From Amycolatopsis acidicola (GTDB taxonomy: Bacteria; Actinomycetota; Actinomycetes; Mycobacteriales; Pseudonocardiaceae), in contig NZ_VMNW02000011.1 of NCBI RefSeq assembly GCF_007713735.2, forward strand, positions 62,001 to 126,000: a DNA stretch of 64,000 nucleotides. Direction: 5' to 3'. The position numbers and the translations under genes were made by a program. This document shows positions 1 to 64,000 of this stretch, piece after piece (the first letter of the stretch is position 1; every line of letters starts with the position of its first letter). Under the pieces are notes generated by a model. The model did no database searches, had not been told where the DNA came from, and saw only the letters and a program-made list of their open reading frames with translations.

Positions 1-61
1 CTGGTCAGTTGTGCGGACCTTAGGGGAGGCCCCTTTCGCGCCCGCGTTGGGTGCTACGGGA

Positions 62-2161
62 TTACTCCCCCGTCGCCTTCGCGATGATCTCCTTCGCGAC
101 GTTCGAGGGAACCTCGGCGTAGGAGTCGAACTGCATGGAGTAGTTCGCACGACCCTGGGTGCGAGACCGCAGGTCGCCCACGTACCCGAACATCTCCGAC
201 AGCGGAACCAGCGCCTTGACGACGCGGGTGCCCGCCCGCTCCTCCATGGCCTGGATCTGGCCACGGCGGGAGTTGAGGTCACCGATGACGTCACCCATGT
301 AGTCCTCGGGCGTGGTCACCTCGACCGCCATCATCGGCTCCAGCAGTGCCGGGCTGGCCTTCTTCGCGGCTTCCTTGAGCGCCATCGAACCGGCGATCTT
401 GAACGCCATCTCCGAAGAGTCGACCTCGTGGTAGGCACCGTCCAACAGGGTCATCTTCAACCCGACGAGCGGGTAGCCGGCCAGCACGCCGTACTGCATG
501 GCGTCCTGCGCGCCCGCGTCCACCGAGGGGATGTACTCCCGGGGGATGCGGCCACCGGTGACCTTGTTGTCGAACTCGTAGAGCGCACCGTCAGTGGTGG
601 CCAGCGGCTCCAGCTTGATGATCACCTTGGCGAACTGACCGGAGCCACCGGTCTGCTTCTTGTGCACGTAGTCGAGCTTGTCGACCGTCTTGCGGATGGT
701 CTCCCGGTAGGCGACCTGGGGCTTGCCGATGTTCGCCTCGACCTTGTAGTCGGACTTCATCCGGTTCACCAGCACCTCGAGGTGCAGCTCACCCATGCCG
801 GCGATGATCGTCTGCCCGGTCTCCTCGTCCAGCTGGACCTGGAAGGTGGGGTCCTCCTCGGCCAGCTTCTGGATCGCGGTGGACAGCTTCTCCTGGTCCG
901 CCTTCGTCTTCGGCTCGATGGCCACCCGGATGACGGGCTCCGGGAAGGTCATCGACTCCAGGACGATGGGCTTCTGCGGGTCGCACAGGGTGTCACCGGT
1001 CGTGGTGTCCTTCAGCCCGATGACCGCGTAGATGTGGCCAGCCTGGGCGTCGTCGACCGGGTTCTCCTTGTTGGAGTGCATCTGGAAGATCTTCCCGATG
1101 CGCTCCTTGCGGTCCTTGGTCGAGTTCACGACCTGTGCACCGCCCGCGACCTTGCCCGAGTAGACCCGGATGTAGGTCAGCTTGCCGAAGAACGGGTGCG
1201 CGGCGATCTTGAACGCCAGCGCGGAGAACGGCTCTTCGGTGGACGCCTTGCGCGAAGCCGGGGTCTCGCCGTCGGGCAGGAAGCCCTCGACGGCGGGCAC
1301 GTCCAGCGGCGACGGCAGGTAGTCGATGACCGCGTCAAGCATGGGCTGCACGCCCTTGTTCTTGAACGCGGAACCGGCCAGCACGGGGAACGCCTCGCGG
1401 GTGACGACGAGCTTCCGGATCCCGGACTTGATCTCGTCCTCGGTCAGCTCCTCGCCCTCGAGGAACTTCTCCATCAGCGAGTCGTCGGTCTCGGCGACGG
1501 CCTCGATGAGCTTCTCGCGGTACTCCGCGGCCAGCTCGGCCATGTCGGCCGGGATGTCCTCGACGGCGTAGTCCTCGCCCTTCTTGACCTCACCGCGCCA
1601 GACGAGCGCCTTCATGCGGACCAGGTCGACGACGCCTTCGAACTCGTTCTCGGCGCCGATCGGCAGCTGGATCGCCACCGGCTTCACGCCGAGGCGGTCG
1701 GTGATGGTCTTCAGGGTGAAGTAGAAGTCCGCACCCAGCTTGTCCATCTTGTTGACGAAGCAGATGCGCGGGACTTCGTACTTGTCGGCCTGGCGCCAGA
1801 CCTGCTCGGACTGCGGTTCGACACCTTCCTTGCCGTCGAACACCGCGACGGCACCGTCGAGCACGCGCAGGTTGCGCTCCACCTCGACGGTGAAGTCGAC
1901 GTGACCCGGCGTGTCGATCAGGTTGATCTGGTAGTCGCCCCAGAAGGTGGTGGTGGCAGCCGAGGTGATGGTGATACCCCGCTTCTGCTCCTCCTCCATC
2001 CAGTCCATCGTCGCGGCGCCGTCGTGCACCTCGCCGATCTTGTAGTTGATCCCGGTGTAGAACAGGATCCGCTCGGTCGTCGTGGTCTTACCGGCGTCGA
2101 TGTGGGCCATGATGCCGATGTTGCGGACCTTGTTGAGGTCTGTCAGCACGTCGCGTGCCAC
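62..2161 (-). CDS. fusA: Elongation factor G
   Basis: Cytoplasmic translational GTPase that drives ribosomal translocation and, with RRF, ribosome recycling. The 699-residue product has the usual family length. The G1 P-loop is [13 protein letters not shown] at residues 19-31, G3 is DTPGH at 83-87 and G4 is NKMD at 137-140. The C-terminal domains are intact and end in KATGE. The start is GTG (complement of 2159-2161), with AGGGGA about 8 bases upstream on the minus strand. It is the last gene of the str-type operon visible here (rpsL-rpsG-fusA, 64 bases after rpsG). tuf would normally follow beyond the left edge. Nothing is unusual in the sequence. Confidence 0.98.
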
Positions 2162-2225
2162 TGCAATGTTCCCCTGTCTGGAAGCGTGGGGCCCGGCCTG
2201 GCTTCATCCGGCAGCCGGGCGGCGA

Positions 2226-2696
2226 TCACCAACGGTAGTGGGCGAAAGCCTTGTTCGATTCGGCCATCTTGTGCGTGTCCTCGCGGCGCTTCACGCTTGC
2301 CCCGAGGCCGTTGCTCGCGTCGAGCAGCTCGTTCTGCAGACGCTCGATCATGGTCTTCTCGCGGCGAGCCTGCGAGAAGGAGACCAGCCAGCGCAGCGCG
2401 AGGGTGGTCGAGCGGCCGGGCTTGACCTCGATCGGCACCTGGTAGGTGGCGCCACCGACGCGGCGGCTCTTCACCTCGATGGCGGGCTTCACGTTGTCGA
2501 GCGCACGCTTGAGCGTGACGACCGGGTCGGTGCCGGTCTTCTCCCTGGCACCCTCGAGCGCGCCGTAGACGATGCGCTCGGCGAGGGACCGCTTGCCGTC
2601 CTTCAGCACCTTGTTCACCAGCTGGGTGACCAGCGGCGAGGCGTAGACGGGGTCCGAGATCAGCGGCCGCTTCGGCGCGGGACCCTTGCGAGGCAT
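2226..2696 (-). CDS. rpsG: 30S ribosomal protein S7
   Basis: Primary 16S rRNA-binding protein that nucleates assembly of the 30S head. The 156-residue length and the N-terminus ([11 protein letters not shown]) are typical of actinobacteria, and the C-terminus ends NKAFAHYRW. The ATG overlaps the TAA stop of rpsL by one base (TAATG), so translation is probably coupled. The purine-rich end of rpsL (AAGGAGAAGAG) serves as the ribosome-binding site. S7 is a known autoregulator of this operon in E. coli; I see no obvious equivalent structure here. Confidence 0.98.
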
Positions 2697-3070
2697 TAGC
2701 TCTTCTCCTTCTTCGCGCCGTACCGGCTACGCGCCTGCTTGCGGTTCTTGACACCCTGGGTGTCGAGGGAACCGCGAATGATCTTGTAGCGGACGCCGGG
2801 GAGGTCCTTCACACGACCACCGCGCACGAGCACCATCGAGTGCTCCTGCAGGTTGTGGCCCTCGCCCGGGATGTAGGCGGTGACCTCGATGCCGCTGGTC
2901 AGCTTCACACGCGCGACCTTGCGCAGCGCCGAGTTCGGCTTCTTGGGCGTGGTGGTGTACACGCGGGTGCACACGCCGCGCCGCTGCGGGCTCCCCTTGA
3001 GCGCCGCGGTCTTCTGCTTGGCAGCCTTGTCCTGGCGGCCCTTGCGGACCAGCTGCTGGATCGTGGGCAA
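2696..3070 (-). CDS. rpsL: 30S ribosomal protein S12 (TTG start)
   Basis: Decoding-centre protein and the site of streptomycin-resistance mutations. I start it at TTG (complement of 3068-3070) to give [14 protein letters not shown] and 124 residues, the family length. A longer reading frame extends upstream, but the added residues have no family counterpart. The resistance hot-spot sequence [16 protein letters not shown] carries the wild-type-like lysine, and the second loop reads [15 protein letters not shown], also wild type. A streptomycin-sensitive S12 is therefore predicted. First gene of rpsL-rpsG-fusA. Confidence 0.96.
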
Positions 3071-3588
3071 TGGACCAGCTTTCTGTCGCGTACTGCTTGT
3101 TCGTGTTCGGGTTCCCCGGCCCCCGAGGTCGGGCGTGTCGGCCCGCGTCTGGGCCTCACGGCCGGTAACGTTCCCTCGGATTTCCGCGGAGCTCCGCTTC
3201 GCCGCCGCGGCTACCGGGATGCCCTCGACACCTAGGTCTTCGAACACCCGGCGAGCCGAATGGCACGCAGAGCGGCCCAGCGCGTGCCGGGCACAGTCGT
3301 CAAAGATACCCGCCCGTTTCGGGCCCTCCGACAGCGGGGTCGGCTAAAGCCCGCACATGGGCAGGGACGGGTGGCTCGGCTTTCCAGCTTAGCGGAATCT
3401 CCGGCCGGAACGGAGCATTCTCATGCCCCGGGCGGTTCCCCCGTCGGCCTGTGCAACGGATGGCGCCGGGAGTTCATTCCCAACCCGTACGGGTGATCAC
3501 AATCAGGTGATTTGTCCGGACTTGCCCCGGATCGCGAACCGGTCGGCCATCATGAACTCGCCCTGGCAGCCAAGCAACGGGAGGCGTC
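3071..3588. other. Divergent intergenic region, rpsL / type VII cassette
   Basis: This 518-base stretch separates the divergent rpsL and YbaB-like genes, so it must hold the promoter and leader of the str operon and the promoter of the cassette. Open frames crossing it on both strands look like GC-rich shadows with no recognisable protein. I could not find a convincing -35/-10 pair with correct spacing on either strand. The only clear signal is the ribosome-binding sequence GGGAGG just before 3589. Confidence 0.5.
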
Positions 3589-4143
3589 GTGTCGGCCGAG
3601 TTCGACCAGCTTGTCGCGCAGTTCGAGCAGTTCCAGTCGAAGCTCCACCGGGTCGACGAGCAGCTCACCGACGTTGGCCAGATGCAGCAGGAGATCACCG
3701 GGCTCACGGCGACGGCGAAATCGCCGGACGGCGCGGTCACCGTCGTGGCCGGGCCCGGCGGCGCGATCCAGGACATCCGCTTCGCCGACAACGCGCTGCG
3801 CCAGTCGACGCAGGCGCTGTCGGCCTCGGTGATGTCCACCCTCCAGCAGGCGGTCGCGGAGGTCGCGCGCAAACAGGCGAAGACGGTGGAGGCCCACCTC
3901 GGCACCGGGATGAACCTGCTGGACCAGGTCCTGGAGACGCAGGCCGAGCTGTTCGGCACCTCCCCCGAACAGCTGCGCGCCTCCCTCGAGGAGGAGAGCC
4001 GGCCGCCGGTGCGCGACGAGGACATGTCCGAGCAGACGTTCCTGCACCGGGAGGAACCACAACGCCGTCCCGCACCTCCCACCGGTGGGAACGACAGCTC
4101 GGGAAGCCGTTTCCTCAATCTCTACGACGAGGAGGACCGCTGA
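3589..4143 (+). CDS. YbaB/EbfC-family protein (type VII cassette)
   Basis: A 184-residue protein. Residues 1-110 resemble the YbaB/EbfC nucleoid-associated fold: an N-terminal coiled coil (FDQLVAQFEQFQSKLHRVDEQL), then the strand-rich stretch GAVTVVAGPGGAIQDIRF and a long helix. The remaining 75 residues are acidic, proline-rich and look disordered. In actinobacteria such variants commonly precede type VII (ESX) secretion substrates, which fits the next two genes; a DNA-binding role is not established for these variants. GTG start with GGGAGG seven bases upstream. The stop overlaps the next ATG (TGATG). Confidence 0.8.
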   Translation: MSAEFDQLVAQFEQFQSKLHRVDEQLTDVGQMQQEITGLTATAKSPDGAVTVVAGPGGAIQDIRFADNALRQSTQALSASVMSTLQQAVAEVARKQAKTVEAHLGTGMNLLDQVLETQAELFGTSPEQLRASLEEESRPPVRDEDMSEQTFLHREEPQRRPAPPTGGNDSSGSRFLNLYDEEDR

Positions 4144-4511
4144 TGGGTACGGGACACGCCGTGGTCGTGGCGGCGCTGCGCGAGTACTCCGGGAAGCTCG
4201 ACGGGGACGTCGCCGTGCCCAAGGAGGTCTCCGGGCTGGTCGACCAGTCCGATGTCGGGGACAAGTCCTGGGGTGTCGTCGGCCTGTTCGTGAAGGAGAA
4301 GTACACGGACATGCTCGGCGACCTCAAGGACCTGCTGACGGAGATGGGCGCCGGGCTGCAGGCCGCGAGCCAGAAGTTCGGCTCGGCCGCGAACGCCTAC
4401 GAGCAGCACGAGGACGACAGCAAGCAGCTGCTCGGTGAAATCCTCAACGTGCTGCAGGCACCGGCCCCGAACCGTACGCCGACGATGGGCCCCGCGCCCG
4501 AGGGGAACTGA
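4143..4511 (+). CDS. EspC-like type VII secretion target protein
   Basis: A 122-residue, mostly helical protein of the ESX-associated EspC type. Residues 1-100 form the predicted helical hairpin, with GDKSWGVVGLFVKEKY at the turn and NAYEQHEDDSKQLL near the end of helix two. A short proline-rich tail follows. Proteins like this are usually co-expressed with, and may pair with, a larger WXG-type substrate, which is what follows three bases downstream. Its start overlaps the stop of the YbaB-like gene, so the three genes should be translationally coupled. Function as a secretion partner is inferred from family and context. Confidence 0.75.
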   Translation: MGTGHAVVVAALREYSGKLDGDVAVPKEVSGLVDQSDVGDKSWGVVGLFVKEKYTDMLGDLKDLLTEMGAGLQAASQKFGSAANAYEQHEDDSKQLLGEILNVLQAPAPNRTPTMGPAPEGN

Positions 4512-4514
4512 CCC

Positions 4515-5741
4515 ATGAGCGAGGACGAGGTCACCGGGCAGCAGACCGGCATCAAGATCAAGAAGCAGGACGACCCCGGGTTCATCAAGACCGACGCCGA
4601 CTCGCTCATCGGGGCGCTGCCCGGCCCCGTCAGCAGCGGCTACAGCACGTTCAAGAGCATCAAAGACGCGGCGGGCGACGGCAAGGTCACCGGCGGCGAG
4701 GTCGCCGGAATCGCCGGCAGCGCGGCGGGTTTCGTCAGCTCCTGCATGAGCGTGTCGAGCATCGCGACGGATCCGATCGGCTGGCTCGTCGGGCAGGGGC
4801 TGAACTTCCTGATGTCGGTGGTGCAGCCGCTGCAGGACGCGATCCACTTCGTCAGCGGCGACGGCCCCGCGCTGTCGAAGGCGGCCGAGAACTTCGGCTC
4901 GATCGCGACGGGATTGCAGCAGTACAGCCAAAAATTCATTCAGGAGGCGCAGGCTTCGCTCGCCAACTGGGACGGCGACGCGGCCGACGCCGCCGCGGCG
5001 AAGCTGGCGCGGTTCTCCCAGGGCATCAACGGCATCGCCGGGCAGTCCGGGGACATCGCGCAGCTGCTGCAGATCTCCAGCATGGTCATGACGGTGATCG
5101 AGGAGTTCATCAAGGCCATCCTCACCGAGCTGATCACCTGGCTGATCATGATCTGGATCCCGGCGCTGGCCGCCGCGGTGCCGACGTGTGGCGGTTCGAC
5201 GGCCGCCGCGGGCACCGCGACCGGCGTGCGCACCGTGCAGACGGGATCGAAGGTCAGCAAGTACGTCCAGAAACTCAAGGAGCTGCTCGACACCATCAAG
5301 AACTTCTTGGTGAAGCTCAAGGACTTCTTCGGGAAGTGGAAGGGCAACTTCAAGGAGGTCATGGACACCAAGGCGATGCAGAGCGGCCTCGCGAAGCTGG
5401 AGGCGCAGAGCGCCAAGGAAGCAGGCCGAAGCGCGAGCGTGGGAACAAAGCTGCAGAGCGCTGAGGGTGGCATGGTCGGCGAGCGGGCATACCTGGGCGC
5501 GGGCAAGAGCTTCGGTAAGGAAACGAAGAAGGCGGGCCTCGGCACAGTCGGCCTCGGCGGTCTGGTGAACGGCAAAGGCGAGATCGAAATCCCAGGGACG
5601 GCGAAGGGCCGTACGCAATTGGGCGTCGATGCCGCGGGAAAGGCCGCGAAATACGGCTCCGATGGCGAAAAGGCCGCGGGCTACGGCCAAACCGGCGAAG
5701 ACGAGACGCCCGAAGAAACCAGCGACGAGCTGAACTTCTGA
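4515..5741 (+). CDS. Large WXG-type putative type VII secretion substrate
   Basis: A 408-residue protein whose central region (about residues 110-190) resembles a WXG100/PPE-like helical domain, with the WxG motif in LANWDGDAADAAAAKLARF. Before it lies a Gly/Ala-rich, mildly hydrophobic stretch. After it comes a strong hydrophobic segment (TELITWLIMIWIPALAAAV) with Cys in VPTCGG. The C-terminal 130 residues are Lys/Gly-rich and end in an acidic tail (TGEDETPEETSDELNF). I do not recognise a toxin or enzyme domain there. The 2-base gap to the EspC-like gene and shared strand mark one operon. It could be a polymorphic-toxin-like effector or a structural substrate; the sequence does not decide. 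Confidence 0.6.
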   Translation: MSEDEVTGQQTGIKIKKQDDPGFIKTDADSLIGALPGPVSSGYSTFKSIKDAAGDGKVTGGEVAGIAGSAAGFVSSCMSVSSIATDPIGWLVGQGLNFLMSVVQPLQDAIHFVSGDGPALSKAAENFGSIATGLQQYSQKFIQEAQASLANWDGDAADAAAAKLARFSQGINGIAGQSGDIAQLLQISSMVMTVIEEFIKAILTELITWLIMIWIPALAAAVPTCGGSTAAAGTATGVRTVQTGSKVSKYVQKLKELLDTIKNFLVKLKDFFGKWKGNFKEVMDTKAMQSGLAKLEAQSAKEAGRSASVGTKLQSAEGGMVGERAYLGAGKSFGKETKKAGLGTVGLGGLVNGKGEIEIPGTAKGRTQLGVDAAGKAAKYGSDGEKAAGYGQTGEDETPEETSDELNF

Positions 5742-5763
5742 CCAGGCAAGGAGAATCGGCGCG

Positions 5764-6348
5764 ATGAGCATCAACGCCGGTAGCGTGCTCGTCTCGATCG
5801 CGGTGCTCGCGTTCGTGGTCTGGCTGGTCTGGTCCTTGTCTTCTCCGGTCGTGTTCCGGCGGGTCCAGCTACCGCGACTGGCACGAGAACACGGCTGGCG
5901 GCTGAGGAAACGGCAGCGAGGCGCTCCCCGCGATCTGCCCGGCGACGGTGGGCAGGGCTGGGAGGTTCCGCTCCCGGAAACCGACGTCGAATTCCTCGGT
6001 CGCTACCGGGGACGGCCGGTGCACGGGGTGCAGATCTCCGTGCGCAAGGGTGTTTCCTATGACGCGCTCCATGACCAGTACTCGGCCAACGTCAAGACCT
6101 ACTCGGTGGTGAGTACGGCGCTGTCCGACCGGCCCTTCGACGGTTTTCACGACCGGAACCGCGGTGTCGCCGTCAACGGGGACCCGATGGCGCTGTACCA
6201 GGATTTCGCGGACTGGGCCCGCAACCGCAAGCCCGAGACGAAAGACGACGTGCACAACGAAGGCTCGGGCCTGCGCTCAGTGAGCTGGCGCGGCAATCTG
6301 AACCGCAAGCGGCTGCTGCGCGTACTGGACGAGCTGACGGCGGGCTGA
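5764..6348 (+). CDS. Membrane-anchored hypothetical protein of the type VII cassette
   Basis: A 194-residue protein with one N-terminal membrane anchor (SVLVSIAVLAFVVWLVWSLSS) and a basic, probably cytoplasmic C-terminal domain of about 160 residues. I do not recognise a family. The ATG lies 22 bases after the preceding stop, with AAGGAGAAT upstream, so it belongs to the same transcript. That transcript ends at the strong hairpin at 6357-6386. Position last in a substrate cassette would suit an accessory or immunity-type protein, but that is speculation from order alone. Confidence 0.6.
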   Translation: MSINAGSVLVSIAVLAFVVWLVWSLSSPVVFRRVQLPRLAREHGWRLRKRQRGAPRDLPGDGGQGWEVPLPETDVEFLGRYRGRPVHGVQISVRKGVSYDALHDQYSANVKTYSVVSTALSDRPFDGFHDRNRGVAVNGDPMALYQDFADWARNRKPETKDDVHNEGSGLRSVSWRGNLNRKRLLRVLDELTAG

Positions 6349-6356
6349 CGGCGCGA

Positions 6357-6386
6357 AACGGGGCCCGGGAAAGCCCGGGCCCCGTT
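6357..6386. terminator. GC-rich hairpin between convergent genes
   Basis: A perfect 13-bp stem (AACGGGGCCCGGG / CCCGGGCCCCGTT) with the 4-base loop AAAG lies nine bases after the membrane protein stop and 13 bases before the end of the convergent small gene. There is no long U tract on either strand. It most likely terminates both transcripts, as GC-only hairpins often do in actinobacteria. Confidence 0.75.
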
Positions 6387-6398
6387 CGTGGAGCGTGC

Positions 6399-6551
6399 CT
6401 AGTCCTCGTCGGCCTTCGCGTGGTCCGGTTTACCCGGGTTGGGGTCACGGGAAAGGTCGATCGCGGGGTGCCGCGGCGCCCCTTCCGGCGCGGCGTGCCT
6501 GCCGGACTTCGGACTCTCCTCCTGGCGTTCGTTCTCTTCCTCGGTGTTCAC
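6399..6551 (-). CDS. Short acidic hypothetical protein (50 aa)
   Basis: Small gene downstream of rpoC on the same strand. I start it at GTG (complement of 6549-6551) because GAGGAGGGC sits just upstream. The product begins MNTEEENERQEESPKS and ends DPNPGKPDHAKADED. It is highly charged, has no hydrophobic core and is probably disordered. Codon third positions are GC-rich, as in real genes here. The terminator at 6617-6651 separates it from rpoC, so it needs its own promoter. No family recognised. Confidence 0.5.
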   Translation of the reverse strand: MNTEEENERQEESPKSGRHAAPEGAPRHPAIDLSRDPNPGKPDHAKADED

Positions 6552-6616
6552 AACGCCCTCCTCGTTTTCTCGCGTACGCGTGAACCTCCCGCGCGACACG
6601 CTACCGCCCAAAAGCG

Positions 6617-6651
6617 AAGGCCCCGGGATGCGGGAGGCATCCCGGGGCCTT
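6617..6651 (-). terminator. Intrinsic terminator of rpoBC
   Basis: A perfect 14-bp stem (AAGGCCCCGGGATG with its complement) and 7-base loop lie about 18 bases past the rpoC stop. On the minus strand the stem is followed by CGCTTTT, giving a short U tract. This is a standard Rho-independent terminator ending the rpoB-rpoC transcript. Confidence 0.88.
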
Positions 6652-6668
6652 GCGGCACTACGAACAGA

Positions 6669-10580
<3,912 letters not shown>

Positions 10581-10673
10581 GCGGTTGCATCCCCTTGGAA
10601 ATAGAGGTGGCTAACGGGGCCGGCTGCCCGGCCGGGCCCACGCGGGAGGTGTGGGCCCGGCCAGGCGGCGAGG

Positions 10674-13600
10674 TCACTGCACGACGTCGTCCACCGAGGG
10701 CGACTCGTTGCGGGACAGGTTGATGCCGAGGTTCGCGGCGGCGCGTTCGAGGTCCTCGTCGTCGGAGTCGCGCATCTCGATCGCCGCACCGTCGGAGGAA
10801 AGGACCTCCACGTTGAGGCAGAGCGACTGCAGCTCCTTCAACAGCACCTTGAACGACTCGGGGATACCCGGGTCCGGGATGTTCTCGCCCTTGACGATGG
10901 CCTCGTACACCTTCACGCGGCCGACCACGTCGTCCGACTTGATCGTCAACAGCTCCTGCAGCGTGTAAGCCGCGCCGTAGGCCTGCATCGCCCAGCACTC
11001 CATCTCACCGAAGCGCTGGCCACCGAACTGCGCCTTACCACCCAGCGGCTGCTGGGTGATCATCGAGTACGGGCCGGTGGAGCGGGCGTGGATCTTGTCG
11101 TCGACCAGGTGGTGCAGCTTGAGGATGTACATGTAGCCGACCGCCACCGGGTACGGGAACGGCTCGCCGGAACGACCGTCCAGCAGCACCGCCTTGCCGT
11201 CCGGCTGGACCAGGCGCTCGCCGTCACGGTTCGGCTTGGTCGAGGCCAGCAGACCGGTGAGCTCCTCCTCCTTCGCACCGTCGAACACCGGGGTGGCGGT
11301 GTTCGTGCCGGGGTCGACGTCGTAGAGCTCTTCGGGGAGGTTGGCCGCCCACTCGGGCGAGCCCTCCACCTTCCAGCCCTGCGACGCGAGCCAGCCGAGG
11401 TGCAGCTCGAGGATCTGGCCGATGTTCATCCGTCGCGGCACACCGTGGGTGTTCAGCACGATGTCGACCGGCTGCCCGTCCTCCATGAACGGCATGTCCT
11501 CGGCGGGCAGGATCTTGCCGATGACGCCCTTGTTGCCGTGACGGCCGGCGAGCTTGTCACCCGGCTGGATCTTCCGCTTCTGGGCCACGTACACGCGGAC
11601 CAGCTCGTTGACGCCCGGGGGCAGCTCGTCGTCGTCCTCGCGGGAGAACACCCGGATGCCGATGACCTTGCCGGTCTCGCCGTGCGGCACCTTCAGCGAG
11701 GTGTCGCGGACTTCGCGGGCCTTCTCGCCGAAGATCGCGCGGAGCAGGCGCTCCTCCGGGGTCAGCTCCGTCTCGCCCTTGGGCGTGACCTTGCCGACCA
11801 GGATGTCGCCGTCACGGACCTCGGCGCCGATGCGGATGATGCCGCGCTCGTCGAGGTCGGCCAGCACCTCTTCGGAGACGTTCGGGATGTCCCTGGTGAT
11901 CTCCTCGGCACCGAGCTTGGTGTCCCGCGCGTCGATCTCGTGCTCCTCGATGTGGATCGAGGTGAGCACGTCGTCCTGCACGAGACGCTCGGAGAGGATG
12001 ATCGCGTCCTCGTAGTTGTGGCCCTCCCACGGCATGACCGCGACGAGCAGGTTCTTGCCCAGCGCCATCTCGCCGTTCTCGGTGGACGGCCCGTCCGCGA
12101 TCACCTGACCCGCTTCGACCCGGTCGCCCTCGTTCACGATCGGCCGGTGGTTGAAGCAGGTGCCGTGGTTGGTGCGGCGGAACTTGTACAGTCCGTAGCT
12201 CTTCCGCGTGCCGTCGTCGTGCATGATCGTGACCAGGTCGGCGGAGAGCTCCTCCACCACACCGGCCTGCTCGGCGACCAGCACGTCACCGGCGTCGACC
12301 GCGGCGCGCAGCTCCACACCGGTGCCGACCAGCGGCGACTGGTTGCGCAGCAGCGGCACCGCCTGGCGCTGCATGTTGGCGCCCATCAGCGCGCGGTTCG
12401 CGTCGTCGTGCTCGAGGAACGGGATCATCGCCGTGGCGACCGACACCATCTGGCGCGGCGACACGTCCATGTAGTCCACGTCCATCGGGTCGATCAGCTC
12501 GACCTCGCCGCCCTTCCGGCGGACCAGCACGCGGTCCTCGGCGAAGTGGCCGTCGTCCGTCAGCGGCGCGTTGGCCTGCGCCTTGACGAAGCGGTCCTCC
12601 TCGTCCGCGGTGAGGTAGTCGACCTGGTCGGTGACCCGGCCCTCGACGACCTTCCGGTACGGCGTCTCGATGAAGCCGAACGGGTTGACCCGCGCGTAGG
12701 AGCAGAGCGAGCCGATCAGGCCGATGTTCGGGCCTTCCGGCGTCTCGATCGGGCACATCCGGCCGTAGTGCGACGGGTGGACGTCGCGGACCTCCATGCC
12801 GGCGCGCTCACGGGACAGACCACCGGGGCCCAGCGCCGAGAGGCGGCGCTTGTGGGTCAGACCGGACAGCGGGTTGTTCTGGTCCATGAACTGCGACAGC
12901 TGCGAAGTCCCGAAGAACTCCTTGATCGCGGCCACGACGGGGCGGATGTTGATCAGGGTCTGCGGCGTGATCGCCTCGACGTCCTGTGTGGTCATCCGCT
13001 CCTTGACCACGCGCTCCATCCGGGACAGGCCGACCCGGATCTGGTTCTGGATCAGCTCGCCGACGGTGCGCAGGCGGCGGTTGCCGAAGTGGTCGATGTC
13101 GTCGACCTCGACCGGGATGAGGTTGTCCTCCGGGCCCATCTTCTCCTCGCCGGCGTGCAGCCGGACCAGGTACTCGATGGTGGTGACGATGTCTTCCTCG
13201 GTCAGCGTGCCGGTCTCGTACGGCAGGTCGAGGCCGAGCTTCTTGTTGACCTTGTAGCGGCCCACCTTGGCGAGGTCGTAGCGCTTGTCCTTGAAGAACA
13301 GGTTCTCCAGGAGGGTCTGCGCGCTCTCCTTCGTCGGCGGCTCACCCGGGCGCAGCTTGCGGTAGATGTCCAGCAGCGCCTCGTCGGTGCCGGCGGTGTG
13401 GTCCTTCTCGAGCGTGGCCAGCAGGGTCTCCGAGAAGGAGAAGCGCTCGCGGATCTGCTCGGTGGTCCAGCCCAGCGCCTTCAGCAGCACGGTGACCGGC
13501 TGGCGGCGCTTGCGGTCGATGCGCACACCGACGGTGTCGCGCTTGTCCACGTCGAACTCGAGCCACGCGCCGCGGCTCGGGATGATCTTGACGCTGAAGA

Positions 13601-14168
13601 CGTCCTTGTCGGTCGTCTTGTCGATCGCCTGGTCGAAGTAGACGCCGGGGGAACGGACCAGCTGGGACACCACGACACGCTCGGTGCCGTTGATGATGAA
13701 GGTGCCCTTGTCGGTCATCACGGGGAAGTCACCCATGAAGACCGTCTGGCTCTTGATCTCGCCGGTGTTGTTGTTCACGAACTCCGCGGTGACGAACAGC
13801 GGGGCCGCGTACGTCATGTCCTTGTCCTTGCACTCCTCCACCGAGGCCTTGACCTCGTCGAAGCGCGGGTCCGAGAAGGACAGCGACATGGTGCCCTGAA
13901 AGTCTTCGATCGGGGAGATCTCGTTCAGGACCTCTTCGAGACCGCCGGTCGGGTTCTCTTCTCCTTCTTCGACGCGGCGCTCGAACCACTTCTCGTCACC
14001 GGTGAACCATTCGAAGGACCTGATCTGCACGTCCAGCAGATTCGGGGTGGTCAGCGGTTCGCGGATCTTCGCGAAGGAGACCCGCTTGGGGGCTCCGGGG
14101 ATTCCCGTGGAGTTCGATTCAGCCGAGGTGGTCGCAGCAGTGGCCTGGTTCGCGGGAGAGACTGCCAA
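10674..14168 (-). CDS. rpoB: RNA polymerase beta subunit (TTG start)
   Basis: Catalytic beta subunit, 1164 residues when started at TTG (complement of 14166-14168), giving [22 protein letters not shown] lies seven bases upstream, and the longer upstream frame lacks family similarity. The rifampicin region reads [18 protein letters not shown] followed by [12 protein letters not shown]. The equivalents of E. coli Asp516, His526 and Ser531 are all wild type, so the enzyme should be rifamycin-sensitive. Downstream, [19 protein letters not shown] is canonical. Three candidate promoters lie upstream (14206-14332). Confidence 0.98.
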
Positions 14169-14205
14169 GATGCGTCCTTCCGGGGACAATGAGCGGTGAG
14201 CAGCC

Positions 14206-14234
14206 GCGTTAGCAACTACTAAAGCGACTGTCAA
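14206..14234 (-). promoter_or_regulatory. rpoB: Candidate rpoB promoter, proximal
   Basis: On the minus strand TTGACA (complement of 14229-14234) is followed after 17 bases by TAACGC (complement of 14206-14211). The -35 is a perfect consensus; the -10 lacks the final T. It would give a leader of about 30 bases. Confidence 0.5.
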
Positions 14235-14253
14235 GGGTGCCGTGGTGCCCACT

Positions 14254-14283
14254 ATCCTAACTGCCGTGCCCGGGCAGCCTGAA
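14254..14283 (-). promoter_or_regulatory. rpoB: Candidate rpoB promoter, middle
   Basis: TAGGAT (complement of 14254-14259) is a good actinobacterial -10. TTCAGG lies 18 bases upstream as a weak -35. Predicted leader about 80 bases. Confidence 0.4.
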
Positions 14284-14303
14284 AGAGGGCAGCGCAAAGA
14301 AGC

Positions 14304-14332
14304 AGTCTAGCCCGAACGACGCGTTCTGTCGA
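14304..14332 (-). promoter_or_regulatory. rpoB: Candidate rpoB promoter, distal
   Basis: TCGACA (complement of 14327-14332), a 17-base spacer and TAGACT (complement of 14304-14309) form the best-balanced sigma-70-type pair in the 410-base gap upstream of rpoB. Predicted leader about 135 bases. Confidence 0.6.
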
Positions 14333-14578
14333 GGGGGCGCTCCCGACGGGGCCCAGACCTCGATCACGACGTCTTCAGGTATGCCTCCAGCTTCGCCCTC
14401 CCGCAGGGCGTTGCCGTTGCCAGTAAGCGTGACCCTCCGGCGGCCCAGAGTCAAGATGCCACGCCCTCAAACCCGCCGGTTGGCGCAATGTGCGTGGACG
14501 GTGTACGGGCCGTAAGGCACCCCCGCTGAACAGGGCTTTTCGATGATCATCCCAGCTCGCACCGAGGGGGTGGGAGTG
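14333..14578. other. Intergenic, end of mce operon to rpoB promoters
   Basis: The gap between the last mce-operon gene and rpoB totals 410 bases (14169-14578). Apart from the three promoter candidates, I see no gene, no clear terminator and no repeat. Weak reading frames on the minus strand have no recognisable product. The mce transcript may therefore read partly into rpoB. Confidence 0.4.
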
Positions 14579-15103
14579 CTAAAGCGGCTGCGGTTCGGGC
14601 TGCAGGGGTGTGACGATCTGCTGTTGCAGCCACGAGCACTGCTTCTCCCAGAGGCGCTGGGAAGCCTCGTCCGGGCAGGGCATTCCGTCCACGGATTCGC
14701 CGAGCCGCCACGAGCGCAGCCAGGCTTCGATGGCCACCTTCACGTCCAGCGCGACGGTGCCCATGAGGTAGCGCTCGGGCCAGCCGCGCAGCACCACGAC
14801 CCCACCCTCCGACGGCAGCAGCTCCAGCAGCTCGCCGAGCCGGTTCGCCACCGGGATCAGCATGTCCAGCTCCGGCGCCGCGGGCGTGTTCTCGCCGAGC
14901 CTGCGCGTCCACAGAACGGCGTCCAGACGCTTGTCCAGCACGCCCGGCGGACCGGCGTCGTACTCGGCCAGCCTGTCGAGCGCGAGCTTGCGCAGGCCGT
15001 TCACGTGCACCCGGAGCAGCCCGATGTGCCCCGGGTGGAAGACGCCGATCTTGTCCTCACCCCGGCTGTCCCAGCTCACCGCGCCGCGGTACGGGTCCCC
15101 CAT
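14579..15103 (-). CDS. Hypothetical protein, end of mce operon
   Basis: A 174-residue soluble protein without a signal peptide or membrane segment, beginning MGDPYRGAVSWDSRGEDK. It has several Trp residues (LRGWPERYLMG, AIEAWLRSWRLGES) and a Gln/Pro-rich tail. I do not recognise the family. It follows the second Mce-associated protein after 19 bases on the same strand, so it is probably cotranscribed with the mce genes. A role in the transporter is possible but unproven. Confidence 0.7.
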   Translation of the reverse strand: MGDPYRGAVSWDSRGEDKIGVFHPGHIGLLRVHVNGLRKLALDRLAEYDAGPPGVLDKRLDAVLWTRRLGENTPAAPELDMLIPVANRLGELLELLPSEGGVVVLRGWPERYLMGTVALDVKVAIEAWLRSWRLGESVDGMPCPDEASQRLWEKQCSWLQQQIVTPLQPEPQPL

Positions 15104-15122
15104 CGATGCGAGCCGAAGCGGC

Positions 15123-16091
15123 TCAGCGGCTCGGGGACGCCGGCGGGGCGCTGGTCGTCGGCGCGGGCGAACCGCTCGCGGACGGGGTCGAGGTCGGGGT
15201 CTCGGCGCTGTAGGTGTTGAGGTTCGAGACCTTCCACTTGCCGTCCACGTACTGCATGTTCATGTACAGCTGGGCGCTGCCGCTGGAGGTCTGGTTCTGG
15301 TCGGTGCGGGTGGCCGTCTGGTCGACGAACACCATCACCCTCGCCAGATCGCCCTCCAGCCGGACCACCGCGCTGCGGCTGGCCTTCACCGTGACGACGA
15401 TCTTCTGCTGCGGCGCGAGCCGCTCGACCTCGCCCATCAGGCTGTCGTACTTCGCCTTGACCTCGTCGTTGAGCAGCAGGTCCTTCGCCGCGTTCTGGGT
15501 CTTGGCGATGTTGTTGAAGTCGTAGGAGAACAGCGTCTCGGCGGCGTTGGTGGCCGCCTGGTTCACCTGCGAGGTGCGGGCTACGTCCAGCAGCGCGGTG
15601 TTCGAGGTGGCCGCGTCGAGCTGGTTGCCCTCGATCTTGAACCACACCGCGAACCCGGCGAGCACGAGCGCGGCGCCGAACAGCGCGCCGGCGAGTACGA
15701 ACCGGCTGCGCGGGCTGCGCTCGCGCTTTTCGGGCTCCGCCACTGAAAGCTCGGGATCCGGCTCCGCGACGGCGGCTTCGGCCTCGTAGAAGTCGTCCGG
15801 CTTCGGCGCACCGGTGTCACGGCTCTTCGGCCGAGGGCTCGGGCGGGTCAGTTCCTCGACGGTGTCCTCGGAGACCTCGGGGGCCTCGACGGCCTCGGCC
15901 GGGGTTTCTTCGACGGTGGTTTCCGAGGCGGCCGCGGTGTCTTCGACCTCGGGCGCGGACGGGGACTCGACGACGTCGGCCGGGGCTTCCTGGTCCGGCT
16001 TCGGACGCGGGCTCGGCGACGGACGGCGCAGCCCGGCGACCTTCGGCCGGCGGCCCGGCTGCTGAGGCCGGCGGGGAGAGCTGGATGGCAA
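15123..16091 (-). CDS. Mce-associated membrane protein (TTG start)
   Basis: I start this 322-residue protein at TTG (complement of 16089-16091), with AGGGAG nine bases upstream. It gives a Pro/Arg/Glu-rich cytoplasmic N-terminal region of about 160 residues, one membrane segment (FVLAGALFGAALVLAGFAVW) and an extracytoplasmic domain of about 120 residues. A Ser/Pro/Thr-rich tail follows. This layout matches the Mas proteins encoded after mceF in actinobacteria, thought to stabilise or assist Mce complexes. A longer upstream frame overlaps the preceding gene and is rejected. Confidence 0.8.
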   Translation of the reverse strand: MPSSSPRRPQQPGRRPKVAGLRRPSPSPRPKPDQEAPADVVESPSAPEVEDTAAASETTVEETPAEAVEAPEVSEDTVEELTRPSPRPKSRDTGAPKPDDFYEAEAAVAEPDPELSVAEPEKRERSPRSRFVLAGALFGAALVLAGFAVWFKIEGNQLDAATSNTALLDVARTSQVNQAATNAAETLFSYDFNNIAKTQNAAKDLLLNDEVKAKYDSLMGEVERLAPQQKIVVTVKASRSAVVRLEGDLARVMVFVDQTATRTDQNQTSSGSAQLYMNMQYVDGKWKVSNLNTYSAETPTSTPSASGSPAPTTSAPPASPSR

Positions 16092-16120
16092 GACGAAACT
16101 CCCTTTGCTACGACGCGCGC

Positions 16121-16837
16121 TTACTGCCCGCTGCTCACGAGCGGGACGGACCCGATCGAGGAGACCTTCCAGTCCGCTCCGACCCGGGTCATCTGGACCT
16201 CCAGCCGCAACGGCTTCACCACCGGCTGCTGACCCTCCTTGGTCACCAGCGTGCTGATCGCCGCCAGGAAGCTGGCCTTGCCCTGGTGGTCGTCGAGCTC
16301 CTCGACCCCGATGTCCTGCACCGTGGTGGTGACCTTCGTCTTCGCGTCGGTCATCGCCTGGCGGTAGGTCTGCTCGGAGTTCTTCAGCTGGGTCTGCAGA
16401 TCGGCGGTGGAGACGTCGATCTGCTTCTGGAAGTAGGCGTCCGGATTGGTGTAGTCCAATTCGGTGTAGGCCTTCACGGCGACGGTGCCCTGTTGGACCA
16501 CCGCGTCGCGCGCCTGAGCCAGCGCGAGGTTGTCGTCCCCGGATGCGGACCACCACTGGATCCCGAAGATCGCCGCCACGATCAGCGCGGCGAGCGCCAG
16601 CGTGGCCGTGCCGAGCACCAGGTACCGGCTGTTGTCCCGCTTGGGGCCACCCTGTTCCTCAGCGACGTCGGCGTCGGCGTCGGCCGCCGCGGCGTCGTCG
16701 GCGGTGCCGGCCTCACCGACAGCGTCGGTTTCGTCGGCCGCGTGCGCCCCGGTGACGGTCTCTTCGCCGTCACGCCCGGGCTCTCCGCCCGGCGTGGGCT
16801 CCTCGGCCGGTTTCTCCGAGGCCTCGTCCGAACTCAT
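16121..16837 (-). CDS. Mce-associated membrane protein
   Basis: A 238-residue protein built like its neighbour. The N-terminal 70 residues are acidic and Ala/Glu/Asp-rich. One membrane helix follows (YLVLGTATLALAALIVAAIF), then an outside domain ending SIGSVPLVSSGQ. It lies 36 bases after mceF and 29 bases before the second Mas protein. Two consecutive Mas proteins after MceF are typical of mce operons, and the pair probably acts with the Mce assembly in the cell envelope. Assignment rests on topology and position. Confidence 0.8.
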   Translation of the reverse strand: MSSDEASEKPAEEPTPGGEPGRDGEETVTGAHAADETDAVGEAGTADDAAAADADADVAEEQGGPKRDNSRYLVLGTATLALAALIVAAIFGIQWWSASGDDNLALAQARDAVVQQGTVAVKAYTELDYTNPDAYFQKQIDVSTADLQTQLKNSEQTYRQAMTDAKTKVTTTVQDIGVEELDDHQGKASFLAAISTLVTKEGQQPVVKPLRLEVQMTRVGADWKVSSIGSVPLVSSGQ

Positions 16838-16873
16838 AACACTCCAGAGTAGAGAGACAGTGTTTCGTCTCCG

Positions 16874-18136
16874 TCAGCCGGGCAGGCCCAGCAACGAAGT
16901 AAGGCTGTTGATCGACACCGCGGGCGAACCCGCGACGCCAGGAGTGCCCGCGGCCATCTCCGCCAGCTCCTGCTGGGGCCGGTCCGCGCTGCTGTTCAGC
17001 TGCTCCTGGCTCGGCTCCACCGGCACGCCGTTGTACGGCGCGTTCTGCGCGCCGCGGACGTCGATCGGACTGCCCGTCGGCTCGGCGCAGTAGGCGTTGG
17101 TGTCCGGCTCCCGCGCGGAGGTGTCCGTGCCGGTGCGGTACTGGTCCGAGCTCATGTAGCCCTTGGTGCAGGCCGGCGGGTTGAACAGGTTGAGCACCAG
17201 CCCGAGGTGCGCGGTGCCGTCGCCGGGCACGACGCTGCGCGCGCCAGAAGCCAGCACCGGGTAGCTCACCATCACCTGCGAGATGTTGTTCTGCCGCGTC
17301 ACCAGCAGGTTCGACGTGGTGAGCAGGTTGGCGACCAGCTCGCCGAGCCCCGGCCCGGTGTCGGTGATCAACTGGTTGAGCACCGACGAAGCCTGCGGGG
17401 TGACCTCGATCAGTCTCCGCAGGTCGCCGTCCGAGTTCTTCAGCGTCGCGGACAGCGAGTTCAGGTTCTTGCTGAACTCGGACAGGTTCGACGCCTCGGC
17501 GTTCTGCGTGTCCAGCACCTTGCCGCCTTCGTCGAGCAGCTGCACGGTCTGGGGCAGGTTGTCCTGCGCGGACTTGGTGAAGTCCCGCACGGTGTCCATC
17601 AGCACCTGGAGATCGGTCCCGGTGCCGTTGAAGGCGTTGTACGACTCGTCGACGACGGTGCGCAGCGCGTCGGTGGGCACCGACTGCGCCAGCCCGTCGA
17701 GATCGCTGACGACCTGCTCGGTGGAGATCGGGGTCTTCGCCTTGTCGGCGCCGATCACCGAACCCGCCTTCAGGTACGGCCCGCTGTCGCTCGCGGGCCG
17801 CAGGTCCACGAACTGTTCCCCGACCGCCGAACGGTCCGCGATCACGGCCTGCAGATCGGCGGGGACGTTCGGGGCCTTCGGGTCGATGTTCAGCTCGGCT
17901 TCGAGGCCCTGCGCGGTCAGCCGCAGCTGCCCGACCTTGCCGATGTTGTAGCCGCGGTAGGTCACCTCGGCCCCGGTGAAGATGCCGCCCGACTGGGTCA
18001 GCTCCAGCTTCACCGTGTAGCCCTCCTGCCCGAAAACCTGACCGAGGCCGGCGAACCGGATCAGCGCGTACACGATCGCGACCACGGAGATCACCAGGAA
18101 CGCGAGCAGCTGGATCTTCGTCCTGCGCACCAGCAT
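16874..18136 (-). CDS. mceF: Mce family protein, MceF position
   Basis: A 420-residue Mce protein: N-terminal membrane anchor (LLAFLVISVVAIVYALIRF), then the MlaD/Mce beta domain (about residues 38-115, with GAEVTYRGYNIGKVGQLRL and a DRSAVGEQFVDLRP end). A long helical region and a Pro/Ser-rich C-terminal tail follow. Six such proteins are thought to form a hetero-hexameric channel for lipids across the envelope. The ATG overlaps the mceE stop by one base. The final part, with paired cysteines (PPACTKGY, NAYCAEPT), is family-typical. Confidence 0.92.
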   Translation of the reverse strand: MLVRRTKIQLLAFLVISVVAIVYALIRFAGLGQVFGQEGYTVKLELTQSGGIFTGAEVTYRGYNIGKVGQLRLTAQGLEAELNIDPKAPNVPADLQAVIADRSAVGEQFVDLRPASDSGPYLKAGSVIGADKAKTPISTEQVVSDLDGLAQSVPTDALRTVVDESYNAFNGTGTDLQVLMDTVRDFTKSAQDNLPQTVQLLDEGGKVLDTQNAEASNLSEFSKNLNSLSATLKNSDGDLRRLIEVTPQASSVLNQLITDTGPGLGELVANLLTTSNLLVTRQNNISQVMVSYPVLASGARSVVPGDGTAHLGLVLNLFNPPACTKGYMSSDQYRTGTDTSAREPDTNAYCAEPTGSPIDVRGAQNAPYNGVPVEPSQEQLNSSADRPQQELAEMAAGTPGVAGSPAVSINSLTSLLGLPG

Positions 18137-19338
18137 CAGGCACCTCCCGCCAAGAGTCCGAAGATGCCGGCGGCGCCGGTCTGCTGTTGCTGCGACTGCC
18201 CGGTGCCGGTCGTGCTCGGCGAGCTCTGCCCCGAGTTCAGCGGCAGCGGCGGTGTGGTGTTCGAGTCGTTCGACGACGTGCCACCGGACAGGCCCGCGAG
18301 GCTGTCGGGCAGGGCACCCGCGAGCGGGTTGTCCCGGCTGCGGCCGAAGTTGTCCAGGATGTCCTTCAGGTTCAGGTCGATGTTCGCGTAGAGGTTGAAG
18401 TAGTCGCCCTTCGCGCCCTGCAGCGCGGAGTCGGTGAAGGGGTACGTCAGCAACAACTCCAGCGACTTGGGCAGATCCGAGCCCGCCTCACCCAGCTTCT
18501 GCAGCGTGGGCTGCAACGCGCGCAGATCGGCGACCAGGTCCTCCTGGCTCTTGTTGATCGTGTCGACGGTGACCCCCGACAGGTTCTGCAGTGCCTGCAG
18601 CATCCGGACGAACTGACCGCGCTGCTGTTCCAGCACCGCCAGTCCGGGGCCGAGGTTGTCGATGGCTCCGGCGAGCTGGTCCTTCTGGTTGTTCAGCGTG
18701 CTGGACAACCGGTTCAGCCCGTCAAGGGCGCGCGTGATGTCCGCGGACTGGGCGTCCAAAGTGGACACCAGCTGGTTCGCGCTGTCCAGCAGGTTGCGGA
18801 TGTCGGGCTCGCGGCCGGAGGTGGCGTTGTTGAGCTCCTTGGTGATCGTGTTGATCTGGTCGACGCCGCCGCCGTTGAGGAGCATGGACAGCGCGCCGAG
18901 CACCTCCTCCACGTCCACGCTGCGGTTCGTCCGCGCGAGCGGGATCTCCGCGTTGTTCGCCAGCGAGCCCTGCGCGAGGTCCTGTCCCGGCGAAGCGAGC
19001 TCGACGTACTTCTCGCCCAGCAGACTCGACTGGCGGATGTTCGCCAGCGCGTTCGCCGGCAGCTTCACGTCACCGTTGATCTCCATGGTGACCTCGGCGT
19101 GCCAGCCGTCCGGGGTGAGCCCGATCGACTCGACCCTGCCGACCGCGACCTCGTTGACCTTCACCCCGGACTTCGGCACCAGGTCGAGCACGTCCTGGAA
19201 CTGCGCCTTGACCGTGTACGGGTGGTCGCCGAGGTCGGCACCGCCGGGCAGCGGAACCGAGTAGATACCGCCGAAACCACAGCTGCTGAGCGTCAGCGCG
19301 GCCGCGACACCGACAGCGGCGATGGCGAGCTTCTTCAC
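18136..19338 (-). CDS. mceE: Mce family lipoprotein, MceE position
   Basis: A 400-residue Mce protein that starts at GTG (complement of 19336-19338), with GTGA overlapping the mceD stop. The N-terminus [20 protein letters not shown] is a lipoprotein signal with lipobox LSSC, the hallmark of the fifth Mce protein. The Mce beta domain follows ([16 protein letters not shown] and [10 protein letters not shown]), then long helices. The tail is Ser/Thr/Gln-rich with a QSQQQQTG stretch. A longer upstream frame is out of register with mceD and is rejected. Confidence 0.93.
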
Positions 19339-20513
19339 TGCGACGCCCCCGTCCCGTAGAGGTCGACGAGCGGCAGTGGCAGCGGCGGCGCCTGGCCGTT
19401 CTGCAGCGCGTTCACCGTCTGCGCCACCGAAGGCAACTTCACCGCCCCGTCGACGATCCCGGCGACGGAGTCGCACAGGTTGCCGACCTCGCCGAGCTTC
19501 CCCGCCTGTTTCAGCAGGGAGCAGACCAGCACGATCGGCGGCTGGGTCAGCTCGTTGATGTTCGCCCGCGCGTCCAGCGTGCCCGAGGAACCGTTGTAGG
19601 CGTTGACGACGTTGCTGAGCCCGACGGGCGCGACGTCCAGGATCTCGGCCAGCGCGCTGCGCTGGTCCACCAGCACCTTGGTGACGCTCGCTAGCTTGTC
19701 CACATTGGACCGGAGCTTGTCGTGGTGCGAGTTGATGAAGTCCTGCACCATGGTGAGCGTGGTGCCCAGCTGCTGCACCGTCGCGGCGAGGTTCTGCTTC
19801 TCGCCGTCGAGGTAGCCGCTGACGTCGGCCAGCTGCGACTCGAACTGGCGGACCTGGCTGTCGCTCTGCGCCAGCGTGGTGGAGAACTGCGCCAGGTTCT
19901 GGATGGTGGCGAACAGGTCGTCCTTGTTGCCGGACAACGTGGTCGAGAGCTGGCTCAGCTTGGTGATCGTGTCGTGCAGCGACTGCCCGTTGCCGTCCAT
20001 GTTCTTCGCCAGCGTGGTCAGCAGGTCCGACAGCGAGCCGTTCGCGTTCACCCCGTTCGGGCCGAGCGACTGGCTGATCTTGTCCAGGCTGGAGTACAGG
20101 TCGTCGACCTCGGTGGGCACCGCGGTGCGCGAGACCGGGATGGAGGCGCCGTCGTCGATCACCTTGCCGCCGGTGTACGCCGGGGCGAACTGCACGTACC
20201 GGTCGGAAACCAGTGACGGCGCGACGATCGCGGCCTGCACGTCGGCCGGCAGCGCCACCGACTTGTCGTACTCCATCTCGACGCGGACCTGGTTGCCCAT
20301 CGGCTGCACGTTGGTGACCGTGCCCATCTCGACGCCGAGCACGCGCACGCTGTTGCCGACGTACAACCCGATCGCGCTCGGGAAGTACGCGGTGACGGTC
20401 TTCTTGTTGGCGTCCTTGAGGACCCACCAAAGCCCGCCGGCGACGAGGAGGCCGAGCACGCAGGCGACGGCGATGCCGCGGGCGAGTGACTGACCGAAGC
20501 GGGTGCTGGTCAT
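19335..20513 (-). CDS. mceD: Mce family protein, MceD position
   Basis: A 392-residue Mce protein with one N-terminal membrane helix ([20 protein letters not shown]). The Mce beta domain follows ([29 protein letters not shown]), then a long helical section with regularly spaced Leu/Thr and a Pro-rich end ([16 protein letters not shown]). It overlaps mceC by four bases (ATGA) and mceE by four (GTGA), so stoichiometric, coupled translation of the Mce set is expected. Confidence 0.93.
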
Positions 20514-21505
20514 TTCTGGTTACACCCCTCTTCGTTCAGCGGGCCTACCGAGGGCAGGACCAGACCGCAGATGTAGTTGTCGAACCAGTGCCCGTTGCCG
20601 ACGGTGTTGGTGAACACCCGGATGTAGGGCGCGAACTTCGCGATCCCCTGTGCCAGCGCGTCCTGGTTGTTCTGCAGCATCGTGGTGAGCTGGTCCAGCG
20701 AGTTCAGCACCGGGCCCAGCTGCGCGTCGTTGTCGTTGACCAGCCCCTGCAGCTGCTGGGAAAGCGTTTGCGCCCCGGTCAGCAGGGTCGAGATCGCCTG
20801 CTCCCGCTGGGTGATCTCGTCGAGCAGTTTGTTGCCGTCGGCGAGGATCTGGGTCAGCTCCTGGTCGCGGTCGGCCAGTGTCTGGCTGACCTGCTTGGTG
20901 TTGGCCAGCAGCTGGGAAAGCTGGCCGTCGCGTTTGGCGATCGTGTCGGACAGCTGCTGCAGACCGGACAGCGCGCCCTTCACCTCGGTCGGCGTGCCCG
21001 ACAGCGTCTGCGACAGGGTGTCGAAACTCTGCGCCAGCTGCTGGGTGTTGACCTGGTCCACGGTGTTCGACAGGTCCCGGAACGCGTCGAGCACGTCGTA
21101 CGGCGCCAGCGTGCGTTCCTTCGGGATCGTCGTGCCCGGGTTGAGCGTCTTGGTGCCGACCGGGTCCAGCGCCAGGTACTTCTGCCCGAGCAGCGTCTTG
21201 ATCTTGATCGCCGCGCTGGTCTGGTCGCCGAGCCAGGCGTCCTTGACCTTGAACGACACCTTCACCTGCGCGCCGTCCAGCTCGACGTCGGTCACCTTGC
21301 CGACCTTGACCCCGGCGACCCGGACCTCGTCGTCGGACTTGAGCCCGGCGGCCTCGGTGAAGTCGGCGGAGTACGTGGTGCCGGCACCGATGATCGGCAG
21401 GTCGTCGGCGTTCAGCGCGACGACGAGCCCGAGCACCATCAGCACCAGGCCGACGACGGCGATGGGCACGGGGTTGCGGGACTGGAAGCTTTTCACGATC
21501 CGCAC
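20510..21505 (-). CDS. mceC: Mce family protein, MceC position
   Basis: Mce protein with a membrane helix ([18 protein letters not shown]), an Mce domain ([29 protein letters not shown]) and long helices with a heptad-like Leu pattern. It ends in a Cys-containing tail (YICGLVL, EEGCNQK). I choose GTG at 21505, with GAGGG four bases upstream, giving 331 residues. An in-frame GTG at 21496 forms a four-base GTGA overlap with mceB and is nearly as likely. The longer frame starting further upstream overlaps mceB heavily and is rejected. Confidence 0.9.
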
Positions 21506-22524
21506 CGATCCCTCGTCACCGGCGCGATCGGCAGGTTCACCGGCTCGTTGATCAACGGCGGGAGCGCGATGCTGCCGTTGGCCGAGCACAGGAAGAAGTT
21601 GAACCAAGAGCCGTAGTCCGCCGTACCGGTCAGCGTCGTCACCTTCTGCGGCAGGTACTGGATGAAGTGCTCCACGATCGACTGGTTGTCGTTGAGGTTG
21701 TTGCTCAGCACGCCCAGCGCCGCGATGTCGTTCTTCAGCGGATCGCGAACCTGTTGCAGCAGACCGGAAGTGGTGTCGGCGAGCCCGCCGAGCGCGTCGA
21801 TCGCGTCACCGATCGGCTTGCGGTCGGCGGCCAGCCCGGACACGAGCTGCTGCAGGTTCGTGATCAGGGTGTTCAGCTGCGGGGTGTGCGCGTTGACGGT
21901 GTCCAGGACGCTGTTGAGGTTGTCGATCACCTCGCCGATGACCTGGTCCTTCTGCGCGATCGTGCTCGTCAGCGACGCGGTGTGCGAGAGCAGGCTGTCG
22001 ATCGTGCCGCCTTCGCCTTGCAGCACCTGGATGATCTCGTAGGACAGCTTGTTCACGTCGTCCGGGTTCAGCGCGGTGAACAGCGGTTTGAACCCGTTGA
22101 ACAGCTCGTCGAGATCGAGCGCCGGGGTGGTGTGGTCGAGCGGGATCGTCGCGCCCGGCTTGAGCGGCGCGGTGCTCCCGTCCGTGCCCTGGGTCAGCGC
22201 GAGGTAGCGCTGGCCGACCAGGTTCCGGTACTTGATCGTCGCCTGCACGTTGGACGGCAGCGTGCGGCCGGTGTCGACCTCGAAGTCGATCTGCGCCTGC
22301 CGCCTGTCGACGATCTTGACGTCCTTGACCTGGCCCACCTTCACCCCGGCGATGCGCACGTCGTCGCCTGCCAGCACCAGCGTCGCGTCGGTGAACCGGG
22401 CGCTGTAGGTGTTGGTGCTGCTGGTGTTGATGTTCGCGATGCTGATCCCGAGTATCGCGGTGAACAGCACGGTCACCACGATGAACACGATCAGCTTGAT
22501 CAGCGGTGCGGCGATGCCCCTCAT
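21493..22524 (-). CDS. mceB: Mce family protein, MceB position
   Basis: A 343-residue Mce protein with an N-terminal membrane helix (LIKLIVFIVVTVLFTAILGI). The Mce domain reads GDDVRIAGVKVGQVKDVKI and NLVGQRYLALTQG. A helical domain carries many Asn/Leu/Thr repeats, and the C-terminus ends [10 protein letters not shown]. Its ATG overlaps the mceA stop (ATGA). Predicted subunit of the hetero-hexameric Mce lipid channel. Confidence 0.93.
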   Translation of the reverse strand: MRGIAAPLIKLIVFIVVTVLFTAILGISIANINTSSTNTYSARFTDATLVLAGDDVRIAGVKVGQVKDVKIVDRRQAQIDFEVDTGRTLPSNVQATIKYRNLVGQRYLALTQGTDGSTAPLKPGATIPLDHTTPALDLDELFNGFKPLFTALNPDDVNKLSYEIIQVLQGEGGTIDSLLSHTASLTSTIAQKDQVIGEVIDNLNSVLDTVNAHTPQLNTLITNLQQLVSGLAADRKPIGDAIDALGGLADTTSGLLQQVRDPLKNDIAALGVLSNNLNDNQSIVEHFIQYLPQKVTTLTGTADYGSWFNFFLCSANGSIALPPLINEPVNLPIAPVTRDRCGS

Positions 22525-23855
22525 TTCACGGTCACCTCCGCCCCGCGGTACAGCGGCCCGACGAGCAGCCCGCTCCAGCCCGGCATCTGGCTCGGGTCCA
22601 CCCCGATCTGCGGGCCGACCAGCTGCGCGAGGAAGTCCGTCTCGGCGGCCGAGTTCACCGGGTCACCCGCGGTGGTGCCGCTGCCGTTGTAGCCGCCGGC
22701 GTCCGCCGAGGTGTTCGCCGGGACGAGCCCGTCGCTGACCGAACGGGAGCCGGGGCCCGGCTTGCTGCCGTCCTGGATCGGGCCGTCCGGCGGGTACTGC
22801 GGGAACGGGTCCGGGTAGTCCTTGATGTTGTAGCAGCGCGGGCCGCGATCGTCCGCGAAGCGCGGCTCGTCCTGGCCCGCCTTGTAGGCGCCGCGGCTGT
22901 CGACGATCTCGATCGTCGCGTGCAGGCCGGGCTGGCTGGTGCCCTTGCCCATCGCCTGGTCGATCAACGGCACCAGCTGGGACATCTGGCCGAGGAAGCA
23001 CGGGTACTCCGGGGAGTACCTGGCGAGCAGCTCGGCGGTGGGCCGGGCGCTCTCGGACAGGCTGATCAGGTTGCTCGCGTTGGCCTTCAGGAAGGATTCC
23101 AGGGTCTGCGACGTGGTGGTCACGTTGGCGTACAAGGACTGCAGGTTCTGCTGTTCGTCCACAATGGTCTTACTGGTGGTGGACAGGTTGTCCAGGGTCT
23201 GCACCAGGTCCGGCGCGGAGCCTGCGAGGTTGTCGGAGAACTTCGCCAGCGACTTCAGGTTGTGCTGCAGCTCGTCCAGGTGCGGGTTGAGCCCGTCGAG
23301 GTAGTTGCCGAGCTCGGACAGCGTCTGGCCCAGCTCGTCGCCGCGGCCCTGCAGCGCGGTCGAAATCGCGGTGAGCGTGGTGGACAGCTTCTGCGGCTGC
23401 ACCGCCTGCAGCACCGGCAGCAGGTCGTCCAGCGCCTTCGACAGCTGGACGGCGGAGGACGAGCGGTCCTCCGGGATCACGTCGCCGTTCTGCAGCGTGC
23501 CCGCCGACGGGTTCGGCGGGATCTCCAGTGAGACGTAACGCTCGCCGAACAACGTCTTCGGCAGGAACCGCGCGGAAACGTTGCTGGGAATGAGTTTCGC
23601 CGACTCCGGGTCCAGCGCCAGCGTGAGCTCCGCACCGTCCGAAGTGGCCGAAATGGACTTCACGGACCCCACGATCAGCCCGCGCACCTTCACGTCGGAC
23701 TGCTCGAGCAGCTGGTTGCCGATGTCGGAGGCTTCCAGCTTCACGTCGACGAACGACGTGAACGCCCGGTTGTACATCGCAATGCTCAGCGTGACCCCGC
23801 CGACGAGGATCGCGATGAGCAACAGGCCCAGCAGCCTGCGTCGCAACGTCCTCAT
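22521..23855 (-). CDS. mceA: Mce family protein, MceA position
   Basis: A 444-residue Mce protein with an N-terminal membrane helix (LLGLLLIAILVGGVTLSIA). The Mce beta domain follows (about residues 38-115: QSDVKVRGLIVGSVKSIS, TLFGERYVSLEIPPNP), then a long helical region. The C-terminal domain of about 150 residues has paired cysteines (EYPCFLG, GPRCYNIKDYPDPFPQYP). This tail is family-typical of MceA. The start overlaps the stop of yrbEB (ATGA). Confidence 0.93.
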   Translation of the reverse strand: MRTLRRRLLGLLLIAILVGGVTLSIAMYNRAFTSFVDVKLEASDIGNQLLEQSDVKVRGLIVGSVKSISATSDGAELTLALDPESAKLIPSNVSARFLPKTLFGERYVSLEIPPNPSAGTLQNGDVIPEDRSSSAVQLSKALDDLLPVLQAVQPQKLSTTLTAISTALQGRGDELGQTLSELGNYLDGLNPHLDELQHNLKSLAKFSDNLAGSAPDLVQTLDNLSTTSKTIVDEQQNLQSLYANVTTTSQTLESFLKANASNLISLSESARPTAELLARYSPEYPCFLGQMSQLVPLIDQAMGKGTSQPGLHATIEIVDSRGAYKAGQDEPRFADDRGPRCYNIKDYPDPFPQYPPDGPIQDGSKPGPGSRSVSDGLVPANTSADAGGYNGSGTTAGDPVNSAAETDFLAQLVGPQIGVDPSQMPGWSGLLVGPLYRGAEVTVK

Positions 23856-24688
23856 CCCGCGATCCTCACCGTCGTGGTGGTGCCCCAGATGGCGAACCCG
23901 ATGAAGAAGTTGATGATCGCCACCGTCACGATGCTCAGCCGGACCGCGCGGCCCACGGCCACGCCGACGCCGGCCGGGCCACCGGAAGCACGGTAGCCGA
24001 AGTAGCAGTGCGTCAGGATGATCACGACGCTGAATATCAGGACTTTGATGAATGAATAGAAAACGTCCTGCGGGGGCAGGAACAGATCGAAGTAATGGTC
24101 ATAGGTCCCGGCCGACTGGCCGTAGATATAGATGACCACCAGTCGTGAGGCCAAATAGGACGAAAGCAGCCCGATGATGTAGAGCGGGATGACCGCGACG
24201 AACCCGGCGATGATCCGTGTGGTCACCAGGTACGGCAGGCTCGGCACGCCCATCACCTCGAGCGCGTCGATCTCCTCGGAGATCCGCATCGCGCCCAGCT
24301 GCGCGGTGAACCCGGCGCCGACCGTCGCGGACAACGCGAGCCCGGCGACCAGCGGCGCGATCTCACGGGTGTTGAAGAAGGCCGTGAGGAAACCGGTGAA
24401 CGCCGAGGTGCCGATGGAGTTCAGCGCCGAATAGCCCTGCAGGCCCACCAGCACACCGGTGAACAGGGTCAGCCCGACCATCACGCCGACCGTGCCGCCG
24501 ATCACCGCCAGCGAGCCGGAACCGAAGCTCACCTCGGCCAGCAGCCGCAGCACTTCCTTGGTGTAGCGCCGGATCGTGCGCGGGGTCCACGCCAGCGCCC
24601 TGGCGTAGAACGACATCTGGTCCCCGAAGTTGTCGAGAACTTCGAGAGGCCGGTTCGCGATGCGTTTCGCACTCTGGCCGAACGTCAT
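23852..24688 (-). CDS. yrbEB: YrbE/MlaE-family permease B
   Basis: Integral membrane permease of the Mce ABC importer, 278 residues when started at ATG (complement of 24686-24688). It has five to six membrane segments. The MlaE signature region is present (AQLGAMRISEEIDALEVMGV, the coupling helix that contacts the ATPase). A longer upstream frame overlaps the preceding permease gene and lacks family similarity. It starts two bases after the yrbEA stop and overlaps mceA by four bases. Confidence 0.93.
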   Translation of the reverse strand: MTFGQSAKRIANRPLEVLDNFGDQMSFYARALAWTPRTIRRYTKEVLRLLAEVSFGSGSLAVIGGTVGVMVGLTLFTGVLVGLQGYSALNSIGTSAFTGFLTAFFNTREIAPLVAGLALSATVGAGFTAQLGAMRISEEIDALEVMGVPSLPYLVTTRIIAGFVAVIPLYIIGLLSSYLASRLVVIYIYGQSAGTYDHYFDLFLPPQDVFYSFIKVLIFSVVIILTHCYFGYRASGGPAGVGVAVGRAVRLSIVTVAIINFFIGFAIWGTTTTVRIAG

Positions 24689-24690
24689 GA

Positions 24691-25485
24691 CTAGCTCAAC
24701 TTTCCGGGCACGATCTGCAGGTAGACCAGAGTGATCACGAAGTTCACCACGAACAACATCAGGAACGTGATGACCACCGACTGGTTCACCGCGTCGCCGA
24801 CGCCCTTCGGCCCACCGGAGGGGTGCAGCCCCCGGTAGGCCGCGACGACGGCCGCGATGAACCCGAAGATCAGCGCTTTCAGCTCGCCCACCCACAGGTC
24901 GGGCAGCTGGGCCAGCGCCGAGAAGCTCGCCAGGTAGGCACCGGGGGTGCCGCCCTGGAGAACCACGTTGAAGAAGTAGCCACCGAGCACGCCGATGACG
25001 CTGACCATTCCGTTGAGCAGCAACGCGACCAGCATCGAGGCGAGCACGCGCGGCACGATCAGCCGCTGCACCGCCGAGACGCCGAGCACCTCCATCGCGT
25101 CGATCTCCTCGCGGATGGTCCGCGCGCCGATGTCCGCGCAGATCGCGCTACCACCGGCGCCGGCCACCAGCAGCGCGGTCACCAGCGGGCTCGCCTGCTG
25201 CACGGTGGCCAGCACGCTGCCCGCGCCGGTGTACGACTGCGCGCCGAGCTGGCGGGCCAGCGAGCCGAACTGCAGCGAAATGACCGCGCCGAACGGGATC
25301 GCGACCAGCGCGGTGGGCAGGATGGTCACACTGGCGATGAACCAGGCCTGCTGGATGAATTCCCGCATCTGGAACGGTCGCTGAAAGATCCCGCGAATGA
25401 TGTCCAGCCCGAGGGCGAACAGTTTCCCGGTCTCCCGCAGCATCCCCATCCCGGGAATCTTGGCCGAGGAGGCCGTCGAGCTCAT
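24691..25485 (-). CDS. yrbEA: YrbE/MlaE-family permease A
   Basis: A 264-residue permease, partner of YrbEB. The coupling-helix signature reads CADIGARTIREEIDAMEVLG, and membrane segments surround it (ASVTILPTALVAIPFGAVIS, LASMLVALLLNGMVSVIGV, VITFLMLFVVNFVITLVYL). The ATG overlaps the stop of the ATPase gene (ATGA). With YrbEB it should form the inner-membrane part of the lipid transporter powered by the ATPase encoded upstream. Confidence 0.93.
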   Translation of the reverse strand: MSSTASSAKIPGMGMLRETGKLFALGLDIIRGIFQRPFQMREFIQQAWFIASVTILPTALVAIPFGAVISLQFGSLARQLGAQSYTGAGSVLATVQQASPLVTALLVAGAGGSAICADIGARTIREEIDAMEVLGVSAVQRLIVPRVLASMLVALLLNGMVSVIGVLGGYFFNVVLQGGTPGAYLASFSALAQLPDLWVGELKALIFGFIAAVVAAYRGLHPSGGPKGVGDAVNQSVVITFLMLFVVNFVITLVYLQIVPGKLS

Positions 25486-26654
25486 GCGCCACCTGGCCCC
25501 GGATTGCGCAGGCGCTCGGTGGAACCCTCTGTTCTCGGCCAGCTGCCGTCGGGGATCTGAGCGACCTGGTCACTGGGCAGCTGACCGCGGTGGCGCTGCG
25601 CGACCGGTCCTGTTTGGACGGTCTGGTTGCGCGGCGGCGCGGCGTGCCGCGGGTGGACCCCGTAGTGCGCCTGCTCCTCGGGCGTGAGCGAGTCGATGAT
25701 CCCTTCCTGCGCCTCGGGCGGCAGGTTGTGCAGGATCTTCATGACCCGGTCCTTGCGGCGGCGCGCGCCCATGCGTTCGGGCATCCCGGGCGCCGGCTGC
25801 ATCTGCTCCGGAATCCCGGTGACCTCCTCGACACCACCCGCGTGGTGCCCGGCCTCGAACATCGCGCGCTCGGCGGCGATGGTCGCGGAGTCCTTCTCCT
25901 CGGACATGCCGATCGGGCCGTCCATCCGGCCGTTGAGGAACTGCTTGACCACCGGCTCCTCACTGGTGAGCAGCACCTCGCGCGGCCCGAACATCACCAG
26001 CTCCTTGCGGAAGAGCATGCCCAGGTTGTCCGGCACCGTGCGCGCCAGGTTGATGTTGTGCGTGACGATCAGGAACGTCGCGTCACTCTGGGCGTTCACG
26101 TCGAGGAAAAGCTGGCTGATGTAGGTGGTGCGGACCGGGTCCAGACCCGAGTCCGGCTCATCCACCAGGATGATCTCCGGATCCAGCACCAACGCACGAG
26201 CCAACCCCGCACGCTTACGCATACCACCGGAAATCTCACCCGGGAGCTTCTTCTCCGCCCCCGCGAGACCGGTCATCTCCAGCTTCTCGAACACGATCCG
26301 CCGGATCTCGGTCTCGGACTTCTTCGTGTGCTCCCGCAACGGAAACGCCACGTTGTCGTAGAGGTTCATCGAGCCGAACAGCGCGCCGTCCTGGAACAGC
26401 ACCCCGAACAGCTTCCGCGTCTCGTACAGCTTGTGCTCACTGCACCGGACGATGTCCACGCCATTGATCATGCACTTGCCGCGATCCGGCTTCAGCAAAC
26501 CGATCATGGACTTCAGGAACACCGATTTCCCGGTCCCCGACGGACCCAGCATCACCGACACCTCACCCGGGGGCAGTGTCAGTGTCACGTCCCGCCAGAT
26601 GGTCTGCCTGCCGAACGACTTCGTCAGACCTTCGATGACCACCTCGGCACCCAT
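25482..26654 (-). CDS. mceG: Mce transporter ATPase (MceG/Mkl/MlaF type)
   Basis: Cytoplasmic ABC ATPase, 390 residues. Walker A is GPSGTGKS at residues 37-44, the signature is ISGGMRKRAGLARAL near 145, and Walker B is IILVDEPDSGLDP. ISGGM and the C-terminal extension of about 140 residues are typical of Mkl/MceG rather than generic importers. GGGAGG lies seven bases upstream. It is the first gene of the mce operon. TAGGGT (complement of 26691-26696) could be the -10, but its -35 (GTGCTC) is weak. Confidence 0.93.
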   Translation of the reverse strand: MGAEVVIEGLTKSFGRQTIWRDVTLTLPPGEVSVMLGPSGTGKSVFLKSMIGLLKPDRGKCMINGVDIVRCSEHKLYETRKLFGVLFQDGALFGSMNLYDNVAFPLREHTKKSETEIRRIVFEKLEMTGLAGAEKKLPGEISGGMRKRAGLARALVLDPEIILVDEPDSGLDPVRTTYISQLFLDVNAQSDATFLIVTHNINLARTVPDNLGMLFRKELVMFGPREVLLTSEEPVVKQFLNGRMDGPIGMSEEKDSATIAAERAMFEAGHHAGGVEEVTGIPEQMQPAPGMPERMGARRRKDRVMKILHNLPPEAQEGIIDSLTPEEQAHYGVHPRHAAPPRNQTVQTGPVAQRHRGQLPSDQVAQIPDGSWPRTEGSTERLRNPGPGGA

Positions 26655-26813
26655 CGCACCTCCCGGAGCTCCTACGGTGACGGCTCACACACCCTAGACA
26701 GGTCGCGCACGGTGAGCACGCCCGCATCATCTGGGTGCAACGAGTTGAGCGCCGTGGAGGTTACTCACGAGTTTCGCAATCCACAAACCAGGTGAACAGT
26801 GGACAGCAAAAAA

Positions 26814-26843
26814 GGGCGGGCACCCACTGTGGGGTGCCCGCCC
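26814..26843 (-). terminator. Intrinsic terminator after rplL
   Basis: A perfect 12-bp stem (GGGCGGGCACCC / GGGTGCCCGCCC) lies just past the rplL stop. On the minus strand it is followed by TTTTTT, a textbook U tract. It ends the rplJ-rplL transcript and insulates the mce operon that follows. Confidence 0.93.
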
Positions 26844-26864
26844 GAATCTTCCGGGTTACGGAAG

Positions 26865-27251
26865 TTACTTCACGCTGACCTTGGCGCCGGCAGCCTCGAG
26901 CTTCTCCTTGGCGGCGTCGGCGGCTTCCTTGTCGACCTTCTCCAGGAGCGGCTTCGGGGCGCCCTCGACGAGCTCCTTGGCCTCCTTGAGGCCCAGGCCG
27001 GAGACGACCTCGCGGACGACCTTGATGACCTGGATCTTCTTGTCGCCGGCACCCTCGAGGATGACGTCGAACTCGTCCTTCTCCTCCTCGGCCGGGGCAG
27101 CGGCGGCACCCGGGGCGGCGGCCACGACGGCAGCCGGGGCGGCCGCGGTGACGTCGAAGGTCTCCTCGAACTTCTTCACGAAGTCCGAGAGCTCGAGCAG
27201 GGTGAGCTCCTTGAAAGCGTCGAGCAGGTCGTCAGTGCTCAGCTTCGCCAT
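26865..27251 (-). CDS. rplL: 50S ribosomal protein L7/L12
   Basis: Stalk protein that recruits translation factors, 128 residues. The N-terminal dimerisation domain ([20 protein letters not shown]) is joined by an Ala/Pro-rich hinge ([16 protein letters not shown]) to the C-terminal factor-binding domain ([20 protein letters not shown]). It follows rplJ after 43 bases and ends at the intrinsic terminator. Confidence 0.98.
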
Positions 27252-27294
27252 GATGGCGGTCCTTTCTGTTCAGGGGGTGGTGATGGGGGTTCGG

Positions 27295-27828
27295 TCAGCT
27301 CTCGGCTGGTGCCTCGTCCTTGCGCTTTTCCTCGAGCGCGGCGGCAAGACGGGCAACCTGGGACGCCGGCGCCTGGAACAGCGCGGCGGCCTGGGAAAGC
27401 TTCGCCTTGAACGCACCCGCGGCCTTGGACAGCAGGACCTCACGGCTGTCGAGATCGGCGAGCTGGTTGATCTCTTCGACGGTGAGGGCGCGGCCATCCA
27501 TGTAGCCGCCCTTGATGACAAGCGCGTTGTTTTCCTTCGCGAAGTCACGCAGAGCCTTCGCGGCGTCGACAGCCTCACCTTCGACGAAGGCGATGGCGGT
27601 CGGGCCGAGGAAAAGCTCCTCGAGACCCTCGATCCCTGCGTCCTCGGCGGCACGCTTGACGAGGGTGTTCTTCGCGACCCGGTACTTGGCAGTGGTGCCG
27701 AGAGCGCGGCGCAGCTGGCTCAGCTGGGACACGGAGAGGCCGGTGTACTCGGTGACCACGGTGGCCGAGCTGTTGCGGAACCGGTCCGCGATCTCGGCGA
27801 CTGCCGCCACCTTGTCGGGCTTCACCAT
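27295..27828 (-). CDS. rplJ: 50S ribosomal protein L10
   Basis: Stalk base protein that binds 23S rRNA and carries L7/L12 dimers, 177 residues. I start it at ATG (complement of 27826-27828) to give [30 protein letters not shown] is immediately upstream, and a longer frame into the leader is rejected. The C-terminal helix ([20 protein letters not shown]) holds the L7/L12-binding region. A 200-base structured leader precedes it and probably mediates L10 autoregulation. Confidence 0.97.
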
Positions 27829-28053
27829 TCCTCGCCTCCTCTCTTGGCTGGGTGACCGCCAGCCCGGAAGGCCTCGAAACGACGAAACGCCCCTGCGCAA
27901 CAGAAACGCGGGGCGTCACGGGCGCGTACTGAGACGGCCCGGATATCCTTCGTTCCTCCTGCGCGGGCCGCCCGCCACTGCGGGGCCTTCGTTCCACACG
28001 CCACGGGACGCGTGGAAAACCAGCGGTCTTCGGTAGAACCGTTGGCCAGCATA
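27829..28053 (-). promoter_or_regulatory. rplJ promoter and probable L10 leader
   Basis: About 225 bases upstream of rplJ contain a candidate -10 TATGCT (complement of 28048-28053) with a poor -35. A GC-rich imperfect hairpin lies at 27887-27916 (ACGCCCCGCG paired with CGCAGGGGCGT, one bulge). Bacterial rplJ mRNAs commonly begin with an L10(L12)4-binding leader, and the position and stem fit. I cannot verify the kink-turn by eye. Confidence 0.5.
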
Positions 28054-28101
28054 CCCGGGTATCACCGGTGCTCTTCACGTGGGGCCTGTCATCATGGGCA
28101 G

Positions 28102-29076
28102 GTGGCGGAGCGACCTGAACACCACGAGCCGGACAACACCTCGGGAACCGCCGGGCCACCCACGCCCGCGGACGGCGAGCCGACGCCACCCACCGGGTTG
28201 CCCGCGCAACGGTCGGCCGGGCAGCCGCAGCCCGCGGGGGAGCCGCCGCAAGTGCAGTCGGCGCCGCAGCTCGACCCCGAGCAGCTGCGTCAATTCCAGC
28301 AGTTCCAACAGTTTCAGGACTACCTGCGCTTCACCGAGGCGCAGCGTCAGGCAGGGCAAGGCGGTCAGCTGGTGCAGCCGCCGGCACAGCCCGGTCAAGT
28401 GGCTCAGACCCAGCAGGGCGTCCCGCCGGTACCCCCGCCACCGTACGGCGGTCAGATCCAGGTCAGTCCTCCCCCGGAACGCCCGCGCCCCAAGATCCGC
28501 GCCCCTCGCTGGGCGAAGCGCCTCGCCGGGAAAGTCCTTTCAGCGTTGCTGTTCCTGCTGGTACTGCTGATCGCGGGCAAGTTCGCGTACAACTACTTCT
28601 TCCCCAGCCAGGACGACGATCGGCCGGCGTCCGAAACCGGCGGCGGGACCTACCACACGAACAAGATCCTCTCGACGCAGCCGTACGAGGCCGTCCGGTC
28701 GGTCTACGACGCCATCGCGCAGAAGGACCCGAATCCGGAGGACATGGCCGTCCGGGCCTGCGGCCGGTTCCGCGAAGACATCCAGCAGAAGTTCGGGCAG
28801 GACCTCGGTTACGCGGACTGCAGGCAAGCCGTCCTCGCCATCCACGCCCAGGTCACGAACGTCAACGACTACCTGGAGTCGATTCCGAGCCATGTAACCG
28901 AGAACTACGGCGACACCGTCGTAGTCGACTCGTGCCGGTTCACGATTTCTGGTGGGCCCGCGCTGGGCGTGTTCACAGTGACCAAGGTCGAGAAGGGCCA
29001 GTGGCTCATCACCGGGCACGAGCCCGGCCCGAAGACCTGCGCCCCGGCCACCTCCGCGGCGACGCCGACGAGCTAG
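28102..29076 (+). CDS. Proline/glutamine-rich membrane protein
   Basis: A 324-residue protein if started at GTG 28102 (AERPEHHEPD). The first 140 residues are Pro/Gln-rich and disordered (LRQFQQFQQFQDYL; PPVPPPPYGG). One membrane helix (VLSALLFLLVLLIAGKFAYNYF) leads to an outside domain of about 130 residues with three cysteines (RACGRF, YADCRQ, VDSCRF). This layout resembles actinobacterial membrane proteins with a DUF4878/NTF2-like outside domain, but I am not certain. It is the only plus-strand gene in the rplL-secE block and shares its upstream region with rplJ. Confidence 0.75.
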   Translation: MAERPEHHEPDNTSGTAGPPTPADGEPTPPTGLPAQRSAGQPQPAGEPPQVQSAPQLDPEQLRQFQQFQQFQDYLRFTEAQRQAGQGGQLVQPPAQPGQVAQTQQGVPPVPPPPYGGQIQVSPPPERPRPKIRAPRWAKRLAGKVLSALLFLLVLLIAGKFAYNYFFPSQDDDRPASETGGGTYHTNKILSTQPYEAVRSVYDAIAQKDPNPEDMAVRACGRFREDIQQKFGQDLGYADCRQAVLAIHAQVTNVNDYLESIPSHVTENYGDTVVVDSCRFTISGGPALGVFTVTKVEKGQWLITGHEPGPKTCAPATSAATPTS

Positions 29077-29082
29077 AAAAAG

Positions 29083-29120
29083 CCGATGGCCGGCCTCCCC
29101 GGAGGGAGACCGGCCATCGG
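29083..29120 (-). terminator. Intrinsic terminator after rplA
   Basis: A long stem (CCGATGGCCGG / CCGGCCATCGG, with a second inner stem CTCCC/GGGAG) lies between the convergent membrane protein gene and rplA. On the minus strand it is followed by GCTTTTT. It should terminate rplK-rplA transcripts and may act on both strands. Confidence 0.88.
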
Positions 29121-29134
29121 TGTGCTCGAAGGAC

Positions 29135-29848
29135 TCAGGCGTCCGCGGCGAGCAGGTTGCGGGTGCGCGCCGGGTCGACCGGGATACCCGGGCCCATCGT
29201 GGTGGAGAAGGTGACCTTCTGCAGGTAACGCCCCTTCGCGGCGGACGGCTTCGCACGCAGGATCTCGTCCAGCGCGGCGGCGTAGTTCTCCACGAGCTTC
29301 TCCGGCTCGAACGACGCCTTGCCGATCACCAGGTGCAGGTTGGCCTGCTTGTCCACCCGGAAGGAGATCTTGCCGCCCTTGATGTCGGCGACGGCCTTCG
29401 CGACCGCGGGGGTCACGGTGCCCGTCTTCGGGTTCGGCATCAGGCCACGCGGGCCGAGGATCCGGGCGATGCGCCCGACCTTGGCCATCTGGTCCGGGGT
29501 CGCGATGGCGGCGTCGAAGTCGAGCCAGCCACCCTGGATCCGCTCGATCAGCTCGTCGCTGCCGACCGCGTCCGCGCCGGCGCTCTCGGCCTCGGCGGCC
29601 TTGTCGCCGACCGCGAACACGATGACGCGGGCCGTCTTGCCGGTACCGTGCGGCAGGTTCACGGTGCCGCGGACCATCTGGTCGGCCTTGCGGGGGTCGA
29701 CCCCGAGACGCACGGCCACCTCGACCGTGGCGTCCATCTTCACCTTGGAGGTCTCTTTCGCGAGCTTCGCCGCGTCGAGCGGGGCGTAGAGCCGCTCGCG
29801 GTCGATCAGCTCGGCGGCCTGACGGTAGGCCTTGCTGCGCTTGGTCAT
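29135..29848 (-). CDS. rplA: 50S ribosomal protein L1
   Basis: Binds 23S rRNA at the mobile L1 stalk next to the E site and represses its own operon in many bacteria. The length of 237 residues is normal. Family motifs include [21 protein letters not shown] and [16 protein letters not shown]. It follows rplK after 126 bases, in which I see only a small stem (GGGCCAGCGCCTGGCCC) that could belong to a regulatory leader. Confidence 0.98.
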
Positions 29849-29974
29849 GCTCTGTCCTTAACTACTTCGAAAAGTGGATCAGTGTGGTCCCGGGCCAGCG
29901 CCTGGCCCTCCCACGTGTGGCGCTCTCGCGCGACCACGACGCCCATCGAGCGGCCGCCGTGGACTCGGCGCCGA

Positions 29975-30406
29975 CTATTCGACCGTGATGCCCATCGACC
30001 GCGCCGTGCCGGCGATGATCTTGGCGGCCTGGTCGATGTCGTGCGCGTTCAGGTCGCTCTTCTTCGTCTCGGCGATCTCCCGCACCTGGTCCCAGGTCAC
30101 CTTGGCGACCTTGGTCTTGTGCGGCTCGCCGGAGCCCTTTTCGACACCGGCGGCCTTCAGCAGCAGCTTCGCCGCCGGCGGGGTCTTGAGCTTGAAGTCG
30201 AACGAGCGGTCTTCGTACACGGAGATCTCGACCGGCACCACATTGCCACGCTGCGACTCGGTCGCGGCGTTGTAGGCCTTGCAGAACTCCATGATGTTGA
30301 CACCGTGCTGACCCAGCGCGGGGCCGACCGGCGGAGCCGGGTTCGCGGCACCCGCCTGAATCTGCAGCTTGATGATCGCTGCAAGCTTCTTCTTCTTGGG
30401 TGGCAT
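29975..30406 (-). CDS. rplK: 50S ribosomal protein L11
   Basis: Forms the GTPase-associated centre with 23S rRNA and is the target region of thiopeptides. It has 143 residues and begins [15 protein letters not shown]. The conserved proline-rich loop [19 protein letters not shown] and the C-terminus [11 protein letters not shown] are present. It lies 76 bases after nusG, in the standard secE-nusG-rplK-rplA order. Confidence 0.98.
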
Positions 30407-30482
30407 TACCTGTTCCTATTCACTACTGGCTCCCCCGTGCGCCTGCCTGCACACAGGGGCCAACGATCCAGTGTACGGATCG

Positions 30483-31334
<852 letters not shown>

Positions 31335-31772
31335 TCAGCCGAACAGCCAGAACACGCCCTTGCGGAACGCGAAGTCCAGCACATAGACCAACGCGACCAT
31401 GAAAGCCACGAAGACCAGCACCACGGTGGTGTAGGTGATCATCTGCTTGCGCGTGGGCCAGATGACCTTGCGCAGCTCGGCCCACACCTCGCGGATGAAC
31501 CGCACCAGCCTCGCGAAGAGCGAGGGCTTCTTCTGCTTGCGATCCCGCTTGGGGGTCGCCCGGCCCTTCTTGGTCTCGGCCGCCTTACCCGATTCCGTGG
31601 CGGAACCGGCTTTGGTGGCCGGCCGGGCCTTGTCCTTGTCGGACTCCTTGGCCGTGGCCTTCCCGGCCGGGCGCGCGGAGGCGCGGCGCTCGCGCCGAGC
31701 CGCGGCGGTGACCGGACGAGAAGCCCGCTTGGACTCCTGTTCCTGTTCGCCGCCGGCGTCGCTGTCGCTCAC
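31335..31772 (-). CDS. secE: Preprotein translocase subunit SecE
   Basis: Essential small subunit of SecYEG. I start it at GTG (complement of 31770-31772), with GAGGAG six bases upstream, giving 145 residues. The long N-terminal extension is Lys/Arg/Ala-rich and probably disordered. The conserved C-terminal part has the amphipathic helix (FIREVWAELRKVIWPTRKQM) and one membrane segment (VVLVFVAFMVALVYVLDFAF). A longer frame would run into tRNA-Trp and is rejected. Confidence 0.94.
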   Translation of the reverse strand: MSDSDAGGEQEQESKRASRPVTAAARRERRASARPAGKATAKESDKDKARPATKAGSATESGKAAETKKGRATPKRDRKQKKPSLFARLVRFIREVWAELRKVIWPTRKQMITYTTVVLVFVAFMVALVYVLDFAFRKGVFWLFG

Positions 31773-31806
31773 GACCACTCCTCGGGTTGGACCACCTATG
31801 TCGACG

Positions 31807-31879
<73 letters not shown>

Positions 31880-32048
31880 TTGAGCACACCTACCGCTCAC
31901 CGGACATCCTTCACCAACCCCGTGCCGGGTGCGGGGCGGGGTTCCGGACGTTCCAAGTTCGACACTCTACGGCAAGGCCTCTCGGGGCCCGCAACCGAGC
32001 CCTCCCCTGCATGCTTGATCACCAGCCGCGCGTGCCACCATGGAAGCC

Positions 32049-33272
32049 ATGACCTCACCCGCAACCGTGACCCGTCCGCGCATCTCCGCCCGCATCGCCG
32101 GCATCACGCCGTCCGCGACTCTCGCGGTGGACGCGAAGGTCAAGGCGCTCAAGGCCGAGGGCCGTCCGGTGATCGGCTTCGGCGCGGGACAGCCCGACTT
32201 CCCGACCCCCGACTACGTCGTCGAAGCCGCGGCCGCCGCCGTGCGCGACAGGGCCAACCACGGTTACACCGCCGCGGCCGGCCTGCCGGAACTGCGCGAA
32301 GCACTCGTGGAGAAGACGAAGCGCGACTCCGGCTTCGAGGTGCAGTCGTCCCAGGTGCTCGTGACCAACGGTGGCAAGCAGGCCGTCTACTCCGCCTTCG
32401 CCACGCTGCTCGACCCGGGCGACGAGGTGCTGCTGCTGGCCCCGTACTGGACCACGTACCCGGAGTCGATCAAGCTCGCCGGCGGCGTCCCGGTGCAGGT
32501 CACCGCGGACGAGTCCACCGGTTACAAGGTGACCGTCGACCAGCTCGAGGCCGCCCGCACCGGACGCACCAAGGTGCTGCTGTTCAACTCCCCGTCGAAC
32601 CCGACCGGCGCGGTGTACACCCGCGACGAGATCGAAGCGATCGGCAAGTGGGCGCACGAGCACGGCGTCTGGGTCGTCACCGACGAGATCTACGAGCACC
32701 TTGTCTACGACGAGGCCGTGAACCACTCGCTGCCGGTCGTGGTGCCCGAGATGGCCGACCAGACGCTGGTGCTCAACGGCGTGGCCAAGACGTACTCGAT
32801 GACGGGCTGGCGGGTCGGCTGGATCCTCGGCCCGCAGGACGTGATCAAGGCGGCCTCGAGCTACCAGACCCACCTGTGCGGCAACGTCTCGAACGTCGCG
32901 CAGCGTGCCGCGCTCGCCGCGGTCGCCGGCCCGCTCGACATCGTGGCCGAGATGCGCGCCGCGTTCGACGTGCGCCGCAAGAAGATCGTCGAGCTGCTGT
33001 CGGCCATCCCCGGTGTCGAGTGCCCGACGCCGAAGGGCGCGTTCTACGCGTACCCGTCCTTCAAGGGCGTGCTGGGCAAGGAGATCCGCGGCGAGAAGCC
33101 GCAGGACACCCTCGAGCTGGCCGACCTGCTGCTGCGTGAGGCCGAGGTCGCCGCGGTGCCGGGTGAAGCGTTCGGGACCCCGGGCTACTTCCGGTTCTCC
33201 TACGCGCTGGCCGAGTCCGACCTCGTCGAGGGCGTGAACCGGGTCGCGAACCTCCTCGCCGAGGCCAAGTAG
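32049..33272 (+). CDS. aspC: PLP-dependent aspartate-type aminotransferase
   Basis: Class I/II fold-type I aminotransferase, 407 residues, probably aspartate:2-oxoglutarate. Visible motifs are the N-terminal substrate loop [12 protein letters not shown], the cofactor segment [24 protein letters not shown], the Schiff-base lysine in [16 protein letters not shown] (about residue 246) and the carboxylate-binding Arg in [12 protein letters not shown] prefer ATG 32049, which has GGAAGCC just upstream, over ATG 32040, which has no ribosome-binding site. An aminotransferase near secE is frequent in actinobacteria. Confidence 0.93.
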
Positions 33273-33274
33273 CG

Positions 33275-34168
33275 ATCCGGAAGGTTTTCGCCGGCCTGGT
33301 CCTCCTGGTGCTCGTCGCCGGGGGGATCGGGTTCGGCGTGTACCGCGCGCAACAGGATTCGGCGTCCCCCGCGCCGTCGCCGGTCGCCTTGCCGCCGGCG
33401 AGCGGGAAGTACGTGGCGCTGGGCGATTCGTACACCTCTTCTCCGCGCACCGGCGCCCTCGTCGGCACGCCACCGGGCTGCGACCGTTCGGACAACAACT
33501 ACCCGCGGCTGGTGGCCGCCCAGCTCCGGGTCGCCGAGTTCACCGACGTCAGCTGCAGCGGCGCCACCACCGCGAACATCACCGGCACGCAGCAGACCGC
33601 GAACGGCACGAACCAGCCGCAGCTCGACTCGCTCGACGACGCCACCACGCTCGTGACGCTCGGCATCGGCGGCAACGACGTCGGCTTCATCGGGCTGGCG
33701 CACGACTGCCTGACCCAGGACCCCGCGGTTTCGCCGTGCAAGGCCAAAATGGCCTCCGGCGGGCGCGACGAGCTGGCCGCCCGGATCACCGCGACCACGC
33801 CCAAGATCGACCGGGTGCTGACCGAAATCCACGAGCGGGCACCGAAAGCGAAGATCGTGGTCGTCGGCTACCCGTCCGCGCTGCCCGACGGCGGCGGCTG
33901 CTGGCCGTTCCTGCCGCTGGGCACGGCCGACGTCGCGTACCTGCGCGACGCGGCCGCGAAGTTCAACGACATGCTTGCCGCGCAAGCGAAAGCGCACGGC
34001 GCGCACTACGCGGACACGGCGACGCCCAGCAAGGGGCACGACATGTGCCAGAAGGCGGCGACCAAATGGGTCGAGGACCTGGTGCCGTCCTCCCCCGCGC
34101 TTTCCCTGCACCCCAACGCAAACGGCGAACGCGCCATGGCCGACGCCGTCACCAGCGCGGCAAGCTAG
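33275..34168 (+). CDS. Secreted or membrane-anchored SGNH hydrolase; start codon uncertain
   Basis: GDSL/SGNH-family lipase or esterase. The four blocks are visible: ALGDSYTSS (Ser), SCSGATTANITG (Gly), LGIGGNDVGF (GxND) and SLHPNANGERAMADAV (catalytic His). The N-terminus IRKVFAGLVLLVLVAGGIGFGVY is an obvious signal or anchor, but its first codon in frame is ATC at 33275, two bases past the aminotransferase stop. The first standard start in frame is GTG 33308, which would cut the hydrophobic segment in half and has no ribosome-binding site. I annotate from the ATC and flag it. The stop shares CTAG with the convergent esterase. Confidence 0.8.
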   Translation: MRKVFAGLVLLVLVAGGIGFGVYRAQQDSASPAPSPVALPPASGKYVALGDSYTSSPRTGALVGTPPGCDRSDNNYPRLVAAQLRVAEFTDVSCSGATTANITGTQQTANGTNQPQLDSLDDATTLVTLGIGGNDVGFIGLAHDCLTQDPAVSPCKAKMASGGRDELAARITATTPKIDRVLTEIHERAPKAKIVVVGYPSALPDGGGCWPFLPLGTADVAYLRDAAAKFNDMLAAQAKAHGAHYADTATPSKGHDMCQKAATKWVEDLVPSSPALSLHPNANGERAMADAVTSAAS

Positions 34169-35094
34169 GCGGCCATCAGGGCTGGCAGTTCCTCGCGTAG
34201 GTCGCGTTGCCAGTAGGGCGCGGTGTGCGTGCCGGGACCGTAGTCGTCGAAGGTGTGGGGGATGCCGAGAGCGGTCAGCCGCTCGTCGAAGGACACCGAC
34301 GCCGCGTGGATCCAGTACTCCGTCAGATCCGGCAGCGCGGCTCCGTCATAGGGGCCCGGCTGCCCGTTCCCGGTGTAGACGGCCAGGTGCAGGCCGCGCA
34401 GGTTTTCCGCGATGGCCCAAGGGTTGTGGGCCTCCCAGAGCCGGTTGTCCAGCAGCCGCAGCCCCCAGACCGCCGTCGGCACGCGAAGATCGGCGAGCGG
34501 CGAGACCTCGACGGTGAACGTGGCCGGGATGCTGTCGAGATCGACCGCGCCGGAGAAGCTCGCGGCCGCCGCGAAGAGCCCGGGATGCCTTGCCGCGTAG
34601 CTCATCGCGCCGAAACCGCCCATCGACAGGCCCGCGATCACCCGCACCGAGTCGGTCCGGAAGTGCCCGTCCACCCACGGGACGAGCTGATCGAGATGGT
34701 AGGTCTCCCACTCCGGCGGGCCGCCGAAACCGAAGTTGAGCCAGTCCGAGTACCAGCCGCCCTGCCCGCCGTCGGGCATCACCACGATCACCGGCACGCC
34801 TGCGGTGATCGCCTGCGCGTCGCCTTCGTCCGTCCACCACCGATAGTCGGAAGTGCCGCCGTGCAACAGATACAGCACGCGGTACCGCTGCTGGGGATGC
34901 TCGTCGTAACCGTCCGGCAGGAGGACGCGGAAGCCGGTTTCGCCGTCGATCGCGGGCGTGGTGGCGGTCAGCTCCAGCAGCCGCGCGTTCACCTGCCGTT
35001 GCGACACCACCTGGAGCTCATCCGGATCAGCGCGGGCCGGGACGGGAAGCAGCAGGCACACCAGAACGACGACTACTGAAACAACCCCGCGCAT
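34165..35094 (-). CDS. Secreted esterase of the esterase D / antigen 85 type
   Basis: A 309-residue alpha/beta hydrolase with a signal peptide (VVSVVVVLVCLLLPVPARA, cleavage probably after ARA). The oxyanion region is YLLHGGTSDYRWW, the nucleophile elbow is GLSMGG (Ser157) and a late His lies in GPGTHTAPYW. The family includes acyl-transferring antigen 85 proteins and simple esterases. Nothing here shows mycolyl specificity, so esterase is the safe call. The stop codon shares a CTAG palindrome with the convergent SGNH gene (four-base overlap). Confidence 0.85.
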   Translation of the reverse strand: MRGVVSVVVVLVCLLLPVPARADPDELQVVSQRQVNARLLELTATTPAIDGETGFRVLLPDGYDEHPQQRYRVLYLLHGGTSDYRWWTDEGDAQAITAGVPVIVVMPDGGQGGWYSDWLNFGFGGPPEWETYHLDQLVPWVDGHFRTDSVRVIAGLSMGGFGAMSYAARHPGLFAAAASFSGAVDLDSIPATFTVEVSPLADLRVPTAVWGLRLLDNRLWEAHNPWAIAENLRGLHLAVYTGNGQPGPYDGAALPDLTEYWIHAASVSFDERLTALGIPHTFDDYGPGTHTAPYWQRDLREELPALMAA

Positions 35095-35153
35095 ACACCG
35101 AGCGTAAGTACGCTATCCGGGCGCCGAGCGGGATCGTTTTGCACCCGTGACCG

Positions 35154-35555
35154 CTAACGGACGAGCGCGGTTGCCTTGCCCAGCACCGTTTTCCCGTCGA
35201 ACTTCGCCGTGATGTCGACGCGCGCGAGGCCGTCTTCGCGCACCTCACCGACCTTGCCGGTGAACTCGACGAGCGCGCCTTCTTCGTTGTCCGGCACCAC
35301 GACGGGCCGCGTGAACCGAACGCCGTATTCGACGAGCTTGCTCGGGTCGCCGAGCCAGTCGGTGATCAGCCTGCCGCCCAACGCCATCGTCAGCATCCCG
35401 TGCGCGATCACGTCGGGCAGGCCGACCTCCTTGGCGAAGCGCTCGTTCCAGTGGATCGGGTTGAAGTCCAAAGACGCGCCCGCGTACCGGACCAGCCTGT
35501 CCCGGGTGACGTGGACGCTCAGCGGCGGCAGCTCCGTGCCGGTCGTGTAGCTCAT
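35154..35555 (-). CDS. hadB: MaoC-type (3R)-hydroxyacyl-ACP dehydratase, HadB-like
   Basis: Single hot-dog-fold hydratase of 133 residues with the hydratase-2 motif YAGASLDFNPIHWNERFA, in which the Asp and His are catalytic, and AHGMLTMALGG. In mycobacteria HadB is the catalytic subunit paired with HadA or HadC in type II fatty-acid elongation. The start ATG overlaps the hadA stop (TGATG). A longer frame starting in hadA is rejected. Confidence 0.88.
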   Translation of the reverse strand: MSYTTGTELPPLSVHVTRDRLVRYAGASLDFNPIHWNERFAKEVGLPDVIAHGMLTMALGGRLITDWLGDPSKLVEYGVRFTRPVVVPDNEEGALVEFTGKVGEVREDGLARVDITAKFDGKTVLGKATALVR

Positions 35556-36004
35556 CAGGCACCTTCCCCTCGGACCACGAGCTGCGCGCGCGTGGTGCAC
35601 ACCGGCTCACCGTTCTCGTCGGCGATGTCGGCGCGGACGGTCAGGAAGTCGTTGCCCGCACGGGTCATGATGTCCTCGACCTGAGTGGTCAGCCGCAGCC
35701 TGTCGCCGGCGCGGACCGCGCGCGTGTGGCGGAAGCTCTGGTCGCCGTGCACCATCCGCGAATAGTCAAGGCCCAGCTCCGGGTCGGCGACGATCGTGTT
35801 GATCGCCGCCAGGTTGATCACCGTGAGGAACGTGGGCGGCGCGATCACGTCGGGATGACCGGCCGCGCGGGCCGCTTCCGGATCCCGGTAGACCGGGTTC
35901 TCGTCGCCGATCGCGTCGGCGAACTCCCTGATCTTCTCGCGCCCGACTTCGTACGTGCTGGTGGGCGGGTACGTCCGCCCGATGAACGACTGGTCAAGTG
36001 CCAC
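35555..36004 (-). CDS. hadA: MaoC N-terminal-type dehydratase subunit, HadA-like
   Basis: A 149-residue hot-dog protein beginning MALDQSFIGRTYPPTSTYEV, with KIREFADAIGDENPVYRD and the inner helix APPTFLTVINLAAI. It lacks the catalytic Asp/His motif and would act as the structural, substrate-binding partner of HadB. hadA and hadB are coupled by a one-base overlap. A hadC-like third gene, expected next in mycobacteria, is absent: hadB is followed by an esterase gene. Confidence 0.88.
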   Translation of the reverse strand: MALDQSFIGRTYPPTSTYEVGREKIREFADAIGDENPVYRDPEAARAAGHPDVIAPPTFLTVINLAAINTIVADPELGLDYSRMVHGDQSFRHTRAVRAGDRLRLTTQVEDIMTRAGNDFLTVRADIADENGEPVCTTRAQLVVRGEGA

Positions 36005-36163
36005 GCGTCGAGACTACCCAGCAGCCCGGGCGCCGCTGGTGGACGGGTGACGCGACTGGGCTGACCGTGGGAGGCCGGCCACCGCGCGTGATCGGGGTTT
36101 CCTACCCACCGGAAGGTTCAGGGCCATGTGAATGAAACGCCTGTACCACAGACTGCAACTCGG

Positions 36164-36173
36164 TCAATATTGA
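36164..36173. promoter_or_regulatory. AT-rich palindrome before the P450 gene
   Basis: TCAATATTGA is a perfect 10-bp palindrome, nearly extended by flanking GG and ACC, ending three bases before the P450 start at 36177. In this GC-rich DNA it stands out and could be an operator or overlap a -10 element of a leaderless transcript. Confidence 0.4.
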
Positions 36174-36176
36174 ACC

Positions 36177-37346
36177 ATGCACAGCACCGCGCGGTCCGCA
36201 ATGGACCTATTTTCACCGGAGGTGGCCGAGGAGCCTTACGGGTACTACCGAAAGCTTCGCGACGCCGGTCCGGTCGTATACCTGGAAAACCTGGACGCCT
36301 ACGCACTCAGCCGCTACGAAGATGTCCGTGCGGCGCTGAAAGACTGGCACACCTTCGGTTCCGCCGAAGGCACCGCGTTCAACCCGGCGATGAACGAGAA
36401 CGTCCAGGGCGTGATCCTCACCGCCGAACCGCCGGAACACGGCGCGCTGCGAGCGGCGCTGATGGACCGGCTCCGCCTCAGTACGGTGCGCGAGCTCGGT
36501 GACTGGGTACAGGAGCGCGCGGACGAGTTCGTCGATCCGCTGGTGCAGCTCGGCAGTTTCGACGTCGCGACCGAACTGTCCCGGCCGTTCCCGGCTTCGG
36601 TGGTCGGCGAGCTGATCGGGTTGAAGCCGGAGATGACCGAGAAGTTCGTGGTCGGCAGCGACGCGGTGTTCGCCGCGATGGGGCCGATGAACGACCTGAC
36701 GCGGCGGGGCCTGTCGATCGTGGGCGAAGTGCTCGAGACGATCGCCGGGCTGTCCGCGGACGATCTCGTGCCGGGCAGTATGGGCGCGGATCTCTACGAG
36801 GCGGCCGCGCGCGGGGAGATCCCGCCGGACCACGTGGTGAAGCTGCTGTGGAACTACGCCGGCCCGGCGTTCGACACCACGATCCACGCGATCAGCAACC
36901 TGATCAGGGCGCTGGCGGACAATCCGGGACAACTGGCGCTGCTGCACGAAAACCCGTCGCTGGTGCCCGCCGCGGTGGACGAAGGACTGCGCTACGACGC
37001 ACCGATCCAGATCTGGGGCCGGTACTGCCGCAAGGACTTCGCCTTCGGTGATTCGGTCGTGCCCGCCGACTCGCGCGTCGCGCTCCTGTTCGGCGCGGCG
37101 AACCGGGACGAGCGGCGCTTCCCGGCCCCGGACCGGTTCGACATCCGGCGCAATGCGCGGGACATGCTGAGCTTCGGCTACGGCCTGCACAGGTGCACCG
37201 GGGCGCCCTTGGCACAGCTGGAGATCGAGGCCGTGCTCCGGGCCTTCGTGACTCGGGTGCAGGCGGTCGAAGTGCTGGAGAGCGAGCGGCACCTGAACCA
37301 CACCGTGCGAGGGTTCCGGAGCCTGAGGATTCAGGTGCACACATGA
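36177..37346 (+). CDS. Cytochrome P450
   Basis: Soluble bacterial P450 monooxygenase of 389 residues. The I-helix oxygen-binding segment reads NYAGPAFDTTIHAISN, an unusual spacing of the AG...DTT motif. The K-helix ExxR is EGLR (DEGLRYDAP), and the haem loop is FGYGLHRCTGAPLAQLE with Cys near residue 340. No membrane anchor. Substrate unknown. It stands alone, divergent from hadA and with no ferredoxin gene nearby. Neither ATG 36177 nor ATG 36201 has a good ribosome-binding site. Confidence 0.92.
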   Translation: MHSTARSAMDLFSPEVAEEPYGYYRKLRDAGPVVYLENLDAYALSRYEDVRAALKDWHTFGSAEGTAFNPAMNENVQGVILTAEPPEHGALRAALMDRLRLSTVRELGDWVQERADEFVDPLVQLGSFDVATELSRPFPASVVGELIGLKPEMTEKFVVGSDAVFAAMGPMNDLTRRGLSIVGEVLETIAGLSADDLVPGSMGADLYEAAARGEIPPDHVVKLLWNYAGPAFDTTIHAISNLIRALADNPGQLALLHENPSLVPAAVDEGLRYDAPIQIWGRYCRKDFAFGDSVVPADSRVALLFGAANRDERRFPAPDRFDIRRNARDMLSFGYGLHRCTGAPLAQLEIEAVLRAFVTRVQAVEVLESERHLNHTVRGFRSLRIQVHT

Positions 37347-37347
37347 G

Positions 37348-37378
37348 GAACCGCCCCGGGGCGACCCCGGGGCGGTTC
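37348..37378. terminator. GC hairpin between P450 and rpmG
   Basis: A perfect 14-bp stem (GAACCGCCCCGGGG with its complement, loop CGA) sits between the convergent P450 and rpmG genes. There is no U tract on either strand. Probably a shared terminator. Confidence 0.75.
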
Positions 37379-37395
37379 GCGCAAAGCTGTGTGGC

Positions 37396-37560
37396 TTAGC
37401 GGGTTTCCTTGTGCGTCCGGTGCGTACCGCAGTTCGGGCAGAACTTCTTCATCTCCAGGCGGTCCGGGTCGTTGCGCCGGTTCTTCCTGGTGATGTAGTT
37501 GCGGTGCTTGCACTCCTCGCACGCCAGCGTGATCTTCGGTCGCACGTCGGTGGCAGCCAC
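37396..37560 (-). CDS. rpmG: 50S ribosomal protein L33 (zinc-binding form)
   Basis: A 54-residue protein read on the minus strand from GTG (complement of 37558-37560), with AAAGG upstream. The sequence runs [20 protein letters not shown], then [19 protein letters not shown], and ends [18 protein letters not shown] and CPNC form the zinc ribbon, so this is the zinc-containing (C+) type. It lies between tRNA-Met and the P450 insertion, at the place where mycobacteria have rpmG next to hadA. Confidence 0.95.
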
Positions 37561-37594
37561 GGCTACGCCTTTCTCTACAAAACTCGAATCCCGG

Positions 37595-37667
37595 TAGCGG
37601 TGGCCGGACTTGAACCGGCGACACAGCGATTATGAGCCGCTTGCTCTGCCAACTGAGCTACACCGCC
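37595..37667 (-). tRNA. metT: tRNA-Met (CAT), elongator type
   Basis: The minus-strand 73-base fold has acceptor GGCGGTG/CACCGCT, D-arm GCTC/GAGC with AGTTGGC loop, anticodon arm AGCGG-CTCATAA-TCGCT with anticodon CAT, T-arm CCGG-TTCAAGT-CCGG and discriminator A. The first acceptor pair is G-U rather than the C-A mismatch of initiator tRNA, so it is an elongator. No encoded CCA. Confidence 0.95.
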
Positions 37668-37704
37668 CTGTACGCCCTGATCCTACCGGACCACCGTTGG
37701 GGGT

Positions 37705-37750
37705 CCAGGGGGCTCGCCCCCTGGCGGGGGCCTGGGGGCTTGGCCCCCAG
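37705..37750. repeat. Two tandem GC-rich stem-loops between tRNA genes
   Basis: CCAGGGGGC-TC-GCCCCCTGG (37705-37724) and CTGGGGGC-TTG-GCCCCCAG (37732-37750) are consecutive perfect hairpins that share the CTGGGGGC element. They lie in the 145-base gap between tRNA-Thr and tRNA-Met, which holds no gene. Short palindromes of this style recur in actinobacterial intergenic DNA. They may also shape the tRNA precursor. Confidence 0.6.
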
Positions 37751-37812
37751 AGGACACCTGCGAAGCGAGTCAGCCTCGCAGCTTGGCTGCGGGCAGACTG
37801 CACCTACTCGCG

Positions 37813-37885
37813 AGCCCCTTTACGGAATCGAACCGTAGACCTTCTCCTTACCATGGAGACGCTCTGCCGACTGAGCTAAAGGGGC
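37813..37885 (-). tRNA. thrT: tRNA-Thr (GGT)
   Basis: The minus-strand 73-base fold has acceptor GCCCCTT/AAGGGGC, D-arm GCTC/GAGC, anticodon arm TCTCC-ATGGTAA-GGAGA with anticodon GGT, T-arm with TTCGATT and discriminator T. No encoded CCA. It lies upstream of tRNA-Met in the conserved thrT-metT-rpmG order. Confidence 0.95.
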
Positions 37886-37957
37886 GGGTCAACGCCTCAA
37901 CGTTGAAGCCTCGAAGAGATTACACAATGACCGCTCGGGTCTGTGCACGGGGGTCGG

Positions 37958-40585
37958 TTACGTCAGCAATGTCAGCACTGCCTCGGTCTGCCGGCTCACC
38001 GACCTCGCCGTACGGGCCTGCAGCCAGGCCTCCAGTCGATCTTCCGGCAGCGGACGGGAGATGAGGTAGCCCTGGGCCACGTCGCAGCCCATCGCTTCCA
38101 GCTGGTCCCGCGCGATGTCCTCCTCCACGCCCTCGGCGACCACCGTCAGGCCGAGCGAATGGCCCAGCTCGACGATGGAGCGGACCACGGCGAGGTCGCC
38201 GAGATCGGTGCCCATGCCGAGGACGAAGCTCTTGTCGATCTTCACCTCGTCCACCGGCAGCTGGCGCAGGTACGCCAGCGAGGAGTACCCGGTGCCGAAG
38301 TCGTCGACCGCGAGCACGATGCCCAGCGCGTGCAGCTCACGCAGGATGGGCAGTGCCTTCTGCGGATCCGCCATCACCCCGGACTCGGTGAGCTCGAAGG
38401 TGAGCAGCTCGGGCGGGACGTCGAACTTGCGCAGCGCCTCGACCACCTTCGCGGGGAAGTCGGTGTCGGCGAGGTTCCGGACGGACAGGTTCACCGCCGC
38501 GGCGATGCGCAGCCCCTCGTCCATCCACTTGCGGACCCGGATCAGCGACTGCTCGAGCACGAACCCGGTGAGCACGCCGATCAGCCCGGCCGCCTCGACG
38601 GCGGGCACGAACTCGTCCGGGTCGAGCCTGCCGAACTCCGGGTGCTGCCAGCGGACCAGCGCCTCCACGCCGAGCACCTGTTTGCTCGGCAGCGAGACCT
38701 TGGGCTGGTAGTGCACGCTGATCTGGCCCTCTTCCAGCGCCTGCCGGAACTGGGTGACCATCTGGAACCGGCGCAGGAAGATCTGCCCCATGCTGGGCAC
38801 GTAGCCGCGGACCTCTTCACCGCCGCGCGTGGCGCGTACGGCCACGTCGGCTCGCTGCAGCAGCCCGTCGACGTCCAGTTCCTCGCCGCCACCTTCGGCG
38901 GCCGGGGTGGCGTAGCCGACCATCGCGTTCGCCTCGACCGTCAGCCTGTCGACCGGGTACGGCGCGGAAAGCTGGGCGCGGAGGCGCTCGGCGACGTCGT
39001 GGATCTCGGTCTCCTGGCAGCCGACGACCAAGGCCGCGAAGGACGCGCCTTCGAGCCGGGCCAGCGGGACGTCGGGGCCGAGCGCGTCCCGGATGCGGCG
39101 GCCGGCGGCGATCACCATGCGGTCCGCCCACGTGTAGCCGAGTGCGTCGCTGACCGTGGAGAACACGTCGAGATCCACCCGGACCACCGCGGCGTCCATC
39201 CGGTTGCTCAGCGGTTCGCGGGCCACCTGCCGGAAGCCGGGCCGGTTGAGCAGGCCGGTCAGCGGGTCGTGGTACGCGTCGTGGCGGAGCGTGGCGAGCA
39301 GACGGCGGTTGTCCAGCGAAGTGGCGAGGTGGCTGGCCATCGTGCCGAGCAGCTGGACGTCGTACTTGCCGAAACCGCGCCAGCGGGACAGCCTGTCGTG
39401 CGCTTCGACGACGCCGAGCAGCTGGTTGGCGCTGCGCAGCGGGACGACGAGCGCTTCCTGCACTCCCCTGTCGAGCAGCGCGGCGGCCACGTCGGGGTTC
39501 GCCTCGGTGATGCGGAAGTGCCGGACGTGCGCGCCGGGCAGGCGGACCAGCGCGTCGTCCCCGTTGCGGTCGACGCCCGGCAGCGGCTCGCCCGCGACGA
39601 CCGTGCGCATCGGCGCCGTGGCCTCCAGGCGCAGGCGCAGCACGACCCTGGCGGCGGCCAGCTGGTCCTTGATGCGTTCGGCGATGGTGGCCCATTCGCT
39701 CACGTCGACGCCGCCGACGAGATCGTCGACGCGGCTGGCCGGGCGGGCGGCGGCCTGCTGCCCGGAGCGGGCGACCATCAGGCTCACGTCGGAAAGCGCT
39801 TCCATGTCCCGCTGCTCGCGGAGCAGATCGGAATAAGCCCAGTACAGCGCGGAAAGTCCGAGGAAGACGGCGACCACGAGCGGCCAGGCGTGCGTGCTGC
39901 CCGCGATCACGAGGTAGCCACTGAGGCCGACCGAGGCGTTCACGAAACCGACGACCAGGATCCGCACGGTGAGCCGCAACGCGGTGCCGATCCGCATCCG
40001 GCGGCGCAGCACCCGGACGGCGGCCAGCGCCAGCAGCGTGCTGGCCAGCGGCGCCGTCAGCGTGCCGGCGAGCGCGGCGGGCCACGTCATTTCGGTGGCG
40101 CCCATGATGCGCTGCACCGCGCCGGCGACCGCGAACGCGCTGGTGATCTCCAGCAGGAAAGCGCCGGCGTTGTAGAGGACGCGGCCGGAGACGCGGCGCA
40201 CGACCAGCGTGCTGATCCCGGCGACGAGGTGTGCGGCGAGCACGACTTCGAACGGGGCGACGAAGAAGCCGATCACCAGTGGGATCTCGGTGAAGGAGAT
40301 GGTCCAGGAGATCCCGCTGCGGACGTCGACGTTGATCCCGAGCTGTTCGGCGAGCAGGAAGGACAGCGCGAGCACCGGGCCGATCCACCACTGGCTGGCG
40401 TCGCCCTCGAAGGGCAGCCAGGCGGAGACGGCGGCCGCTGTCAGCAGCCCGAAGGTGAGCACCACGACGGTGTAGCGGCGGAACCGCCGTTCGTCCCCGC
40501 GCCGTTCTGACGGCTTCGAGGTGTCGTCGACCAGCTCGGCTGCCACCGGAACCGGCGTTTCCGACGTATCCTTGGTGCCCGGCAT
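37958..40585 (-). CDS. Membrane GGDEF/EAL protein, probable c-di-GMP phosphodiesterase
   Basis: An 875-residue protein started at ATG (complement of 40583-40585), with GGAGG upstream. It has about eight membrane helices in residues 30-265, a GAF-like region (about 300-440), a GGDEF-type domain and a C-terminal EAL domain. The cyclase motif is degraded to EGASF (expected GGDEF), although the DPLTGLLNR entry motif remains. The EAL domain looks active: GVEALVRWQHP, VDDFGTGYSSL, VKIDKSF and AEGVE. It should hydrolyse c-di-GMP, with the GGDEF part regulatory at most. It stands alone, just upstream of tRNA-Thr. Confidence 0.9.
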   Translation of the reverse strand: MPGTKDTSETPVPVAAELVDDTSKPSERRGDERRFRRYTVVVLTFGLLTAAAVSAWLPFEGDASQWWIGPVLALSFLLAEQLGINVDVRSGISWTISFTEIPLVIGFFVAPFEVVLAAHLVAGISTLVVRRVSGRVLYNAGAFLLEITSAFAVAGAVQRIMGATEMTWPAALAGTLTAPLASTLLALAAVRVLRRRMRIGTALRLTVRILVVGFVNASVGLSGYLVIAGSTHAWPLVVAVFLGLSALYWAYSDLLREQRDMEALSDVSLMVARSGQQAAARPASRVDDLVGGVDVSEWATIAERIKDQLAAARVVLRLRLEATAPMRTVVAGEPLPGVDRNGDDALVRLPGAHVRHFRITEANPDVAAALLDRGVQEALVVPLRSANQLLGVVEAHDRLSRWRGFGKYDVQLLGTMASHLATSLDNRRLLATLRHDAYHDPLTGLLNRPGFRQVAREPLSNRMDAAVVRVDLDVFSTVSDALGYTWADRMVIAAGRRIRDALGPDVPLARLEGASFAALVVGCQETEIHDVAERLRAQLSAPYPVDRLTVEANAMVGYATPAAEGGGEELDVDGLLQRADVAVRATRGGEEVRGYVPSMGQIFLRRFQMVTQFRQALEEGQISVHYQPKVSLPSKQVLGVEALVRWQHPEFGRLDPDEFVPAVEAAGLIGVLTGFVLEQSLIRVRKWMDEGLRIAAAVNLSVRNLADTDFPAKVVEALRKFDVPPELLTFELTESGVMADPQKALPILRELHALGIVLAVDDFGTGYSSLAYLRQLPVDEVKIDKSFVLGMGTDLGDLAVVRSIVELGHSLGLTVVAEGVEEDIARDQLEAMGCDVAQGYLISRPLPEDRLEAWLQARTARSVSRQTEAVLTLLT

Positions 40586-40869
40586 GCGACCTCCTTCCCC
40601 CACTCGCCCCCAGTGCGTGCGGCCCGGAACTGCCATCCGGTCCGGTGACCTTGATCTCCTGGCCGAATGGGGTGTCACTGTACCCCGGTGGGCGTACTTC
40701 GGCCTCTTTCCGTGTGCCATGGGATCAGCTGATAGTTAACAATGCGCCAACTACGGAGAGCTTCCGTGGCGACCGGGTGAAACTAGAGCCCTTTTCGCGT
40801 TTTGCCTGGTCGCTGGCGGTAATCGACCCCTCTATGTCCCGGTCACCGTGATTGGTCTTCAATACGCGC

Positions 40870-41868
40870 ATGAATACGGAGGCGATCGCCACGGAGCACG
40901 CCACCAGGTTGAGCAGCGTCGACCCTTTACTCCCCCGATTCGACCCGCTTGCGGAGCCGGAACGGGCGTCGGAGGCCTTTCGCGTCATAATCGGGGATTC
41001 CGGCGCGCTGGGGTTCGCGCTGCGCTCGGAGATCGATCCGTCCTCGAGTGACTCTCTGTGGCGGGCGCTGGTGGAACACCGGCTTTCCCTGCAGTTCACG
41101 GGGCCAGACCCCGGTGAATGTTTGACGAGAATTCTCAGTCAATGGGACGAATATCTCACTGACACGGCTCCGCCAGGCGACTGGGACGTCGCTGCCGTGG
41201 TGCCGCGGCCGAGCCGGGACACCGTGGGATCGGCCGAACTGCTGCGCCACGGCTTCGCCCCGCTGCGCGTGCTCGCGGTGCGCCCGGCCGACAGGCTCGC
41301 CGCCGCGGGCCCGCCCGGCGAGCCGGGTGTGCGAATCCGCCCGGCCGAGCCGTCCGACCTCCGTACCGCAGTGAGTCTGTACGCCGAATTGCAGCGCTAC
41401 GACGCCGAATTCGGCAGTGTCACGCTGCGCGAGAACGCGACCGAGCTGCTCACCGCGGACATGGCCCGCGAGCTGGGTAAACACGAGCACGAGCCGACGG
41501 TGTGGATCGCCGAGCTGTACGGCAGGCCGCTCGGCCTGCTGCAGATCCAGCACCCGGCGGACACCGGCTGGATCTCGCCGTATGTCTCGGCCGAGCGGGT
41601 CGGCTACCTCTCTTCTCTGCACGTCGCGGAGGCCGCCCGGTCCTCCGGCGTCGGCACCGCGCTGGCGGCGCACGCGCACCAGCTCTTCGACGAGGCGGGC
41701 GTCGACGCGGTGCTGCTGCACCACGCGCTGGCGAACCCGACCTCCACTCCGTTCTGGTACGGGCAGGGCTACCGGCCGCTGTGGACCTACTGGCATCGGC
41801 GCCCGGCGGTGCTCGCTCACAGCGAACGAGCAGCGGAAACAAACTCGCTCCGGAAAAGGTTGAGCTGA
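40870..41868 (+). CDS. GNAT-family N-acetyltransferase
   Basis: A 332-residue protein from ATG 40870. The C-terminal half (about residues 160-315) is a GNAT domain with the acetyl-CoA loop ARSSGVGTALAAHAHQLF and ALANPTSTPFWYGQGYRP. The N-terminal half (EPERASEAFRVIIGDSGA onward) may be a degenerate second GNAT fold. Substrate unknown. Its last codons overlap the HAIR operator of lon, so it sits directly upstream of lon on the same strand. Upstream start codons TTG and GTG exist in frame, but none has a ribosome-binding site. Confidence 0.8.
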   Translation: MNTEAIATEHATRLSSVDPLLPRFDPLAEPERASEAFRVIIGDSGALGFALRSEIDPSSSDSLWRALVEHRLSLQFTGPDPGECLTRILSQWDEYLTDTAPPGDWDVAAVVPRPSRDTVGSAELLRHGFAPLRVLAVRPADRLAAAGPPGEPGVRIRPAEPSDLRTAVSLYAELQRYDAEFGSVTLRENATELLTADMARELGKHEHEPTVWIAELYGRPLGLLQIQHPADTGWISPYVSAERVGYLSSLHVAEAARSSGVGTALAAHAHQLFDEAGVDAVLLHHALANPTSTPFWYGQGYRPLWTYWHRRPAVLAHSERAAETNSLRKRLS

Positions 41869-41879
41869 GCAGACTCAAC
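41859..41879 (+). promoter_or_regulatory. lon: HAIR operator (HspR site) of lon
   Basis: GTTGAGC-N7-ACTCAAC matches the HspR-associated inverted repeat CTTGAGT-N7-ACTCAAG: both half-site cores (TTGAG, CTCAA) are exact, with the exact nine-base spacing. It overlaps the GNAT stop codon and ends 18 bases before the lon ATG. HspR is known to repress lon, clpB and dnaK in Streptomyces, so heat-shock derepression of lon is predicted here. Confidence 0.8.
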
Positions 41880-41897
41880 TTAGTGAGGAGCACACCG

Positions 41898-44303
41898 ATG
41901 ACAGAGACGAGGCTCCTGCCCCTGCTGCCGCTGGACGACGACGTCGTGCTGCCCGGCATGATCGTTCCCCTGGAGCTCGAGGACGCCGAGACCCGTGCCG
42001 CGGTGGAGTCCGCGCAGGCGAAAGCGCCGAATACCGGCTCGTTCCCGGGCATCCGCTCGACGCCCGCCGCCAAGGCCGAGGTGCTGATCGTGCCGCGCGT
42101 CCACGGCGAGTACGCCGAGCTGGGCACGGTCGCCACGGTCGAGCGGGTCGGCCGGATCCCGGGCGGCAAGTCCGCCGTCCTGCTTCGCGGCACGCGCCGG
42201 GCGCGCCTCGGCGAGACGGGCGAAGGCCCGGGCGCGGCGCGCTGGGTCCACGCGGAGGAAGCCCCCGAAGTTTCCGACGAGCGCGCACAGACGCTCGCCG
42301 GTGAATACAAGACCCTGGTGATCTCGATCCTCCAGCAGCGTGGCGGCTGGCAGATGATCGACGCGGTGCAGCAGCTCGACGACCCGTCCGCGATCGCGGA
42401 CCTCGCGGGCAACGCGCCGTACCTGAACACCGAGCAGAAGCTCGAGCTGCTGCGTACGCTCGACGTTTCGGCCCGGCTGGAGCGCGCGCTGGAATGGAGC
42501 CGCGAGTACCTGGCCGAGCTGGAGGTCACCGACACGATCCGCAAGGACGTGGCCGAGGGCATGGAAAAGCAGCAGAAGGAGTTCCTGCTGCGCCGCCAGC
42601 TCGAGGCGATCCGCAAGGAGCTGGGCGAGCTGGACGGCACCGACCCGGACGAGGACGACTACCGCGCCCGCGTCGAGAAGGCCGACCTGCCCGAGTACGT
42701 CCGCAAGGCCGCACTGTCCGAAGTGGACAAACTGGAGCGGACCTCGGACCAGTCCCCCGAGGGCGGCTGGATCCGCACCTGGCTGGACACGGTGCTGGAG
42801 CTGCCGTGGCAGACCCGCACCGAGGACGTGCACGACATCGCGGGTGCGCGTGCGGTGCTGGACGCCGACCACGCGGGCCTTGACGACGTGAAGGAACGGA
42901 TCATCGAGTACCTGGCGGTGCGCAACCGGCGTGCCGAGGCGGGGCTGGGCCAGATCGGCGGGCGGCGTTCCGGCGCGGTGCTGGCGCTGGTCGGTCCTCC
43001 GGGTGTCGGCAAGACGTCGCTCGGTGAGTCGGTCGCGAAGGCGATGGGCCGCAAGTTCGTCCGCGTCGCGCTCGGCGGTATCCGTGACGAGGCGGAGATC
43101 CGCGGGCACCGGCGCACCTACGTCGGCGCGCTGCCCGGCCGGATCGTCCGCGCCATCAAGGAAGCAGGCTCGATGAACCCGGTCGTCCTGCTCGACGAGG
43201 TGGACAAGGTGGGCGCCGACTACCGCGGCGACCCGACGGCGGCGCTGCTCGAGGTGCTGGACCCGGAGCAGAACCACACCTTCCGGGACCACTACCTGGA
43301 GGTCGAGCTGGACCTGTCCGACGTGGTGTTCCTGGCGACGGCGAACGCGCTGGAGACCATCCCCGGCCCGTTGCTGGACCGGATGGAGCTGGTCACGCTC
43401 GACGGGTACACCGAGCACGAGAAGGTGATCATCGGCCGCGACCACCTGCTGCCGCGTGAGCTGGAGCGGGCCGGTCTCGCCGAGGGCGACGTGACCTTCA
43501 CCGATGCGGCGCTGAGCCGGATCGCCGCGGAGTACACGCACGAGGCCGGTGTCCGGAACGCGAACCGGACTCTCGCGAAGGTGCTGCGCAAGATCGCGAC
43601 CAAGGTGGCGCTGGACGAAACCGCCCTGCCGCTCACCGTGGACGCGGGCGATCTCGAGGGTTACCTCGGGCGGCCGCGGCATCTGCCGGAGTCCTCGTTG
43701 CCCGCTTCGACCCAGCGCACGGCCATCCCCGGGGTGGCGACCGGGCTGGCGGTGACGGGCGCCGGCGGCGATGTCCTCTACATCGAGGCTTCGCTGGCGG
43801 ACGCGGAGTCCGGTGCCACCGGGCTCACCCTGACCGGTCAGCTTGGCGACGTGATGAAGGAGTCGGCGCAGATCGCGTTGTCGTACCTGCGTTCGCACGG
43901 CGCGGAGCTGGAGCTGCCGGTGGGCGACCTGAAGCAGCGCGGCATCCACGTGCACGTGCCCGCGGGCGCGGTGCCGAAGGACGGGCCGTCGGCCGGGATC
44001 ACGATGACCACCGCGCTGGCGTCGCTGCTGTCCGGCCGGGTCGTGAAGTCCGACGTGGCGATGACCGGTGAGGTGTCGCTGACCGGGCGGGTGCTGCCGA
44101 TCGGCGGGGTCAAGCAGAAGCTGCTGGCCGCGCACCGGGCCGGGATGAAGACGATCATCATCCCGCAGCGCAACGAGCCCGACCTCGACGACGTCCCCGC
44201 GGACGTGCTGGCCGAGCTGGACGTGCACCCGGTGTCCAACGTGCGCGACGTGCTGGAGCTGGCGTTGACGCCGGCGGCCACGCCGGTCGCCACGGCTGCC
44301 TGA
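41898..44303 (+). CDS. lon: ATP-dependent protease Lon
   Basis: Cytoplasmic AAA+ serine protease, 801 residues from ATG 41898 with GAGGAG upstream. Domains are the N-terminal substrate domain (residues 1-210), coiled coil (RLERALEWSREYLAELEV), AAA+ with Walker A GPPGVGKT near residue 370 and Walker B VVLLDEVDKV, and a protease domain with the Ser-Lys dyad in PKDGPSAG (about 697) and IGGVKQK (about 740). It degrades damaged proteins. A longer upstream frame inside the GNAT gene is rejected. The HAIR site lies directly upstream. Confidence 0.97.
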   Translation: MTETRLLPLLPLDDDVVLPGMIVPLELEDAETRAAVESAQAKAPNTGSFPGIRSTPAAKAEVLIVPRVHGEYAELGTVATVERVGRIPGGKSAVLLRGTRRARLGETGEGPGAARWVHAEEAPEVSDERAQTLAGEYKTLVISILQQRGGWQMIDAVQQLDDPSAIADLAGNAPYLNTEQKLELLRTLDVSARLERALEWSREYLAELEVTDTIRKDVAEGMEKQQKEFLLRRQLEAIRKELGELDGTDPDEDDYRARVEKADLPEYVRKAALSEVDKLERTSDQSPEGGWIRTWLDTVLELPWQTRTEDVHDIAGARAVLDADHAGLDDVKERIIEYLAVRNRRAEAGLGQIGGRRSGAVLALVGPPGVGKTSLGESVAKAMGRKFVRVALGGIRDEAEIRGHRRTYVGALPGRIVRAIKEAGSMNPVVLLDEVDKVGADYRGDPTAALLEVLDPEQNHTFRDHYLEVELDLSDVVFLATANALETIPGPLLDRMELVTLDGYTEHEKVIIGRDHLLPRELERAGLAEGDVTFTDAALSRIAAEYTHEAGVRNANRTLAKVLRKIATKVALDETALPLTVDAGDLEGYLGRPRHLPESSLPASTQRTAIPGVATGLAVTGAGGDVLYIEASLADAESGATGLTLTGQLGDVMKESAQIALSYLRSHGAELELPVGDLKQRGIHVHVPAGAVPKDGPSAGITMTTALASLLSGRVVKSDVAMTGEVSLTGRVLPIGGVKQKLLAAHRAGMKTIIIPQRNEPDLDDVPADVLAELDVHPVSNVRDVLELALTPAATPVATAA

Positions 44304-44313
44304 CGGAAACCGG

Positions 44314-44345
44314 AGCGGGGCCTTGTGTTCGCACAGGGCCCCGCT
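44314..44345. terminator. Terminator hairpin between lon and permease genes
   Basis: A 14-bp stem (AGCGGGGCCTTGTG paired with CACAGGGCCCCGCT, one G-U) with a TTCG loop lies 10 bases after lon and 12 bases before the convergent permease end. No U tract. It probably ends both transcripts. Confidence 0.8.
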
Positions 44346-44357
44346 TCGCTGTCCGGG

Positions 44358-45389
44358 TCAGGACACCTTGCGGCGCCACTCCCGCGCCAGCAGGTACGCG
44401 AGGTACAGCCCGCCGACAGCGCCCGTGACCACGCCGACCGGGAGCTGCGACGAGAACACCCGCTGCACGAGGAAATCGCTTGCCAGCAAAAGGAAAGCGC
44501 CGGTCAGCGCGGACGTGACCAGCGGCGGCGCGGAGGCTCCGGTGAGGCGGCGGGCGATCTGCGGGGACGCCAGGGCGAGGAACGAAATGGGCCCGGCCAC
44601 GGCCGTGGCGAAGGACGACAACCCGACGCTGACGGCCAGCAGGATCAGCCGGGTGCGCTCGGTGCGCACGCCCAGCGCTTGCGCCTTGTCGTCGCCGAGT
44701 TCCAGCAGCGCCAGCCGGCGCGACTGGTACAGGGCGATCGGCACGAGCACGGCGACCGCGATCCCGGAAACCGCCACGTGCGGCCATTCCCGGTCGTTGA
44801 GCCCGCCGATGCGCCAGGCCTGCGCGGTCAGCGCGTCCAGCAGCGAGGCGCGGGTGATCAGGTACGAGTTGAGCGCGATCAGCATCGCGCCGATCCCGAT
44901 GCCCATCAGGATCAGCCGCAGCCCCTGCACCCCGCCCCGATACGACAACAGGTAAAGCAGCACCGCCGTGCCGATACCGCCGACGAGCGCGCCGACCGAC
45001 ACCCCGAACATCGAGCCGTCCAGCACCAGGATCACGAAGAACGCGCCCACCGCCGAGCCCTGGGTGAACCCGACGACGTCCGGGCTGCCGAGCGCGTTGC
45101 CGGACACGCTCTGCAGGATCCCGCCGCTCACCCCGAGCGCCATGCCCACGAACAGCGCGGTCAGCACCCGCGGCAGCCGCAGCCCGGTGATGATGAAGTC
45201 GGCGCCGGGCGGGCCTTGCCCGGCGAACGTCGCGAGCACGTCACCGACCGAGAGCGGGTAGTCGCCGGTAGTCAGCGCGATCACGCCGAGCACGAGGATC
45301 GCGGCCAGAACGGCGAGCGCGACGAAGAGCGTGCGCTGCCGGAAGCGCACCGAGACCCGGCCCTGTGGGCTGCGCAGTACGGCGGTCAC
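44358..45389 (-). CDS. FecCD-family iron-siderophore permease, second subunit
   Basis: A 343-residue membrane permease started at GTG (complement of 45387-45389), which overlaps the preceding permease stop (GTGA). About nine to ten membrane helices. The family signatures are LRLPRVLTALFVGMALGVSG, NALGSPDVVGFTQGSAVGAF and AVAGPISFLALASPQIARRL. It forms a heterodimer with the first permease for uptake of a ferric siderophore. No binding protein or ATPase gene lies next to it, so the partner parts must be elsewhere. Downstream of the iron box at 46416-46434. Confidence 0.93.
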   Translation of the reverse strand: MTAVLRSPQGRVSVRFRQRTLFVALAVLAAILVLGVIALTTGDYPLSVGDVLATFAGQGPPGADFIITGLRLPRVLTALFVGMALGVSGGILQSVSGNALGSPDVVGFTQGSAVGAFFVILVLDGSMFGVSVGALVGGIGTAVLLYLLSYRGGVQGLRLILMGIGIGAMLIALNSYLITRASLLDALTAQAWRIGGLNDREWPHVAVSGIAVAVLVPIALYQSRRLALLELGDDKAQALGVRTERTRLILLAVSVGLSSFATAVAGPISFLALASPQIARRLTGASAPPLVTSALTGAFLLLASDFLVQRVFSSQLPVGVVTGAVGGLYLAYLLAREWRRKVS

Positions 45390-46411
45390 AGGCGCGCCAA
45401 CTTCCGCCGCCGGCACAGCAGCACGAACAGCGGCGCGCCGAGGAACGCGGTGACGATCCCGACCTCGATCTCCTGCACGCCGCCGAGTACACGGCCGAGG
45501 ATGTCGGCGGCCAGCAACAGGATCGGCGCCAGCATGAGCGAATACGGCAGCACCCAGCGTTGGTCTGGACCGGTGAAAATCCGTGCCGCATAAGGAACAG
45601 CGAGCCCGACGAATGCGATCGGCCCAGCGGCCGCGGTCGCCGAACCGCACAGCAGCGCGACAGCGACGGCGACGAGCGCGCGCGTCCGCCCGACGTGCGC
45701 GCCGAGCGCCTGCCCGGCTTGGTCGCCCAGCGAAAGCGCGTTGAGCGCCCGCGCCTGGGACAGCGCGAGCAGCAGCCCGAGGACGATGAACGGCGCGACC
45801 TGGACGACCACGTCCATCCGGCGGGAAGCGAGCGAACCGACGTCCCAGAACCGGAATTCGTCGAAGGTGTCGGGGTTGAGCAGCAGCACGCCCTGGATGA
45901 AGGCGTAGAGCACGGCGGTGACAGCGGCGCCTGCGAGCACCAGTCGTTCCGGCGTCGCGCTGCCGCGGCCCGCGGTGCCGAGGCTGTACACGAGGAACGA
46001 AGCGATACCCGCCCCGGCGAGCGCGAACCAGAGGTAGCCGGTGAGCGAGTGGATGCCGAGGAACGAGATGGCCACGACGACGGCCGACGACGAACCCATG
46101 TTGATGCCGAGCAGGCCGGGGTCGGCGAGCGGGTTGCGGGTCAGCGCCTGCATCAGCGCGCCGCCCACGCCGAGCGCCGCGCCGGCGAGCACCCCGAGCA
46201 ACGTGCGCGGGATGCGGAGGTCGTGGATGATCACGGCTTCGCTCGAGCCGTCGTTGTGCCAGAGCAGGTCCCAGGTCGCCGTGAACGGGATACCCTTGGC
46301 GCCGACCCACAGGCTGAGCAGGCACATGAACACGAGCGCGCCCAGGGCGACGACCAGGCCCAACGCCCGTGACGAGCGTCGCGCTGCTGGCTGCCGGGTC
46401 CGCACGGTCAC
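45386..46411 (-). CDS. FecCD-family iron-siderophore permease, first subunit
   Basis: A 341-residue permease starting at GTG (complement of 46409-46411), TVRTRQPAARRSSRA. The signatures are LRIPRTLLGVLAGAALGVGG, NPLADPGLLGINMGSSSAV and AAAGPIAFVGLAVPYAARI. An IdeR/DmdR-type iron box begins five bases upstream of its start codon, so repression by iron is predicted. The two permeases overlap by four bases and are surely cotranscribed. Confidence 0.93.
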   Translation of the reverse strand: MTVRTRQPAARRSSRALGLVVALGALVFMCLLSLWVGAKGIPFTATWDLLWHNDGSSEAVIIHDLRIPRTLLGVLAGAALGVGGALMQALTRNPLADPGLLGINMGSSSAVVVAISFLGIHSLTGYLWFALAGAGIASFLVYSLGTAGRGSATPERLVLAGAAVTAVLYAFIQGVLLLNPDTFDEFRFWDVGSLASRRMDVVVQVAPFIVLGLLLALSQARALNALSLGDQAGQALGAHVGRTRALVAVAVALLCGSATAAAGPIAFVGLAVPYAARIFTGPDQRWVLPYSLMLAPILLLAADILGRVLGGVQEIEVGIVTAFLGAPLFVLLCRRRKLARL

Positions 46412-46415
46412 GGAC

Positions 46416-46434
46416 TTAGACTAGCCTTACCTAG
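46416..46434. promoter_or_regulatory. Iron box (IdeR/DmdR-type operator)
   Basis: Read on the minus strand, CTAGGTAAGGCTAGTCTAA matches 15 of 19 positions of the IdeR/DmdR consensus (TTAGGTTAGGCTAACCTAA). It lies immediately before the permease start and 64 bases before the divergent ABC gene, so it could control both. Iron-loaded regulator would repress uptake. Confidence 0.8.
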
Positions 46435-46497
46435 GTGCCGCGCACGCGGGCCCCATGACCGGAAACACTCCAGTGGCAAGGAAAGAGGACGGGCGCC

Positions 46498-47955
46498 GTG
46501 GCGGAACGCGTACTGCGCGAAGCCGTCCAGCGCCGGAAGATCGCGCTGGCCGCGCTACTCGCGATCGGTCACCAGGGCGGCGAAGCGCTCGTCCCGGTCG
46601 TCATCGGCGTCGTGATCGATCAGGCGGTCTCGGCCGGTTCGGTCGCGCGGTTGCTGTGGTGGCTCGGGGCGCTGGCGGTGCTCTTCGCGGTCCTGTCCAC
46701 TTGCTACCGCTTCGGCGCGCGGATCGCCGAGCGCGCGTCGGAGATGTCCGCCCACGATCTGCGTCTCAAGATCACCGGCAGGGCGATCGGCGCCGACGGC
46801 AGTCCGCGGCTGCCGGGCGAGCTGGTGAACGTCGCGACCAGTGACGCGCAACGGGTCGGCGCGCTCAACGTCGCGTTGCCGTTCGGGATCGCCGGACTGG
46901 CCGGGCTGATCGTTTCGGCCGTGGCCCTGCTGCGGATGTCGATTCCCCTGGGGCTGCTGGTGTTGCTCGGCACGCCGCCCTTGCTGTGGCTCGCGCACCT
47001 GATCGGCAAACCGCTGGAACGCCGCAGCGAAGTCGAGCAGGACAGGGCGGCGCAGGCGTCCGGTCTCGCGGCGGATCTGGTCAGCGGGTTGCGGGTGCTG
47101 AAGGGCCTCGGCGCCGAGGCGGCGGCGGTGGCGCGGTATCGGCGGACGAGCCAGGCGAGCCTGGCCGCCACGTTGCGCGCGGCGCGCGCGGAAGCCGGTC
47201 ACGACGGCGCGATCCTGGCGCTGACCGGGGCGTTCATCGCGGTGGTGGCGCTGGTCGGGGCCGGGCTCGCGGCGGATGGGCAGCTCACCATCGGCGAGCT
47301 GGTCGCCGCGGTCGGGCTGGCGCAGTTCCTCGTCACCCCGTTCCAGATCTTCGGCTGGGTGAACAGCCAGCTCGCCCAGGCACGCGCGTCCGCGGCGCGG
47401 ATCGGCGACGTGCTCTCCGAGCCCTCGGCCAGCCTGGCCGAACCATCCACAATGGACGTCGTGCCCGGCGAGTTGCTCGGGATCGCGGCCACCGACGCCG
47501 ACGAACTGCTCGCCGGGCTGGCGCATCGCCCGGACGTGCTCGTCGCCCCGCACGACGCCGACCTGTTCACCGGCACCGTGGCGGAGAACATCGGCGGCGA
47601 CGTCGAACGGGCGATGGCCGCCGCCGCGGTGGACGTCCCGGCCGACGAAGTGCTGGCAGAGGGCGGCAAGTCCCTGTCCGGCGGGCAACGCCAGCGGGTC
47701 GCGCTGGCACGGGCCCTCGCGGCGGAGGCGCCGGTACTCGTCCTGCACGAGCCGACGACGGCGGTCGACCCGGTCACCGAGGCGCGGATCGCGGCCGGGA
47801 TCGCCGAGCACCGGCGCGGCCGGAGCACGATCCTGGTCACCACGAGCCCGGCGCTGCTGGCCGTGACCGACCGCGTACTGTTCGCCGGCTCCGCCGCCAC
47901 TCACACCGAACTGTTGCGGGACAGCGACTCCTACCGCGAGACGGTGCTCTCGTGA
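46498..47955 (+). CDS. ABC half-transporter with degenerate nucleotide-binding domain
   Basis: A 485-residue exporter-fold half-transporter with six membrane helices in residues 15-300 and a shortened ATPase domain. The normal P-loop is gone: PGELLGIAATDADELLAGLA stands where GPSGSGKST is expected, and the segment up to the Q-loop is compressed. The signature LSGGQRQRVALARAL is perfect, but Walker B is VLVLHEPTT, with His in place of Asp. It cannot bind ATP normally by itself and must work with the next gene. GTG start; AAGGAAAGAGGA upstream. Divergent from siderophore permeases across an iron box, so siderophore export or IrtAB-like import is likely. Confidence 0.85.
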   Translation: MAERVLREAVQRRKIALAALLAIGHQGGEALVPVVIGVVIDQAVSAGSVARLLWWLGALAVLFAVLSTCYRFGARIAERASEMSAHDLRLKITGRAIGADGSPRLPGELVNVATSDAQRVGALNVALPFGIAGLAGLIVSAVALLRMSIPLGLLVLLGTPPLLWLAHLIGKPLERRSEVEQDRAAQASGLAADLVSGLRVLKGLGAEAAAVARYRRTSQASLAATLRAARAEAGHDGAILALTGAFIAVVALVGAGLAADGQLTIGELVAAVGLAQFLVTPFQIFGWVNSQLAQARASAARIGDVLSEPSASLAEPSTMDVVPGELLGIAATDADELLAGLAHRPDVLVAPHDADLFTGTVAENIGGDVERAMAAAAVDVPADEVLAEGGKSLSGGQRQRVALARALAAEAPVLVLHEPTTAVDPVTEARIAAGIAEHRRGRSTILVTTSPALLAVTDRVLFAGSAATHTELLRDSDSYRETVLS

Positions 47956-49673
47956 GCGAACTCCTCCCGACGGCAACGCGGCTGCGCGGCGCTGTGGCCG
48001 AGCTGGTCCGCCCACACCGCTTCCTCGCGGGCGGCGCCTTCGCCGTGCTGCTGGCCGCGACGGGCATCGGACTCGCCACCGCTCCCCTGCTCGGCCACAT
48101 CGTCGATCTCGTCATGGCGCACGGTTCCGTCGCCGTGCCCGTGGTGCTACTGGTGATCGTGGCCGTAGCGCGCGGGGCGTTTCAGGCCGCGGGACAAGCG
48201 CTCGTCGCGCGCGTCGGCGAAAGCATGCTGGCGACGCTTCGTGAGCGGTTCGTCTCACGCGCGATGAGTCTTCCACTGTCCACAGTGGAGAAGGCGGGCG
48301 CCGGCGACCTCACCGCGCGCGTCACCGGCGACGTCTCCGTGATCGCCAAGGCAGTGCGCGAAGGGCTGCCGGAGCTGGGCGGTTCGGCGCTGACCATCGT
48401 GCTCACCTTCGGCGGGCTGGCCGTGCTGGACTGGCGATTCCTCATCGCGACGCTGCTGGCGGTGCCGATCCAGCTGTACACGGTGCGCTGGTACGGGCGG
48501 CGCGCTGTGCCCGTCTACGCGGAGCAGCGCGTCGCGATCGGGGCGCAGCAACAACAACTCCTCGACACCATCGGCGGCGCGCGGACGGTGCGGGCATTCG
48601 GCCTCGGCGACCGGCAGCTGCGGCAGGTCACCGAACGCTCACTCGCCGCGGTTTCCCTTACCCTGCGCGGGATCCGGCTGATCACCCGGTTCTTCGCCCG
48701 GCTGAACCTCGCCGAGTTCATCGGGCTGGCCGCCGTGCTGGCCACCGGTTTCCTCCTCGTGCGGAACGGCAGCGTCTCGCTGGGCACGGCGACGGCCGCG
48801 GCGCTCTACTTCCACAGCCTGTTCACGCCGATCAACAGCGCGCTCGCGCTGATCGACGACGCGCAGCAGGCGACGGCGAGCCTCGGCCGCCTTGTCGGCG
48901 TCGCCGAACTTCGCCCGCCCGAAGGCGGCAGCACGGTGCCACTGGACGGGTCGATCAAGATCGCCGGGGTGCACCACGCCTACGTCGTCGGCACTCCCGT
49001 GCTGCGCGACATCGAACTGAGCATCGCGCCCGGCGAGCGGGTGGCGCTGGTCGGCGCGAGCGGTGCCGGGAAGACCACGCTGGCGAAGCTGCTCGCCGGG
49101 GTGCACCGGCCATCGATGGGCACGATCCTGGTCGGCGGGCTGCCGCTGGCGGAGCTGGATCGGCGCTCGGTCGCGCTGGTCAGCCAGGAGGTCCACGTGT
49201 TCGCCGGGCGCCTGTCCGACGACCTCCGGCTGGCCGCGCCCGAAGCCACCGACGAGGAACTCAACGCCGCGCTGGCCACGGTGAACGCCCTGCCGTGGGT
49301 GGAGAAACTGCCGAACGGACTGTCCACTGTGGTCGGAGACGGCGGGCATCGGCTGACGGCGGCCCAGTCACAGCAGCTGGCGCTGGCGAGGCTCGTGCTG
49401 GCCGATCCGGCGGTCGCGATCCTGGACGAGGCCACGGCCGAGGCCGGCAGCGCGGGGGCGAAAACGCTGGAAGCGGCGGCCGACGCGGCGCTGGCCGGGC
49501 GGACCGCGTTGGTCATCGCGCACCGGCTGACGCAGGCCGCGGCCGCCGATCGCGTCGTCGTGCTGGAGGACGGGCGGATCGTCGAATCCGGCAGCCACGA
49601 AGAACTGGTCGCGAGCGGCGGCCGTTACGCGGAGTTGTGGTCCGCATGGGCCCAGTCACGGCACGAACCGTGA
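47952..49673 (+). CDS. ABC half-transporter, partner subunit with degenerate signature
   Basis: A 573-residue exporter-fold half-transporter started at GTG 47952, which overlaps the previous stop (GTGA). Six membrane helices, then an ATPase domain with intact Walker A GASGAGKTT and Walker B VAILDEATAEAG. The signature is ruined (LTAAQSQQLALARL instead of LSGGQ) and the H-loop His is present (ALVIAHRLT). Together with the preceding subunit it yields exactly one complete composite ATP site: Walker A/B from this protein and LSGGQ from the partner. A longer upstream frame inside the first gene is a shadow. Confidence 0.88.
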   Translation: MSELLPTATRLRGAVAELVRPHRFLAGGAFAVLLAATGIGLATAPLLGHIVDLVMAHGSVAVPVVLLVIVAVARGAFQAAGQALVARVGESMLATLRERFVSRAMSLPLSTVEKAGAGDLTARVTGDVSVIAKAVREGLPELGGSALTIVLTFGGLAVLDWRFLIATLLAVPIQLYTVRWYGRRAVPVYAEQRVAIGAQQQQLLDTIGGARTVRAFGLGDRQLRQVTERSLAAVSLTLRGIRLITRFFARLNLAEFIGLAAVLATGFLLVRNGSVSLGTATAAALYFHSLFTPINSALALIDDAQQATASLGRLVGVAELRPPEGGSTVPLDGSIKIAGVHHAYVVGTPVLRDIELSIAPGERVALVGASGAGKTTLAKLLAGVHRPSMGTILVGGLPLAELDRRSVALVSQEVHVFAGRLSDDLRLAAPEATDEELNAALATVNALPWVEKLPNGLSTVVGDGGHRLTAAQSQQLALARLVLADPAVAILDEATAEAGSAGAKTLEAAADAALAGRTALVIAHRLTQAAAADRVVVLEDGRIVESGSHEELVASGGRYAELWSAWAQSRHEP

Positions 49674-49679
49674 CTTGGC

Positions 49680-50057
49680 GTGCTGGTCGGCGCCGCGCTG
49701 GGCATGAGCGGGGCGATTTTCCAGAGCCTGCCCCGGAATCCGCTGGCGTGCGGGTGGAGCCGAGCCAGCTGTACCTGATCGTTGTCGGCACGGCCGCGTG
49801 CGCCATCGCGACAGCGACCGCCGGGCCCATCGCGTTCGTCGCGCTCACCGCAGCTCGCGAAACGGCTCACCGGCGCGCCCGGCGCGGGTGAGCTGCCCGC
49901 CGCGTGGATGGGTGGTTTGCTTGTGCTGACAGCGGATTACCTCGCTCAGCGCGCGGCCGGCTCGACGACGCTGCCGGTCGGGGTGGCGACCGCGGCCATC
50001 GGCGGCGTCTATCTGGCTTGGCTGCTGTGGCGTCGTTCGCCGGTGGGCGGCCGGTAG
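49680..50057 (+). pseudogene. Decayed FecCD permease remnant
   Basis: Three FecCD fragments follow one another in different frames. VLVGAALGMSGAIFQSLPRN followed by PLA (from 49680) is the N-terminal signature. LYLIVVGTAACAIATATAGP followed by IAFVALTA (about 49770-49850) is the later AGPIxFVAL signature in another frame. QLAKRLTGAPGAG through ADYLAQR to TTLPVGVATAAIGGVYLAWL (about 49850-50040) is the C-terminus, back in the first frame. A full permease needs about 340 residues; about 125 remain. Two frameshifts and a large internal deletion are therefore evident. It begins a few bases after the ABC pair and was probably once part of that operon. Confidence 0.85.
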
Positions 50058-50075
50058 CCGCCTTTTCGGAACGTG

Positions 50076-50147
50076 TGCCCCCGCCAGGAATCGAACCTGG
50101 ATCGCCGGCTTCGGAAACCGGTGTCGTATCCGTTGGACCACAGGGGC
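50076..50147 (-). tRNA. tRNA-Arg (CCG)
   Basis: The minus-strand 72-base fold has acceptor GCCCCTG/CGGGGGC (one U-G pair), anticodon arm CCGGT-TTCCGAA-GCCGG with anticodon CCG, T-arm CCAGG-TTCGATT-CCTGG and discriminator A. Reads CGG codons. No encoded CCA. Confidence 0.94.
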
Positions 50148-50154
50148 TTTGGAG

Positions 50155-50182
50155 CCGGCCCCCTGCGCGCGCAGGGGGCCGG
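50155..50182. repeat. Perfect 28-bp palindrome between two tRNA-Arg genes
   Basis: CCGGCCCCCTGCGC followed directly by its complement GCGCAGGGGGCCGG, with no loop. It fills nearly all of the 39-base spacer between the tRNA genes. As RNA it would be a very stable stem, plausibly a terminator or a processing signal. Confidence 0.7.
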
Positions 50183-50186
50183 GGCG

Positions 50187-50260
50187 CACCCCGGCGAGGA
50201 CTCGAACCTCGGACCTCCGCGTTCGTAGCGCGGCGCTCTGTCCCACTGAGCTACCGGGGC
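50187..50260 (-). tRNA. tRNA-Arg (ACG)
   Basis: The minus-strand 74-base fold has acceptor GCCCCGG/CCGGGGT (G-U at the first pair), D-arm GCTC/GAGC, anticodon arm CCGCG-CTACGAA-CGCGG with anticodon ACG (modified to ICG in bacteria), T-arm CGAGG-TTCGAGT-CCTCG and discriminator G. Reads CGU, CGC and CGA. Confidence 0.94.
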
Positions 50261-50442
50261 AAAGTGTTACGGCAAAAGGAAAACGCTGAGAAATCAGCGG
50301 AAGTCGCGGCGGGCACGCTGCCACCGCGCCACGGCGGAATGCCGTCGCGCCTGGTGGCGGGCTCGTGTCGCGTTCATGCCCCCGAGTCTCACCGACTCAC
50401 GGGGCCAGTGTCAACGGAATTAACTCGCCCCAGCCCCGCTGC

Positions 50443-50823
50443 CGCCATATTGGCGCCTCCCGGCCATGTGTTGGCCCCTCCAGCCGCCATGCTGGCCCAT
50501 CCCAGGCGACGTGTTCGCCCACCCCGCCACCGTCTTGGGCCTTCACGCCACCATGTTCGCCTCGGCCACCGCCGTGTTTGCCCCTCCCGGCGGCGTGTTC
50601 GCCCCTCCCGGCCATGTATTGGCCCCTACCGCTGGCATGTTGGCCTACCCCGGCCACCGCTCCATTGCCGACCGTGGCCCGCGTTCCCCCGCACCAGCCA
50701 ACAAACACACCCCGGCAGCCAACACACCGACGCCACGAGCCAACACGCCCGCAGGGGCGGCCAACACGCCCACGGGGCCCGCCAACGCACGCGCGCGAGC
50801 GGCAAACACGCCCACCCCGGCCA
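50443..50823. repeat. 21-bp-periodic repeat array in two opposed blocks
   Basis: In the 573-base gap between tRNA-Arg and the ligase genes, a degenerate unit like CGCCATGTTSGCCCCTCCCGG recurs. Its TTSG-type core lies at 50450, 50471, 50492, 50514, 50535, 50556, 50577, 50598, 50619 and 50640 (steps of 21, one of 22). The inverse core CCAAC lies at 50698, 50719, 50740, 50761, 50782 and 50803 (every step exactly 21). The first block reads in one direction and the second in the other. All frames stay open because the unit lacks stops, but I see no gene. Bases 50261-50442 hold nothing recognised. Confidence 0.85.
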
Positions 50824-50833
50824 CCGCTGCGGC

Positions 50834-51811
50834 CTAGGGCTTCTTCGCCCTGCTCGGAGCCACCCGGGGCGGCTCGTTCGGCATTTTGGGGTAGACCGGC
50901 GGCCAAGGAGCGTCCATCAGGCCGTTTTCCATGTCGCGCCGCGACATTTCCAGTAACGGTTCGATCGACTGGGGCGGCGCGTCCGCCCAGGGATCACCGG
51001 ATTCGGCGACGCGGGCGGGCACCGTCGCGATGGTCAGCTCGGCAGGCACCACCGTGGCCAGCTCGTCCCAGCGGATCGGCGTGGACACCTGGGCGCCGAC
51101 TCGCGGCCGCACGCACCAGGCGCCGAAAACCGTTTTGTGCGGCGCATTCTGGTTGAAGTCCACGAACACGCGGCTGCCGCGCTCTTCCTTCCACCATTGC
51201 GCGGTGATCAACACGGGATGGCGTCGCTCGAGCTCACGCGCCAACGCGACCGCGGCCGCCCGGACCTGATAGCCGTCCCAATTCGGTTGCAGGGGAACAT
51301 AAATGTGCAAACCGCGAGAACCCGTCGTCTTCAGCAGCGCACGGATTCCCAGCTCCGCCAGCAACTCCCGGGTCAATGCCGCCGCCTCGCGCACCTGGTC
51401 GAACGTGACACCCGGCGAAGGATCGAGATCCACCCGCAGCTCGTCGGTGATCTCCGGCGTCGCCGCGTGCACGGGCCAGACGTGGAAGCCGATGCAGCCG
51501 AGGTTGACCGCCCAGACGATATGCGCCAGATCCGCCGCCACCAGCGCATCGCTCGTGGTGCCGTTGGGAGTGGCGACGACCGTCGTGGTCAGCCACGGCG
51601 GCGCCGATTTCGGCACCCGCTTCTGGAACCACGACTTGCCACTCGCCCCGTCGGGATACCGCTCCAGCAACAGCGGACGTCCGCCCAAAGTGGACAGCAG
51701 CGGGCCCGCGACGGCCTGGTAGTACCGGACGAGGTCGAGCTTGGTCTCCCCGCGCTGGCTGAAGTACACCTTCTCCGGATGCGAAACGGGCACGCCCTCG
51801 AGCTCGGTCAT
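50834..51811 (-). CDS. ligD: LigD-type DNA polymerase/primase domain protein
   Basis: Stand-alone archaeo-eukaryotic-primase-type polymerase of 325 residues from ATG (complement of 51809-51811). The catalytic acidic pair lies in DELRVDLDPSPG, with the active-site SRGLHIYVPL and VFVDFNQNAPHKTVFGAW. In bacterial non-homologous end joining this domain fills gaps before sealing and inserts ribonucleotides. It overlaps the ligase gene by four bases (ATGA). No phosphoesterase (PE) domain is present. A longer frame inside the ligase gene is rejected. Confidence 0.92.
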   Translation of the reverse strand: MTELEGVPVSHPEKVYFSQRGETKLDLVRYYQAVAGPLLSTLGGRPLLLERYPDGASGKSWFQKRVPKSAPPWLTTTVVATPNGTTSDALVAADLAHIVWAVNLGCIGFHVWPVHAATPEITDELRVDLDPSPGVTFDQVREAAALTRELLAELGIRALLKTTGSRGLHIYVPLQPNWDGYQVRAAAVALARELERRHPVLITAQWWKEERGSRVFVDFNQNAPHKTVFGAWCVRPRVGAQVSTPIRWDELATVVPAELTIATVPARVAESGDPWADAPPQSIEPLLEMSRRDMENGLMDAPWPPVYPKMPNEPPRVAPSRAKKP

Positions 51812-52887
51812 GACCGGGCGACCTCGGTGAACAGCGCCTTCAGTTCGGCGGGCGCGACTTCCTCCAGCTGGCCGTAGGTGCACGACTCCGGCTGTCTGTC
51901 GGGGCGGAACCGCACCAGCCGTGTGCCGTGCCGGAACCGCCCGCCCTGCACGTGCTCGTACCGCACCTCGGCCACCCACTCCGGCCGCAGCGCCTCCCAC
52001 GACAGGTCCTTGCCCGCGCTCCACCGGCTCTGCATCCCCGGCAACCGTCCGCCCGCCTCGGCCTGCACCTCCGCCCAGCGGCGCCAGGGATGGTGCTCGA
52101 GCGCGTTTTCCCGCAACGGCGCCAGCTCGTCGACCAGCTCCCGGCGCCGGGCCGCGGTGAAACTGCTCGCGACACCGACGTTGTGCAGCGTGCCCTCGTC
52201 GTCGTAAAGGCCGAGCAGCAGAGATCCGACGCCGACGCCGTCCTTGTGCCAGCGGAACCCGGCGACCACGCAGTCCGCCGTGCGCTCGTGCTTGATCTTC
52301 CACATCACGCGGCGGTCCTGTTCGTACGGCTGGTCCGCCGGTTTCGCCATCACGCCGTCGAAACCGGCGCCCTCGAACCGGTTGAACCAATCCTGCGCCA
52401 CGTCCGGGTCCTCGGTCATCGGCGTGAGGTGCACGCGGGCGAGCTCGCCGCCGACGATGCCCTCCAGCCGCCGCCGTCGCTCGGCGAACGGCTCGCCGGT
52501 GAGGTCCTCGTCGTCGAGCGCCAGCAGGTCGAAGACCACGAAACTGGCCGGCGTCTCGGCCGCGAGCTTGCGCACCCGCGACGCCGCGGGGTGCAGCCGC
52601 AGTTGCAGGCTGTCGAAATCCAGCCCCTGCTCGGTCACGATCACGATCTCGCCGTCGACCACGCACCGCGTCGGCAGCGACGCTTTCAGCAACTCGACGA
52701 GTTCCGGGAAATAACGGGTGAGCGGACGATCATTACGGGAACCGAGTTCGACCTCGTCGCCGTCGCGGAAAACGATGCAGCGGAACCCGTCCCATTTCGG
52801 TTCGTAGCGCAGTCCCGGCGCGCGCGGCAGCTCGTGCACTGCTTTGGACAGCATCGGTTTGACCGGCGGCGACACGGGCAGGTCCAC
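51808..52887 (-). CDS. ligC: ATP-dependent DNA ligase (LigD ligase domain / LigC type)
   Basis: A 359-residue ligase from GTG (complement of 52885-52887), giving DLPVSPPVKPMLSKAVHELP. The adenylated Lys lies in EPKWDGFRCIVF (motif I), followed by GEIVIV, SFVVFDLLALD, FDGVMAKPADQPYEQ (motif IV) and VMWKIKHERTADCVV (motif V). An OB-fold domain follows. Seals nicks and ends with ATP. With the polymerase protein it makes a split LigD; no ku gene is in the window. No clear ribosome-binding site at the chosen start, and translation from a more internal start (MLSKAV) is possible. Confidence 0.9.
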   Translation of the reverse strand: MDLPVSPPVKPMLSKAVHELPRAPGLRYEPKWDGFRCIVFRDGDEVELGSRNDRPLTRYFPELVELLKASLPTRCVVDGEIVIVTEQGLDFDSLQLRLHPAASRVRKLAAETPASFVVFDLLALDDEDLTGEPFAERRRRLEGIVGGELARVHLTPMTEDPDVAQDWFNRFEGAGFDGVMAKPADQPYEQDRRVMWKIKHERTADCVVAGFRWHKDGVGVGSLLLGLYDDEGTLHNVGVASSFTAARRRELVDELAPLRENALEHHPWRRWAEVQAEAGGRLPGMQSRWSAGKDLSWEALRPEWVAEVRYEHVQGGRFRHGTRLVRFRPDRQPESCTYGQLEEVAPAELKALFTEVARS

Positions 52888-53021
52888 GTAATCGATGCTA
52901 AGCCGCGGCCATCGGGAACGCGAGAAAAAACAATGTCCACCCGTCCGAGTGAAACCTACGTGTGGGAATTCGGGACGCGGGTAACCGCACGCCACGTGCC
53001 TGGCTGGGAAGGGAGAACACA

Positions 53022-53900
53022 GTGTCAACCACACATCTGGCCGCTGTCGACTTTGGACAAGGTCTCTCGAGCGCGTGGAGCTCGATAGCCAACTTCGTGC
53101 CGAAGTTCGTCGCGTTCCTCGTGATCATGGTGATCGGCTGGTTCATCGCCAAGGCCATCGCCAAGGTCGTCGGGGTGGTCCTGAACAAGGTGGGCTTCAA
53201 CCGGCTCGTCGAACGCGGTGGCATCAAGGACATGCTCGCCAAGAGCAAATACGACGCCACCGACATCATCGCCAAGATCGTCTACTACGCGATCCTGCTG
53301 ATCGCGCTGCAGCTGGCCTTCGGGGTGTTCGGCCCGAACCCGATCAGCACGATGCTGACGGCCATCGTGGCCTGGCTGCCGCGGGCGATCGTCGCGATCG
53401 TCATCGTGGTCGTCGCCGCCGCCATCGCCAACGCGGTGAAGGACATGGTCGGCAACATGCTCGGCGGCCTCTCCTACGGCAAGGTGCTGGCCACGATCGC
53501 CGCGGTCTTCATCTGGGGCCTCGGCATCATCGCCGCGCTGAACCAGATGGGTATCGGCACGACGGTCACGATGCCGGTGCTGGTCACCGTGCTCGCCACG
53601 GTCGGCGGGGTGATCATCGTCGGGATGGGCGGTGGCCTGATCAAGCCGATGCAGCAGCGCTGGGAGAAGTGGCTCGGCCGCGCGGAGAGCGAACTGCCCG
53701 CGTCCAAGGCGCAGAACCAGGCCTACCAGCGCGGACGTGAGGACGCGACGCGCGGCAGCGAACCGGAGACCGAGCAGCTGCGGATGCCGCACACCCCGAT
53801 GGGTGCCGGCGCCGAGGGCCAGGGCTCGATGGGCGGCGCCACCCGCCGTCCCGGCAGCGAAGGCCCCGGCCCGATGCCCCCGACGGGCGGCCAGGGATAG
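53022..53900 (+). CDS. Mechanosensitive-channel-like conserved TM-helix protein (CmpX type)
   Basis: A 292-residue membrane protein from GTG 53022 with GGGAGAAC upstream. About five membrane helices (FVAFLVIMVIGWFIAKAIA, VYYAILLIALQLAFGVF, AIVAIVIVVVAAAIANAV, LATIAAVFIWGLGIIAAL, VLVTVLATVGGVIIVGMG). A hydrophilic Gly/Pro-rich tail follows. The repeated IAKAIAKVVG and NAVKDMVGNML segments match the conserved TM helix of MscS-related CmpX proteins, which lack the MscS beta domain. It probably senses or relieves membrane tension. Divergent from the ligase pair. Confidence 0.8.
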   Translation: MSTTHLAAVDFGQGLSSAWSSIANFVPKFVAFLVIMVIGWFIAKAIAKVVGVVLNKVGFNRLVERGGIKDMLAKSKYDATDIIAKIVYYAILLIALQLAFGVFGPNPISTMLTAIVAWLPRAIVAIVIVVVAAAIANAVKDMVGNMLGGLSYGKVLATIAAVFIWGLGIIAALNQMGIGTTVTMPVLVTVLATVGGVIIVGMGGGLIKPMQQRWEKWLGRAESELPASKAQNQAYQRGREDATRGSEPETEQLRMPHTPMGAGAEGQGSMGGATRRPGSEGPGPMPPTGGQG

Positions 53901-53927
53901 GGAGCACGACCAGCCGAACGGGCACAG

Positions 53928-53960
53928 CGGCGACCGGCCTTCGGGCCGGTCGCCGTTTTC
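53928..53960 (+). terminator. Intrinsic terminator
   Basis: A perfect 12-bp stem (CGGCGACCGGCC / GGCCGGTCGCCG) with a TTCG loop is followed by TTTTCG on the plus strand. It lies 27 bases after the preceding stop, just before the convergent hypothetical gene. Confidence 0.9.
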
Positions 53961-53964
53961 GTGG

Positions 53965-54348
53965 TCAGGCCGGGACGAGGCCCGCCCGGTAACCGGGCTC
54001 GTCGAACCGCTCGGCCAGTGAACAGACCGCGAGCAGGCGCGCGGTGAACCAGTCCGCGTCGGCCCAGCCCCAGAGATCGGCCGGCGCGTCGAACCCCCAG
54101 CCCTGTTCCTTCGCCTGGTCGATCAGGCCGCGGGCGTAGCCGGCGAGCAGGATCGCCCCGGCCACCGCGCCCGAGCCCTCGACGCCGAAGGTCACGATGT
54201 CGCGGACGGCGGCCGAGTGCTGGTCGATCGCCGCGGTCAGTCCGGGCACCGCGGCGGCGGCGAGCAGCCCCGCGCCGAGTTGCGCCCGGAGGCCGGCCAG
54301 GGTCTTGCGCGCAGCGGATTCCACCCACAGGGCCGGCAAGCTCACCAT
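53965..54348 (-). CDS. Hypothetical protein (127 aa)
   Basis: A 127-residue protein from ATG (complement of 54346-54348), mostly helical and Ala/Leu-rich. It has a weakly hydrophobic stretch (LGAGLLAAAAVPGLTAA) and a Trp-rich segment (EQGWGFDAPADLWGWADADW). It has no signal peptide, and I do not recognise a family. GTG three bases downstream is an alternative start. The longer frame upstream reads through the promoter region of the divergent MscS gene and is rejected. Confidence 0.65.
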   Translation of the reverse strand: MVSLPALWVESAARKTLAGLRAQLGAGLLAAAAVPGLTAAIDQHSAAVRDIVTFGVEGSGAVAGAILLAGYARGLIDQAKEQGWGFDAPADLWGWADADWFTARLLAVCSLAERFDEPGYRAGLVPA

Positions 54349-54550
54349 GTTCGCCACGGTAGCTGTTCGCGCGCTGCGAACAGAGCGGATGTGACGTAAG
54401 ATTCTCCGCTTTTCCGCACATTCGCGCTGGTCAGCACCGGTGCGTGCACGACTGCTCACGCGCTGTCCGGCGACGGGGAACACAGATTGACGCTTCGCCC
54501 GACCGGGTAGCCGTCCTCCCGGTGATCGACGATCCGGAGGTGGTTCAGTC

Positions 54551-55426
54551 TTGTCAACTGTCGCGTTAGGACAGTCCGGGTGGATGTCCACGGTACTCAC
54601 ACCCTTGATCAACATCGTGGCCATCGTGGTGGTGGCCGTGCTGCTGCGCTGGCTGGTGCACCGGCTGATCAGCCGGATGACCACGGGACTCGGCTCCGGC
54701 AGGCTCCCCTCGATCCTGCGGCCGAGCCGGGCAGGCGGGTCCGCGGCCTCGGAAAGACGGGTGCAGCGAGCACGCACGGTGGGCTCGCTGCTGCGTTCGG
54801 TGGCCACGTTCCTGATCTACGGCATCGCGTTCATCCTGGTGCTGAGCAAACTCGGGATCAACATCGCGCCGATCCTCGCCTCCGCCGGGGTGGTCGGGGT
54901 CGCCGTCGGGTTCGGCGCGCAGAACCTCGTCAAGGACTTCCTGTCCGGGATCTTCATGATGCTCGAGGACCAGTACGGCGTCGGGGACGTCGTCGACCTC
55001 GGGGACGCGGCCGGGACCGTGGAGATGGTGGGGCTGCGGATCACCACGGTGCGCGACGTGAGCGGCACCGTCTGGTACGTCCGCAACGGCACGATCAGCG
55101 CCGTGGGCAACTCGACCCAGCGGTTCGGCGTCGCGGTGGTGGACATCCCGATCGGCTACGGCGCGGACGTGGACCGGGCGATCGAGATCGCCGGGCAGGC
55201 CGCCCACGAGACCGTCGAACGCTCGCCGATCGCCGAGGACGTGCTCGGCGACGTGGAGATCCTGGGGGCACAGGACCTCACCCAGGCGGCGATCACCCTC
55301 CGGCTCACGGTGACCACGAGGCCCGGCAGGCAGTGGGCCGTCCGCCGCGCGCTGACCGCGGACGTGAAGATGGCGCTGGACACCGCGGGCATCGCCGCGC
55401 CGCTGACGGCCTACCCGTCGAACTGA
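54551..55426 (+). CDS. MscS-family mechanosensitive ion channel (TTG start)
   Basis: A 291-residue small-conductance channel: two to three membrane helices (LTPLINIVAIVVVAVLLRWL, LLRSVATFLIYGIAFILVL). The pore-lining helix reads ILASAGVVGVAVGFGAQNL with the Gly/Ala pattern of MscS TM3, then the beta domain (YGVGDVVDLGDAAGTVEMVG) and C-terminal domain. It opens under hypo-osmotic shock. TTG 54551 has GGAGG 11 bases upstream; ATG 54584 is an alternative that still keeps the first helix. Confidence 0.88.
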   Translation: MSTVALGQSGWMSTVLTPLINIVAIVVVAVLLRWLVHRLISRMTTGLGSGRLPSILRPSRAGGSAASERRVQRARTVGSLLRSVATFLIYGIAFILVLSKLGINIAPILASAGVVGVAVGFGAQNLVKDFLSGIFMMLEDQYGVGDVVDLGDAAGTVEMVGLRITTVRDVSGTVWYVRNGTISAVGNSTQRFGVAVVDIPIGYGADVDRAIEIAGQAAHETVERSPIAEDVLGDVEILGAQDLTQAAITLRLTVTTRPGRQWAVRRALTADVKMALDTAGIAAPLTAYPSN

Positions 55427-55429
55427 CCG

Positions 55430-55831
55430 ATGACTTCCGGCCCCGCGGCCGGTCTGCCTGACATGACTCGAATCTCGCAGATCCGCACCATCGGCATTCC
55501 GGTCCGGGACCAGGACCGCGCGGTGGAGTTCTACGTCGGCACGCTCGGCTTCGAAAAGCGAATGGACGTGTCCTACGGGCAGCGCTGGGTGGAGGTGGCG
55601 CCGGCAGGCTCCACGACGACGATCGCACTGGTGCGGAGCGACTCCCCCGGCGTGGACACCGGTATCCGGCTGACCACCGCGGACGCGGCGGCCGACCACG
55701 CCGGACTCCGCGAGCACGGCGTGGACGTCGACGCGGAAATCCTGCGCTGGCAGGGCGTTCCGCCGATGTTCTCCCTGCGCGACCCCGACGGGAACCGGCT
55801 GCTCCTCGTCGAGGCTACGAACCGGACCTGA
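55430..55831 (+). CDS. VOC/glyoxalase-fold protein
   Basis: A 133-residue single-domain vicinal-oxygen-chelate protein: ISQIRTIGIPVRDQDRAVEF, WVEVAPAGSTTTIALVRSD and the closing motif FSLRDPDGNRLLLVEA. A dimer would form the metal site, which uses Glu in RWVEV and LLLVE. Substrate unknown; such proteins include antibiotic-binding and dioxygenase-like members. ATG 55430 follows the MscS stop by three bases; ATG 55463 matches the usual family N-terminus better and may be the real start. Confidence 0.82.
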   Translation: MTSGPAAGLPDMTRISQIRTIGIPVRDQDRAVEFYVGTLGFEKRMDVSYGQRWVEVAPAGSTTTIALVRSDSPGVDTGIRLTTADAAADHAGLREHGVDVDAEILRWQGVPPMFSLRDPDGNRLLLVEATNRT

Positions 55832-55937
55832 CGCCCTCGGCGTCGGCCGGGACCGGGTTCACCTCCGCCTGGTAATCCTCGGCAGCGATCCGCGCTGCCT
55901 GCAGTACCGAATCGAAAACCGGGGTCGGTTCCTCCAT
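55815..55937 (-). CDS. Small acidic protein (40 aa)
   Basis: Short reading frame from ATG (complement of 55935-55937) with GAGGGGGC just upstream. The product begins MEEPTPVFDSVLQAARIAAED and continues YQAEVNPVPADAEGVRSGS. It overlaps the last 17 bases of the convergent VOC gene. No signal peptide, no cysteines and no family recognised. It might be a true small protein or a peptide precursor, but nothing nearby looks like a maturation enzyme. Confidence 0.4.
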   Translation of the reverse strand: MEEPTPVFDSVLQAARIAAEDYQAEVNPVPADAEGVRSGS

Positions 55938-55972
55938 AGCAGCCCCCTCACGAACTCCCATATGTGAATTGT

Positions 55973-56923
55973 TCACCGCATGCCGGATTCCCGCACGCCG
56001 GGGGGAGCATTTGTGCCGAGCCGCCGTCCGACCCCGGGACAAACGGAGCGCACGGTGTCCAGAAATGCGCCGAGTACGGGCGAGGAGTCACCGGCGCGGA
56101 AGGAAAGGACGAGGTCAGGGAGCCAGGTTCGCGGGCTCACCTCGCACACCCAGGTGTCCGGGCGGGCGGCCGCACGCAGGCACGCCGGGCCGAGGCCGAC
56201 ACCGATCCCGCACGCGGCGAGGCCGATGATCGTGTGCACGTCACGCGCTTCGGTGGCCGTGTCCAGCGACCGGGTGTCGAATACCTCACGCAGCCCGCTC
56301 AGCACTGTGGGTTCTTCACCCACTGATGCGATGATCAGGCGCTGTTCGCGCAACTGCTCCAGCCGCACACGTGCTTGTCCCGCATAGGGATGCGCCGTAC
56401 CGACCACCGCGACCAGCTGGTCCCGGCCGACCGTGACGGACACCAGTCCTTCGGCACCGGCGCCGCGCGGCGCTCCCCTGCCGACCGCCACGTCGAGCTC
56501 GCCCCCGATCAGCGCCGCAGCGCTTTGCGCGGTGGACATTTCGTGCAGGCCGAGCCGGACCCCGGGGTGCCCGGCACCGAACCGGCCGAGCACCGAGGGC
56601 AGCAGTTCGAGCAGCGCCGAACCGATGAAACCCAGTCGCAGCCTGCCTGTCTCGCCTCGCGCGGCACGGCCGGCGTCCACCGCGGCCGCCGACATCTCGC
56701 ACAACGCCTTGCGCGCCCGGACGAGGAAGGCCTCACCCGCCGCCGTCGGGAACACGCCGTTCGGGGTGCGATCGAACAGTTTCGCGCCGATTTCCCGTTC
56801 CAGCGCGGCGATCTGCTTCGACAACGGCGGCTGCGCGATGCCGACCGACGTGGCCGCGCGGCCGAAGTGCTGGTGCTCGGCGAGCGCGAGCGCATAACGC
56901 AGATGCCTGGCGTCCATATCCAC
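55973..56923 (-). CDS. LysR-family transcriptional regulator
   Basis: A 316-residue LysR-type regulator. The N-terminal winged helix is HLRYALALAEHQHFGRAATS, VGIAQPPLSKQIAALEREIG, then AKLFDRTPNGV. The effector-binding domain follows (RLRLGFIGSALLELLPSVL onward). Starts at GTG 56923 or ATG 56917. It diverges from an alpha/beta hydrolase gene across about 70 bases containing palindromes centred near 56923 and 56939. It likely controls the hydrolase and itself in response to an unknown small molecule. Confidence 0.92.
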   Translation of the reverse strand: MDMDARHLRYALALAEHQHFGRAATSVGIAQPPLSKQIAALEREIGAKLFDRTPNGVFPTAAGEAFLVRARKALCEMSAAAVDAGRAARGETGRLRLGFIGSALLELLPSVLGRFGAGHPGVRLGLHEMSTAQSAAALIGGELDVAVGRGAPRGAGAEGLVSVTVGRDQLVAVVGTAHPYAGQARVRLEQLREQRLIIASVGEEPTVLSGLREVFDTRSLDTATEARDVHTIIGLAACGIGVGLGPACLRAAARPDTWVCEVSPRTWLPDLVLSFRAGDSSPVLGAFLDTVRSVCPGVGRRLGTNAPPGVRESGMR

Positions 56924-56930
56924 TGGATAT
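56916..56930. promoter_or_regulatory. LysR-type operator candidate
   Basis: ATATCCACTGGATAT is a perfect 7+1+7 palindrome overlapping the LysR start codons. GATATCAC further on pairs with GTGAGATATC downstream to 56955, giving a second dyad. This pattern of AT-rich dyads between divergent genes is typical of autoregulated LysR loci. Confidence 0.55.
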
Positions 56931-56992
56931 CACGGATGCCTTTGTGAGATATCGGAGTGGATGGCCTTGGCGTGGCCCGCGAGGTTGGTGCC

Positions 56993-57688
56993 ATGACCAC
57001 TTTGCACGTCGAGGAATGGGGCACCGGCGGACGGACGGCGGTGCTGCTGCACGGCTTGTCCGGCGGCGCGCGTTCCTGGGCCGCGATCGCGGAAGAGCTG
57101 GTGCGGCGCGGTTACCGGGTGCTCGCGCCGGAGCTCACCGGGCACGGCCGCAGTCCGCGCGCGAGCTACAGCCGTGAGCGCTGGGCCGACGATCTGCTGG
57201 AAAACCTTCCCGCCGCACCGGAACTGGCGATCGGGCACTCACTCGGTGGGGTGCTGCTGGCGATGATCGCCGACCGGCTGCGCCCGGCTCGTGCCGTCTA
57301 CGAGGATCCGGCGTGGTATCCGTGGGCGGGGCCGTCCTACGGCGAGACACAGCCGGGAATCCGTGCCATGAAAGCGCTTGCCGAGACCGACCTGCGCGCG
57401 GCGAATCCGCGCTGGAGCGAGGCCGGGCTCGCGGCGAGGCTGGCGGAGCTTCGCGAGTGGGACCCGGAAACCACTCGGATGGCTTACCTGGAAACCGCTT
57501 ACGTCCCGGTGTTCCCGGTGGTGCCGTCCTTGCTGGTACTGGCCGACCCGAGCCCGGTGCTCGCGCCCGCGATCGCGGAACACTTCGCCGACGTCGGGTT
57601 CGAGAGCCGCGTAGTGGCGGGCGCCGGGCACTTCGTCCATCTCGACGCGCACCCGGGTTTCGTCGCCGCGCTCGACGGCTGGGCGTGA
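56993..57688 (+). CDS. Alpha/beta hydrolase
   Basis: A 231-residue hydrolase from ATG 56993, with GAGG upstream. The oxyanion loop is LLHGLSGGARSW, the nucleophile elbow is GHSLGG, Asp lies near LVLADPSPV and the catalytic His is in GAGHFVHLDAHP. Substrate unknown. Divergent from the LysR gene and probably its target. Its TGA overlaps the GTG of the MFS pseudogene (GTGA). An ATG at 56957 in frame lacks a ribosome-binding site. Confidence 0.88.
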   Translation: MTTLHVEEWGTGGRTAVLLHGLSGGARSWAAIAEELVRRGYRVLAPELTGHGRSPRASYSRERWADDLLENLPAAPELAIGHSLGGVLLAMIADRLRPARAVYEDPAWYPWAGPSYGETQPGIRAMKALAETDLRAANPRWSEAGLAARLAELREWDPETTRMAYLETAYVPVFPVVPSLLVLADPSPVLAPAIAEHFADVGFESRVVAGAGHFVHLDAHPGFVAALDGWA

Positions 57689-58891
57689 CCGTCCTGCCGG
57701 TCGTCCTGACCGCGACTTTCATGCAGCTCCTCGACGTGACGATCGCGCAGGTGGCGATCCCGTCGATCCGGGCCGGGCTGCACGCCGGGCCCGGAACGCT
57801 GCAGCTGGTGCTCGCCGGGTACACCCTCGCCTACGCCTGTCTGCTGATCACCGCGGCGAGGCTGGGTGACCGGTTCGGTTACCGGCGGTTGTTCGTACTC
57901 GGCCTGGTGGTGTTCACCCTGGCGTCCGCTGCCTGCGCCGCCGCGCCGACGGCGTCGGTGCTCGTGGCGGCCAGGGTGGTCCAGGGCGCGGGCAGCGGGC
58001 TGATGGCGCCTCAGGTGTTCTCGATCATCCAGACCGCGCTGCCCGCGTCGCAGCGCCCGCGCGCGTTGAGTTTCCTGGGCGCCACAATGGGAATCGCGTC
58101 GCTGTCCGGGCCGGTGCTCGGGGCACTGCTGCTCGGGCTCGGCGGCTGGCGGCTGTTGTTCCTGGTCAACGTGCCGGTCAGCCTGCTGGCGCTCGCGGGC
58201 GCCGGCAGGCTGCCGAAGACGAGGCCCCCCAGCGCGCCCAAGGTGGACGCGCCCGGCGCGGCGCTCGCGATGGCCGGACTCGGCCTGCTGGTGTTCCCAC
58301 TCTCCGTAGGCCGCGAACTCCACTGGCCATTGTGGACATTCGGTTGCTTCGCCGCGGCCGTCGTGCTGTTGCTCCTTTTCGCACGCTCGCAGGCGCGTGG
58401 CCGTGAACCACTCCTGCACCCGAGCGTCCTGCGCGACCGTCGCCCCGTTCGCGGCGGCCGCGATCCTCGGCAGCCGCATCGCGCCACCGATCGCCCGCAG
58501 GTTCGGATTCCGGCTCCTGACCGCCGCGGCCGCCACGCTCGCCCTGGTCACGGCTGTCTTGGCCTGGCGCGACACAGTGTTGACACCGCTGCTGGCCCTC
58601 GGCGGCGCGGCGTTCGGCCTGTTCACCGCCTCGGTCTTTTCCCTGGTACTGGCCGAAGTGCACCCTGACGCGACCGGCTCGGCGTCGGGTCTCCTTCCCA
58701 CGGCGCAACAACTCGGCGGCTCCCTCGGAATCACCTTCGCCGGACTAATTTTCGCCGACGGATATTTCGGCGGCGCGATGGTGTACGAGGCCGCCGTTTT
58801 CCTTTTCACGTCGGGCCTTTGTGCCCTTGCCTCGCGCGCCGGGGCACGCGGAGCATCGGGCACGAGAGCCGAGTCCAGGGACTTCGGATGA
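57685..58891 (+). pseudogene. Broken MFS drug-efflux transporter
   Basis: The first reading frame (GTG 57685) encodes the N-terminal half of a DHA2/EmrB-like exporter: LLDVTIAQVAIPSIR, ARLGDRFGYRRLFVLGLVVF, VQGAGSGLMAPQV and GPVLGALLLGLGGWR. It goes on to HPSVLRDR near 58440 and then turns to nonsense. The C-terminal half resumes in the next frame with VAPFAAAAILGSRIAPPIAR and GGSLGITFAGLIFADGYF. The segment that should link them (about helices 7-8) is missing, so an internal deletion with frameshift is clear. Its end overlaps the next gene's ATG. Confidence 0.85.
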
Positions 58892-59850
58892 CCAAACGCG
58901 TTGCCGGGCGTTCCCGGCTGAGATCCCCCACCGGGCCGTCGAAATCGGCGGCGGCACGGCGGTGGTGGAAACGCGGGACCACGGCGGTGCTCACCGCGGG
59001 CGCGCTGGCGGGTGCGATCAGCGCCGTGCTGGCGTTGCGGCCGACGCCGGATCCGGAGGACTCCGCCGACATCACGGCCGTCCGGGTGATTCCACAGGTC
59101 ACGATGAGCGAATACGTGCAGCGGTTGGAGGCTTCGGGACAGGGCCACTTCGGGCGTGCGTTCGCCGCGCGGCAAAGCACGAGCACGGAACTGACCGGTG
59201 AGTCGAGCAGCCCGGCACAGAGCCGTTCTTCCTCGCCTCGCAGCAAATCCAGCCGGTCCTCTTCGGCCGGTCCGACGTCCGCGGAGACTTCGACCGCACC
59301 GCCGACGACTTCGCCGGCAGCGAAGATGAAGGCGAACGGCGGTTTCGACGTGGTTCCGGGCACGCATCCGGACGAGGTCCTGAACTACATCGCGGAACGG
59401 GACCGGCTCTCGGCACGGCAGTTCGCGGAGTACCAGGCCATCCTGCCCGCCGTCATCAACGGTGCCTCCCTCGACGACAAGGGGCAGCCGGTCGATCCCG
59501 AAGTAGCGGCGCAACACGTACTCGCGGTGCTCGACGACGCGCGGGTCGCGGGCGACGGGACGGAACCGGTGGGCGCGTTGGTGAGTGTCGACGTCACGCT
59601 CGCCGGGCTGCGCGGCAAACCGGTGGCGCTCAGGTGGTCGATGTGGAAATCCGGTGGTGGCGGGCAACTGCACGGTGACTGGCTCAATGACAACCTCGCC
59701 TACCGGCTGGAGGCCACCACCGCGCGGGACACCACGACCGTCGATCTCTGGGTACCGATGCCGCGGCAAGAGGGGCCGTACCTGATCCGCGCCCAGCTCG
59801 CCACCGGCAGCTCGCCACTGGCCGGGAAGGACAGCGAGCCGTTCAGCTGA
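58888..59850 (+). CDS. Hypothetical single-pass membrane protein
   Basis: A 320-residue protein from ATG 58888, which overlaps the MFS pseudogene stop (ATGA). A basic N-terminus and one membrane helix (TTAVLTAGALAGAISAVLAL) lead to an extracytoplasmic part with a Ser/Thr/Pro-rich linker (about residues 110-150) and a folded C-terminal domain. That domain is rich in beta-strand-like segments (GALVSVDVTLAGLRGKPVAL, TTVDLWVPMPRQEGPYLIRA). No family recognised. The name fits a secreted or surface protein only by topology. Confidence 0.7.
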   Translation: MTKRVAGRSRLRSPTGPSKSAAARRWWKRGTTAVLTAGALAGAISAVLALRPTPDPEDSADITAVRVIPQVTMSEYVQRLEASGQGHFGRAFAARQSTSTELTGESSSPAQSRSSSPRSKSSRSSSAGPTSAETSTAPPTTSPAAKMKANGGFDVVPGTHPDEVLNYIAERDRLSARQFAEYQAILPAVINGASLDDKGQPVDPEVAAQHVLAVLDDARVAGDGTEPVGALVSVDVTLAGLRGKPVALRWSMWKSGGGGQLHGDWLNDNLAYRLEATTARDTTTVDLWVPMPRQEGPYLIRAQLATGSSPLAGKDSEPFS

Positions 59851-59882
59851 ACCGCCTTCGGCCCGACACCCCGCCCAGCCGG

Positions 59883-59912
59883 TTGACACCTCACACCCCC
59901 GGCCGCTATCTA
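59883..59912 (+). promoter_or_regulatory. Promoter of the padR-ABC operon
   Basis: TTGACA (59883-59888), an 18-base spacer and TATCTA (59907-59912) form a good sigma-70-type promoter, about 28 bases before the PadR start. Confidence 0.7.
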
Positions 59913-59916
59913 TTAG

Positions 59917-59927
59917 CTAACCGTTAG
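59917..59927. promoter_or_regulatory. Inverted repeat at the padR transcription start
   Basis: CTAAC-C-GTTAG is a perfect 5+1+5 dyad placed where transcription from 59883-59912 should begin. TTAGCTAA (59913-59920) is a second overlapping palindrome. A PadR autorepression site here is plausible, although the classic PadR half-site ATGT is absent. Confidence 0.5.
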
Positions 59928-59939
59928 GGGGTCAACCAC

Positions 59940-60461
59940 GTGCAGGATGTCGTGCTCGCGATGCTCGCGAAAGAGCCTTCGCACGGCTACCACCTGCGCG
60001 CACGGCTGCGCGAGGCGCTCGGCCCGCTGGGCGACGCCCTGAACGCGGGCCAGGTCTACGTCACCTTGGCCCGCTTGGAAAAGAACGGCCTCGTGTGCGC
60101 CGAGCACGCCGACGGCCCGGCCCAAGGCCCGGATCGCAAGGTCTACGCGCTGACCCCGGCCGGCCAGCGGCGCGTGGCCGACTGGCTCGCGGAAGTGCGG
60201 TGGCCCAAACCGGACTTGGCGGAGTTCCACCTCAAACTGGTCGCCGCCGCGGCGACCAAGCTCGCCGACCCGCTCGCGATCGTGGACTCCCAGCGGCGAG
60301 AATTGTTGCGCCGCTTGCGTGACGCGCAGCGTGCGGCGATGGCCGAGCCCGCCGACTCGCGCGGCGGGCTGTTGCTGGAGGGCGTGATCCTGCGCCTCCA
60401 AGCGGACCTGCGCTGGCTGGAGGCCTGCGAACGAGCGTGGTCCGAACCAGGAGAGGCATGA
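59940..60461 (+). CDS. PadR-family transcriptional regulator
   Basis: A 173-residue repressor with the PadR winged helix at the N-terminus (VVLAMLAKEPSHGYHLRARL; QVYVTLARLEKNGLV; KVYALTPAGQRRVADWL) and a C-terminal dimerisation helix pair. GTG start at 59940 with AGGGGGTC upstream. First gene of a coupled three-gene unit with an ABC ATPase and an FtsX permease, an arrangement usually linked to resistance or export under PadR control. Confidence 0.9.
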   Translation: MQDVVLAMLAKEPSHGYHLRARLREALGPLGDALNAGQVYVTLARLEKNGLVCAEHADGPAQGPDRKVYALTPAGQRRVADWLAEVRWPKPDLAEFHLKLVAAAATKLADPLAIVDSQRRELLRRLRDAQRAAMAEPADSRGGLLLEGVILRLQADLRWLEACERAWSEPGEA

Positions 60462-61192
60462 GCGAGGACTACGTGCTGAGAGCGCGCCGGCTACACAAGG
60501 AACACGGCAGCGACGCAACGCTGGTGCGCGCCGTGGACAGCGTGAACCTGGATGTGCCGCCGGGCCAGACACTGGCCGTTATGGGGCCGAGTGGCAGCGG
60601 AAAGTCCACGCTCCTGCAACTCCTCGGCGGCCTGCAACACCCGACGAACGGCAAGGTGTGGCTGGGCGGCGAGCGCATCGACCACCTCGGCGAACGGGCG
60701 CTGGCCCGGCTGCGGCGCACGTCGATCGGGTTCGTTTTCCAGGCATACCACCTGATGGAGGAGCTGTCCGCGGTCGAGAACGTGGAGCTGCCCGCACTCT
60801 TGGCCGGCCAAACGCCGCGGGCGGCACGACGGCGCGCGGACGAGTTGCTCGAGCAGGTAGGACTGGCCGACCGGGCCCGGCATCTGCCTTCGGAGCTGTC
60901 CGGCGGGCAGCGTCAGCGGGTCGCGATCGCCCGCGCGCTCGCCAACAAGCCGATGGTCGTACTGGCTGACGAACCGACGGGAAACCTCGACAGCGCAGGG
61001 ACTTTGGAGGTGCTCCGGTTGTTCGAGGAACTGCGCCTCGCCGGGCAGACCCTGCTGATCGTCACACACGACGAGCGGGTCGCCGCGACCACGGACAGGC
61101 TGATCTCCATGCGCGACGGGCGGTTCGTCGACGACACCAGGATGACCGACGCCACCCGGCCGTTGAGCGCGCTGCTCGGGTTCGAGGGCTGA
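60458..61192 (+). CDS. ABC transporter ATPase, LolD/MacB type
   Basis: A 244-residue ATPase from ATG 60458 overlapping the PadR stop (ATGA). Walker A is GPSGSGKST, the Q-loop is FVFQAYHLMEELSAVENVEL, the signature is LSGGQRQRVAIARAL, Walker B is VVLADEPTGNLD and the H-loop is IVTHDERVA. It powers the FtsX-like permease encoded next. Such pairs extrude lipoproteins, peptides or antimicrobials. Confidence 0.93.
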   Translation: MSEDYVLRARRLHKEHGSDATLVRAVDSVNLDVPPGQTLAVMGPSGSGKSTLLQLLGGLQHPTNGKVWLGGERIDHLGERALARLRRTSIGFVFQAYHLMEELSAVENVELPALLAGQTPRAARRRADELLEQVGLADRARHLPSELSGGQRQRVAIARALANKPMVVLADEPTGNLDSAGTLEVLRLFEELRLAGQTLLIVTHDERVAATTDRLISMRDGRFVDDTRMTDATRPLSALLGFEG

Positions 61193-61196
61193 CCGC

Positions 61197-62963
61197 GTGG
61201 GCCGGATCCTGCTGGTCTCCCGGCTGGTGCTGCGAGACGTGCGACGGCGTCCAGTCGGGGCGCTGATCCTCCTGCTCGGCGTCGCTGTCGTCACCACTGC
61301 CCTGTCGGTCGGGTTGATCCTGAGCGGGTCGACGGACGCGCTCTACCAGCAAACCCGCGAGCAGACCCGTGGGCCGGACGTCGTCGCCGTCTCGCCCGAT
61401 GCGACCGCGGACAGCCTCGCCGCCATGACCGATTTGCGGCACGGGCCAGGCGTCGTCCGTTACGGCGGCCCGTACCCCGTCGTCGAGACCACGGCGACGG
61501 CGCACGACCAAACCGTCAACGTCATGGCCATCGGGCGCGAGACGGCACCGGCCGCGGTCGACCAACCGCTCGTGACAGCCGGTTCTTGGGTGCGCGCGGG
61601 CGGCGTGGTGGTCGAACGGGGTTTCGCCAACGCGGTGGGTGTCCACACTGGAGACAGCATTTCCGTGGCGGGTAAGGACTTTCTCGTCGCCGGTCTCGCC
61701 GTGACAGCGGCAACCCCTGTGTATCCGGGAGGTTTGCAGTCGGGCGACGGCGGACCGACCGAGCACAGCGCCGGACGGGTCTGGCTGACCGAAGACGACG
61801 TGCGGTCCTTGCTGGTGCCGCAGACGTCCTACCTCGCGAACATCGCGCTGGCCGATCCGGCGGCCACCACGGAGTTCACGCGGTCCTACCGTTCCGCCGA
61901 AGTCCCGGTGCACTTCTTCAAATGGCAGTTCATCGCCGACGCCGACGCGCTCGTCATCCGCACCACCGAGCCGTCCTTGGTCGTCGGCAGCTGGTTGCTG
62001 GCCGTGCTCGCGGTCTGCTGCGTCGCCGGACTGGTGGCAGGACGCACGGCGGCCCAGGTCCGGCGGGTCGGCTTGCTCAAGGCCGTCGGCGCCGGGCCGG
62101 GACTGGTGGCCGCCGTGGTGCTGGCCGAATACGTGGTTTTCGCGCTGGCGGCGGATGTGCTCGGGCTGGCGGCCGGTTGGTTCCTGTCCCGGACGCTCAG
62201 CGATCCGAGTTCCGGCATGGTGGACAGCGCGCCGCCGCTCGGCGTCGGCACCGTGGTGACCGTGACAATCCTGGCCGTGGCGATGGCTGTCGTCGCGACG
62301 CTCGGCCCTACGCTGCGCGCCGCACGCACCAGCACAGTCGACGCATTGGCCGCGGCGCCCCAACGCCCGCCGGAGCACCGCGCCGCGCGCATGCCGAAGT
62401 CCTTCGGGCTGCCGACGTCGTTCCTCCTCGGGCTACGTCTGATCGCACGACGTCCGGGGCACGCGATGCGCAGCGCGGCCGGCGTAGCAACAACTTCCAC
62501 GACTCTCGTCGCCTTGGTCTGTCTCGACGCCCAGCCCTCGCACGGCTACGACCTCGGCCCGACCGTCCTGACCAATCTGCGCGAACAGGTCGGCAGCCGG
62601 GTGCTGTTGATCATCACGGTCGCCATGATCGGGCTGGCGGCCGTGAACATCGTCGTGACCACCTGGAGCACCGCGCAGGACGCCCGGCATTCGCTGGCCG
62701 TCGCCCGCACGCTCGGCGCGACTCCGGCGCAGGTCACCGGCGGACTGTGCGTGGCGCAACTACTGCCCGCGCTGCCCGGCGCGCTGCTCGGTATCCCGGT
62801 CGGATTGGCTCTGTTCGGCCTTTTCAGCGCGGACAACGCCGTGTGGCCGGCACCGGTGTGGCTGTTCGTCGCGGCGTTGGGCACGCTGGCCGGCGTCGCG
62901 GCGTGCACGGCGATTCCGGCCCGGCTCGAGGCGCGCCGACCAGTGGCGGATGTGTTGGTGTAA
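61197..62963 (+). CDS. FtsX/MacB-family ABC permease
   Basis: A 588-residue permease starting at GTG 61197, four bases after the ATPase stop. An N-terminal helix (GALILLLGVAVVTTALSVGL), a large outside domain of about 200 residues, a central set of three helices (around residues 262-390) and a C-terminal set of three (around 475-580) make up two FtsX units. Tail ARLEARRPVADVLV is family-typical. Substrate unknown; export of an amphipathic compound or peptide is the usual role of PadR-linked systems. Confidence 0.9.
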   Translation: MGRILLVSRLVLRDVRRRPVGALILLLGVAVVTTALSVGLILSGSTDALYQQTREQTRGPDVVAVSPDATADSLAAMTDLRHGPGVVRYGGPYPVVETTATAHDQTVNVMAIGRETAPAAVDQPLVTAGSWVRAGGVVVERGFANAVGVHTGDSISVAGKDFLVAGLAVTAATPVYPGGLQSGDGGPTEHSAGRVWLTEDDVRSLLVPQTSYLANIALADPAATTEFTRSYRSAEVPVHFFKWQFIADADALVIRTTEPSLVVGSWLLAVLAVCCVAGLVAGRTAAQVRRVGLLKAVGAGPGLVAAVVLAEYVVFALAADVLGLAAGWFLSRTLSDPSSGMVDSAPPLGVGTVVTVTILAVAMAVVATLGPTLRAARTSTVDALAAAPQRPPEHRAARMPKSFGLPTSFLLGLRLIARRPGHAMRSAAGVATTSTTLVALVCLDAQPSHGYDLGPTVLTNLREQVGSRVLLIITVAMIGLAAVNIVVTTWSTAQDARHSLAVARTLGATPAQVTGGLCVAQLLPALPGALLGIPVGLALFGLFSADNAVWPAPVWLFVAALGTLAGVAACTAIPARLEARRPVADVLV

Positions 62964-62970
62964 AAGGGCT

Positions 62971-63867
62971 TTACGGCCGCAACGCGCCTTTCAACGCGGT
63001 GAGCCTGGCGCGCAGGAATGCGCGCGACACCCGCGCTTTCGGCTGCATACCGTCGAAACCGTGGTATGCCCCGGGAATCTCCAACAGCTCGCAGGGCACT
63101 CCGGCTTCGACGAGGCGTTTCGCGTAGGCCACGTCCTCGTCGTAGAAGAGGTCGTTCGTGCCGACGCCCAGCCACGCGGGCGGCAGTCCGGTAAGGTCGT
63201 CGTACCGCGCGGGCGCCGCGAGCGGTGACACGTCGGCCTCGCCGGGACGGTGCGTCGGGCCGAGGTAGCAGCGCCAGCCGAACTCGTTCGCCCGGGTGCC
63301 CCAAATCCGCAGGCTGCGGTCGTCCACGTCGGTGCGCAGCGTGGTGCGGTCGTCGATCATCGGGTAGGACAGCAGTTGGAAGACCGGGCGTAGTTCGCCG
63401 CGTTCCCTTGCCAGCAAAGCCAACCCCGCCGCCAGCCCGCCGCCCGCACTGCCACCGCCGAGCGCTATGCGCGTCGAGTCCACATCGGACTGATCGGCCA
63501 GCCAGGCCAGGCCCGCGTAGCAGTCGTCCAGCGGCACCGGGAACGGATTCTCCGGAGCGACGCGGTATTCGACCGCGGCGACCACGATGCCGAGTTCCGC
63601 GGAGGCTTGACGGCAGAACCCGTCGTCCTGCCAGGCGGAGTCCATCACCATGCCGCCGCCGTGCAGCCACAACAACGCCGGTTTGCGCTCGTTCCCGCCG
63701 GGACGGAACACGCGCACCTTCACCGGGCCGGCTCGCTCCACGACCACACCCGCGCCGCGCGTGGACCGCTCTTCCAGCCTGCGCACGACTTTCAGCGTGC
63801 GTGGCCCGAGCGGCAGCCTCGGCAGGAACCGCGCGCCGCGGAGATCGGGGTGGAATGTCGTCGGCAT
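62971..63867 (-). CDS. Alpha/beta hydrolase of the hormone-sensitive lipase family
   Basis: A 298-residue esterase or lipase from ATG (complement of 63865-63867), with GGAGGGG upstream. The oxyanion motif is LLWLHGGGMVM, the nucleophile elbow is GGGSAGGGLAAG, Asp lies in VGTNDLFYDED and His in GAYHGFDGM. Cytoplasmic; substrate unknown. It converges with the FtsX permease, ending seven bases from it. A longer upstream frame lacks family similarity. Confidence 0.92.
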   Translation of the reverse strand: MPTTFHPDLRGARFLPRLPLGPRTLKVVRRLEERSTRGAGVVVERAGPVKVRVFRPGGNERKPALLWLHGGGMVMDSAWQDDGFCRQASAELGIVVAAVEYRVAPENPFPVPLDDCYAGLAWLADQSDVDSTRIALGGGSAGGGLAAGLALLARERGELRPVFQLLSYPMIDDRTTLRTDVDDRSLRIWGTRANEFGWRCYLGPTHRPGEADVSPLAAPARYDDLTGLPPAWLGVGTNDLFYDEDVAYAKRLVEAGVPCELLEIPGAYHGFDGMQPKARVSRAFLRARLTALKGALRP

Positions 63868-63919
63868 GGCCCCTCCCGTGATCGCCTGATGTTCGCGTGA
63901 CGGGGTGGGGACGCGCAAG

Positions 63920-63952
63920 TGCCGGCGCGCGGGAGTCGCCCGCGCGCCGGCA
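63920..63952 (-). terminator. GC hairpin downstream of the partial gene
   Basis: A perfect 14-bp stem (TGCCGGCGCGCGGG with its complement, loop AGTCG) lies four bases after the stop of the gene at the right edge. There is no U tract. It probably terminates that gene. Confidence 0.75.
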
Positions 63953-63956
63953 GCCC

Positions 63957-64000
63957 TCAGGCGAGGTTCGCGTAAACGACGATGTTGTCCACGTAGCTGT
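63957..64000 (-). CDS. 3' end of an unidentified gene (partial)
   Basis: The minus strand ends with codons for SYVDNIVVYANLA and a TGA stop (complement of 63957-63959); the rest lies beyond the window. A YVDNIVVY-type ending is common in beta-jelly-roll carbohydrate-active or carbohydrate-binding domains, but 13 residues are too few to assign a family. The terminator hairpin at 63920-63952 follows it. Confidence 0.55.
   Translation of the reverse strand, partial: SYVDNIVVYANLA

What the first reader, a model, noticed from the sequence alone, without database searches (positions are those of the whole stretch)
50443..50823. Array of 16 degenerate repeats with strict 21-bp spacing in two inverted blocks
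Ten TTSG-type cores step by 21 bases (one step is 22) from 50450 to 50640, and six inverse CCAAC cores step by exactly 21 from 50698 to 50803. The unit varies but the spacing does not. A period of 21 bp is two helical turns, so every unit faces the same side of the DNA, as expected for cooperative protein binding or looping between the two opposed blocks. It is not CRISPR (no spacers), and the 22-base step shifts the frame, which argues against a protein repeat. I know of no named element like this.
Basis: seen in the sequence. Interest (0 to 1): 0.8.

Follow-up and report, generated by a model that had tools for sequence, protein, structure and literature searches.

The report
Phased 21-bp repeat arrays after genes
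The spot holds one member of a large family of fast-changing 21-base repeat arrays that sit just after the ends of genes in soil actinobacteria, and whose strict spacing and shared core suggest that a protein reads them, though no reader or function has been shown.

Summary
In detail: 10 units plus 6 inverted units at 21 bp (one 22-bp step); lag-21 identity z = 9.8, 0 of 1000 shuffles as high. It is not a one-off. The unit (core GTGTTBGCC) recurs in dozens of arrays in this genome and some relatives; arrays with other cores, at 21 or 22 bp, occur in other Amycolatopsis and Saccharomonospora. In 391 sampled class genomes outside the family the pattern stays at 0-2. Arrays lie after stop codons, most often between convergent genes, and rarely in divergent regions. 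Unit number differs between 96%-identical genomes, yet off-phase steps per substitution are 8-20 times rarer than indels in ordinary intergenic DNA, or 6-14 times rarer than simulated. The core is shared between loci more than the rest. Opposed blocks show no compensatory pairing and their polarity differs between genomes. Best reading: intergenic minisatellites kept in phase by a sequence-specific binding protein. No binder or function is shown; a functionless expanding satellite is the main rival.

The parts
50443..50652 (+). Left block: 10 units, core T[GAC][TC]T[GCT]G[CG], 21-bp steps with one 22-bp step
50653..50696 (.). Centre between the two opposed blocks; 50 bp between the last left core and the first right core
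50697..50822 (-). Right block: 6 inverted units (GCCAACAC-type on +, GTGTTGGC-type on -), exact 21-bp steps, ending about 11 bp from the ligD-like stop codon
50834..51811 (-). LigD-type primase-polymerase gene; its stop codon (50834-50836) is next to the right block
50284..50299 (-). Intrinsic-terminator-like hairpin (6-bp stem, then TTTTCCTTTT) beyond the array, between ligD and the tRNA genes; a consensus match only (3 such found in the scanned stretch, 0.9 expected)
50186..50260 (-). tRNA-Arg (acg), next gene to the left; tRNA-Arg (ccg) follows at 50075-50147, also minus

Best explanation
The feature is one member of a family of intergenic minisatellites of Pseudonocardiaceae that sit directly behind gene ends. 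Each is made of one or two blocks of head-to-tail 21-bp (in some species 22-bp) units, often two blocks in opposite orientation. SHOWN here: the family, its place after stop codons, rapid gain and loss of whole units, conservation of step length, and a core (GTGTTBGCC here, GAGTT-type elsewhere) that is more conserved between loci than the rest of the unit. INFERRED: the core is the recognition site of a sequence-specific DNA-binding protein of the genus that coats each block with one subunit per unit at a fixed step, so that units of wrong length or core do not serve and are lost while unit number is free to change. INFERRED and weaker: the coated array is a symmetric barrier or topological insulator between converging transcription units (it leaves promoters free and fills 3' ends). 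The identity as a phased minisatellite family I hold at above 0.9; the number below is for the binding-protein mechanism.
For: Own genome: 93 BLAST matches; exact three-unit pattern 68+57 in G000, 89+117 in G012, 49+88 in G009, present in 8 of 19 genus genomes, 0 for the read-backwards control in all 19. A strict array rule finds 53 arrays in nine stretches and 1 in the reversed sequences; weight-matrix chains 37 and 29 against 0 and 0. Phase without assumption: of 190 pairs of exact cores within 130 bp in 800 kb of G012, 178 lie at multiples of 21 (pairs within one array are not independent). Phase under constraint: ordinary intergenic regions G012 v G001 give 39 indels per 360 substitutions (0.108; 62 regions of 50-500 bp, those with under 40 aligned bases or over 20% divergence dropped); arrays give 4 off-phase events per 752 substitutions in G012 (0.0053) and 8 per about 587 in G000 (0.0136); planting indels at the ordinary rate into the G012 arrays gives 0.076 with the same pipeline. 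Core under constraint: identity between loci, interior units only, core columns 0.89 v other columns 0.60 (G012), 0.66 v 0.44 (G000); between adjacent units in G000 core columns 0.90 v 0.65 for the columns behind it. Place: 38 array loci in 1.464 Mb: 20 convergent, 16 codirectional (14 nearer the upstream stop), 1 divergent, 1 in a called gene; convergent excess p = 3e-7, divergent lack p = 1e-6 against intergenic regions of 100 bp or more.
Against: No binder was identified, and there are no binding or transcription data here. Some whole blocks are homogenised to off-consensus cores (TCTTGGCC x4, AGTTGGCC x4), so exact core identity is not strictly required. In G012 the core is only a little better kept between adjacent units than the columns behind it (0.88 v 0.78). 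11 of 19 genus genomes lack the TGTTBGCC array pattern and 180 of 249 family genomes lack the broader one, so arrays are dispensable or carry other cores. Only 20 of 233 convergent gene pairs hold one. Two-block polarity is opposite in G012 and G000, hard to fit with a polar barrier. My detectors were trained on core matches and favour in-phase chains, which the simulation only partly corrects.
Confidence: 0.42

Rival explanations
1. Functionless (selfish or neutral) minisatellites: an old 21/22-bp seed sequence sits behind many genes and is amplified by slippage or unequal recombination wherever extra DNA does no harm, i.e. away from promoters and coding sequence.
For: Unit number differs between 96%-identical genomes (main blocks 10 v 7, 4 v 2, 9 v none detected, 17 v 2, 16 v 2, 4 v 3); units within a block resemble each other more than other loci (adjacent units 0.73 v 0.58; 0.66 v 0.47); absent from many genomes; place after genes is also what tolerance predicts.
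Against: Indels are 8-20 times too rare relative to substitutions against ordinary intergenic DNA, 6-14 times against the simulation, and the core is conserved between loci while the spacers are less so; pure copying would treat all 21 columns alike. The TT core is kept in a genome of about 70% GC.
Confidence: 0.32
2. RNA element: the two inverted blocks fold into a long hairpin in the transcript and end transcription or protect the mRNA 3' end, in the manner of REP/BIME elements.
For: Inverted blocks behind genes; the eleven outward two-block loci of G012 folded have z-scores from -1.6 to -12.1 over both strands; hairpin pairing does not depend on which way the blocks point.
Against: Opposite blocks of one locus are no more complementary in their spacers than blocks of different loci (0.567 v 0.580; 0.447 v 0.466), and in-register pairs do not exceed other loci (G012 0.560 in register, 0.533 off register, 0.556 other loci; G000 0.426, 0.389, 0.447). 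Single-block arrays exist and fold near their shuffles, while one locus with two same-direction blocks folds well (-6.0, -7.0). The window locus scores z = -0.9 on + and -4.0 on - (25 shuffles each). A terminator-like hairpin lies beyond the array on the ligD strand.
Confidence: 0.15
3. Phased DNA-shape element: TT steps every two turns in GC-rich DNA give curvature or wrapping that suits gyrase, HU or another non-specific architectural protein absorbing supercoils between converging genes.
For: Period near two helical turns; TT among the best kept columns; preference for convergent intergenic regions, where positive supercoils are expected to meet.
Against: A 22-bp array of 16 units breaks strict phasing; a core of about nine specified bases is more than curvature needs; 20 of 233 convergent pairs carry one.
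Confidence: 0.1
4. A protein-coding heptapeptide repeat.
For: 21 is seven codons and open frames run through the window array on both strands.
Against: No Pfam match for the two frames tested; 22-bp arrays; the syntenic arrays begin after stop codons and change in number between close genomes; long open frames are expected in such GC-rich DNA.
Confidence: 0.01

Closest known systems
Prokaryotic minisatellites / VNTR loci and satellites (Subirana and Messeguer 2019, PMC6749651: outline, abstract and found passages seen; PMC7852140: found passage seen)
   Same: Tandem units of 10-200 bp, unit number differing between close genomes. PMC6749651 lists A. mediterranei with 23 satellites; PMC7852140 counts 325 minisatellite DNAs in A. 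orientalis, which may well include such arrays.
   Different: Neither passage describes a common unit, a fixed step or a place behind genes. PMC6749651 finds families of transposed non-coding satellites only in Leptospira interrogans and Methanocella conradii; here many blocks share a core and a step, sit behind genes, often as two opposed blocks, with different cores in different genera.
REP/BIME elements of enterobacteria (recalled)
   Same: Interspersed, many copies, behind genes and between convergent genes, in inverted arrangement.
   Different: REPs are single palindromes of 20-40 bp (recalled); these are phased direct repeats with non-palindromic units and no sign of stem covariation.
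Direct-repeat arrays bound by head-to-tail oligomers, e.g. BldC of Streptomyces (PMC5859096; abstract and found passages seen)
   Same: Variable number of direct repeats at a fixed step, bound with polarity.
   Different: BldC has 9-bp repeats in promoters, with 2-4 subunits in the sites measured; here 21-22 bp steps, up to 17 units, behind genes, genome-wide; no binder known.
Iterons of plasmid origins (recalled)
   Same: Directly repeated units of about 17-22 bp, each bound by one Rep unit; core differs with the replicon.
   Different: Many chromosomal loci behind genes, two opposed blocks; no match of the window array in 72,556 plasmid records.
TAACTGA heptamer repeats of Beggiatoaceae (PMC4679880; abstract and outline seen)
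   Same: Genome-wide intergenic sets of short direct repeats of unproven function.
   Different: Most of those lie just upstream of start codons and keep one heptamer; these lie after stop codons, with 21-bp units and lineage-specific cores.

Membership tests
Minisatellite / VNTR | Tandem units of about 10-100 bp at one locus | tested here: met
Minisatellite / VNTR | Copy number differs between close relatives | tested here: met
   6 syntenic loci of G012 v G001 (about 96% identity), main blocks: 10 v 7, 4 v 2, 9 v none detected, 17 v 2, 16 v 2, 4 v 3; one minor block is longer in G001 (2 v 3). Not tested for the window array in a close strain
REP/BIME | Unit is an imperfect palindrome (hairpin) | tested here: not met
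   Unit GTGTTBGCC-N12 is not self-complementary by eye; the 11 single-block arrays folded score z between +2.0 and -3.0
REP/BIME | Extragenic place at 3' ends | tested here: met
REP/BIME | Associated RAYT transposase | not tested
   no search made
CRISPR array | Identical repeats with unique spacers and cas genes | tested here: not met
   Intervals of about 13 bp are alike within a block (adjacent units 0.66-0.73 identity) and cores vary; cas genes were not searched for
Intrinsic terminator | Stem-loop followed by U tract | tested here: not met
   Within the window array one weak consensus match, on - at 50712-50730; scan total 3 v 0.9 in shuffles
Intrinsic terminator | Stem kept by compensatory change | tested here: not met
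   (blocks within one genome; no alignment of orthologous stems was possible)
Protein-binding direct-repeat array (BldC-like or iteron-like in working) | Fixed step and conserved core under constraint | tested here: met
   core contrast weaker in G012
Protein-binding direct-repeat array (BldC-like or iteron-like in working) | A cognate binding protein | not testable with these tools
   needs pull-down, ChIP or EMSA
Known Rfam RNA family | Match above gathering score | tested here: not met
   49900-51100: only the two tRNAs reach it
TraB clt / FtsK-type recognition repeats | Short recognition repeats and a TraB or FtsK-like gene with matching specificity | not tested
   considered from recall; only a paper listing was seen

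The most novel reading that the evidence does not exclude
A bacterial family carries a fast-evolving 'code' of phased protein-binding arrays behind its genes, in which a trans-acting binder and its core co-evolve so that each genus has its own core while step length stays near two helical turns: a bacterial counterpart of satellite DNA with its own chromatin-like reader that separates converging transcription units.
Probability: 0.25. Interest if true: 0.85.

Novelty: new variant of a known kind. Interest (0 to 1): 0.63.

Why it matters
Families of transposed non-coding satellites are reported to be rare in prokaryotes (PMC6749651, abstract). Here one occurs across part of Pseudonocardiaceae, a family that includes the vancomycin and rifamycin producers (recalled); it lies at many contig ends of this assembly, differs in length between near-identical genomes, and yet keeps its step. 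Either a dedicated reader protein exists and can be fished out with a known bait, or a copying process exists that preserves step length; both are testable. The arrays could also serve as strain-typing markers.

Tried and rejected
Coding heptad repeat: rejected (22-bp arrays; arrays after stops). Inverted blocks as copies of each other or as a conserved stem: not supported. Rho-type C-rich sites read in the sense of the gene: dropped, because two-block polarity is reversed in G012 v G000. Plasmid or phage origin of the window array: no blastn match in 72,556 plasmid and 50,697 phage records. Known RNA: none. Other families of the order: 80 kb each of G013, G015, G016, G019 show no such array; one lag-21 hit each in G013 and G015 looks by eye like a coding repeat. 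G003 and G006, same genus, show none in 140 kb each. A. acididurans, the named species with the most similar LigD (89%), shows no array by eye in the 620 bp after ligD. The first strict motif rule missed degenerate opposite blocks and was replaced by a weight-matrix chain. One of the nine inward pairs of G000 had overlapping blocks (gap -67) and is unreliable. My gene finder does not see tRNA genes: it called the window array convergent (one of the 20), whereas its left neighbours are tRNAs on the same strand as ligD. My hand count of genomes with five or more matches (42 of 249, 13 of 46 genera) includes some coding-repeat matches, e.g. in G130, G177, G221. The 46 lag-21 regions include one run of N (L081), which also adds one to other lags, and coding repeats such as L084 were not removed.

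Literature: searches are search listings in a held open-access library; I opened four papers in part and saw no description of these arrays. Subscription journals are mostly not held.

Full report
1. Observation. Ten units step by 21 from 50443, with one 22-bp step between units 3 and 4, and six inverted units step by exactly 21 from 50697. Over 50443-50823, identity at lag 21 is 0.550 against 0.320 in 1000 dinucleotide shuffles (z = 9.8; none as high), and the best lags of 10-63 are 21, 42 and 63. The right block ends about 11 bp from the stop of a LigD-type polymerase gene on the minus strand; to the left lie two tRNA-Arg genes, also minus.

2. It is one of many. BLAST of the stretch gives 93 matches in its own 9.47-Mb genome and matches in 10 of 21 genomes searched, all ten of the genus; none in the 8 genomes of other families. 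The exact three-unit pattern TGTTBGCC at 21 bp occurs 125 times in G000, 206 in G012, 137 in G009, and in 8 of 19 genus genomes; read backwards it occurs 0 times in all 19. A motif-free lag scan of the loci then held gave 46 regions at lag 21 and 36 at lag 42; every other lag from 10 to 60 gave at most 7.

3. The core differs between species while the step hardly does. Directly behind the ligD gene of A. taiwanensis sits an array with core GAGTTCC (L072, 10 units in exact 21-bp steps). Saccharomonospora saliphila has GAGTTGCCC-type units at 21 bp, Amycolatopsis sp. GM8 has TGTTTGCC/GAGTTTGCC at 21 bp with gaps, A. acididurans has CGAGTYGRGC-type units (13 of 15 steps are 22, two are 21), and A. 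pithecellobii has a short 22-bp array with inverted blocks. By eye these units look related (CGWGTT...CGTTCCGG...); that alignment is mine and was not tested. A broader pattern finds at least one match in 69 of 249 family genomes. By my hand count 42 genomes of 13 genera (of 46) have five or more, some of them coding repeats; the backwards control is non-zero in 14 of 249 and reaches five in one. In 394 genomes of the class, none of the 391 outside the family has more than 2. At the ligD site itself, 5 of 19 genus genomes have an array in the 1.5 kb behind the gene (G000, G001, G009, G011, G012). The G011 letters look identical to those of A. taiwanensis, which it may be; the G009 array is farther from the stop and the G001 one has about three units.

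4. Place. With my own codon-usage gene finder, 38 array loci were placed in 1.464 Mb of G012 and G000: 20 between convergent genes, 16 between codirectional genes (14 nearer the upstream stop), 1 between divergent genes, 1 inside a called gene. tRNA genes are not seen by the finder; the window array is one of the 20 but is codirectional once its tRNA neighbours are counted. Against intergenic regions of at least 100 bp (79 convergent, 195 codirectional, 150 divergent), convergent regions are in excess (p = 3e-7) and divergent regions avoided (p = 1e-6). Several arrays run nearly from stop to stop. Still, only 20 of 233 convergent pairs carry one.

5. Architecture. Two-block loci point outward in G012 (14 of 14 pairs; core-to-core centre 13-16 bp in 13, 7 bp in one) and inward in G000 (9 of 10 pairs, centre 48-80 bp in eight, one pair overlapping and unreliable; one outward, 14 bp) (Fisher p = 8e-6). 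Single-block loci exist in both. Spacers of adjacent units are alike (0.73; 0.66), but opposite blocks of one locus are no more alike than blocks of different loci (0.567 v 0.580; 0.447 v 0.466), and pairing in register does not exceed other loci. So the blocks do not look like inverted copies, and no stem is seen to be maintained, although two-block RNAs would fold well because the cores can pair.

6. Turnover. G012 and G001 are about 96% identical over a 200-kb syntenic stretch. All six array loci of the G012 stretch have a counterpart or remnant in G001, mostly with fewer units; main blocks 10 v 7, 4 v 2, 9 v none detected (one degenerate unit by eye), 17 v 2, 16 v 2, 4 v 3; one minor block is longer in G001 (2 v 3). 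In G012 the last units of a block carry G at the fifth core place in 69% against 29% of interior units, as if new variants amplify inside and relics stay at one end; that they are older is inference.

7. What is constrained. Of 190 pairs of exact cores within 130 bp in 800 kb of G012, 178 are at multiples of 21 (no phase was assumed, but pairs in one array are not independent). Ordinary intergenic DNA between G012 and G001 has 39 indels per 360 substitutions (62 regions after dropping short or very diverged ones); adjacent array units differ by 4.3 (G012) and 5.1 (G000) bases, yet off-phase events are only 4 and 8, i.e. 0.0053 and 0.0136 per substitution against 0.108. Planting indels at the ordinary rate into the G012 arrays and running the same pipeline gives 0.076, so detection explains only a small part of the lack. 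The core is conserved between loci more than the rest (0.89 v 0.60; 0.66 v 0.44; interior units only). Between adjacent units the contrast is clear in G000 (core 0.90, columns behind it 0.65) and small in G012 (0.88, 0.78). Limits: chains were found with a weight matrix trained on core matches, and units after an off-phase step are out of register.

8. Mechanism. Constraint on core and step, with free unit number and no maintained stem, is what a repeated protein site predicts; BldC shows that head-to-tail oligomers on direct repeats exist in actinomycetes (PMC5859096, abstract and passages). Which protein, and whether the result is a transcription barrier, a topological insulator or something else, is open. 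A satellite without function explains turnover and patchiness at least as well, but not the step and core constraint of paragraph 7. Strict 'same face' geometry is not general because of the 22-bp arrays.

9. Novelty. The kind (tandem repeats, interspersed repeats behind genes) is known, and a paper counts 325 minisatellites in A. orientalis without describing units in the passage seen (PMC7852140). A phased, two-block, core-switching satellite spread over a bacterial family I did not find described. The survey of prokaryotic satellites calls transposition of non-coding satellites rare (PMC6749651, abstract).

Noticed in passing
G000 contig ends, e.g. C17:11-192, C21:15-112, C116:22-237, C148:64-159, C15:10-80, C36:18-218, C144:3-52, C145:40-131, C188 and C153 ends: Many contigs of the window's genome start or end inside these arrays, so they probably break the assembly; the true number and length may be underestimated.
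   Followed up: partly
window 49674-50057: Stretch between the ABC transporter and the tRNA genes whose frames read like a broken FecCD-type iron-siderophore permease (recognised from memory, not searched).
   Followed up: no
window 50284-50299, minus strand: Small hairpin with TTTTCCTTTT tail between the array and tRNA-Arg; if real, ligD transcripts have an ordinary terminator beyond the array.
   Followed up: no
L231 and L232 (G001, G023), around 1470-1560: Outward blocks meet at AACAC-gcgc-GTGTT, a short palindrome at the array centre, tighter than the 13-16 bp seen in G012.
   Followed up: no
G012:C1:1899873-1900195: A 17-unit block in which unit variants recur in a set order, like higher-order repeats of eukaryotic satellites.
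   Followed up: no
G223 (genus g33): 116 pattern matches in a 4.0-Mb genome of 83% completeness, while the other sampled genomes of that genus have 0 or 1: a recent burst or a mixed assembly.
   Followed up: no
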